From: a virus
Direction: 5' to 3' (one strand)
IMG/VR virus record: IMGVR_UViG_3300021602_000014
Coordinates: 1 to 34,742 of that record
DNA: 34,742 bases
The notes under the pieces: model-generated
The model's database searches: none
Told to the model about the DNA's origin: nothing
Seen by the model: the letters and a program-made list of their open reading frames with translations, nothing else
Made by a program: the position numbers and the translations under genes
Shown here: positions 1-34,742 of the stretch, in pieces
Layout of the letters: every line of letters begins with the position of its first letter
Position numbering within the stretch: the first letter of the stretch is position 1

Positions 1-1189
1 TGGCGGTGGTGGTGGCGGTGGTGGTGGTGATACTAGCGGCAATACTGGTACAGTTGGGGCAGGTACACCTGGCGCTGTAAGTGGTGGTGTTACTGCTGGT
101 AATGTTGGTGTTGTTGGAGGTATTGTTGGTGCGATTGCTGGTGTGCCGGGTCTTTCCACGATAGGTAATGTTACTGGCATAAATCAAAGCATTGCTGATA
201 GCGTAAATTCTTCAATTGCTAATTCAAATATGGCTTCAGTAGCAGAATCGATGGGGTTAGCAAATACTGCTGCTAATGCTGCTGCTATTTCTGGTGCAAT
301 CGATAGTGCACCAACAGTAGGCGATGCTATTGGTGCTCCAGCGGCAACTACTGGCCCGAGTGGAACAGGCGGTGCCGCTGCGGCTGCAAGTGCTGCTGCT
401 GCTGCGGCTGCAAGTGCTGCTGGAAATAGTGATGGTGCTATAGGTGCGGCTGGTCAGGCTGCTGCTGATGCTGCTATTGGTGGTGCCAGTGCAGCGGCTG
501 CGGCTGCGGCTGGTGTGGCTGCGGCTGCGGCTGCTGACGGTGTAAACGGGCAAGCAAATACTTCTGCTAATGCTGTCGGTGCAATAGGTGATGCTCCTTC
601 TACCTCTACTGGTAATACATCTGCTGATGCAGTTGGAGCAATAGGTGATGCGCCTAGTGCAACTGGTGATAGTTCTGCTTCTGCTTCTGCTTCAACTGGC
701 GATAGTTCCGGTTCTGGTAATAGTGTCGGCGCAACCGGCGATAGTTCTGCAGGCGGTAATGGATCTGCAGGTGCTGATGGTAATGGTGGTACTACAGGGG
801 ATGCTGCAAGCGGCGATAGTTCTGGTGGAGACGGTGGTGGGGGTGGAGGTGGAGGTGGTGGCAAAATTATTTGCACCGCAATGAATAATATGTATGGGTT
901 ACCATATAGAGAAAATCGCGTTTGGTTGTTATATTCATCTAAATATCTAACACCTGAACATCAGATAGGTTATCATAGGGTATTTCTACCTTTAGTTGAC
1001 TACGGTTTTAACCGGGGCGATGACTGGCTAAATATAAAGGTTAGAAATATGCTTATATGGATAGGTAAGAATCGTACATCCGATATTAAGAATGAGTTAG
1101 CGGGAACTAAGCGCAATACTTTACATAAGATATTACGGAAAATAGCAGAACCAATTCTATATTATATTGGTAAATGGAGTAAGAAATGA
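1..1189 (+). CDS. 3' part of large Ala/Gly-rich virion (ejection-type) protein; continues from 33076 if ends are joined
   Basis: The frame is open from base 2 with no stop, so the start lies outside the left edge. A GTG at 143 is in frame but has no ribosome site and follows coding sequence of the same character. The visible part is a Gly run, then about 280 residues of Ala/Gly/Ser/Asp low complexity (GDSS, AIGDAPS and AAA motifs), a second run of about ten Gly (nt 830-861), and a distinct 108-residue C-terminal domain starting KIICTAMNNMYGLP with LTPEHQIGYHRVFLPLV. I recognise that last domain as a type found after Gly-rich spacers at the C-terminus of virion proteins in aquatic phages; its function is unknown to me. 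Joined with 33076-34742 it makes a 951-residue protein. The stop overlaps the next start (ATGA). Role as an ejected internal protein is inferred from composition and neighbours. Confidence 0.8.
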   Translation, partial: GGGGGGGGGDTSGNTGTVGAGTPGAVSGGVTAGNVGVVGGIVGAIAGVPGLSTIGNVTGINQSIADSVNSSIANSNMASVAESMGLANTAANAAAISGAIDSAPTVGDAIGAPAATTGPSGTGGAAAAASAAAAAAASAAGNSDGAIGAAGQAAADAAIGGASAAAAAAAGVAAAAAADGVNGQANTSANAVGAIGDAPSTSTGNTSADAVGAIGDAPSATGDSSASASASTGDSSGSGNSVGATGDSSAGGNGSAGADGNGGTTGDAASGDSSGGDGGGGGGGGGGKIICTAMNNMYGLPYRENRVWLLYSSKYLTPEHQIGYHRVFLPLVDYGFNRGDDWLNIKVRNMLIWIGKNRTSDIKNELAGTKRNTLHKILRKIAEPILYYIGKWSKK

Positions 1190-1407
1190 GACATGATATA
1201 CGGAATGTAGTTCCGGGATTTGAGGATATGAAAGCCCAACCCGAAATACTTGCAGCATTAAAACATTATGCGCTATCTATGGGATTTAGTCCGCATGAAG
1301 TCGACAAAATTAAAGATAGACGAGAATTATTGATGGTCTATAAGGCAATGAAGTTTGATCAACTTCATAATTTAGTACAGTCCGGCCATGTACAATTTAA
1401 GGAATAA
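1186..1407 (+). CDS. small conserved-type phage protein in tail/ejection block (73 aa)
   Basis: Start ATG overlaps the upstream stop (ATGA), showing translational coupling to the large virion gene. The segment HYALSMGFSPHEVDKIKDRRELLMVYKAM (here split: HYALSMGFSPHEVD, then KIKDRRELLMVYKAM) resembles a short helical motif seen in phage structural or scaffold-like proteins, of the form Y-A-x-x-x-G-F-s-x-x-E-V-x-x-I-x-D-x-R. No membrane segment or enzyme motif is visible. It is followed after 3 nt by the 604-residue protein. It may be a minor virion component or an assembly chaperone for the flanking low-complexity proteins; neither can be shown from sequence. Confidence 0.75.
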   Translation: MRHDIRNVVPGFEDMKAQPEILAALKHYALSMGFSPHEVDKIKDRRELLMVYKAMKFDQLHNLVQSGHVQFKE

Positions 1408-1410
1408 AAG

Positions 1411-3225
1411 ATGAGCAATATATTTTCAGATATTACTAACTTCTTAAGTGGTGGTAATTTAGACTCAGCAAGAAACTTTATGACAGGTTCTGCTGAATCT
1501 ATTGTAAATGTGCCATTACCTGATTTAATGACAATGATTCCTCAGTTGCAATTACAGGTGCAACAAGGTGTGATGACTGCTGCTCAAGCAACTGCGAAAA
1601 TGGCCGAAGTTCAGGGACAAATGACTCCAGAACAATATCAAGTTGTTCAAGCAGTTGTTCAAGGAACAATGACGCCGGCGCAAGCGGCTGCTACTTTACA
1701 AGAACAGTCAAATATGGCTGGTGTAAAGACGGACCAGTCATCGTTACAAAGTATGCGTACTGCTTTAGCACAACTAGGCGATATTGCTCAAAACAAAGGG
1801 TTAACTGAGGCCGATAGGGCACAATTTGCATCTATAATGGATCAAGCAAATGCTAATGTTGCACAGCAAAGAGCCGCGCAGGTACAGCAATTACAACAGC
1901 AAGGAAATGCTGGTACGGGTAGTGAATTAGCAGCAAGACTTATTGGTGCTCAGGGTACTGCAAATAGTAATGCTGTTGCTGGTGCTAACTTGGCTTCAAA
2001 TGCACAAAATAGAGCATTAACTGCTATTCAAGCAGGTGTGACAGGCAATGCACAGTTAAATAGCCAACTATTCCAGCAAGATCAAGCAAAGGCACAAGCA
2101 CAGGATTTAGTTAACTCGTTTAATGCACAAGCAAAGAATGCAGTTAGTTTAGCAAATGCCAATAATCAACAAGCAAGTAACTTGGCTAATTTTAACCAAG
2201 CAAATTCTGTCAATCAGTTAAATGCACAAATGACTAATCAAGGTGCGGCTGCTAATGCTGCGGCTAGACAAGCAAGTAACTTGGCTAACTTTAATGAAGC
2301 AAATCGAGTTAATCAAATGAATGCACAAAACCAAACAAATGTAAATGTTGGTAATGCTGCTAATGAACAAAATGCTAACACAGCCAACTTTAATATGGCT
2401 AATACAATTGCTGGTACTAATACAGAGACAATGAATAAGCAAGCAATGATGCCTATGCAGACTACACAACAGAACTTTACTAATGCACTTAATAAAGGAA
2501 CAGCAGTTTCTTCTGCACAAAATGCAGCAGGTAAGAATCTTGCTACATTAGGACTTGCTCAAGCAGGTATGACAGGTAATGCGATTAACACTGGATTAGC
2601 AACACTTAATGCTGCTTCTGGTGGAGCATTAAGTGATTTAGCGGGTGGCTGGGTTAAAAATGCCGCCGGTGCAGTTGGTAAATGGGTTGGCGGACTTTGG
2701 GCCCCAGCAACAAGTGCTGCTGATTTGGCTGCTTCGGCTGCTGCTGCAGACGCGGCTGGCGGCTTATTACCTGAATTTGGCTCTCAAGCAGCATATGATG
2801 CAGGTATGGGCGGTGCAGTAAATGGTTTCTTAGATTCAGCAGGTAACGTATTTGCAACTCAAGCAGCAGCCGATGCAGCAACCGCAGCAATTGATGCTGG
2901 CACAACCTTAGCAGATACCGCTGGTAATGTATCTAACTGGTGGGATATATTCAGTGATGAGAGACTTAAGACTGATAAGAAGAAAATGTCCGATAAAGAT
3001 ATTGATGATATGATGGGTAAGATGTCGGCCTATAAGTATAGGTATAAAGGCAGTGTCGATAATCCAACTAAGGTAGGTGTAATGGCTCAACATATGAAAA
3101 ACTTCGGTAGTTCAGTAATTGATACTCCTGCAGGTAAGAAAATACAAGGACCAGAAGCATTATCAGAAGCACTTGCAGTACTGGCAAATCAACATGAACG
3201 TATTAAAAAATTGGAGAAGAAATAA
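1411..3225 (+). CDS. Asn/Gln/Ala-rich virion protein with C-terminal S74-like intramolecular chaperone domain (604 aa)
   Basis: Residues 1 to about 340 are rich in Ala, Gln and Asn, predicted helical, with a 33-residue repeat (copies begin at nt 2170 and 2269, core ASNLANFN-x-AN-x-VNQ). The middle is Ala/Gly-rich and hydrophobic (ALSDLAGGWVKNAAGAVGKW). The last 90 residues, from S515, carry the S74 endosialidase-chaperone signature: SDERLKTDKK, then YKYRYKG, then VGVMAQHMKNFG and a final helical tail. In that family the domain trimerises the protein and cuts itself off between Ser and Asp. Here it sits on a protein that looks like an ejection or internal protein rather than a fibre. SD is present as AAGGAA; the stop overlaps the next start as TAATG. 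Confidence 0.82.
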   Translation: MSNIFSDITNFLSGGNLDSARNFMTGSAESIVNVPLPDLMTMIPQLQLQVQQGVMTAAQATAKMAEVQGQMTPEQYQVVQAVVQGTMTPAQAAATLQEQSNMAGVKTDQSSLQSMRTALAQLGDIAQNKGLTEADRAQFASIMDQANANVAQQRAAQVQQLQQQGNAGTGSELAARLIGAQGTANSNAVAGANLASNAQNRALTAIQAGVTGNAQLNSQLFQQDQAKAQAQDLVNSFNAQAKNAVSLANANNQQASNLANFNQANSVNQLNAQMTNQGAAANAAARQASNLANFNEANRVNQMNAQNQTNVNVGNAANEQNANTANFNMANTIAGTNTETMNKQAMMPMQTTQQNFTNALNKGTAVSSAQNAAGKNLATLGLAQAGMTGNAINTGLATLNAASGGALSDLAGGWVKNAAGAVGKWVGGLWAPATSAADLAASAAAADAAGGLLPEFGSQAAYDAGMGGAVNGFLDSAGNVFATQAAADAATAAIDAGTTLADTAGNVSNWWDIFSDERLKTDKKKMSDKDIDDMMGKMSAYKYRYKGSVDNPTKVGVMAQHMKNFGSSVIDTPAGKKIQGPEALSEALAVLANQHERIKKLEKK

Positions 3226-4868
3226 TGGCTGATTATACTCAACCTGTAACGAATTCGCCGCCTAACATCTTCATTAAAACAATGCAGATGGGCTTACCTG
3301 GTATTCAGTTGCCACAGATATTCGGTATATATAAAAGTGCCGCACAGAAAGATCCTGAATATGTAGCAAAGACTGATCCTGCCGATTTGGCAGATGAGGC
3401 TATTGCTGCTGCGAAAGAAGCATTAGGTACAACTGATAATGCTGCTCCTGCTCCGGCGACTGCTACAACTACTCCAGGTAGTGGTGCTAACTTAGGTACA
3501 ACTACTGTTACTGCTCAGAGACCACAGGCTGATAGATTAAATACTGATTTAGCAAGTCCATATCGTGGAACTACTCAGGAATTAGCGAATCCAGAAAATC
3601 CAGCAGCAAGTGGTCAAAGTCAATTTGATCCTGCTGCTATGCAGGCAGCACAACAGAAATATGCTGATTATGTTAATAATAGTCAATTGGCACGGGGTGC
3701 TGGACAATTCTTCGCTGCGATGGGCGGCGCTAATGCACAACAAGCACAAGCACCATGGGAAGCACAAGATAAGTTACAAGAGGCAATTACCATTGGTGCA
3801 CAGAAAGCAATGCAAGAACAAGCAACTGCTGGTACAACTAATGCTACTGCCTTGCAAAATATGGCACAAACTGCTGGAAAGTATCAAGGCACTCAGCAAG
3901 AACAACAACAAAAGTTAGATACAAGTATGATTGCTTTGAAACAAAATCAAATGCTTAATACTCCTGGTACAAGACAAGCGAAAGTTGCAGAATTAATGGC
4001 ACAGAAATATGCCACTCAGACAGGTAATGCTTTACCAAAAGACTTTGTTGGCAAATATTCAGTTGCAGATATGGCAACATTAGGTTTACTACCGAAAGAT
4101 GTTATTGCTAATTATATTGACTTGGCTAAAGGACGTACTGAAAATGCTGGTGCAGATATTGCACAAGGTGTTGCAGGAGCAGTCACAACTAAACCACAAC
4201 CAGTGGCATTAAGTGGTGCTGGTACTGAAAGGTTGAAGTATTCTCCATTACCTATTCCAGGTGGTGGAGCATTACAACCACGTCCGCAAGATGTTATTGA
4301 AGCAAATGCTCAAGCAAATAAGAAAGTTGCTGTAGGTGATACAATCGAGAATTGGAATACCTTTGGTAAGCCAGCAGTTGCAAGAGTACGCGAATCACTT
4401 AACGACGGTGCTTATGCAGGTAAAGGTAATCAATTACTTACTGCTATATTACCAATAACAGCACAACAGAAGTTACTAACTGATCTTGCTAGACTTAATG
4501 ATATTAATCCTACACTATTGCCGCCAGCACTAGCAGGAGCACTTGCTAAAGGTCCTGGATCAACTGGGTTTAATGGACAATTACTTGGATCTATGACCCC
4601 AGATACACTTAAATACTTAATGAATAATATTGAGAAAGATCAGCAAGGACAAATTACAAATAGAGTAAATCGTACCAAAGCAGAAGCAAGTGGTGTTACT
4701 CCATCAGAGTATCCAACAAGTCCTGAAGCACAATCTGCTACATCTGCACAACCAGTTAAGTCTGGTTTACCGATTGTTACATCACAGGCTCAATTAGATG
4801 CATTAGCACCAGGTACAAAATATCAAGATAAGACTGGAAAGACTTATACCAAACCTAAAGGACAATAA
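3225..4868 (+). CDS. Ala/Gln/Thr-rich virion or internal protein of unknown fold (547 aa)
   Basis: Start ATG overlaps the preceding stop (TAATG), so it is co-translated. The N-terminus (FIKTMQMGLPGIQLPQIFGI) is mildly hydrophobic, followed by a Pro/Thr/Ala-rich linker around residues 75-130. Residues 130-245 are a Gln/Ala-rich helical stretch (DPAAMQAAQQKYADY, QQEQQQKLDTSM) with the look of a long coiled or helical rod. No known enzymatic motif, signal peptide or membrane span is visible. Its place between two other low-complexity structural genes suggests an internal virion or ejection protein. I do not recognise the family. Confidence 0.78.
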   Translation: MADYTQPVTNSPPNIFIKTMQMGLPGIQLPQIFGIYKSAAQKDPEYVAKTDPADLADEAIAAAKEALGTTDNAAPAPATATTTPGSGANLGTTTVTAQRPQADRLNTDLASPYRGTTQELANPENPAASGQSQFDPAAMQAAQQKYADYVNNSQLARGAGQFFAAMGGANAQQAQAPWEAQDKLQEAITIGAQKAMQEQATAGTTNATALQNMAQTAGKYQGTQQEQQQKLDTSMIALKQNQMLNTPGTRQAKVAELMAQKYATQTGNALPKDFVGKYSVADMATLGLLPKDVIANYIDLAKGRTENAGADIAQGVAGAVTTKPQPVALSGAGTERLKYSPLPIPGGGALQPRPQDVIEANAQANKKVAVGDTIENWNTFGKPAVARVRESLNDGAYAGKGNQLLTAILPITAQQKLLTDLARLNDINPTLLPPALAGALAKGPGSTGFNGQLLGSMTPDTLKYLMNNIEKDQQGQITNRVNRTKAEASGVTPSEYPTSPEAQSATSAQPVKSGLPIVTSQAQLDALAPGTKYQDKTGKTYTKPKGQ

Positions 4869-4870
4869 TT

Positions 4871-6238
4871 ATGGCTGATTGGACACCACCTAAAGAACAA
4901 GCAGACGCTCAAGAGTGGACACCACCAGCGGAACATGCTGACACTGCTCCATATCAACCCGGTGTGTTTATGTCTGCCTTACGTAATTTACAACATTCCG
5001 CAACAATGGGGTATGATACTAAGTTTAATGCTGCTTTACAGGCTGCTACTAAGACTGGTGCAGGTAAGGGTGATACTTTTGGTCAGAGATATGATGCAGC
5101 CTTAGCAAATGAAAATGCTATTCAAGCAGCATCTGAGAAGAACCCGTGGGTTGCTGTTCCTTCACAAGTTGCTGGAAGTTTTGTTCCGGGTGTTCCTATT
5201 GCTAAAGCAACTAATGCTATTGCAAAAGGTGCTGTGGGCTTAATTCCTGCGATTGGCAGAAATATGGTAGGCGGCGCTGTTCAGGGTGGTATACAAGGAT
5301 CTAGTAGTGCTTCATCTCCATCTGAAATTATTCCAAAGACATTAGAAGGTGCAACATCTGGTGCTGAAATGGGTGCTGCTATTCCAGCAGTTTTGGGTGG
5401 GGCTGGTAAAGTATTAAGCGCAACAACCAAGATACCAGTAATTGGGCCTAAGATTTCGGCATTTGGTGAAAACTATAAAAATTTAGACCCTAAAGCTACC
5501 GGCAATATTGGACCGATGACTGTTGGTTTTGGTGCTGGTGCTGCTGGTGGTAATATTGCAGGTATTGCTGGTGTGCCTGGCGGAATTAGGCCGGAGGATT
5601 GGTCTAGTGATCCAGTATCAGCATTTGCTGATAGTATGAAATGGGGACTTACTGGTGCTGCTGGTGGCAAAGTAATTAAAACACTAGGGCGTGCAGGTGG
5701 TGCTCTCGAACAAACATTTAAAGGCACACCTCCTCCAGCAGAAGTAACTGTTCCTCCAGCACCTACTCCTACTCCTCCAGTTCCTCCAGCAGGCGGCGGT
5801 ACTACTAATAATTCATATAGTATTAAAGTAAATGTAAAAGGCCCTAAGCCGGTTGCAGGTACAGAGAATGCTCCAGTCGAAGTACAACGACAAGAAGCGA
5901 TGAAGCAGACAGCAACACCAGAAGGTAGGGCACAGTCAAATACAGAGGCACCTGCTGGATTAAATATGACTGCTTTTGAAGATATTGCTCCGATTGAAAC
6001 ACAATCTGCACCGTCTACTAGTTCTCAGGCATATTTTAAAGACTTAGCAAGTAGAAGTATACCTGACAATACACCACAGATTTCTAATGCTGCCACTAAA
6101 GACTTCCAAGCAGTTAAAGATGCAATTGGTACAGGTAAAATTGATTTTAAGAAGTATGATCAATTAGCGCAGCAACACGGCTATGCTAACTTTGATGAAT
6201 GGAATACCGAGAATACAGCGATGATTAATAAGAAGTAA
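4871..6238 (+). CDS. ejection-type internal virion protein (455 aa)
   Basis: The N-terminus has tandem DWTPPKEQAD and EWTPPAEHAD motifs, a pattern common at the start of podovirus internal/ejection proteins. It is followed by LRNLQHSATMGYDTKFNAAL and RYDAALANENAIQAASEKNP, which match the usual order in such proteins (an aromatic-rich segment, then an A-x-E-x-NP segment). Residues 85-270 are Gly/Ala-rich with several moderately hydrophobic helices (AIAKGAVGLIPAIG, MGAAIPAVLGGAGK) that could insert into membranes. A Pro-rich linker (PPAPTPTPPVPPAGGG) separates a C-terminal soluble part. Last gene of the structural run; the lysis promoter begins 16 nt after its stop. Confidence 0.8.
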   Translation: MADWTPPKEQADAQEWTPPAEHADTAPYQPGVFMSALRNLQHSATMGYDTKFNAALQAATKTGAGKGDTFGQRYDAALANENAIQAASEKNPWVAVPSQVAGSFVPGVPIAKATNAIAKGAVGLIPAIGRNMVGGAVQGGIQGSSSASSPSEIIPKTLEGATSGAEMGAAIPAVLGGAGKVLSATTKIPVIGPKISAFGENYKNLDPKATGNIGPMTVGFGAGAAGGNIAGIAGVPGGIRPEDWSSDPVSAFADSMKWGLTGAAGGKVIKTLGRAGGALEQTFKGTPPPAEVTVPPAPTPTPPVPPAGGGTTNNSYSIKVNVKGPKPVAGTENAPVEVQRQEAMKQTATPEGRAQSNTEAPAGLNMTAFEDIAPIETQSAPSTSSQAYFKDLASRSIPDNTPQISNAATKDFQAVKDAIGTGKIDFKKYDQLAQQHGYANFDEWNTENTAMINKK

Positions 6239-6254
6239 CACTTTGTAACTGCTC

Positions 6255-6283
6255 TTGCTTTATCACTAACTTACTGCTATACT
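6255..6283 (+). promoter_or_regulatory. sigma70-type promoter upstream of the candidate lysis pair
   Basis: TTGCTT at 6255-6260 (4 of 6 matches to TTGACA), a 17-bp spacer, and TATACT at 6278-6283 (5 of 6 to TATAAT). The bases TGC directly before the -10 form an extended -10 element. It lies in the only gap between the ejection block and the small membrane-protein gene, 27 nt before the ATG at 6310. This is the clearest promoter I see in the window. Confidence 0.6.
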
Positions 6284-6309
6284 ACAAGCATACACACAAA
6301 GGAGTTATT

Positions 6310-6468
6310 ATGTTTTTTGCTATATTTATTGCACCAATTATTGCTATTATCGGTACAGCCATATTATTTGTAATTGGCTGGATTATCTGGGAATTATTAC
6401 TTGCTATGGGTAGAAGTATTACTGATGTTCCTCCGGGCACATCTTTATATCCCACATATAAAAAATGA
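6310..6468 (+). CDS. small single-span membrane protein, holin candidate (52 aa)
   Basis: ATG at 6310 follows an AAAGGAG site with 7 nt spacing. The protein begins MFFAIFIAPIIAIIGTAILF and continues VIGWIIWELLLAMG, about 35 hydrophobic residues that make one long or two short membrane spans. It ends with a short polar tail rich in Pro and Tyr. There is no cleavable signal peptide. Its stop overlaps the start of a lipoprotein gene (ATGA), and a strong promoter stands just upstream. Small hydrophobic protein plus lipoprotein in one unit is the arrangement expected of a lysis cassette, so a holin or an inner-membrane lysis partner is the best guess. No family was recognised. Confidence 0.75.
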   Translation: MFFAIFIAPIIAIIGTAILFVIGWIIWELLLAMGRSITDVPPGTSLYPTYKK

Positions 6469-6590
6469 AATACCTATTAGTATGCCTACTACTATCCGGC
6501 TGTGGAACAGTCCAAGATAGAGTAGTAGCATTAGCAATTGATCTTGCTATTCAACACGCGCCTGATTCGTCCGAGACAAAGCGTCCATAA
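6465..6590 (+). CDS. short lipoprotein, o-spanin-like candidate (41 aa)
   Basis: The peptide starts MKYLLVCLLLSGCG: a charged residue, a short hydrophobic core and a lipobox L-S-G-C, with lipidated Cys13 expected. The predicted mature part is only about 29 residues (CGTVQDRVVALAIDLAIQ and a polar end). Size and lipobox resemble Rz1-type outer-membrane spanin subunits, although it is not proline-rich. The start overlaps the upstream membrane-protein stop by 4 nt. Its last 44 nt overlap the 3' end of a minus-strand gene (6547-6933), an antisense convergent arrangement. Alternative: an entry-exclusion lipoprotein. Confidence 0.7.
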   Translation: MKYLLVCLLLSGCGTVQDRVVALAIDLAIQHAPDSSETKRP

Positions 6591-6933
6591 ATAATTCATT
6601 CGAATAATCTTCGAGTGTTTCTTTACATCTTACACCAATATAGAAGGTCCAAGTGCCTTCCGCATCTACTATTAGTGCTACGCTTCTAGGAATATATGCG
6701 AACCGATCATTTTTAGTTTGTTCGAGATAGATACTGAACATGTGAGATACAGTAAGATGCTGCGAGAACAAGCCCACTTTGAATGTTTTAATCGATAATG
6801 CATTATACATTAGAGTTGGATCACTTAAATTAGTCATAGTTACATCAATCAAGTCAATTAATTCTTTTTGCTTACTAGTAACTTGCTGTTGTGGATATTT
6901 GGTAAGGCTCTTAAGCCAGTTAAATAATTTCAT
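6547..6933 (-). CDS. unknown protein, last gene of the minus-strand operon (128 aa)
   Basis: ATG at 6933 overlaps the upstream gene's TGA by 4 nt and has an AAGGAC ribosome site inside that gene. The sequence begins MKLFNWLKSLTKYPQQQ (amphipathic, basic) and continues with a mixed alpha/beta pattern (FKVGLFSQHLTVSHMFSIYL, YIPRSVALIVDAEGTWTFYI). No transmembrane span or catalytic motif is evident. The 3' end overlaps the lipoprotein gene on the other strand. I do not recognise it. Confidence 0.72.
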   Translation of the reverse strand: MKLFNWLKSLTKYPQQQVTSKQKELIDLIDVTMTNLSDPTLMYNALSIKTFKVGLFSQHLTVSHMFSIYLEQTKNDRFAYIPRSVALIVDAEGTWTFYIGVRCKETLEDYSNELFMDALSRTNQARVE

Positions 6934-7235
6934 TCTTTAAGTCCTTGTAGTTTACGAACTATCATATATGTTTCCCATGCATCTTTTAATGCAGGGTGTT
7001 CTTCTAATTCTAAATTAGATGGTCCAGATTTCCTAATTTGATTTAATGAGTTCTTTATCTGTTCATTTAATGATAATAACTCCTTTTCACTTAACCCAGT
7101 TATATCAGGAGGTGATCGATAGGTAGTGTTAAGATTACCATTGGTAATATTATAGGGATTTGTTACTCCCATTTGACCCATTATTGATGTGTTTGCTATA
7201 TTTTGTGCAGGATGATGATTGAAATTACTCGACAT
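6930..7235 (-). CDS. unknown small protein of minus-strand operon (101 aa)
   Basis: I take the ATG at 7235 rather than the in-frame TTG at 7250, because GGAG stands about 9 nt before the ATG. The start overlaps the upstream gene by 11 nt. The first 50 residues are Asn/Pro-rich and probably disordered (NFNHHPAQNIANTS, NPYNITNGNLNTTYR). The second half is helical (LSEKELLSLNEQIKNSLNQI, ALKDAWETYMIVRKLQGLKE). Not recognised. Its position between a zinc-finger-like protein and an unknown protein suggests an accessory or early host-takeover function. Confidence 0.7.
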   Translation of the reverse strand: MSSNFNHHPAQNIANTSIMGQMGVTNPYNITNGNLNTTYRSPPDITGLSEKELLSLNEQIKNSLNQIRKSGPSNLELEEHPALKDAWETYMIVRKLQGLKE

Positions 7236-7731
7236 TTTTCTTCTCCGCAATTCTTCTTCTACGAGCAGCCGCCTGATTATCGAGTACTGCTCGTCTTTCT
7301 TCAGGTGTTAATGCCCAATAAGCGTCTTTATTACGTTTACGTTGATTAGCAAGCATCTGTTCCTTCTTCTCGGCTGGCATTTCTACATACCATCTATGAT
7401 GGCTTTCTTTACGTGCGTCAGTTAGTTCGTATTTCCTGATATATCCCTTGATTTTGTCGGGATTTTCCTTCTGCCATTTCATCACACGCTTTTTATGTGC
7501 TTCATATGCTTCTTCTTTACTTGCATACTTGCCTATATCTTTAGAAACACCTTCGAATACATGTTCAAATGGGCCTTTAGGTAGTTCTTTCTCACATGCC
7601 AAGCAATGCCCGTCCCTAATTCGTCTGATGTTTCTACCGTTAGATCCCACATGCTGGTGTGGTTTGCATACTTTCCCGTATCGAAGTAATTCGATAGGTG
7701 TATTTTCAAAACTCGTTTTTGATTTCTTCAT
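7225..7731 (-). CDS. basic protein with CxxH...CxxC zinc-finger-like motif (168 aa)
   Basis: ATG at 7731 is preceded by GGAG (spacing about 6 nt) and overlaps the upstream gene by 26 nt. The N-terminal part has VCKPHQHVG followed by RRIRDGHCLACEKE, giving C-x2-H and C-x2-C pairs able to bind zinc. This kind of finger is seen next to HNH/endonuclease VII-type phage proteins. The rest is Lys/Arg-rich and helical (KWQKENPDKIKGYIRKY, EERRAVLDNQAAARRRRIAE), a composition common in the non-catalytic part of those proteins. I see no complete HNH catalytic triad, so nuclease activity is not claimed; nucleic-acid binding is likely. Confidence 0.75.
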   Translation of the reverse strand: MKKSKTSFENTPIELLRYGKVCKPHQHVGSNGRNIRRIRDGHCLACEKELPKGPFEHVFEGVSKDIGKYASKEEAYEAHKKRVMKWQKENPDKIKGYIRKYELTDARKESHHRWYVEMPAEKKEQMLANQRKRNKDAYWALTPEERRAVLDNQAAARRRRIAEKKNVE

Positions 7732-8017
7732 TTTCTACTCCATTAATTAGTTTATAACCGTCTTCTTCTTTTGTGCATCTCTGATAAAGTTGTGTCCAAG
7801 ATAATCCTGTCCCCTTCATTGCAGCAGAAATGCTTCTAAACTCACCCCAAGGTGTACTTACTGCAAATGGTACACCACATTTTCTTCTATTCTTTATATT
7901 AAAAGATGACTTTCTGAATATACCTTGCTTAATTGAGTATGTAATAATCCCATTATCATGTATGACTTTGTCCACATACGGAATTATTAACTCTTCAAAT
8001 TTTACTTGTTCCATCAT
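7706..8017 (-). CDS. NUMOD/HTH-like DNA-binding protein, first gene of minus-strand operon (103 aa)
   Basis: The C-terminal half has the pattern TPWGEFRSISAAMKGTGLSW followed by TQLYQRC and GYKLI, which matches the NUMOD-type motif (T-P-x-G-x-F-x-S-x-x-x-A-A, then a turn, a T-x-x-x-R helix and G-Y/W). That motif is a DNA-recognition module of homing endonucleases and also occurs free-standing in phages. The N-terminus is mixed, with a basic patch (KSSFNIKNRRKCG). Two ATGs in tandem (8017, 8014) could start it; no strong SD is visible. As the promoter-proximal gene of the divergent unit it could be a regulator or half of a split homing-type system. Confidence 0.72.
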   Translation of the reverse strand: MMEQVKFEELIIPYVDKVIHDNGIITYSIKQGIFRKSSFNIKNRRKCGVPFAVSTPWGEFRSISAAMKGTGLSWTQLYQRCTKEEDGYKLINGVENEEIKNEF

Positions 8018-8110
8018 AGAATCACTTTATTTGTAGTTATTTACCGATAAAGTACTGGTTATTTTATAATTGTGATAAATACTTTTATAATAATAGTAAT
8101 AAGGAGTTAT
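8018..8110. promoter_or_regulatory. divergent promoter region between minus-strand operon and early rightward genes
   Basis: This 93-bp AT-rich gap separates two head-to-head genes, so both promoters should lie in or near it. On the plus strand TATAAT occurs at 8065-8070 (weak -35 TTACCG at 8041-8046, spacer 18) and again at 8086-8091 (no good -35). TTATAATTGTGATAA at 8063-8077 has partial dyad symmetry (TTATnAnnnTnATAA) and could be an operator. A clear SD (AAGGAG) precedes the ATG at 8111. The minus-strand promoter is not evident. Confidence 0.4.
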
Positions 8111-8311
8111 ATGACAGATTATACGATAGAAGACTTTACAGTAGCAATACTTAGGGACGAATATGACACAAAAACTATCAAGATTATAGATAATATTCCA
8201 AAACGAGTTAAACATACATTTGAAGCATGGAAAACAAATAAGGAAAAGAAAGATATAATGCTTGCACCTCTTAAGGAGTGGGCTCGAAAGATTGACGAAA
8301 GCCGTCAATAA
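8111..8311 (+). CDS. small charged early protein, unknown (66 aa)
   Basis: Start chosen at ATG 8111 because AAGGAG lies 6 nt upstream; an upstream GTG (8072) in frame would add a hydrophobic extension encoded by promoter-like DNA and lacks an SD. The protein is short, Lys/Asp/Glu-rich and helical (MTDYTIEDFTVAILRDEYD, EAWKTNKEKKDIMLAPLKEW). It is the first gene of the rightward replication unit, directly upstream of the structured leader at 8331. Small charged first-expressed phage proteins often bind host factors, but nothing here shows the target. Confidence 0.72.
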   Translation: MTDYTIEDFTVAILRDEYDTKTIKIIDNIPKRVKHTFEAWKTNKEKKDIMLAPLKEWARKIDESRQ

Positions 8312-8330
8312 GTTTATAAGTAAAAATAGC

Positions 8331-8423
8331 GATCCGACCCAGAACGCAGATTTTAGAGTTGTAAAACTCGGTAGATGCCCCTATTACTCCTTGGTCGGAT
8401 CCAGTAGTAGGGGCATTTATTTT
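8331..8423 (+). ncRNA. structured leader RNA with pseudoknot and attenuator-like terminator upstream of primase gene
   Basis: Three pairings are visible. GATCCGACC (8331-8339) is perfectly complementary to GGTCGGATC (8393-8401). GAGTT/AACTC (8356-8360 with 8365-8369) closes a GTAA tetraloop of GNRA type. ATGCCCCTATTACT (8375-8388) pairs with AGTAGTAGGGGCAT (8403-8416) over 14 positions with one G-U. The 9-nt partner of the first helix lies inside the loop of the last hairpin, so the two together make a pseudoknot. The U-rich tail and the 20-nt distance to the next start suggest transcription attenuation. No known riboswitch class was recognised. Confidence 0.55.
8375..8423 (+). terminator. 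rho-independent terminator/attenuator before primase
   Basis: 14-bp stem (one G-U) with a 14-nt loop, followed by TTTATTTTA. It stops 20 nt before the primase ATG, after the only upstream gene of the unit, so read-through would set primase and helicase expression. The T tract is interrupted by one A, which should make it a partial terminator. Confidence 0.6.
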
Positions 8424-8443
8424 AACTAAGGAAAAGAAAAAAA

Positions 8444-9367
8444 ATGACTAATAGCGAATTAAGACTTCTTACAGAATGGCGCTTCTGCAAGATGGATCTA
8501 GGTGTTAAGTCGCCACGCTACGCTAACTGGCAAAAGACGCCGTTTTCTTTGCAATCTGTACCCCAATCAGGCAACGTGGGTATACTTACTGGTTCTCAGA
8601 GTAACGGCGTAATTGCTATCGATTTTGATGGCGAATTTGCCTGGAGATTTTGGGATGAGAATATTAAAATTCCGTTCGATATAATTAATACAGTTAGTTG
8701 GACTTCTGGTAGGGATGCTAGATGTCAAATGGCTTTCAAGATACCACAGGAAATGTGGGAATTTGTTAAAACATTCAAAATTACAAACGACGAAAAGACA
8801 GAAGGTATTGAGTTTCGTTGGGAAGGATGCCAGTCTGTATTGCCTCCAAGTATACATCCAGATACACAAAAACCGTATGAGTGGGTACAATCACCATCAA
8901 GTGCTCCTGTACAAGAAATACCACTCGACTTACTCGAATGGATGATTAATTATAGTCCACTAAGTAAAGTAGAAGAAGACTTAACAATACAAGAAGTACA
9001 AATAGAAGACTTAACAATTGATAAGTTTAACGAAACTGAAAAAGTATTGAAACGCATACATGACTATGAACCTCAACTAAGCTATGATGATTGGATTAGA
9101 ATTACATGGTCAACAGTTTCACATGTTGGATCAGCAGCAGGTATTGAATTAATGAAAGAGTTCTGGCCCGAGAAAGAGAAGAATGAGTATGCTAGATTAA
9201 TGCGTGGCTGGAGTATTAGTAAGTCTCCTAAGTTTGGTAGTTTAATACATAGAGCAGCAAGTCATAATATTACAAAATATGACGGCATATCGGGTTATAT
9301 GACAAGAAGACAAACAATTAATGATACTTTTTACCCAAATAAACAACAAATAAAGAAATTATTTTAA
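8444..9367 (+). CDS. bifunctional primase/polymerase (PriPol-like) with PriCT-2-type C-terminus (307 aa)
   Basis: Predicted to synthesise primers, and possibly to extend them, at the phage origin. The AEP core is visible: NVGILTGSQSNGVIAIDFDG carries motif I with D60-x-D62; WTSGRDARCQMAFKIP (residues 86-101) matches motif II of phage PriPols, although the usual His is Cys here; GIEFRWEGCQSVLPPS followed by IHP (121-139) is motif III with the PPS turn. Residues about 200-280 (RIHDYEPQLSYDDWIRITW, MRGWSISKSPKFGSLIHRA) match the PriCT-2 module. SD AAGGA, 11 nt before ATG. The helicase-like gene follows 7 nt later. The protein is shorter than plasmid RepB-type fusions and has no fused helicase. 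Confidence 0.85.
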   Translation: MTNSELRLLTEWRFCKMDLGVKSPRYANWQKTPFSLQSVPQSGNVGILTGSQSNGVIAIDFDGEFAWRFWDENIKIPFDIINTVSWTSGRDARCQMAFKIPQEMWEFVKTFKITNDEKTEGIEFRWEGCQSVLPPSIHPDTQKPYEWVQSPSSAPVQEIPLDLLEWMINYSPLSKVEEDLTIQEVQIEDLTIDKFNETEKVLKRIHDYEPQLSYDDWIRITWSTVSHVGSAAGIELMKEFWPEKEKNEYARLMRGWSISKSPKFGSLIHRAASHNITKYDGISGYMTRRQTINDTFYPNKQQIKKLF

Positions 9368-9374
9368 GGAAAAC

Positions 9375-10793
9375 ATGACAAAATTTACAAAGTTACCAAA
9401 GATATTATTAGATACGATGTCTGCAATGAAGATTATTAATAATGTGCCAGAAGAAATGGCAATACAAGCAGTGTTAGGAGTAGTTAATTTTGCAACACAC
9501 GCTCATTATAATATTGATCCAGTCTTTTTTGGCGGCAATATTATACCAATGAGCGAATATTTTATAGCACTTGCTCCAACCGCTGGTGCAAAAAGTACAG
9601 TATATAAGATGCTAATGAAAGGTATATCTAAGTTTGAGGAAGAAGAATATATTAGGAAAATAAGTGATGATGAAACATACGATTTGATGTATGCAGTCTG
9701 GAAAAAGAAATATGCTGAAGATAAACTTAAACTTACACCAATTAATTTGATAGATAAGAATTTTATGAGTTCTTGGAATAAAAATCATAAGGCACCAGAG
9801 AAGACAAAAGGCGCAAATTACAGAGTTAGTAAGGCTACTGTAAATGGATTAATTAATGTATTGAATACACAACCATATGCTGGGTTGTTTAGCAGTGAGG
9901 CAGGTGAATTCTTTAATGGTCATGCTATGCAAAAAGGTAAGACTGAAAGTTTAGCATTAGAAATGCTTACTACATTAACTAACTTATGGGACGGACACCC
10001 ACTCGAACGTAATACAGGTGTTGATAATATTAAAACATACGATAGACGTTTTAATATGTTGTTTATGTTACAAGCAGAAATGGCTAAGGATTGGTTATCG
10101 AATTCATTATATAGCGATCAAGGATTTGTACATCGTTTATTAATCACACATTGTAAAGAGTGGGATATGCCTCCTCTAGATTTAACAAGAATACCTGTAA
10201 TTGAAGATGCAGAAAGAAAACTAAATCCATTTCACGACAGAATTTATAAGTTATTAAAGAGAAATATTAGAACTAAAGCAGGTACAACTTTACAATTAGA
10301 GCCGGAATTATTGTTGATAGATAGAGATGCATTAGAATTAATGGCTGCTTTTTCTAATGTAATACAGTCACAAAGATTATCAAAATATACTGATTGGAAC
10401 GGATTTGCTGCAAGAGCGTATGAACATACACTTAGGTTGGCTGCTACATTATCTGTATTTGATGGTAAGGAAAAAATTGATATCGATAATGCTGAGGCTG
10501 CATTAGAATTGATGGAGTTTTATTTAGATCAAAGATTAAGTTTAGAGTTAGGTGGTCATAGTAAAAATTCTAATCAGATTATAGTTGCTAATAAAGTTTA
10601 TAGTTGGATTAAGAAGAAAGGTGGTAGTATTGCTCATTCTAAACTTACTCATGATGGACCTAGATGTTATTATGATTTAACAGTTGGCGAGAAAGAAGGA
10701 ATTATACACGAAATGATTAGTAGAGAATTGATTAAAATGGAAGAGGTAGATACCGGTGGTAAAGTCAAAGAAACTCGGTATGTGGTACTCTAA
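9375..10793 (+). CDS. DUF3987-type primase-associated helicase-like ATPase (472 aa)
   Basis: The family accompanies PriPol primases on phages and plasmids and is presumed to unwind DNA at the origin. The P-loop region reads IALAPTAGAKSTVYKM (residues 64-79): K73-S74-T75 are intact but G-x-x-x-x-G-K-S is altered to A-P-T-A-G-A-K-S. The Walker B-like acid is in AGLFSSEAGEFFNG (E175), and NLWDGHPLERNTG follows, as is usual for the family. The C-terminal 80 residues look like a winged helix (VANKVYSWIKKKGGSIAHSK). SD AAGGA; the start lies 7 nt after the primase stop. The iteron array begins at the very end of this gene. Confidence 0.82.
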   Translation: MTKFTKLPKILLDTMSAMKIINNVPEEMAIQAVLGVVNFATHAHYNIDPVFFGGNIIPMSEYFIALAPTAGAKSTVYKMLMKGISKFEEEEYIRKISDDETYDLMYAVWKKKYAEDKLKLTPINLIDKNFMSSWNKNHKAPEKTKGANYRVSKATVNGLINVLNTQPYAGLFSSEAGEFFNGHAMQKGKTESLALEMLTTLTNLWDGHPLERNTGVDNIKTYDRRFNMLFMLQAEMAKDWLSNSLYSDQGFVHRLLITHCKEWDMPPLDLTRIPVIEDAERKLNPFHDRIYKLLKRNIRTKAGTTLQLEPELLLIDRDALELMAAFSNVIQSQRLSKYTDWNGFAARAYEHTLRLAATLSVFDGKEKIDIDNAEAALELMEFYLDQRLSLELGGHSKNSNQIIVANKVYSWIKKKGGSIAHSKLTHDGPRCYYDLTVGEKEGIIHEMISRELIKMEEVDTGGKVKETRYVVL

Positions 10794-10832
10794 GACCAGT
10801 AGACCAGCATGAATTGTAAAAACAAGACCAGC
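10794..10832 (+). repeat. outlying iterons (GACCAGY) left of the main array
   Basis: GACCAGT at 10794-10800 (touching the stop codon of the helicase gene), GACCAGC at 10802-10808 and GACCAGC at 10826-10832, all in the same orientation as the left half of the palindromic array. The third copy is part of the hairpin at 10822-10862. Confidence 0.6.
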
Positions 10833-10862
10833 AAACGTTTTTTAATAGTTTGCTTGTCTTGT
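10822..10862. other. 15-bp imperfect hairpin containing an iteron
   Basis: ACAAGACCAGCAAAC (10822-10836) pairs with GTTTGCTTGTCTTGT (10848-10862) with one mismatch around an 11-nt loop GTTTTTTAATA. No T tract follows on the plus strand, so it is a poor terminator. It could be a priming hairpin or single-strand initiation structure for the adjacent origin, or a modified half-site pair for the iteron-binding protein. Confidence 0.5.
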
Positions 10863-10876
10863 AGGTACCTAGGACA

Positions 10877-11014
10877 AAGACCAGCAAGACCAGCTAAGAC
10901 CAGCGGTACATATATATATATGCGAAGTTTAAGTATATAATATATATATATTTGTTTGTTTTTATACATTTTTATATATGTACTACGCTGGTCTTTGCTG
11001 GTCTTGCTGGTCTT
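10877..11014. other. candidate replication origin: palindromic iteron array around an AT-rich core
   Basis: Left arm 10877-10916 has GACCAGC at 10879, 10888 and 10898. Right arm 10973-11014 has the reverse complement GCTGGTC at 10987, 10997 and 11006. Start-to-start spacings mirror each other (9,10 and 10,9). Both arms end towards the centre in GTACATATATA. The arms match over about 40 bp with one mismatch and a 2-nt gap. The centre (10917-10972) is nearly all A/T with TATATA runs, as expected for a DNA-unwinding element. It lies directly after the primase and helicase genes. Alternatives: packaging (pac) site next to the small terminase gene, or operator. Confidence 0.65.
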
Positions 11015-11083
11015 ACTTTTCTACCACAAATCATCACATCAAACACCTAACATTATAAATACATATACAACATAGCAGGCGTC
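11015..11083 (+). other. non-coding spacer between origin and second leader
   Basis: This stretch is A/C-rich on the plus strand (repeated ATCA, ACA). It holds TATAAA at 11054-11059 and TATACA at 11064-11069, but no acceptable -35 box at 16 to 18 bp from either. It may hold the start point for the terminase leader RNA. No ORF or strong hairpin was seen. Confidence 0.3.
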
Positions 11084-11186
11084 ATATCTTGCTCTCCTTA
11101 GAGGTGAAAATCCTCGTTGTAAAAGATGTCTTCTTTTTCTTAAAATATGTTTACCCCTATCGACTAAAATTGGTAGGGGTATTTTT
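11084..11186 (+). ncRNA. second structured leader with terminator, upstream of terminase operon
   Basis: ATATCTT (11084-11090) can pair with AAGATGT (11123-11129, one G-U), enclosing GAGG-TGAAAAT-CCTC (11101-11115). A U-rich stretch follows (11131-11141) and then a strong terminator. The order 'hairpin with GAG...CTC, GTTGTAAAA, AGATG, CCCCTAT terminator' resembles the leader at 8331-8423. The similarity is short and may reflect design rather than ancestry. Confidence 0.4.
11152..11186 (+). terminator. rho-independent terminator ahead of terminase genes
   Basis: TACCCCTATCGA (11152-11163) pairs with TTGGTAGGGGTA (11170-11181), 12 positions with two G-U pairs. The loop is CTAAAA and TTTTT follows directly. 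It would end transcription coming from the primase/helicase unit about 85 nt before the small terminase start. Confidence 0.75.
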
Positions 11187-11271
11187 ATGATAAATAAACG
11201 CATATAGGGAAATTCTGAGATAGAATCCTATTATTATTGGTGTAAACAGATAGAGCACTAAAAAGGACAAC
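11187..11271 (+). promoter_or_regulatory. upstream region of small terminase with hairpin and GGTGTAAAC motif
   Basis: A short hairpin ATTCT-GAGAT-AGAAT with flanking AGG/CCT (about 11206-11229) is followed by GGTGTAAAC, a short spacer and ATAGAGCAC (11239-11258), then AAAAGGAC as SD before the ATG at 11272. The GGTGTAAAC...ATAGAGCAC pair recurs before the scaffold gene (16007-16028). It may be a promoter element, a regulator site or part of a packaging site; no clear -35/-10 pair is seen. Confidence 0.4.
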
Positions 11272-11718
11272 ATGCATAAAGAGATAGAACAGTCCTATCG
11301 GGACCTTGTTAAACGTAATCTAGAAGTAATTGCGTTAGAGTTAAAAAATCATCGAAGTTTACTGTTAGAAGCATCAGCCGTATTCGATATGGCGAAAGCC
11401 GGCCTATCACATGTATCTATCTGCCGATTATACAAAATGGCAGAAGACACAATCACACAAGATCCTACCTTATTGTATGAATTTAATCGTGGTAGAGCCC
11501 AGGTAGGAACTAAAGTCCGCACCGCCATTATAGATAATGCGTTAGATAAAGATAATCTAACTGCACAAATCTATCTAGACAAAATATATAACAAAGAAGA
11601 TAATGTTCAACAGATAGATGTTACAGTCACATCGAAACCCTTAGAGACTATCAATACTGAAGATCTACTTAATATCACATTTACTGACGACAGCGATGGC
11701 CACGATACAAGCAACTAA
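11272..11718 (+). CDS. terS: terminase small subunit (148 aa)
   Basis: Recognises the phage packaging site and recruits the large terminase. After a coiled N-terminus (RDLVKRNLEVIALELKNHRS), a helix-turn-helix-like part is visible: VFDMAKAGLSHVSICRLYKM followed by AEDTITQDPTLLYEF. It continues with NRGRAQVGTKVRTAIIDNAL and a segment that is typical of phage small terminases (NLTAQIYLDKIYNKED). The acidic C-terminal tail probably contacts the large subunit. SD AAAAGGAC. The 3' end overlaps terL by 23 nt, a usual arrangement. Identity rests on motif plus position. Confidence 0.8.
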   Translation: MHKEIEQSYRDLVKRNLEVIALELKNHRSLLLEASAVFDMAKAGLSHVSICRLYKMAEDTITQDPTLLYEFNRGRAQVGTKVRTAIIDNALDKDNLTAQIYLDKIYNKEDNVQQIDVTVTSKPLETINTEDLLNITFTDDSDGHDTSN

Positions 11719-13183
11719 GAAACAAGTCTATGATGAATTATGGAGTCGGGGTGAAATCCGATTCCTATTATACAAACATCAGATGCCTATCTATAATAAG
11801 ATTAGAGAAATTCTATTGAGTAAGGATGTCGATACGAACTCCTATGTGATAGATTGTTCTAGACAGTTCGGTAAGAGTTTCATTATGTTTCTAATAGCGG
11901 TAGAGGAATGTCTTAGATATCCTAAGCGTACCGTGGTTTATGTAGGACCATTAAAATCCCAAGTTAATGAGATTATAGATGGTAATACATTCTCAGTGGT
12001 GTTCGCAGGATGTCCGATAGACTTAGTTCCTAAACACGACGGATCAGCGTTAGAGTTCCCTAATGGTTCTCGTATACGTCTCGCTGGCACAGATAATAGA
12101 AACTATCTAAACCTACGAGGCGGTGCTGCTCACTTAATTCTATTAGATGAAGCAGCATTCATGTCAGACTTAGAGGTTGGTGTTCTACCAACAGTAGAGC
12201 CTATGTTGAAAACCACAGGTGGCAAGTTGATATTCGCATCCACACCACCAGAAAATTTAGACCACGATTACATAGACATCCTAAGAGACCATGAAGAGGC
12301 AGGATTGATATCTACCTATACGATATGGGATGATAAGTCCGTCACTGAGAAGGAGATAGAAGCAATTATATCTCGCTGTAAAGGTAAGGACTCTACTAAG
12401 TTTAAGAGAGAGTACGAGTGCAAGCGAGTGGCAGAGTCTAGCGTGCAAGTGATACCCGAATTAACGTTAGAAGTTAGTCAGTCTATCTTACTATCGAAAC
12501 AAGAATATCTAAAGATACAGGAAGATCCTCTAACACAATACTGGCGCAAGTATGTGATAGCAGATTGGGGAGGTAGAGACCTAACCGCAATACTGTTTGC
12601 ACACTACAATTTTCGCCAAAATATGGTGATTTTAGACGGCCATCTATCTTTAGTGGGCCAAGACATGTCGAGTGCTAGAATTGCCGAAGCAATCAAGGCA
12701 AAAACGGTGCTTATTTGGCCAGAAGAATCATATAGAAAGCATGTTCTACATATCTGCGACTCCAATAATATACTGATTCAGTCAGATATGATTAACGTTC
12801 ATGGGCTAAACTTCATATCTACCACTAAAGAGAAACTCAAGTCTCAGATGGTACAGAAAGTTAGAGACTGGATATATGATGATAGGCTTAGAGTTGCACC
12901 AGATGCAGAGTTTGCTCTAAAGAGCGCATCATCAGCACACTGGGCGAAAGGCGATAAGGATTCATTTGCCAAGAGTAAGATCTATGGACACTATGATCAC
13001 CTAGCAGCATTAGTCTACCTTATTAGAAATGTAGACGAACTAACAGATCCGCTACCTATGTTGTTAGGTAAGGATCCTAACACACATTTTATACACCCGG
13101 TACTCAGGCCAGAGTTGGTAGGCCAAACACGTGAATTAGCAAACATATTCAATCCTAGGAAGGGATTGAGTTTTAGACGATAA
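11696..13183 (+). CDS. terL: terminase large subunit (495 aa)
   Basis: Packaging motor: an N-terminal ATPase pumps DNA into the prohead and a C-terminal RNase H-like nuclease cuts it. Visible motifs: Walker A CSRQFGKSF with K60-S61; Walker B LILLDEAAF with D151-E152; coupling motif FAST-PP (A181-S182-T183); nuclease acids in VIADWGGRDLTAI (D290, D295), HICDSNN (D353) and YGHYDHLAALVYL (D432-H433). Length fits the family. Starts inside the small subunit gene (ATG 11696, overlap 23 nt). Together these give near-certain identity. Confidence 0.96.
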   Translation: MATIQATKKQVYDELWSRGEIRFLLYKHQMPIYNKIREILLSKDVDTNSYVIDCSRQFGKSFIMFLIAVEECLRYPKRTVVYVGPLKSQVNEIIDGNTFSVVFAGCPIDLVPKHDGSALEFPNGSRIRLAGTDNRNYLNLRGGAAHLILLDEAAFMSDLEVGVLPTVEPMLKTTGGKLIFASTPPENLDHDYIDILRDHEEAGLISTYTIWDDKSVTEKEIEAIISRCKGKDSTKFKREYECKRVAESSVQVIPELTLEVSQSILLSKQEYLKIQEDPLTQYWRKYVIADWGGRDLTAILFAHYNFRQNMVILDGHLSLVGQDMSSARIAEAIKAKTVLIWPEESYRKHVLHICDSNNILIQSDMINVHGLNFISTTKEKLKSQMVQKVRDWIYDDRLRVAPDAEFALKSASSAHWAKGDKDSFAKSKIYGHYDHLAALVYLIRNVDELTDPLPMLLGKDPNTHFIHPVLRPELVGQTRELANIFNPRKGLSFRR

Positions 13184-13197
13184 CAATAGGAGACAAT

Positions 13198-13449
13198 ATG
13201 TCATTACCAGATACAGCAGAAACAGTGCAAACAATTACAGCCACACCAGAAGCAAGAGCAATGTTAGAACAACTCTTACAGCGCAAGCAGGAATTAGAGA
13301 ATATCTTTGTTGATATTCAACCTCTCTTACTTGCTCTATCTGTGAAACTCTATGGAACAGATGATAGAACAGTGATGTTAGCAGACTTAATCAACGACGG
13401 AATTAAGTATTTAAATGTAGAAGACGTCCAAGTAAAGGAGTTACAATGA
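13198..13449 (+). CDS. small helical protein between terminase and portal (83 aa)
   Basis: ATG at 13198 has ATAGGAGAC as SD. The protein is mostly helical with a Gln/Glu-rich middle (ARAMLEQLLQRKQELEN) and a Leu-rich segment (IFVDIQPLLLALSVKLYG). No known domain was recognised. Its stop overlaps the next start (ATGA). It belongs to the terminase-portal operon and may be a minor head or regulatory protein. Confidence 0.75.
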   Translation: MSLPDTAETVQTITATPEARAMLEQLLQRKQELENIFVDIQPLLLALSVKLYGTDDRTVMLADLINDGIKYLNVEDVQVKELQ

Positions 13450-13658
13450 AAGACAATAAAGATCTAAATGGTAGGTATCATAGGATAGTTAAAGAGAAAG
13501 GTGGCAACTATGGCATCGAAACAGTAGTGATAGAGAAAGGCAGAGTTACTAATACAGAGTTTATAGAGCCTAACTATCCTACTATTACTCTATCGAAATT
13601 CGGTAAGAAGGCTTTCGAAGAAGCATCTGAAAAGTATGATAAGGAGTCACAGATATGA
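13446..13658 (+). CDS. small unknown protein (70 aa)
   Basis: Overlaps neighbours at both ends by ATGA, with AAAGGAG before its ATG. Lys/Glu-rich with a beta-like middle (NYGIETVVIEKGRVTNTEFI) and a helical end (KKAFEEASEKYDKESQ). No membrane segment, no motif recognised. Coupled translation with the portal gene suggests coexpression, not function. Confidence 0.72.
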   Translation: MKDNKDLNGRYHRIVKEKGGNYGIETVVIEKGRVTNTEFIEPNYPTITLSKFGKKAFEEASEKYDKESQI

Positions 13659-13921
13659 TAGAATTATATGCAATAACGGGTCTTCTGCTAATTGCTTGCA
13701 TCTTCGCCTATCTTGTTACTATCTACTTAGATCAGCGCCAGCAAGAGATAACCTTTAAGCACCGTATAAATACAGAATCTACTACAATAGATCTGTCGAG
13801 TGCGTATGACGAACAACTCAAACTGTTTGACGAACGTATTAATAAAACTTGGAGTGCCATTGGTGCCTACAAAGAGGAACTAAACGCTCTCAAGTTATCG
13901 ATTGCAATTAAAGGTAAATGA
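13655..13921 (+). CDS. membrane-anchored coiled-coil protein, i-spanin-like topology (88 aa)
   Basis: An N-terminal membrane span (ELYAITGLLLIACIFAYLV, residues 3-21) is followed by DQRQQEITFKHR and a helical, heptad-like tail to the end (YDEQLKLFDERINKTWSAIG). Short N-terminal anchor plus periplasmic coiled coil is the topology of Rz-type inner-membrane spanins. The position between terminase and portal is unusual for one, and no recognisable o-spanin is embedded here; the lipoprotein at 6465 could be its partner. Other options are a holin or a membrane-bound assembly factor. ATGA overlaps on both sides. Confidence 0.72.
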   Translation: MIELYAITGLLLIACIFAYLVTIYLDQRQQEITFKHRINTESTTIDLSSAYDEQLKLFDERINKTWSAIGAYKEELNALKLSIAIKGK

Positions 13922-15993
13922 TGGAAGAAACAAATACAAACACTTATTGGGCGACCGATGATACTAGAACCTGTGCAGACGAGGTTCTAAACAGAGTAGA
14001 TGATTACTATAGATTTTGTAAAACATCTATGTGGTTTGAAAACTGGAGAAAACTCTACTATGCATATAATCCTAATAGATATATTGCAGGACAAACTATA
14101 CAGGCAGGCGAGTCTAACGAATATCGTACTATTAAGGTTAATCACTTTAGAAACTTATTAGAACATATTCAGACTCTATCTATTACAGATAGGCCAGCTT
14201 GGCAACCACAGTCTACCAATAGTGATTCCCGCTCACAGAAGCAGACTATCATCGCTCAAGGCGTGTTAGACTATATGATGCGTGAGAAACGTGTAGAACG
14301 TCATCTACGTGATGCTACTAGAAACGCATTATTGTTCTGTGAAGGGTATGTTTCGGAATGGTGGGATCCTCAGGCAGGTGATTCGCTTGCTACAGATCCA
14401 GATACTGGCGAAACGAAACATGACGGCGACCTAAGGTATTCTAGTCACGAACCGGTAGATATTATTCGTGACCCTAACTTAAAACATTTCAGCCAGCGTT
14501 CATGGGTTGTTATTCGTACCTATGAAAATAAGTACACACTTGCTAAAAACTTTCCAGAATATGAAGAAGAAATTGTAGGATCGCAGTTAGAAATTAGTGC
14601 AGTGAATCACTATATGGCTGGACAGTTTATGGATCGCAGTCTATCAAGTGATTTGATTGTAGTTTATAACTTCTATCACGTTAAAGATACTGCATGTCCT
14701 CATGGTAGACAGATGAAGATGTTGGCAGATGGTACAGTTCTATCTGATTCTATCCTTCTTTACAAACATATTCCTTTACATAGAATTGTTGCAGCGGATC
14801 AGATAGGTACTCCTATGGGTATGTCCGTTTCGATAGACTTGTTACCATTACAGGAAATGATAGACGCACATTATACAACCATTCTATCTATCAATGAAAA
14901 CTATGCAATTCCAAAGATATTACTACCGGTAGGCTGTAATATTATGGCAGATAGTCTATCGAATGGCTTTCAAGCAATCAGTTATAATGCTCAAGGTGGA
15001 AAACCAGAGATTATGATGATGCCAACTGCCAGCGACGGACTCTTTAAGGCGATGTTGCAATTACAACACGATATGGAAACAGTTTCCGGCGTGAACTCTG
15101 TCAGTCGTGGCAATCCAGAAGCCAGTTTGAAGAGTGGTTCTGCTTTGGCTCTAGTACAATCTATGGCTATACAGTTTCATGCCCCCTTACAGCAATCCTA
15201 TATTCAATTATTAGAGGATGTAGGTACAGCAACGATAGAAATCATGCAAGATTATGCAGATACACCTAGAATTGTGCAAATTGCAGGCAAACGTAATAAA
15301 GGCATCATACAACAGAGTTTCTCTAACAAGGATATCGATGCCATTTCGCGTGTACAAGTACAAGTTGGCAATCCTCTATCGAAAACCGTATCTGGTAGAC
15401 TTGCTATTGCACAAGATTTATTGCAAAATAAGATTATCACCACTGCTCAAGAGTATCTAATGGTATTGGAGACAGGGGAGATAGAGCCACTCACACAAGG
15501 TGCAACTGCTGAACTACTAAACTTAGCAAGTGAGAACGAAATGTTAATGGATAGTCAAGTAGTTCCGGTATTATTCACTGATAATCATACTCTACACATA
15601 CAAGAGCATTCTAGTTTAGCGAGTGACCCTGTTATTCGTAGTGATCCTCAGGCTTTCGGCCTAGTTGCACAGCATATTATGCAACATATAGGAATGTTAA
15701 GTGATCCTGACTATCAAAACTATAGACAATTGATGCAACAACCGACAATGCCTCCGACAGGTGGAATGCCACAGATGCCAGGACAACCTACCATGCAAGG
15801 CGGACAAGCACCTGGTGCTACACCATTAAATGCTGCTGGAGGTCCTGCACAAGTTGCACCACATGGCCCAGGACAGAACACTAATCCTACCACATCCGGT
15901 GGAGTTCAACAAATGGCAGCACAAATTAACGCACCTAAGCCACCGGCTAATGCATTAACAGGGCAGAGAGCACCTCTACCAGGCAGAGTATAA
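13918..15993 (+). CDS. portal protein (691 aa)
   Basis: Forms the dodecameric ring at the head vertex through which DNA enters and leaves. The sequence has the usual order: a WFENWRKLYYAYNPNRY helix near the start, ITDRPAWQPQSTNSD (residues about 95-110), DYMMREKRVERHLRDATRNA, then EPVDIIRDPNLKHFSQRSW (typical portal 'vDp/D-P' strand) and a clip/stem region (PLQEMIDAHYTTILSINENY). Further on, VSRGNPEASLKSGSALALVQ is a portal hallmark. The last 90 residues are Pro/Gly/Gln-rich (QQPTMPPTGGMPQMPGQ), a disordered tail typical of podovirus portals. A tandem ATGATG starts it (second M at 13921), overlapping the previous stop. Confidence 0.9.
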   Translation: MMEETNTNTYWATDDTRTCADEVLNRVDDYYRFCKTSMWFENWRKLYYAYNPNRYIAGQTIQAGESNEYRTIKVNHFRNLLEHIQTLSITDRPAWQPQSTNSDSRSQKQTIIAQGVLDYMMREKRVERHLRDATRNALLFCEGYVSEWWDPQAGDSLATDPDTGETKHDGDLRYSSHEPVDIIRDPNLKHFSQRSWVVIRTYENKYTLAKNFPEYEEEIVGSQLEISAVNHYMAGQFMDRSLSSDLIVVYNFYHVKDTACPHGRQMKMLADGTVLSDSILLYKHIPLHRIVAADQIGTPMGMSVSIDLLPLQEMIDAHYTTILSINENYAIPKILLPVGCNIMADSLSNGFQAISYNAQGGKPEIMMMPTASDGLFKAMLQLQHDMETVSGVNSVSRGNPEASLKSGSALALVQSMAIQFHAPLQQSYIQLLEDVGTATIEIMQDYADTPRIVQIAGKRNKGIIQQSFSNKDIDAISRVQVQVGNPLSKTVSGRLAIAQDLLQNKIITTAQEYLMVLETGEIEPLTQGATAELLNLASENEMLMDSQVVPVLFTDNHTLHIQEHSSLASDPVIRSDPQAFGLVAQHIMQHIGMLSDPDYQNYRQLMQQPTMPPTGGMPQMPGQPTMQGGQAPGATPLNAAGGPAQVAPHGPGQNTNPTTSGGVQQMAAQINAPKPPANALTGQRAPLPGRV

Positions 15994-16002
15994 AATTTAA
16001 TC

Positions 16003-16058
16003 AATAGGTGTAAACTATTATAGAGCACCTATCCATAGTGTAAACAAAAGGAGCAAAT
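16003..16058 (+). promoter_or_regulatory. scaffold-gene leader with hairpin and two GTGTAAAC copies
   Basis: ATAGGTG (16004-16010) can pair with CACCTAT (16026-16032). Inside lies GTGTAAAC, followed by ATAGAGCAC; a second AGTGTAAAC occurs close to the SD (AAAGGAG). The pair GGTGTAAAC...ATAGAGCAC is shared with the region before the small terminase gene, the only other place I find both parts together. It could be a promoter element or RNA-level control that boosts scaffold synthesis. Confidence 0.4.
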
Positions 16059-16916
16059 ATGGAAGTATTCGAAAGTCAACCAGCAGCAGGCGTAGCAGAA
16101 CAAGCACCTAATCAACCTACCAACAATATTCCTGGTGCTGCACCGGGCGAAACTAAGAGTGAAACCTTAGCAAGAATGTATAAGGTTAAGGTAGATGGTA
16201 ATGAGGTAGAGGTAGATGAGCAAGAACTCTTAAGAGGATACGCTCATAATACTGCTGCTGAAAAGAAAATGCAAGACGCAGCCAACTCTAGAAAAGAAGC
16301 CGAAACAGTTCTAAAGATGTTCAAAGAAAATCCTAAGGAAGCATTTAGGATTCTAGGTAGTGATGCTAGAGCATTTGCTGAACAAGTAATCAATGATGAG
16401 TTAGAAGAAGCGATGCTGTCGCCTGAACAGAAACAACTTAGGGATTATAAACGTGAACTGGAAAAATACCAATCTAGTGAAAAACAAGCCAAAGAAGAGT
16501 ACGAGAAACAAGAGCACGATACTGCAATGGCACAATATACAGAACATATCCAGAGCGAAATTATCTCTTCGTTGGGATCTGCGGGATTACCTAATACTGA
16601 CAGGACGGTCGGTAGAATGGCCCATTACATGCAAGCGGCTCTTGCAGCAGGATATGAAAATGTAACACCCAAAGATGTAATTGAATACGTTAGGAACGAT
16701 TATATTAGTGACTTCAAGAGTTTCATGGGCGGCATGACTGAAGATCAGATAGAAATGTTCCTAGGTGCTGATGTGATGCGTAAAGTTGCTAAGGCTACTA
16801 CTAAAGGCGGAATGCCTAATACAAAGGTAGATAAATCTGTCAATCAAAATAAGGCAGAAAGAGAAACTCTTAAGAAGAAACCCACAAGTCCTAGAGAGTA
16901 TTTCGCAAGACGATAA
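16059..16916 (+). CDS. head scaffolding protein (285 aa)
   Basis: Directs coat assembly into a prohead and then leaves it. Evidence: position between portal and coat; a long charged helical centre (AEKKMQDAANSRKEAETVLK, LEKYQSSEKQAKEEYEKQEH); an N-terminal acidic/Pro-rich part and the motif YKVKVDGNEVEVDEQELLRG (residues 41-60), common in podovirus scaffolds. The C-terminus is basic (RETLKKKP) and ends in PREYFARR, similar to the end of the 81-residue protein at 28793. SD AAAGGAG. No protease domain is visible. Confidence 0.85.
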   Translation: MEVFESQPAAGVAEQAPNQPTNNIPGAAPGETKSETLARMYKVKVDGNEVEVDEQELLRGYAHNTAAEKKMQDAANSRKEAETVLKMFKENPKEAFRILGSDARAFAEQVINDELEEAMLSPEQKQLRDYKRELEKYQSSEKQAKEEYEKQEHDTAMAQYTEHIQSEIISSLGSAGLPNTDRTVGRMAHYMQAALAAGYENVTPKDVIEYVRNDYISDFKSFMGGMTEDQIEMFLGADVMRKVAKATTKGGMPNTKVDKSVNQNKAERETLKKKPTSPREYFARR

Positions 16917-16921
16917 ATAAC

Positions 16922-16963
16922 TTTTGAAAGATAGAAGCCTATTGGTAAATCTATCTTTCAAAA
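16922..16963 (+). other. perfect 14-bp hairpin between scaffold and coat genes
   Basis: TTTTGAAAGATAGA (16922-16935) and TCTATCTTTCAAAA (16950-16963) are exact reverse complements around a 14-nt loop. There is no following T tract, so it is not a standard terminator. A role as a processing or 3'-end protecting hairpin that separates scaffold from coat mRNA is plausible. Confidence 0.6.
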
Positions 16964-17051
16964 TTATCAATCAAGCAAGACAATGGAGCCTGCGGGTACG
17001 CCTTAATCAAGTGAGATGAGATACTCAATGTATAACATAGGTTTGTTCTAC

Positions 17052-17082
17052 ATTTTATTTTATTTTATTTTAGGAGGCTTTT
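17052..17082 (+). promoter_or_regulatory. U-rich translation enhancer and strong SD before major capsid gene
   Basis: Four tandem ATTTT units (17052-17071) run straight into AGGAGG (17072-17077), six bases before the ATG at 17083. U-rich leaders bind ribosomal protein S1; together with a full-consensus SD this would give very high translation, fitting the most abundant virion protein. The upstream TATAAC at 17031-17036 has no good -35, so a separate promoter is uncertain. Confidence 0.6.
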
Positions 17083-18348
17083 ATGGCCGGCACGACAACA
17101 ACAGACCTTAATGGTCTATTCAAGGAAGTTTATGCTTCCGATCTTATTAACCTTATCCCAGACGAAAGTTTGTTAGTTAAGGCAATCAAATTCCAAGGTA
17201 GAGAATATCTGCTTGGTTTAACTTACAATCAGCCAGTGATTGTTCGCAGTGAACAAGGTTTCACATATTCACGCCCAGACAATGGTGCATTCAGTATTTC
17301 TGTTCCTTCGAGCATGAAGACACGCAATGCAAACTTAGGCGCGTTCCAAATTATTGAAAACAGCGGTATTTCTTACGAAGCAGTTGCACGTTCTAACAAC
17401 GCCAACTCGTTCAAGGAAGCCACAGCACTTGTTATGCAAGACGCTATGGAATCTTTCGGTCGTCGTATTGAAATTGCATTGCTTTATGGTCAATCCCCAA
17501 CAGGTTTAGGTGTTATCAATACATCTACCAATGTTTCGACGACAGAAACAACTCTTGCTTTCGCAACTGGTCAATGGGCTTCGGGCTTATGGACACCGTT
17601 AGAAGGCGCTTCGTTAGACATTTATGATTCAGGTGGAACTGCTCTTAATACAGCCGGTCCTATGGTTGTATCTAGTATCGACGTTGTTAACAAGACAATT
17701 AACGTAACTGGCGCTACTGGCGACATTACAGCAATTGATAACGGAACTGATATCCATAATGGTTATCCACGTTTCTATAGTGCAGGTACAAACGGCGCTG
17801 ATGAAGCAGTTGGCTTAGACCGCATTATGACAAACACAGGATCGTTGTTTGGTATTGACGCTGCCGTATATTCCCTTTGGAAGGCAAATACATCCGCAGT
17901 TGGCGGCGCATTGACGTTGGCTAAGGTACAGGCAGGTGTTGCTGTTGCAGCCGCACGTGGCTTGTCCGAAGATGTAAACTTGTATGTTAACCCAAGCGTT
18001 TGGACTGAATTGTCTAGCGAGCAGGTTGCATTCCGTATGTTTGATAGTTCTTACTCCGGTAAGAAAGGTACAAACGGCTTTGAAGCATTAGAGTTTTATA
18101 GCCAAAACGGCAAGATCACAGTCTATGCTCACAAGTATGTGAAGGAAGGCGAGGCATTTATGCTTCCTACCGACCGTGCTGTGCGTATTGGATCTACTGA
18201 AGTTTCGTTCAATATCCCTGGTACAGACAATGGCCAAGTGTTTATTCAGAACCCAACTACAGCAGGATTTACATTCCGCTTGTATTCTGCACAATCGTTG
18301 TTAGTTGAAAAACCAGCAGCTTGTGTGAAGTTCACAACTATTGCCTAA
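17083..18348 (+). CDS. major capsid protein (421 aa)
   Basis: Main shell protein, expected HK97-like fold. The N-terminal part (DLNGLFKEVYASDLINLIPD, ESLLVKAIKFQGREYL) is typical of coat proteins lacking a cleaved delta domain. VIVRSEQGFTYSR, SFGRRIEIALLYGQSP and RGLSEDVNLYVNPSVWTEL fit the E-loop, spine-helix and A-domain order. Residues about 150-225 look like a beta-rich insertion (NVSTTETTLAFATG, VVNKTINVTGATGDIT). Codons are visibly different from most of the window (more TTC, CGT, AAC, AAG), consistent with high expression. It lies after scaffold with a strong SD, and a terminator follows directly. Confidence 0.88.
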   Translation: MAGTTTTDLNGLFKEVYASDLINLIPDESLLVKAIKFQGREYLLGLTYNQPVIVRSEQGFTYSRPDNGAFSISVPSSMKTRNANLGAFQIIENSGISYEAVARSNNANSFKEATALVMQDAMESFGRRIEIALLYGQSPTGLGVINTSTNVSTTETTLAFATGQWASGLWTPLEGASLDIYDSGGTALNTAGPMVVSSIDVVNKTINVTGATGDITAIDNGTDIHNGYPRFYSAGTNGADEAVGLDRIMTNTGSLFGIDAAVYSLWKANTSAVGGALTLAKVQAGVAVAAARGLSEDVNLYVNPSVWTELSSEQVAFRMFDSSYSGKKGTNGFEALEFYSQNGKITVYAHKYVKEGEAFMLPTDRAVRIGSTEVSFNIPGTDNGQVFIQNPTTAGFTFRLYSAQSLLVEKPAACVKFTTIA

Positions 18349-18369
18349 GTTCTAAAACTTAGATGAATT

Positions 18370-18396
18370 AGGGCGTTCGAAAGGGCGCCCTTTTTT
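18370..18396 (+). terminator. rho-independent terminator after major capsid gene
   Basis: AGGGCG (18370-18375) pairs with CGCCCT (18386-18391) around a 10-nt loop, and a TTTTTT run follows (18391-18396). It lies 20 nt after the capsid stop and closes the head-gene unit before the fibre block. Confidence 0.8.
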
Positions 18397-18436
18397 AATG
18401 ACATAAATACATGATGATAATTGAGGATACACAAAT

Positions 18437-19951
18437 ATGGCGTCACCAGTAACGGTCAGAGGGGTAACTATTTTATGGCCTACTACGGGCGATACAGGAT
18501 ATAGTAACAACGCCCTTCAATTACAACAACTTCTAGCAAGCGCAGTTCTACCTATTAATGGGTTATATAATACAACAACTGGTCTTGTAGGTAACTTAGC
18601 ATTAGATGATTTTGGCAACCTAACAGTAAATGGTGCACAAATTGTACCTGGCCCGGGATCAAGCGGTTATAGTGGATTCTCTGGGAAGAGCGGTTATAGT
18701 GGCTTTAGTGGTTTAGGTCTATCTGGATTCTCTGGCAGAAGTGGTTATAGTGGCTTTTCTGGCAGAAGTGGTTATAGCGGTACAAATGGTTCGGTAGGTG
18801 TTAGTGGATGGTCTGGTACTTCTGGTATGATAGGAACATCTGGTTGGTCTGGTATATCTGGAGCAAGTACAAGTGGATGGTCTGGTACAAGCGGAATATC
18901 AGGTAAGAGTGGATGGTCTGGTACAAGCGGCGTAAGTGGTTGGTCTGGTACATCAGGTAAGAGTGGATGGTCTGGTACAATCGGTGTAAGTGGATACTCT
19001 GGTATCGCTGGCGCAAGTACAAGTGGATGGTCTGGTACAAGCGGCGTGAGTGGATGGTCTGGTACATCAGGCAAGAGCGGATATAGTGGTATTACTGGTT
19101 CTAATGGTACAAGTGGATATTCCGGATCTATCGGAGCGACGGGTACAAGTGGATATTCCGGATCTATCGGAGCGACAGGTACAAGTGGATACTCTGGCGC
19201 CCAAGGATCATTATCACCGTGGGTCGTAATTACTTCTAACACCTTAGCAGTCAATCAACATCAATACATAGCAAATACAAATGGTGGAACTTTTACAGTT
19301 ACTCTACCAGCAACCCCAGTATTAGGGAATATCGTTGCTATATCAGATGGTGGTGCATTCGCAGCAAATAATTTAATAGTAGATGGAAATGGACATACAT
19401 TCGATGGTATTGCAGGTAATCTAATTATAGATATCAGCAATGTATTAGTTTATTTTACATATGATGGTACAACATGGAGAGTAGTAGCAACTGCTGGTCC
19501 ATCTGGTTTAAGTGGATATAGTGGTGTATCTGGTCATTCTGGAATAGGATTATCGGGTACAAGTGGATATAGTGGTATATCAGGCACAAGTGGTGCAAGC
19601 ACAAGTGGATATAGTGGCGTAAGTGGCACTATAGGTACAAGTGGATATAGTGGTGTATCAGGTGCAAGTGGCACTATAGGTACAAGTGGATATAGTGGTG
19701 TATCAGGGACAAGTGGTTTTAGCGGTATTAGTGGTGCAAGTACAAGCGGTTACAGTGGTACGGTAGGTGCAACAGGAACTAGTGGATATAGTGGTGCTAC
19801 TGGCTCTGCTGGATCTGCTGGAACAAGTGGCTATAGCGGTATAGGTACTTCGGGTTATTCAGGCGCACAAGGTATATCTGGCTTCTCGGGAGCGGGCGGT
19901 GGCAGCGGATCTGGCGGTTTAGAAACAATATTTCTTTTAATGGGGGCCTAA
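18437..19951 (+). CDS. collagen-like (Gly-X-Ser) fibre protein with internal globular domain (504 aa)
   Basis: Residues 1-75 form a globular head that begins MASPVTVRGVTILWPTTGD and includes LALDDFGNLTVNGAQI, a fibre-type attachment sequence. Two long Gly-X-Y tracts follow (nt about 18661-19200 and 19500-19920) with Ser at most Y positions and Tyr, Trp, Thr, Phe, Ile or Val at X (SGYSG, SGWSG, SGTSG). Between them is a beta-rich domain of about 100 residues (WVVITSNTLAVNQHQYIANT, GNIVAISDGG, VYFTYDGTTWRVVATAG). The end is GGLETIFLLMGA. Nearly no Pro. Likely a trimeric fibre on capsid or tail that extends towards the host surface. Confidence 0.82.
   Translation: MASPVTVRGVTILWPTTGDTGYSNNALQLQQLLASAVLPINGLYNTTTGLVGNLALDDFGNLTVNGAQIVPGPGSSGYSGFSGKSGYSGFSGLGLSGFSGRSGYSGFSGRSGYSGTNGSVGVSGWSGTSGMIGTSGWSGISGASTSGWSGTSGISGKSGWSGTSGVSGWSGTSGKSGWSGTIGVSGYSGIAGASTSGWSGTSGVSGWSGTSGKSGYSGITGSNGTSGYSGSIGATGTSGYSGSIGATGTSGYSGAQGSLSPWVVITSNTLAVNQHQYIANTNGGTFTVTLPATPVLGNIVAISDGGAFAANNLIVDGNGHTFDGIAGNLIIDISNVLVYFTYDGTTWRVVATAGPSGLSGYSGVSGHSGIGLSGTSGYSGISGTSGASTSGYSGVSGTIGTSGYSGVSGASGTIGTSGYSGVSGTSGFSGISGASTSGYSGTVGATGTSGYSGATGSAGSAGTSGYSGIGTSGYSGAQGISGFSGAGGGSGSGGLETIFLLMGA
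18661..19200 (+). repeat. Gly-X-Ser coding repeat tract 1
   Basis: About 180 residues of continuous triplets, with DNA-level repeats of the type GGTACAAGTGGATATAGTGG and GGATGGTCTGGTACAAGC. Copies differ at third positions, so the array is old or under selection for the peptide; it could still recombine. Confidence 0.8.
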
Positions 19952-19952
19952 T

Positions 19953-20282
19953 ATGGCAACAACATACAAGGTATTAGGTCAAATAGTACCATCAGCAACA
20001 ACCTTAACAACTTTATATACTGTTCCTAGTGCAACATCAACAGTATGTTCGTCGTTAGTTATATGTAACGAAGGAACAACAACAGAAACATTTAGAATAG
20101 CAATTAGGCCTGCAGGTGCAGCAGTCGATCCTAAACACTATATTACATACGATTCTTCAGTAACACAGAACAATTCGGTATTCCTTACATTAGGATTTAC
20201 ATTAGCAACAACCGATGTGGTATCGGTATATACAAGCGGTGCATCAATAGGCTTTTCACTATTTGGATCGGAGATAGCATAA
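19953..20282 (+). CDS. small beta-sandwich virion protein of a type common in marine phages (109 aa)
   Basis: The start (TTYKVLGQIVPSATTLTTLY) and middle (VCSSLVICNEGTTTETFRIA) followed by IRPAG match a familiar small phage protein found next to fibre genes; the end (DVVSVYTSGASIGFSLFG) completes the beta pattern. Likely a decoration, adaptor or fibre-associated protein. SD GGGGG within the upstream gene; its stop overlaps the next start as TAATG. Confidence 0.75.
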   Translation: MATTYKVLGQIVPSATTLTTLYTVPSATSTVCSSLVICNEGTTTETFRIAIRPAGAAVDPKHYITYDSSVTQNNSVFLTLGFTLATTDVVSVYTSGASIGFSLFGSEIA

Positions 20283-22639
20283 TGAGTTTTAGAAGTGCAA
20301 ACAGTAATAGTGTACCATCTAATACCTTATATTCCCAGGTAAAAATAACACCATGGATCAGAAATAAGAACTGGCTAACACTACCAACCGTCACTAGTTC
20401 AGATAAAACATTTGTTGGTTTACATGCAGTTTGGCCTGATTCGAATTTCGTTGCACTTAACGCTGCAGGAAATTATTATGTAGATTGGGGAGATGGCACG
20501 AATAGCACTGTTAGTTCCGGTGTTCAAGCTAATCATCAATACACATATACCGATGCTGCATTAGATGGGACAAATGCACCTGTGACTTTTCAAGATACTG
20601 GTGATACTGTTACTAGAACATCACACGGGTATGTAGATGGTGATATTGTATCTTTTTATAATATTGTTAGTACTAGCGGCATTACCGAAGCACAATCTTA
20701 TTATGTAATAAACAAGTCTACAAATACATTTCAGATATCCTTAACTGCTGGCGGATCCGCTATATCATTGACTACCAACGGCAGTGGTACTCTATTACCA
20801 TATAAACAAGTAATTGTTGTGGTCACTCCACAATCCGGACAAACATTTAGTACAATTAATCTCGGTGTAAAGAATAGTTATTCTAATCTAAATTCATATT
20901 ATTGTTCCGGCTTTATGGACATTATTATTGCAGGTACTGCATTATCTACCATAACTGTATCTGGTGGTACTGTTAAGTTCAATATGCTTGAACAAGCACA
21001 AATTGTTAGTACAACAGTAGCATCTTATGCTAGTTTATTCATCTATTGCAGCAAATTGCAGTCGGTACCAATGATAGGTAATACATCTAGTGGAAACACA
21101 AACATGTCAAACATGTTTAGAGATTGTAAAGAATTACAGAAAGTGCCATATTTCAATACATCTTTTGTCACAAATATGTCAGCAATGTTTACCGGGGACT
21201 ATAGTTTAATTGAAGTACCATTATATAATACACACCTAAATCAGAATTTTAATGCTATGTTTAGAGAATGCTATAGACTCGTAAATGTACCATTATATGA
21301 TATGTATTCGGCTATAGATTTATCTTATATGTTTGTGAGTTGCTCGTCGATGATAGAGTGCCCGCCATTTAAGATACCAAATACGGTAACGGCTGCGATG
21401 ACGATGTTTCAGAATTGTTCTTCTCTTAAAACATTACCGATGCTTAATTTCTCTAAAGTAGTATCGTTGCAGTACATGTTTCAGACGTGTAGTGCATTAA
21501 TATCTATTCCGGCATTTGACTGTTCGAGTTGTACTGATTTTTTATCTACATTTAATAGTTGCTGGTCTCTAAAAACAATACCACATCTTGATACATCTAA
21601 AGGTACAATCTTTACACTCATGTTTTCTAATTGTTATAGTTTAGAGTCAATTCCGGATTTAGATTATCATTTGGCTACTGCATGTAATCAAATGTTTGAT
21701 CAATGCCGATCATTAAAATATATTCCAACATTAAATCTTCCGGTATGTACTAATATAACAACTATGTTCAGAGGCTGTTACGTATTAGAGCAAGCAAGTA
21801 TAAGCGCGTTAGGCACAATTACTTCGTGTAGTGCAATCTTCCAAGATTGTTATTGTTTAAAGAAGGTAGAATTATTTTCTACCTCATCAGCGACAATTGC
21901 CACCAATATGTTTGCTAACTGTTATTCATTAAACAATATACCACAATTTGATATGTCCAGTAGTACAGCATTTACTAGTACATTTGGATCAACTTGCTAT
22001 AGTTTAACACAAGGGGTATTCACTTCACCTAAATATACAATATCCTATGATGGATGTAATTTGTCACCTACAGCACTAACTAACATCATTAATTCGGTAG
22101 GAAAACCAGCAACGGCCGCTACACTTACTTTAACTAATAACTGGGGTAATCCTACAGCAGTTAGTTTGTCAGCAGCAGCAGTTGATGGAAGTACAACTAT
22201 GTTAATGGCCAGCACAACAGGTTTAACGGTGGGTATGGAATTTTTAGGTGTAGGTTCAGCACTAACTATTGCTGCTGCCGTTACTTTACAAGATACAGGT
22301 GATACTGTTACAAGAACAGCACACGGCTTATCTAATGGTGACGAGGTTTCTTTCGCAACACTTGTCACGACTACCGGAATTAGTATTAATATAATCTATT
22401 TTGTTATTAATGCAACAACAAATACATTCCGGTTGGCATTAACAGCAGGCGGATCTGCAATAGTACTAACAACAGACGGCTCAGGAACTATCCGTTACCG
22501 TCAGATAATTTCTACTATAAATACTAATGTTAGTGTGATATTAAACAGACCAGCAACAAACACAAATACGTCGTCAAAAACATTTCACGCATTAGAGTAT
22601 GGTACTGCATTACTTCGTGGTTGGACAGTTACAGGATAA
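20282..22639 (+). CDS. tail adhesin with DUF285/BspA-like leucine-rich repeats (785 aa)
   Basis: About 13 repeats of roughly 24 residues occupy residues 250-590, each with a core of type MF-x-x-C-x-x-L-x-x-I/V-P (NMFRDCKELQKVP, AMFRECYRLVNVP, LMFSNCYSLESIP, NMFANCYSLNNIP). This is the DUF285/BspA surface-protein repeat, a solenoid best known from bacterial and protist adhesins. Most repeats keep one Cys at the same place, which should make a ladder inside the solenoid. Flanking the LRRs are two related segments (QDTGDTVTRTSHGYVDGD and QDTGDTVTRTAHGLSNGD, both continuing to GGSAI-x-LTT-x-GSGT), a phage domain often labelled FCCH-like. The N-terminus has NYYVDWGDGTNSTVSSG, a PKD-like strand. 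A receptor-binding role is inferred. Confidence 0.82.
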   Translation: MSFRSANSNSVPSNTLYSQVKITPWIRNKNWLTLPTVTSSDKTFVGLHAVWPDSNFVALNAAGNYYVDWGDGTNSTVSSGVQANHQYTYTDAALDGTNAPVTFQDTGDTVTRTSHGYVDGDIVSFYNIVSTSGITEAQSYYVINKSTNTFQISLTAGGSAISLTTNGSGTLLPYKQVIVVVTPQSGQTFSTINLGVKNSYSNLNSYYCSGFMDIIIAGTALSTITVSGGTVKFNMLEQAQIVSTTVASYASLFIYCSKLQSVPMIGNTSSGNTNMSNMFRDCKELQKVPYFNTSFVTNMSAMFTGDYSLIEVPLYNTHLNQNFNAMFRECYRLVNVPLYDMYSAIDLSYMFVSCSSMIECPPFKIPNTVTAAMTMFQNCSSLKTLPMLNFSKVVSLQYMFQTCSALISIPAFDCSSCTDFLSTFNSCWSLKTIPHLDTSKGTIFTLMFSNCYSLESIPDLDYHLATACNQMFDQCRSLKYIPTLNLPVCTNITTMFRGCYVLEQASISALGTITSCSAIFQDCYCLKKVELFSTSSATIATNMFANCYSLNNIPQFDMSSSTAFTSTFGSTCYSLTQGVFTSPKYTISYDGCNLSPTALTNIINSVGKPATAATLTLTNNWGNPTAVSLSAAAVDGSTTMLMASTTGLTVGMEFLGVGSALTIAAAVTLQDTGDTVTRTAHGLSNGDEVSFATLVTTTGISINIIYFVINATTNTFRLALTAGGSAIVLTTDGSGTIRYRQIISTINTNVSVILNRPATNTNTSSKTFHALEYGTALLRGWTVTG

Positions 22640-22642
22640 TAT

Positions 22643-22828
22643 ATGGGATTTTATAAATTAGAAGATGAATTAATGTGTGCTCCAAATATGGTTTGTGGCA
22701 CAGGTATAGTGTTAATAAGAGAAGAAAAAGATACCTATCAATATCCTGTTGACGGGTGGTATTGGTTCGATTCTATACAAGATGCAAGAATATTTTTTGG
22801 ATTGCCAGATCCTTCGATAGAGGAATAA
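22643..22828 (+). CDS. small conserved-type fibre-block protein (61 aa)
   Basis: The sequence MGFYKLEDELMCAPNMV followed by YPVDGWYWFDSIQDARIFFG is of a type repeatedly found as a tiny gene between fibre genes in aquatic phages. It is compact with many aromatics and no membrane span. It may be a fibre chaperone or a small virion protein; the sequence does not settle this. Start lies 3 nt after the LRR gene and its stop is next to the following start. Confidence 0.72.
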   Translation: MGFYKLEDELMCAPNMVCGTGIVLIREEKDTYQYPVDGWYWFDSIQDARIFFGLPDPSIEE

Positions 22829-22829
22829 A

Positions 22830-24314
22830 ATGACATTATTAAGTAATATACTAGGCGGGGGTTATATATCGGGATATTCGGGTGTTAGTGGATTCAGCGG
22901 AGCGATAGGCCCTTCAGGCGGCGTAAGCGGTTATAGCGGAGCAAGTGGTTGGTCCGGAATAAGTGGGACAAGCGGTTATAGCGGAGCAAGTGGTATTTCT
23001 GGATTCAGTGGTATTGGCTCGAGTGGTTATAGCGGTACAAATGGTGTGATAGGCGTAAACGGCCTATCTGGCTATAGCGGTCTAAACGGAGCAAGCGGTA
23101 CAAGTGGCATCAGCGGATATAGCGGCATCAGTGGCATAAACGGAACGAGTGGTACAAGTGGTATCAGCGGATATAGCGGTATATCTGGACATAGTGGATA
23201 TAGTGGTATTAGCGGTTTAAACGGTACTGCTACTGCAAGTGGTTATAGTGGTGCAAATGGTGCAGCCGGTACAAGTGGTTACAGTGGTAAGAGTGGCTAT
23301 AGCGGTGTTAGTGGTGCTACAGGCACAGGAACTAGTGGTTATAGCGGTGTTAGTGGTGCTACAGGTACAGGAACTAGTGGTTATAGCGGTAGAAGTGGTG
23401 CTAGTACAAGTGGTTATAGCGGCACAGAGGGAACTAGTGGATATAGCGGTAGAAGTGGATATTCAGGCATAGTAGGATCGGCTGGTACAGCAGGTACGAG
23501 CGGCTATAGTGGCGTGAATGGTACAGTAGGTGTTAGCGGCTATAGTGGTTTTAGTGGTAAGAGTGGCTATAGTGGTGTTAGCGGTGCTAGTACAAGTGGT
23601 TACAGTGGTACGATAGGTGCAACAGGAACTAGCGGATATAGTGGTATTGTTGGTGCTACGGGCACAGGAACTAGTGGTTACAGCGGTATTAGTGGTGCTA
23701 GTACAAGTGGTTACAGCGGTATTAGTGGTTGGCCTGGTACAAGCGGCGTAAGTGGTTGGTCTGGTACAAGCGGTATTAGTGGGTATAGCGGTGCAGTAGG
23801 ACCTATCGGAAGTAGCGGTTATAGCGGGCTGAGTGGCAATAGTACAAGTGGTTATAGCGGATTCGGCGGATTTTCTGGTATAAGTGGTACAAGCGGCTAT
23901 AGTGGTATTAGTGGTAGAAGCGGCTATTCAGGTATAGTCGGGACAAGCGGCTATTCCGGAGCGATAGGGCCATCAGGCGGCGTAAGTGGATATAGTGGTA
24001 TTAGGGGTAATCCTGATGTACCACAAAATGCACAAACCACATCCTATACATTAGTGTTAGGAGATGATGGAAAACATATTTCTATTACTACAGGCGGTGT
24101 TACTATCCCTGCAAGCACATTCTCTATTGGTAATATTATTTCTATCTATAACAACTCAGCAAGTAATCAAATAATTACTTCTGCAGGTGGAGTTACTACA
24201 TATTTGGCAGGTACGGCTTTTTCAGGCGGTAGAACATTAGTACAACGAGGAATATGTAGCATATTATGCGTAGCAAGTAATACTTTTGTTATCTTTGGAG
24301 CAGGATTATCATAA
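22830..24314 (+). CDS. collagen-like (Gly-X-Ser) fibre protein with C-terminal beta domain (494 aa)
   Basis: After only about 13 residues (MTLLSNILGGGYI) the protein is Gly-X-Y to residue about 390, dominated by SGYSG, SGTSG, SGISG and GASTSGYSG units, with little proline. The C-terminal 100 residues are a separate domain: QTTSYTLVLGDDGKHISITT, GVTIPASTFSIGNIISIYNN, ending VIFGAGLS, which is a common phage fibre tip of beta structure. SD AGAGGAAT; the stop overlaps the next start (TAATG). Second of the two large repeat fibres; probably homotrimeric and surface exposed. Confidence 0.82.
   Translation: MTLLSNILGGGYISGYSGVSGFSGAIGPSGGVSGYSGASGWSGISGTSGYSGASGISGFSGIGSSGYSGTNGVIGVNGLSGYSGLNGASGTSGISGYSGISGINGTSGTSGISGYSGISGHSGYSGISGLNGTATASGYSGANGAAGTSGYSGKSGYSGVSGATGTGTSGYSGVSGATGTGTSGYSGRSGASTSGYSGTEGTSGYSGRSGYSGIVGSAGTAGTSGYSGVNGTVGVSGYSGFSGKSGYSGVSGASTSGYSGTIGATGTSGYSGIVGATGTGTSGYSGISGASTSGYSGISGWPGTSGVSGWSGTSGISGYSGAVGPIGSSGYSGLSGNSTSGYSGFGGFSGISGTSGYSGISGRSGYSGIVGTSGYSGAIGPSGGVSGYSGIRGNPDVPQNAQTTSYTLVLGDDGKHISITTGGVTIPASTFSIGNIISIYNNSASNQIITSAGGVTTYLAGTAFSGGRTLVQRGICSILCVASNTFVIFGAGLS
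22868..24008 (+). repeat. Gly-X-Ser coding repeat tract 2
   Basis: About 380 residues of triplets. Some DNA units are repeated exactly or nearly so, for instance GTGCTACAGGCACAGGAACT / GTGCTACAGGTACAGGAACT near 23311 and 23356, showing recent local duplication. Confidence 0.8.
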
Positions 24315-24970
24315 TGGCTATGCATCAAATGCTCATAGGTGTTAAAGATATGGTGGTACCACCGGCTGCGATAGGTGACTCATATGCCGGTGGTTATTAC
24401 GCAGGTCAAATAGCTTATCCTACTGGTGTTTATAATCTGGTTATTTCACCAAAAGCAACCGGCCAAGCATCTTCTATATCATGGAGTACGGGTGGAGTAA
24501 TAACTGGTGCAACATCATTATACGATGGCGCTGCTAACACACTAAATTTGGCTAATCAATTTGCATATACATATCCTTCTGCTGATTTTTGTGTAGCACT
24601 CAGCATCGGCGGATATACTGATTGGTATCTACCATCGTACTACGAATTAGAGATAATGTACTATTATCTTAAACCGGATGCTACATTAAATTACACTACT
24701 ATTCCTACTGGTATAAATCCTTATGCTGTATCTCCACAACCAAATAATACTGCATATACAACAACTGTTCCACCACAAACTAATGTATCGATATTTCGAA
24801 CAGGCGGATCGGAAGCTTTTGTAGCAGGTAGTACCTTTTATTGGACATCAACAGAATCCACTAACTTTTATGCAGCAATTAAAAATTTTAGTGGTGGAAG
24901 TTCAGGAAACTTACTAAAAGGTACTACTGCTAATGTATATACCCGAGCAATAAGAAGAGTACCTGCCTAA
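24314..24970 (+). CDS. DUF1566-type (lectin-like fold) fibre/adhesin protein (218 aa)
   Basis: The C-terminal half shows the DUF1566 pattern: TDWYLPSYYELEIMYYYLK (W-x-L-P-x-x-x-E-L), then STFYWTSTEST (Y-W-T-S-T-E) and the end YTRAIRRVPA (x-R-A-I-R-R-V). The fold is related to C-type lectin/formylglycine-enzyme domains and is found in phage tail proteins and bacterial surface proteins. The N-terminus has GDSYAGGYYAGQIAYP, also usual in this family. Likely a carbohydrate- or protein-binding tip protein. No reverse transcriptase or template repeat is present, so no sign that it is diversified. Confidence 0.8.
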   Translation: MAMHQMLIGVKDMVVPPAAIGDSYAGGYYAGQIAYPTGVYNLVISPKATGQASSISWSTGGVITGATSLYDGAANTLNLANQFAYTYPSADFCVALSIGGYTDWYLPSYYELEIMYYYLKPDATLNYTTIPTGINPYAVSPQPNNTAYTTTVPPQTNVSIFRTGGSEAFVAGSTFYWTSTESTNFYAAIKNFSGGSSGNLLKGTTANVYTRAIRRVPA

Positions 24971-24978
24971 AGGATATT

Positions 24979-25386
24979 ATGACAGAAAAACCTATTAATG
25001 AAAGAGTATCGATATTAGAAACTAGAGTAGATCAACACGATAATTTAGTTCAGCAACATCACGATAGTCTAATGACTTTCTTTGGAAAGTTAGACGAACA
25101 CATCGTAACCGAAAATGCACATGACGCCAAAATGGAAGGTGCTTTAATTCAGGTAACTACTGTAGTAGAAAGTCTAACTACCGAAATTGCAAAAACCAAT
25201 ATTCAATTAGATAAGTTTTCAACAATGGCAAGTAATACGAATTTAATAGTTACTAAGGCAGAAAGTGCTTGGGTAACGATAGTAAAAGTGATGTCGATAT
25301 TATCGTTATTGGTAGCAGCAGGGTGGGCAGTATATGATCTAAAAATGGATCATCCGGAAGCCATACAAATTTTAAAAGGAAAATAA
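24979..25386 (+). CDS. coiled-coil protein with C-terminal membrane span, XhlA/holin-like (135 aa)
   Basis: Residues 1-95 are helical with heptads (RVSILETRVDQHDNLVQQHH, LTTEIAKTNIQLDKF). Residues about 99-119 are a membrane span (VTIVKVMSILSLLVAAGWAV), and a short charged tail follows. Coiled coil plus one C-terminal span resembles XhlA-like proteins that act with holins. A position within the fibre block is common for phage lysis genes. SD AAAGGA. A membrane-docking virion protein is the alternative. Confidence 0.75.
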   Translation: MTEKPINERVSILETRVDQHDNLVQQHHDSLMTFFGKLDEHIVTENAHDAKMEGALIQVTTVVESLTTEIAKTNIQLDKFSTMASNTNLIVTKAESAWVTIVKVMSILSLLVAAGWAVYDLKMDHPEAIQILKGK

Positions 25387-25388
25387 TC

Positions 25389-25658
25389 ATGACAACAGGT
25401 ATAGCAAATAACTGGCCTAACCTAAACATAGTAGGCCGTGTAGATGTAGATTCATTAACAGTAGGAGGTCAAGCCATTACTGCACCAGTAAGTGGCTATA
25501 GTGGTTATAGCGGTGCAAGAGGAATAAGTGGCTATAGTGGTGCAACACCGGCATCAGCTACCACAGTTGCTAATGCTACAAATGGAACAGATGTAATCAC
25601 TCAATTGAATGCTCTATTAGCAGTTCTTCGCACATTAGGCATCATCGCTACGGTTTAA
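25389..25658 (+). CDS. short fibre protein with mini collagen-like segment (89 aa)
   Basis: The N-terminus (NIVGRVDVDSLTVGGQAI) is fibre-like; a short tract VSGYSGYSGARGISGYSG follows, then a C-terminal helix GTDVITQLNALLAVLRTLG, typical of small head-fibre-like proteins (N-A-L-L-x-x-L-R-x-L-G-I-I). SD AAAAGGAA. It probably trimerises and may decorate the head or tail; it shares its repeat with the two large fibres. Confidence 0.72.
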   Translation: MTTGIANNWPNLNIVGRVDVDSLTVGGQAITAPVSGYSGYSGARGISGYSGATPASATTVANATNGTDVITQLNALLAVLRTLGIIATV

Positions 25659-25671
25659 TAAGGAATTTTAA

Positions 25672-28600
25672 ATGGCAATTATTGTAACATATAACGGTCT
25701 ACCGTATTCTATACCTCAATCAGGAGAACGAGGTTGGGGTCAGGCGACTACGAATTACCTAGTTGCTCTAGCAAGTGGGTCATTGACTTTATCTGGTGGT
25801 ACTTTTACTTTAACCAATGAGGTAGACTTTGGGTCTGCACACGGATTAAAAGCGCCATATTATAAATCAGCAGATCCATATATTTCTAGTACAGGCGTAT
25901 TACGTTTAGGGAATACAGAAGTAATTGCTTGGCGAAATCAGTCAGGTACAGGAAATCTTCAATTATCTATAGTTGGTGATCAATTGTACTTTGCTGGTGT
26001 ACCAATTGGTGGAGGCGGTTCTAGCCCACTTACCACTAAAGGCGATTTATTTACTTTTGATACTGCTAATGCAAGATTACCAGTCGGTTCAAACGGATTA
26101 GTATTAACTGCTGATAGTTCTACCGCTACTGGCTTATCGTGGGCTGCAGGTGGAGGAGGTGGAGGTGGATCTGTCGTTGGATTCAATTTTACCAATGCCA
26201 ATGGTGTAGCAGGAACAGTTTCTAACCCAACAACAACGCCTACCCTAACATTAAGTTTAGGTGCAATTACTCCAACAAGTGTAGCAGCAAGTGGAACAGT
26301 GACAGGTAGTAACCTAAGTGGTATTCATAGCGGTACAAGTTCTGGAACAAATACTGGCGACCAAACGATTGCGTTAACTGGCGATGTAACTGGTAGTGGT
26401 ACTGGAAGTTTTGCAACGACACTCAATATAACTGTGCCTATTGCGAAAGGTGGAACAGGTCAGACTACTGCAAATGCAGCATTTGATGCGCTTGCACCAT
26501 CTCAGGCCACACACGCTGGAGAAGTACTAATTACTGACGGTGTGAATACTTCGTGGGCAGCATTTCCAGGTAGTGGATCAGTTACATCAGTGTCAGCAAC
26601 TGGAACTACAGGAGTTTCTGCAGTTGTCACAAATCCAACAACTACACCAGCAATTGCTATCAGTCTAGGTGCAATTACTCCTACAAGTGTAGCAGCAATT
26701 GGCTTAGTAACTGGATCTAATATTTCAGGTACTGCAAGCGGCACTAATACTGGCGATCAAACAATTTCGCTGACAGGCGACGTTACTGGCAGTGGTACAG
26801 GTAGTTTTGCTACAACTTTAGCATCTACCGCAGTTGTACCCGGATCTTATACATTAAGTAGTTTTACAGTAGATGCTAAAGGTAGAATTACAGCCGCAGC
26901 AAGTGGAACACCTCAGACAATTACTCTAACTGGTGATGTTACTGGATCTGGTACAGGATCATTTGCTACAACTTTAGCATCAAGTGGTGTAAGTGCTGGA
27001 ACATATAATAATGTATCTGTATCAGCAAAAGGTATTGTATATGCTGCTTCAAATGTAGGATACTTAACTGGCAATCAAACAATCACTGCTTCGGGTGATG
27101 CAACAGGTAGTGGAACCACAAGTTTAGCACTTACATTAGCAAATACCACAGTTTCTGCTGGTAGTTATGTTCATTCTAATATCACAGTAGATAGCAAAGG
27201 TAGAATTACTGCCGCATCTAGTGGTGCTGCTGTAACTTCTGTATCCGGAAGTGGAACACAAGGCGTAACAGTTAGTGTTTCTAATCCAACTACTACACCA
27301 GCAATTACGGTCGGATTAGGGGCAATTACTCCTACAAGTGTAGCAGCAAGCGGTTCAGTTACTGGTAGTAATCTGAGCGGTACTCATAGCGGTACAAGTT
27401 CTGGATCTAATACAGGTGATCAAACTATTATACTTACAGGTGGAGTAACAGGTACTGGAACAGGTTCATTTGCTGCGACAGTAGTTACAAATGCAAATCT
27501 AACTGGTATGGTAACATCGGTAGGTAATGCTGCGACAGTAGTTACAAATGCAAATCTAACTGGTATGGTAACATCGGTAGGTAATGCTGCGACAGTAGTT
27601 ACAAATGCAAACTTAAGTGGCGATGTTACATCGGTCGGTAATGCTACTAGTTTAGCGGATACAACAGTTGTGGCTGGATCATATAGTTCAGCAAGTATTA
27701 CGGTTGATTCAAAAGGACGTATTACTACCGCTGCTAATGGGTCCGGCGTACCGTATGTTACACTTAATAGTACAACTACAGCAATTGGTTATAATGTTCC
27801 TACTTCGCCTGGATTACATTCTACTGCACTAGGCGTAAATGCGTTAGCCGCTGCCACTGGTGGAGGTGCCGCAAATACAACTGCAATTGGTAGTGGTGCT
27901 GGTAAGAGTTTAACAAGCGGTACTAATAATACAATACTTGGTACAGATGCTTTAATGACTGCTACTTCAGGCGGTTCTAATGTTGCAATAGGTCCACAGT
28001 CATTAACATTATTGACTATTGGCCAAAATAATATAGCAATTGGAGCAGGAACAGGAGCAAGAATAACTACGGGAACAAGCAATGTTATAATTGGCGATGC
28101 CGCAATGAGTTTAACTTACCCTGCAGGTGCTACGTCTGCTGGATATAATATTGCAATTGGATCAAACGCTTTATTGCAAGCAGGTGCCACAGTACAAAAC
28201 AATGTTGCTATTGGTAGAAGTTCAATGGGAGCCAATGCTGTCACTGGTGCTAATAATGCAGGTGTCGGAGCATTATCTCTAAATGCAGTAGCATCAGGCG
28301 GCAATAATGCTGGTATAGGCTACCAGACAGGTTATAATTTAGTATCGGGCTCTAATAATGCCTTATTAGGATATCTATCTGGTGCCGACGCAGTAGCAAA
28401 CCTAACAACTCAGTCTAACTATGTTGTAGTTGGTAATAATTCGACTGCTAACGCAAATATTAAAGTTGCTTGGACAGTTACATCCGATGCAAGGGACAAG
28501 AAAGATATTATTCCTATCTCCAAAGGTTTAGATTTCGTAATGGATTTACTGCCTAAAGAGTTCAAGTTAATGGATAGAGAAACACAAGAAGCAACATCTG

Positions 28601-28782
28601 GAACTAGATATGGTTTCTTAGCACAAGATATTCTTGCACAAGAAAATGAACCAGTGTTGATTGATAGTAGTGACTTAGAAAATCTTAAGATGAAAGAATC
28701 ATTACTTGTGCCTATCTTGGTAAAAGCAATACAAGAACTCAAAGCGGAAATCGACCAGTTAAAAAATCAACTAAATAAGTAG
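25672..28782 (+). CDS. tail fibre with repeats and C-terminal S74 auto-cleaving chaperone domain (1036 aa)
   Basis: Residues 1-110 are an attachment part (YNGLPYSIPQSGERGWGQAT, YLVALASGSLTLSGGTFTL). Residues 130-690 have recurring units (TPTSVAASG-x-VTGSNLSG, NTGDQTI-x-LTGDVTGSGTG, VDSKGRITAA) of beta type. Residues about 705-925 have YadA-head-like repeats (NNTILGTDAL, NNIAIGAGTG, NNVAIGRSSM). The last 99 residues, from S938, are the S74 domain: SDARDKKDIIPIS, RYGFLAQDI and a final coiled coil (LKAEIDQLKNQLNK). The family cuts itself between Ser and Asp after trimer folding. Likely the main receptor fibre. SD AAGGAA. Confidence 0.88.
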   Translation: MAIIVTYNGLPYSIPQSGERGWGQATTNYLVALASGSLTLSGGTFTLTNEVDFGSAHGLKAPYYKSADPYISSTGVLRLGNTEVIAWRNQSGTGNLQLSIVGDQLYFAGVPIGGGGSSPLTTKGDLFTFDTANARLPVGSNGLVLTADSSTATGLSWAAGGGGGGGSVVGFNFTNANGVAGTVSNPTTTPTLTLSLGAITPTSVAASGTVTGSNLSGIHSGTSSGTNTGDQTIALTGDVTGSGTGSFATTLNITVPIAKGGTGQTTANAAFDALAPSQATHAGEVLITDGVNTSWAAFPGSGSVTSVSATGTTGVSAVVTNPTTTPAIAISLGAITPTSVAAIGLVTGSNISGTASGTNTGDQTISLTGDVTGSGTGSFATTLASTAVVPGSYTLSSFTVDAKGRITAAASGTPQTITLTGDVTGSGTGSFATTLASSGVSAGTYNNVSVSAKGIVYAASNVGYLTGNQTITASGDATGSGTTSLALTLANTTVSAGSYVHSNITVDSKGRITAASSGAAVTSVSGSGTQGVTVSVSNPTTTPAITVGLGAITPTSVAASGSVTGSNLSGTHSGTSSGSNTGDQTIILTGGVTGTGTGSFAATVVTNANLTGMVTSVGNAATVVTNANLTGMVTSVGNAATVVTNANLSGDVTSVGNATSLADTTVVAGSYSSASITVDSKGRITTAANGSGVPYVTLNSTTTAIGYNVPTSPGLHSTALGVNALAAATGGGAANTTAIGSGAGKSLTSGTNNTILGTDALMTATSGGSNVAIGPQSLTLLTIGQNNIAIGAGTGARITTGTSNVIIGDAAMSLTYPAGATSAGYNIAIGSNALLQAGATVQNNVAIGRSSMGANAVTGANNAGVGALSLNAVASGGNNAGIGYQTGYNLVSGSNNALLGYLSGADAVANLTTQSNYVVVGNNSTANANIKVAWTVTSDARDKKDIIPISKGLDFVMDLLPKEFKLMDRETQEATSGTRYGFLAQDILAQENEPVLIDSSDLENLKMKESLLVPILVKAIQELKAEIDQLKNQLNK
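27472..27642 (+). repeat. 57-bp tandem repeat in tail fibre gene
   Basis: Unit starts at 27472, 27529 and 27586. The first two copies are identical over 57 bp; the third differs at several positions. Each encodes 19 residues (ATVVTNANLTGMVTSVGNA). The identical pair points to a recent duplication. Confidence 0.9.
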
Positions 28783-28792
28783 AGGAAACGAT

Positions 28793-29038
28793 ATGTCAAA
28801 AGAAACAGAAATGAAGCAAGAAGTTCTTGAAATGCTCAAGAATTTTATGTTAGGTGAACAAGGTAAGAAGATTAAACCAAAAGCAATTGAGGTTGAGATG
28901 ATTACTGAAGCACCTAAGTCCAAAGAGGGATTAGATGATGTGTTAGAAGAAGCATCTAAAGAACCTATGGAAATGGATGACGAAGACGACGAAAAAGACA
29001 AGAAACGCTCTATGAAAGAGTTTTTTGCCCGCAAATAA
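28793..29038 (+). CDS. small acidic protein with scaffold-like C-terminal tag (81 aa)
   Basis: Helical N-terminus (KQEVLEMLKNFMLGEQGKK), an acidic run (EMDDEDDEKDKK) and the end RSMKEFFARK, which resembles the scaffold's PREYFARR. SD AGAGGAAA. It lies directly before the head-tail adaptor gene. It could be a small head-completion or assembly protein that docks through its C-terminus; no family was recognised. Confidence 0.72.
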   Translation: MSKETEMKQEVLEMLKNFMLGEQGKKIKPKAIEVEMITEAPKSKEGLDDVLEEASKEPMEMDDEDDEKDKKRSMKEFFARK

Positions 29039-29049
29039 GGAGTCCGTAA

Positions 29050-30084
29050 ATGGATGACACAACTTCAGGACTCATTGAGTTAGTAAAGCAACGAGAAACT
29101 ATTCCAGATAGTGGTGCTGCCTATTCAGATGACGTATTATTAAACTTCTTAGATCAAGCATTGAAGGGATTTGTAGTACCTGCCATTGAAGCAACATTGG
29201 AAGAACACTTTGTTGTGACTATGGATACTCAAATGCCAACAATACCTAACTATCCATATGGAAGTCCGCCAGTTAATGTAAAGAATTGGGTATTAGTTCC
29301 GGGTGAATCAAGTGGTTTACGTCTACGTGATGTCTATGTAGTAGGCAATGATGGCACATTTTATAATTTACCACGCCTAACACCTACTCAAGCCGCAGCA
29401 CAAGGGTTTGGAAATGTTAATTGGGGTCTACAATACAATAATCAACTCAATTCGGTTGGTGGTTTCTTTCTACAAGGCAATCAATTACAGGTATTTCCGT
29501 ATGGATTAGCAAGCGGAAAGATTATTCGTATTACATATCAGCGTCCGCCAGCAGATTTATGTCTAACTACTGAAGCAGGCCAGGTCATTAATCGCGTAGG
29601 TGATGTATGTACTATCGATAAAGTACTTCCTTGGTATGGTGGTATTACTCGTGTTTGCGCTATAAGCAACGACTTACCACACGATTATGTACAAGATTCC
29701 TCAGTCGATACAGTTGTGTATACAAGTTATGCACCACTCAATAACATCTTACTCGCTAATTGCGTATCAAATATTATTACTTTACCTGCCGGTACTAGTA
29801 ATAATATACAGATAGGCGACTGGATATGTCCTCGCAATCAAAGCGTTTTTGCACAAAATATACCTAAAGACTTATTACCTGTGCTTGTGCAAAAGGCAGC
29901 ATCTATGGTATTAGAATCTGCTGGAGATAGAGAAGGACAGTCTACTGCGGAATCCACTTATAAAGAAATGATGAAAATGGGACTATTAATGATTGCACCT
30001 AGAGTAATTGGTAAGCCTATTAAATTGATTCCAACAAATTCCGCATTCAAAGCAAGTAGAATTCGGGGCTGGGGACGTAGATAA
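29050..30084 (+). CDS. head-tail adaptor/connector protein (344 aa)
   Basis: The N-terminus TTSGLIELVKQRETIPDSG followed by AYSDDVLLNFLDQALKGFVV and P-A-I-E is the usual start of podovirus adaptors: a helix that reads positions along the portal. GLRLRDVYVVGNDG, GFFLQGNQLQVFP and KIIRITYQRPPADL give the family-typical beta part, and a C-terminal helix (LVQKAASMVLESAGDREGQS) is usual too. It docks under the portal ring and carries the nozzle. SD AAGGAG; the stop overlaps the next start (TAATG). Confidence 0.8.
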   Translation: MDDTTSGLIELVKQRETIPDSGAAYSDDVLLNFLDQALKGFVVPAIEATLEEHFVVTMDTQMPTIPNYPYGSPPVNVKNWVLVPGESSGLRLRDVYVVGNDGTFYNLPRLTPTQAAAQGFGNVNWGLQYNNQLNSVGGFFLQGNQLQVFPYGLASGKIIRITYQRPPADLCLTTEAGQVINRVGDVCTIDKVLPWYGGITRVCAISNDLPHDYVQDSSVDTVVYTSYAPLNNILLANCVSNIITLPAGTSNNIQIGDWICPRNQSVFAQNIPKDLLPVLVQKAASMVLESAGDREGQSTAESTYKEMMKMGLLMIAPRVIGKPIKLIPTNSAFKASRIRGWGRR

Positions 30085-32657
30085 TGTCAGCACCACAAAC
30101 ACCATCAAGTATTCAATTAGCAATACACGGATTAATCTTAAATCCATCGACATTCGGTAATAATGCACCTCAGGGTGCATTATCTGTTGCGGATAATGTG
30201 GTTATTGATAGGCCATCCGTTGTAGAAACTCGTCGTGGATTCGATAATAGTTTTTATACGTTACCTAATGACGGTGCTAGTAATATGTTTCAGTATAATA
30301 ATACGAAACTAATGAATACAACTGATGGCGACTTACACGTCGATAAGCTATCGAATGGCGTATATACGATATATAATGGCGAATATAAAGTACCAAATCC
30401 ATCCAATTTAGCAAGTAGAGTAAGAGGTATAGAAACAAATAAGAATTTCTACTTTATTACCGAGACAGGTACATATCGTTTAGATAACATCAATGGTCAA
30501 CCCAGACTTGCCGGCTCACCGCCTGGCTTATCGGGTACGGGTGTGACTTTAGGTATTGCTGGATTTTTGGCTGATACTACTGCTGTTGCATATAGAGTTG
30601 TATTTGGATATCGTGATTTTAATAGTCAGTTAGTATTAGGTGCGCCTTCAAGCAGAATTATTGTAGAAAATAATACAGGTAATTCGACTAATACAACAAT
30701 TACATTTCAAATACCTAAAGAAATACAACTTGCACCTACCGATTATATATTCCAATTATATCGTGGTAATGCAAGTCCTAATTTGATAACTGCACCAGAC
30801 GACGAAATGTCTTTAGTATTTGAAGATGTTTGTACTGGTACTGCTACTATGTCGGTAGACGATATTACACCTGTTGCATTAGCAACTGGAGCAGCATTAT
30901 ACACTAATCAAGGCCAAGACGGAATATTACAAAGCAATTATCGTCCGCCGTGGGCAATGGATCTATGCACATTCAAACAATATGCATTCTATGCAAATAC
31001 ACGAACATTACAAACTGCTGCATTAACTCTTATTAGTTCGGGTGCAAGTAATGGCCCTAACGCTATTATTGCAGGTAATACTATTACATTTACGGCCACT
31101 GAGTTCGGTGGAACAAGTTTTATATTAAATGCTGTTGCTACAGCAAATAATTATGCCTTAGGCCAATTTAATGTAAGTGATACAGGCAATCCTGGATATG
31201 ATATTCAAGTAACTGCTTCTAATATTGCGTTAGTTGCAAATGCATTTGCAGGAAATACATTGTTGACTGCTTATTATACGTCTAATGATACAGATTTGCC
31301 TGGCAAATTAAGATTCGATAGACTTTCTTTAGTACCGGATACATTTACTATTACAAGTAATAATAGTTTATGCTGGGAACAAGCAATTCCTATCACAAGC
31401 ACGAATGATGCTCGCCCTAATAGAATATATTATAGCAAGTTTAATCAGCCAGAAGCAGTCCCTGTTGTTAATTATATGGAAGTTGGTAGTGCAAATCAAC
31501 CAATTAGACGTATAGTTCCTTTGCGTGACGGTGTGATGGTGTTAAAAGATGACGGTGTATTCCGTATTAGTAATGCTGCTCCGCCATTTACAATTACTCC
31601 TATTGATTATAATGTGCGTATATTAGCAGATAATACTGCGGCTGAATTAGATAATAAAGTATTCTTTTTATCAGATCAGGGTGTAGTTGCATTAAATGAT
31701 AGTGATGCACAGATTATGTCGTTCTTATTAGATAAGACAATTATTGAAAATACATCTCCTACATTGTTTCCTAATTTAAGCGCAGTTGCGTGGGGTATTG
31801 CTTATCAATCAGCAAGAAAGTATATATTGGCTATGCCCAGTGATGCTACGGATAATCAATCAACACAGCAATATGTATATAATCACCTAACTCAAGTATG
31901 GACAAGATGGACACTAAAGGCAAGTTGTGGATTAATATTCAAACTCGATAGTAAAATGTATTTAGGAAGTATGCAGGGATCTGCACCCGGAGTAGATAAT
32001 AGTTATGTCTATCAAGAAAGAAAGACATTTACTACCGCCGATTATGCAGATGATCAATTTACAACTAATAATACTACTGCTGGTAGAGTTTTAACAATTG
32101 TTATTGCAAATCCAGTATTACCTGCCGGTATGGCTGTATTACCTGGTTGGACAATTAGTCAGCCGGCGACAAGTGCTATAGCGGATATTGTTTCTGTAAC
32201 TGTTGGTGTTAGTTTTACCACACTTGTACTCGACTCATATCAAGATTGGGTAGTGGGAGATGTTGTAATATACAAACCTATCTATTCCGAAGTACAAACA
32301 GTTCAAATAGACTGCCAGAACCCAGGTATGAATAAACAATTTACTGAAATTATTTACATATTTACTGAGCAGGGTTTTACTGAACTTACGGTAGGTATTT
32401 CTAGCAATACAATTAGTAATCCATACATAGATATACTAATTCCAACTAATTCAGGTGGTTGGGGTATTGATCCGTGGGGTACATCTCCGTGGGGTGGAGA
32501 GCAAGTTGTGCAAGGTAAGATTAGGCGTATTATTCCACAGAAGATACAGCGAAGTGGTTGGTTATATATTAATATTGCTAATGCTAAGGCATTTACACAA
32601 TTTGGTTGGTCTGGATTAGATATTCGTTACAAATTAACTTCGAGTAGACAGAAATAA
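30084..32657 (+). CDS. tail nozzle/stabilisation protein, beta-propeller type (857 aa)
   Basis: The start (NAPQGALSVADNVVIDRPSV, VETRRGFDNSFYTLPNDGAS) is the signature of podovirus nozzle proteins (P22 gp10 and T7 gp12-like groups): N-x-x-x-x-x-x-G-A-L-x-x-A-D-N-x-V-I-x-x, then E-x-R-R-G. Later come IRRIVPLRDGVMVLKDDGVF and LSDQGVVALND, propeller strands typical of the group, and a C-terminal PWGTSPWGG turn. Length fits. It follows the adaptor by overlap and precedes a small tail gene. It would form the tail tip through which DNA passes. Confidence 0.85.
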   Translation: MSAPQTPSSIQLAIHGLILNPSTFGNNAPQGALSVADNVVIDRPSVVETRRGFDNSFYTLPNDGASNMFQYNNTKLMNTTDGDLHVDKLSNGVYTIYNGEYKVPNPSNLASRVRGIETNKNFYFITETGTYRLDNINGQPRLAGSPPGLSGTGVTLGIAGFLADTTAVAYRVVFGYRDFNSQLVLGAPSSRIIVENNTGNSTNTTITFQIPKEIQLAPTDYIFQLYRGNASPNLITAPDDEMSLVFEDVCTGTATMSVDDITPVALATGAALYTNQGQDGILQSNYRPPWAMDLCTFKQYAFYANTRTLQTAALTLISSGASNGPNAIIAGNTITFTATEFGGTSFILNAVATANNYALGQFNVSDTGNPGYDIQVTASNIALVANAFAGNTLLTAYYTSNDTDLPGKLRFDRLSLVPDTFTITSNNSLCWEQAIPITSTNDARPNRIYYSKFNQPEAVPVVNYMEVGSANQPIRRIVPLRDGVMVLKDDGVFRISNAAPPFTITPIDYNVRILADNTAAELDNKVFFLSDQGVVALNDSDAQIMSFLLDKTIIENTSPTLFPNLSAVAWGIAYQSARKYILAMPSDATDNQSTQQYVYNHLTQVWTRWTLKASCGLIFKLDSKMYLGSMQGSAPGVDNSYVYQERKTFTTADYADDQFTTNNTTAGRVLTIVIANPVLPAGMAVLPGWTISQPATSAIADIVSVTVGVSFTTLVLDSYQDWVVGDVVIYKPIYSEVQTVQIDCQNPGMNKQFTEIIYIFTEQGFTELTVGISSNTISNPYIDILIPTNSGGWGIDPWGTSPWGGEQVVQGKIRRIIPQKIQRSGWLYINIANAKAFTQFGWSGLDIRYKLTSSRQK

Positions 32658-33076
32658 TGGCATTACCGGTATTTAGGCGCTTTTCTATAGCAGATTTTCC
32701 TACTGCACCTAGTTGGTTAGCGGGGTTGTTCAATCCTCTTAATATATTTTGTGAAACTACTGTTCAAAATCTTAATAAGAATCTAACAATTGGTGCAAAT
32801 GTGCAAGGAATGAAGTATTCTACTACATTTACTACACCAACTGGATATGCAACGGGTGATTTTACGCCTATTGTTTTTGCATATTCGAGTAATGGCCAGC
32901 CAGATTGTTGCATAATTGGCAATATTTCTCGTACAGACTCACAACCTATGCTTTCTTCAGTTAGTATTACTTCTTGGTCATCTAATATAAATGTAATTCC
33001 ACTACAAATAAGAGTAGATTATATCGCTGGGTTAGATGCAGGTGTTAAATACAACATAACTTTATTGGTGGTATAA
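32657..33076 (+). CDS. small tail-associated beta protein (139 aa)
   Basis: Start overlaps the nozzle stop (TAATG) and its own stop overlaps the next start (TAATG). Residues PVFRRFSIADFPTAPSWLAG and NPLNIFCETTVQNLNKNLTI are of a kind that recurs directly after nozzle genes in aquatic podoviruses. The rest is beta-rich (YATGDFTPIVFAYSSNG, IPLQIRVDYIAGL). It may be a tail-needle or fibre-docking protein; the exact role is unknown. Confidence 0.75.
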   Translation: MALPVFRRFSIADFPTAPSWLAGLFNPLNIFCETTVQNLNKNLTIGANVQGMKYSTTFTTPTGYATGDFTPIVFAYSSNGQPDCCIIGNISRTDSQPMLSSVSITSWSSNINVIPLQIRVDYIAGLDAGVKYNITLLVV

Positions 33077-34742
33077 TGGCGTACGTTCAAAATTGGAATC
33101 CATTAGATGATCAGACAGAAACAACTGGTCAACCTAATGGAATAAATCCTACTATTACACAAGGCAGTCAAGATGTCTCTACTGCTGCGAATGCTCAACC
33201 ATTACAGCAAACTGGCGATCCTAACGCTCAAAAACAGAGCAATGCACAATTTAGTAATTTACAGAAGTATCTAGCAGCCAATCAAACAGGAGCGCAAGGT
33301 CTTGGTAATCAAGTTGCAAGCGATATTACTTCTACTCAGCAAAAAGCACAAACTGGCATCAATGATGCTGTTACTGGATTTACTGGCGCAGTTAAGAGCG
33401 GTACAAATATATTTAATCCTGCTGCAGGTGGTCCAGATCCAGCAAATATAACTGTTCCTGACGGGTTATTTACAGGTACTAATCAAAATAAAGCAAATTA
33501 CTATAATGGCTTACTAAATCAGGGTTATACTGATGCACAAATTAGAAAAGTATTTAATAATGCGCCATTAAATGCTGATTGGCAAACTATAATTAGTATG
33601 GCTAATGCGTCAAATACTGGTGGAGTTGATCGAGTTGCACAAAGCCAAGCAGCATTAGATGCATTAAAAGGTAGTAAAACCAGTACATATACTGGTCCTA
33701 CAAGTTTTATGGCAAGTCAGCAAGGTGCTGATGCTACTAAGGCACTATTAGATGCACAAAATAAGGCTGCTTTAGCAAGCACAACAGGTGGCCAAGCACA
33801 ATTATTAACGGATTTAGCGCCAAACGGCCAATCTAGGGGTGCTACTAACTTAGATCAGTTTTTGATGCAGAATACTGCTGGTGCTAATAATGCAATTCAA
33901 AATGCTGCTGGATTAGTTAAACCAATGGGTGAAGCTTTAACTACTCAATCTAATACACTACAGGCTCAGGTAGACGCTGCTCAAAAGAATGTAACAGATA
34001 AAAATGCTGCATTACAAAAACTTATTGATGCTCAAACTACTAATGTTGCTGATGTTAGGCAAGCAAAAGTTTCGGCTGATCAACAAGCACTAATAGATAA
34101 GCAAGCAGCAGATAATAAGATTGCACAAGATACATATTTGGCTGCATTGCAGAAACAGACAGATGCACAGGCAGCGGCACAGACTGCTGCATTACAGGCT
34201 GCTGCTAAACAACAGGCTGATGCACTTGCTGCTCAACAAGCAGTGGCGGCTGGTACTGCAACTGCATATCAAAAAATGTTAGCCGATAATCAGGCTGCAT
34301 TAGATAGACAACAAGCGGCTATACTTGCTGCTAATAGAACTGCTGCTCAACAACAGGCCGATGCTTTGGCACAAGCCCAAGTTAATGCTGCACAACAAGC
34401 CGCACAACAGGCCGCACTAATGAAACAGTTAGCAGATATGATTGCTGCATCTAATGCTTCAACTGCTGCTGAAAAGGCTGCTGCTGCACAAAAAGCGGCT
34501 GATGCACTTGCTGCTGCACAGGCTGCTCAAAAGGCTGCTGCTGATGCGGCTGCTGCTAAAACTGCTGCTGATGCAAAGGCTGCTGCTGATGCAAAGGCTG
34601 CTGCTGATGCAAAGGCTGCTGCGGATGCGAAGGCTGCTGCTGATGCGAAGGCTGCTGCTGATGCGAAGGCTGCTGCTGATGCGTTATTAGCCGGAGGCGG
34701 CGGCAATACCGGCGGAACAGTTAATAACACTAATGTTAATAC
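33076..34742 (+). CDS. 5' part of 951-residue Ala-rich virion protein with TolA-like repeats; truncated by the window end
   Basis: ATG at 33076 overlaps the previous stop (TAATG) and the frame stays open for 555 codons plus two bases. Residues 1-200 are Gln/Asn/Gly-rich (MAYVQNWNPLDDQTETTGQP; NKANYYNGLLNQGYTDAQIR). From about residue 280 a long Ala/Gln-rich helix follows (LQAQVDAAQKNVTDKNAALQ) and ends in seven near-perfect AAADAK units, much like TolA domain II. Then AGGGGNTGGTVNNTNVN leads into the Gly run at the window start. The final AC plus the first T of the window complete an ACT codon in frame. Likely an internal or ejection protein with a rod-like region. Confidence 0.85.
   Translation, partial: MAYVQNWNPLDDQTETTGQPNGINPTITQGSQDVSTAANAQPLQQTGDPNAQKQSNAQFSNLQKYLAANQTGAQGLGNQVASDITSTQQKAQTGINDAVTGFTGAVKSGTNIFNPAAGGPDPANITVPDGLFTGTNQNKANYYNGLLNQGYTDAQIRKVFNNAPLNADWQTIISMANASNTGGVDRVAQSQAALDALKGSKTSTYTGPTSFMASQQGADATKALLDAQNKAALASTTGGQAQLLTDLAPNGQSRGATNLDQFLMQNTAGANNAIQNAAGLVKPMGEALTTQSNTLQAQVDAAQKNVTDKNAALQKLIDAQTTNVADVRQAKVSADQQALIDKQAADNKIAQDTYLAALQKQTDAQAAAQTAALQAAAKQQADALAAQQAVAAGTATAYQKMLADNQAALDRQQAAILAANRTAAQQQADALAQAQVNAAQQAAQQAALMKQLADMIAASNASTAAEKAAAAQKAADALAAAQAAQKAAADAAAAKTAADAKAAADAKAAADAKAAADAKAAADAKAAADAKAAADALLAGGGGNTGGTVNNTNVN

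Follow-up and report, generated by a model that had tools for sequence, protein, structure and literature searches.

A mirrored iteron array behind a DUF3987 helicase gene is a probable replication origin in an uncultured tailed-phage lineage

The window, i.e. the whole stretch of DNA analysed here (34,742 nucleotides), is an entire virus record. Terminase, portal and tail-type genes are present in it and no integrase was noticed. An open reading frame at 33076–34740 continues in frame into 2–1189, across the ends of the window; since the last and first open frames join in this way, the circular map of a complete genome is indicated. As the initial annotation had pointed out, an array of short repeats (iterons) lies directly behind a primase gene and a helicase gene: the helicase stop codon occupies positions 10791–10793 and the first outer iteron begins at 10794. 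The features of the locus are the following.

8444–9367, + strand: Prim-Pol (AEP) primase gene (PF09250, E=5e-16)
9375–10793, + strand: DUF3987 helicase gene, putative initiator (PF13148, E=5e-37; phrog_2373 DNA helicase)
10557–10793, + strand: C-terminal winged-helix domain of the helicase, residues about 395–472, predicted to bind the iterons (AlphaFold2 and Foldseek)
10794–10832, + strand: three outer iterons on the left side, GACCAGT at 10794 (one mismatch), GACCAGC at 10802 and GACCAGC at 10826
10822–10862, no strand assigned: hairpin with two iteron copies, the one at 10826 and a degenerate, inverted one at 10852 (DNA fold −12 kcal/mol, z −4.2)
10878–10904, + strand: left iteron triplet, AGACCAGC starting at 10878, 10887 and 10897 (start-to-start spacing 9,10)
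10905–10986, no strand assigned: A/T-rich core, candidate melting site (82 bp between the triplets, 17% GC)
10987–11013, − strand: right iteron triplet, AGACCAGC inverted, starting at 10987, 10997 and 11006 (spacing 10,9)
11152–11181, + strand: terminator-like hairpin with a T run, located behind the array and ahead of the probable small terminase gene
11272–11718: probable small terminase gene (named from its position and a resemblance seen by eye; no family match)
from 11696: large terminase gene, downstream of the array

Both the two mirrored triplets and the three extra iterons on the left, one of them in a hairpin, are thus present as initially described. Eight copies of AGACCAGC, five direct and three inverted, are found within 10801–11013, and the whole window contains ten, compared with 0.62 expected in 34.7 kb. 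A mirrored triplet of 7-mers was obtained in none of 100 dinucleotide shuffles of the window, and none of 200 Markov copies matched the score of the array. Chance is therefore excluded as its source, and the mirrored array is confirmed as real. A second, 6-mer match of equal score (TGCTGG, 5533–5791) was set aside, its core being 48% GC and lying within coding sequence. An Rfam search gave no match.

Looking at the core, GTACATATATA at 10906–10916 and its complement at 10973–10983 enclose 56 bp that are 86% A/T. The length and the A/T richness claimed for this stretch were thus correct, but not its near-pure A/T composition, because GCGAAGTT lies within it. The core is polar, with a left conserved box, ACATATA..GCGAAGTT, and a right one, TATATTTGTTTGTTTTTATA.

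Helicase-profile searches of viral contigs converged on ten relatives, and a final search added none. When these contigs were surveyed for a conserved array with a changing iteron, as had been proposed, all ten were found to carry one array each, made of direct iterons, an A/T-rich core and inverted iterons, and the iteron differed between lineages. It is GTTAGCA in L005, GTAGCA in L006 and L007, a GTAG-type pentamer in L008, L009 and L010, GTTGAC/AAAGTGAC in L011, and GTAGAC, in three plus three copies like the window, in L057, L058 and L059 (the last a near copy of L058). The arrays of L009 and L010 were read by eye, the 6-mer scan finding none there. Each lineage keeps to its own iteron, foreign ones being merely sporadic within an array. 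In nine of the ten relatives the array is directly 3' of the helicase gene. The exception is L005, whose array is on the opposite strand, inverted and upstream of the primase gene, and adjoins zinc-finger and tail genes that come after the array in L006; the array/zinc-finger/tail block thus appears, from the two sequences, to be inverted relative to the replication genes (compare L005, 7690–7960, with L006, 11380–12279). In L058 (2517–2533) and L011 (2410–2440), additional outer iterons, inverted, either overlap the 3' end of the helicase gene or lie shortly beyond it. At 2113–5086 of L008, next to the array, a small terminase-like gene lies between two DNA methyltransferase-like genes, one of which has an N-terminal part like ParB.

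The spacing between iterons is 7–11 bp in most arrays and 5 bp in L008 (1790–1901), L009 (2400–2510; left arm 3 bp) and L010 (11440–11560). The perfect mirror symmetry that the initial annotation had pointed out is peculiar to the window, left and right spacings being different in most relatives. Exact mirror spacing is therefore not a functional requirement; orientation and core are. A left box of the form ACATATA..(A/G)C(G/A)A(A/G)(A/G)TT, oriented alike, is common to the cores, and a right box like TATTTGTATGTTTTTATGT is found in those of the window, L008–L010, L011, L057 and L058. The similarity of the window core exceeded 300 of 300 shuffles with L009 and with L010 and 297 of 300 with L008, whereas pairwise similarity to the cores of L006, L007 and L011 was not significant in the same shuffle test; over the whole set, many pairs, not every pair, went beyond all 300 shuffles. 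The cores are thus partly kept although the helicases of the relatives are only 33–50% identical to that of the window.

Outside this set, tblastn searches of annotated phages gave no match to the DUF3987 protein of the window, of L010 or of L006, and two scans of bacterial and archaeal genome contigs gave no confirmed relative. The DNA pattern of the core was found in 47 stretches of viral contigs, with flanking iterons only at the known loci and in L045, a copy of L009. In the stretches scanned of phages AAS23 and P318, which encode distant DUF3987 proteins, there was no such array, meaning that the array is not a property of all DUF3987 phages. Neither was one found in the scanned stretches of a Silvanigrella phage, the closest cultured phage by terminase and portal (about 24% identity).

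We then considered which protein reads the iterons. The helicase matches DUF3987 with 128 bits, compared with a curated cut-off of 27. Foldseek matches of its core were almost all MCM helicases (best E 3.7e-3, with TM below 0.4 and a poor AlphaFold core model), and a profile search gave the same likeness weakly (E 0.11). The C-terminal domain was predicted better: its pLDDT is about 91 when modelled by itself and about 83 as part of the full model; its elements follow the order H-S-H-H-S-S, and its Foldseek matches were mostly winged-helix DNA-binding proteins. In all 45 pairs compared, this winged helix has diverged faster than the core. For L005 and L006, which have different iterons, core identity is 80% and winged-helix identity 53%; for L006 and L007, which have the same iteron, the values are 58% and 56%. 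A shared iteron would thus go with winged helices unusually similar for the divergence of the cores, an observation that is suggestive only, since it is a single comparison over 75 residues.

The primase behaves differently. Beside a constant helicase, at least four groups of primase are found among the relatives, with other families at the same place in L007, in L010 and in L009/L011/L057/L058; unrelated primase families replace one another next to a helicase–array pair that persists. The clearest case is that of L009 and L010, whose helicase cores are 90% identical and whose arrays are similar while their primases are unrelated, which means that the array goes with the helicase. An origin read not by the DUF3987 helicase but by the primase or some host protein could be argued from the L010 primase, which has a match (E=1e-5) to a PHROG called 'replication origin binding', and from the DNA-binding domains that some AEP proteins carry (PMC5862659). 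We regard this as unlikely: L009 and L010 exchange primases and retain similar arrays, and a change of iteron between lineages is unexpected for a conserved host protein.

Taken together, the comparisons indicate a real and conserved element that is very probably an origin. We propose that positions 10794–11013 are the replication origin of the phage and that the DUF3987 helicase is its initiator, which would bind the iterons through its C-terminal winged helix; from sequence and structure prediction, we put the probability of this reading at about 0.8. Two hexamers of SaPI Rep appear to occupy its origin (PMC7581432). By analogy, each of the two triplets, which face inward, would receive one helicase assembly, the A/T-rich core in the middle would melt, and two MCM-like hexamers would be loaded and begin unwinding; replication would then be bidirectional, with two forks, and the adjacent archaeo-eukaryotic-type primase would lay the first primers. 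A spacing of 7–11 bp would place the iterons roughly on one face of the DNA, L008–L010 (5 bp) being the exception. The outer iterons, one of them in the hairpin, may be accessory or autoregulatory. The combination of symmetrical outer arms with a polar core suggests that the two strands of the core are not handled alike. Of the original interpretation, an origin with loading on both sides and melting of the core thus remains the best-supported reading, while exact mirror spacing and skew lend it nothing. The expected GC-skew switch at the array is absent: there is no origin signature there, the detrended extremes fall at 3.1 and 18.6 kb, and neither GC skew nor third-position skew gave a usable signal across the window. 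Skew in this genome tracks the strand of the genes and repetitive coding sequence, and is therefore evidence neither for nor against an origin. Two long proteins made mostly of collagen-like repeats of the GTSGYSG type are encoded at 18437–19951 and 22830–24314, and these genes strongly influence the skew of the genome.

Other functions of the array were weighed against this reading. The array could be a pac site, at which the small terminase (11272–11718) binds the iterons and the packaging cut starts; in the window, L007, L009 and L010 the terminase genes come no more than about 2 kb after the array, and headful packaging fits the circular map. However, array and terminase are not closely linked throughout: the distance along the contig to the large terminase is about 14 kb in L005, about 18 kb in L006 and 4.7 kb in L057, and the array remains near the replication genes despite the distant terminase. 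A conserved A/T-rich core is also not expected of a pac site, and we consider this function highly improbable. A partition site (centromere) for a ParB-like protein appears scarcely credible, for while a gene read from its sequence as a ParB-domain methyltransferase-like one adjoins the L008 array, no ParB-like gene was noticed beside the array in the window or the other relatives, nor any partition operon in the window.

It is also very improbable that the element is not an origin but a regulatory operator of the replication or terminase genes, bound by the helicase winged helix or another regulator, or an RNA hairpin. Winged helices are common in repressors, a terminator-like site follows the array, and the long arms (42 nt, 86% complementary) could pair the whole array into a long stem (−41.6 kcal/mol folded as DNA). 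On the other hand, no promoter excess was found at the array, the L005 element is inverted and at the other side of the operon, and the unequal left and right spacings of most relatives show that an in-register stem is not what is kept; on account of these non-mirrored spacings the whole-array hairpin was rejected as the functional feature. Autoregulation could nevertheless exist alongside origin function.

The origin proposed here resembles known ones, the SaPI and SCCmec elements being compared from published descriptions, not sequences. The rep-ori of PICIs/SaPIs, like the window array, has an A/T-rich region with a set of short iterons on either side and lies directly behind an initiator-helicase gene (PMC6092414); this rep-ori replicates a plasmid in E. 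coli (PMC6092414). Its recognition is by the C-terminal domain of Rep (PMC6092414, PMC7581432), the role that we assign to the winged helix in the window. In contrast, the SaPI initiators described in PMC7581432 carry DUF927 or D5_N/Primase_Cterm-type helicases, not DUF3987, and PICIs are satellites whereas the window holds terminase, portal and tail genes and is the genome of a complete phage; the element would thus work like a PICI origin without being a PICI. SaPI Rep and SCCmec Cch2 each use the C-terminal domain to bind repeats that lie 3' of the gene encoding the protein (PMC7581432); in the case of Cch2 these are direct repeats just downstream, as proposed for the window helicase. The putative SCCmec origin has only three iterons, with no mirrored second arm described and no in vivo replication shown, and its helicase is of the D5 type (PMC7581432), unlike the window. 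As for DUF3987 itself, PrimQH and all3500, primase-helicases of mobile genetic elements, contain it as a predicted helicase fused with an AEP primase, and a C-terminal winged helix was suggested for origin recognition; the part of PMC5862659 on which we rely describes no origin sequence for them.

The crr of P4 is likewise directly 3' of its initiator gene (alpha). Its 120-bp repeat holds type 1 iterons, two direct (spacing 9) and two inverted, around a 35-bp A/T-rich core, a layout that is in the annotated record and that our 5-mer scan recovered as a positive control. Alpha ends in a domain of solved structure (1ka8), known as a winged-helix origin-binding domain. The crr differs from the window array in that its unit occurs twice, each arm holds fewer iterons and one more direct copy stands outside; it also acts together with ori1, a separate site about 4.7 kb distant. 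Moreover, alpha is one Toprim/D5_N/DUF5906 protein, whereas primase and DUF3987 helicase are separate in the window. The window helicase gave no match to the alpha-type domains (Toprim, D5_N, DUF5906, Pox_D5 winged helix), which alpha itself does match, and the two winged helices have no detectable profile similarity (hhalign probability 0.1%). The element would thus work like the PICI and P4 origins, but on the tested features it belongs to neither type. The plan is already published; the setting, the helicase family and the diversification of the iterons are new as far as our searches reach.

A mirrored-iteron origin had been called unique to phage satellites (PICIs); its presence in complete phages, beside a helicase of a different family, points either to a shared ancestry of the origin module or to convergence on one way of loading two helicases. 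One possibility, which we hold only tentatively, is that an uncultured tailed-phage lineage independently evolved an origin of the PICI/P4 type around an unrelated MCM-like DUF3987 initiator, winged helix and iterons having diverged in step, with part of the core retained and primases freely exchanged; the relatives would then be a natural series of re-targeted initiator–origin pairs. For DUF3987, by name still a domain of unknown function, the proposal offers a role that can be tested, that of an initiator which loads itself; how origin recognition changes can be studied on at least five iteron specificities, each with its matching winged helix.

Elsewhere in the genome, four small minus-strand genes with no known function lie at 6547–8017, the sole such block noticed. 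Finally, a 785-residue protein encoded at 20282–22639 contains MFxxCxSLxxIPxxDxS repeats resembling BspA-like leucine-rich repeats, and a similar protein is encoded in another contig, L001 (7693–10728).
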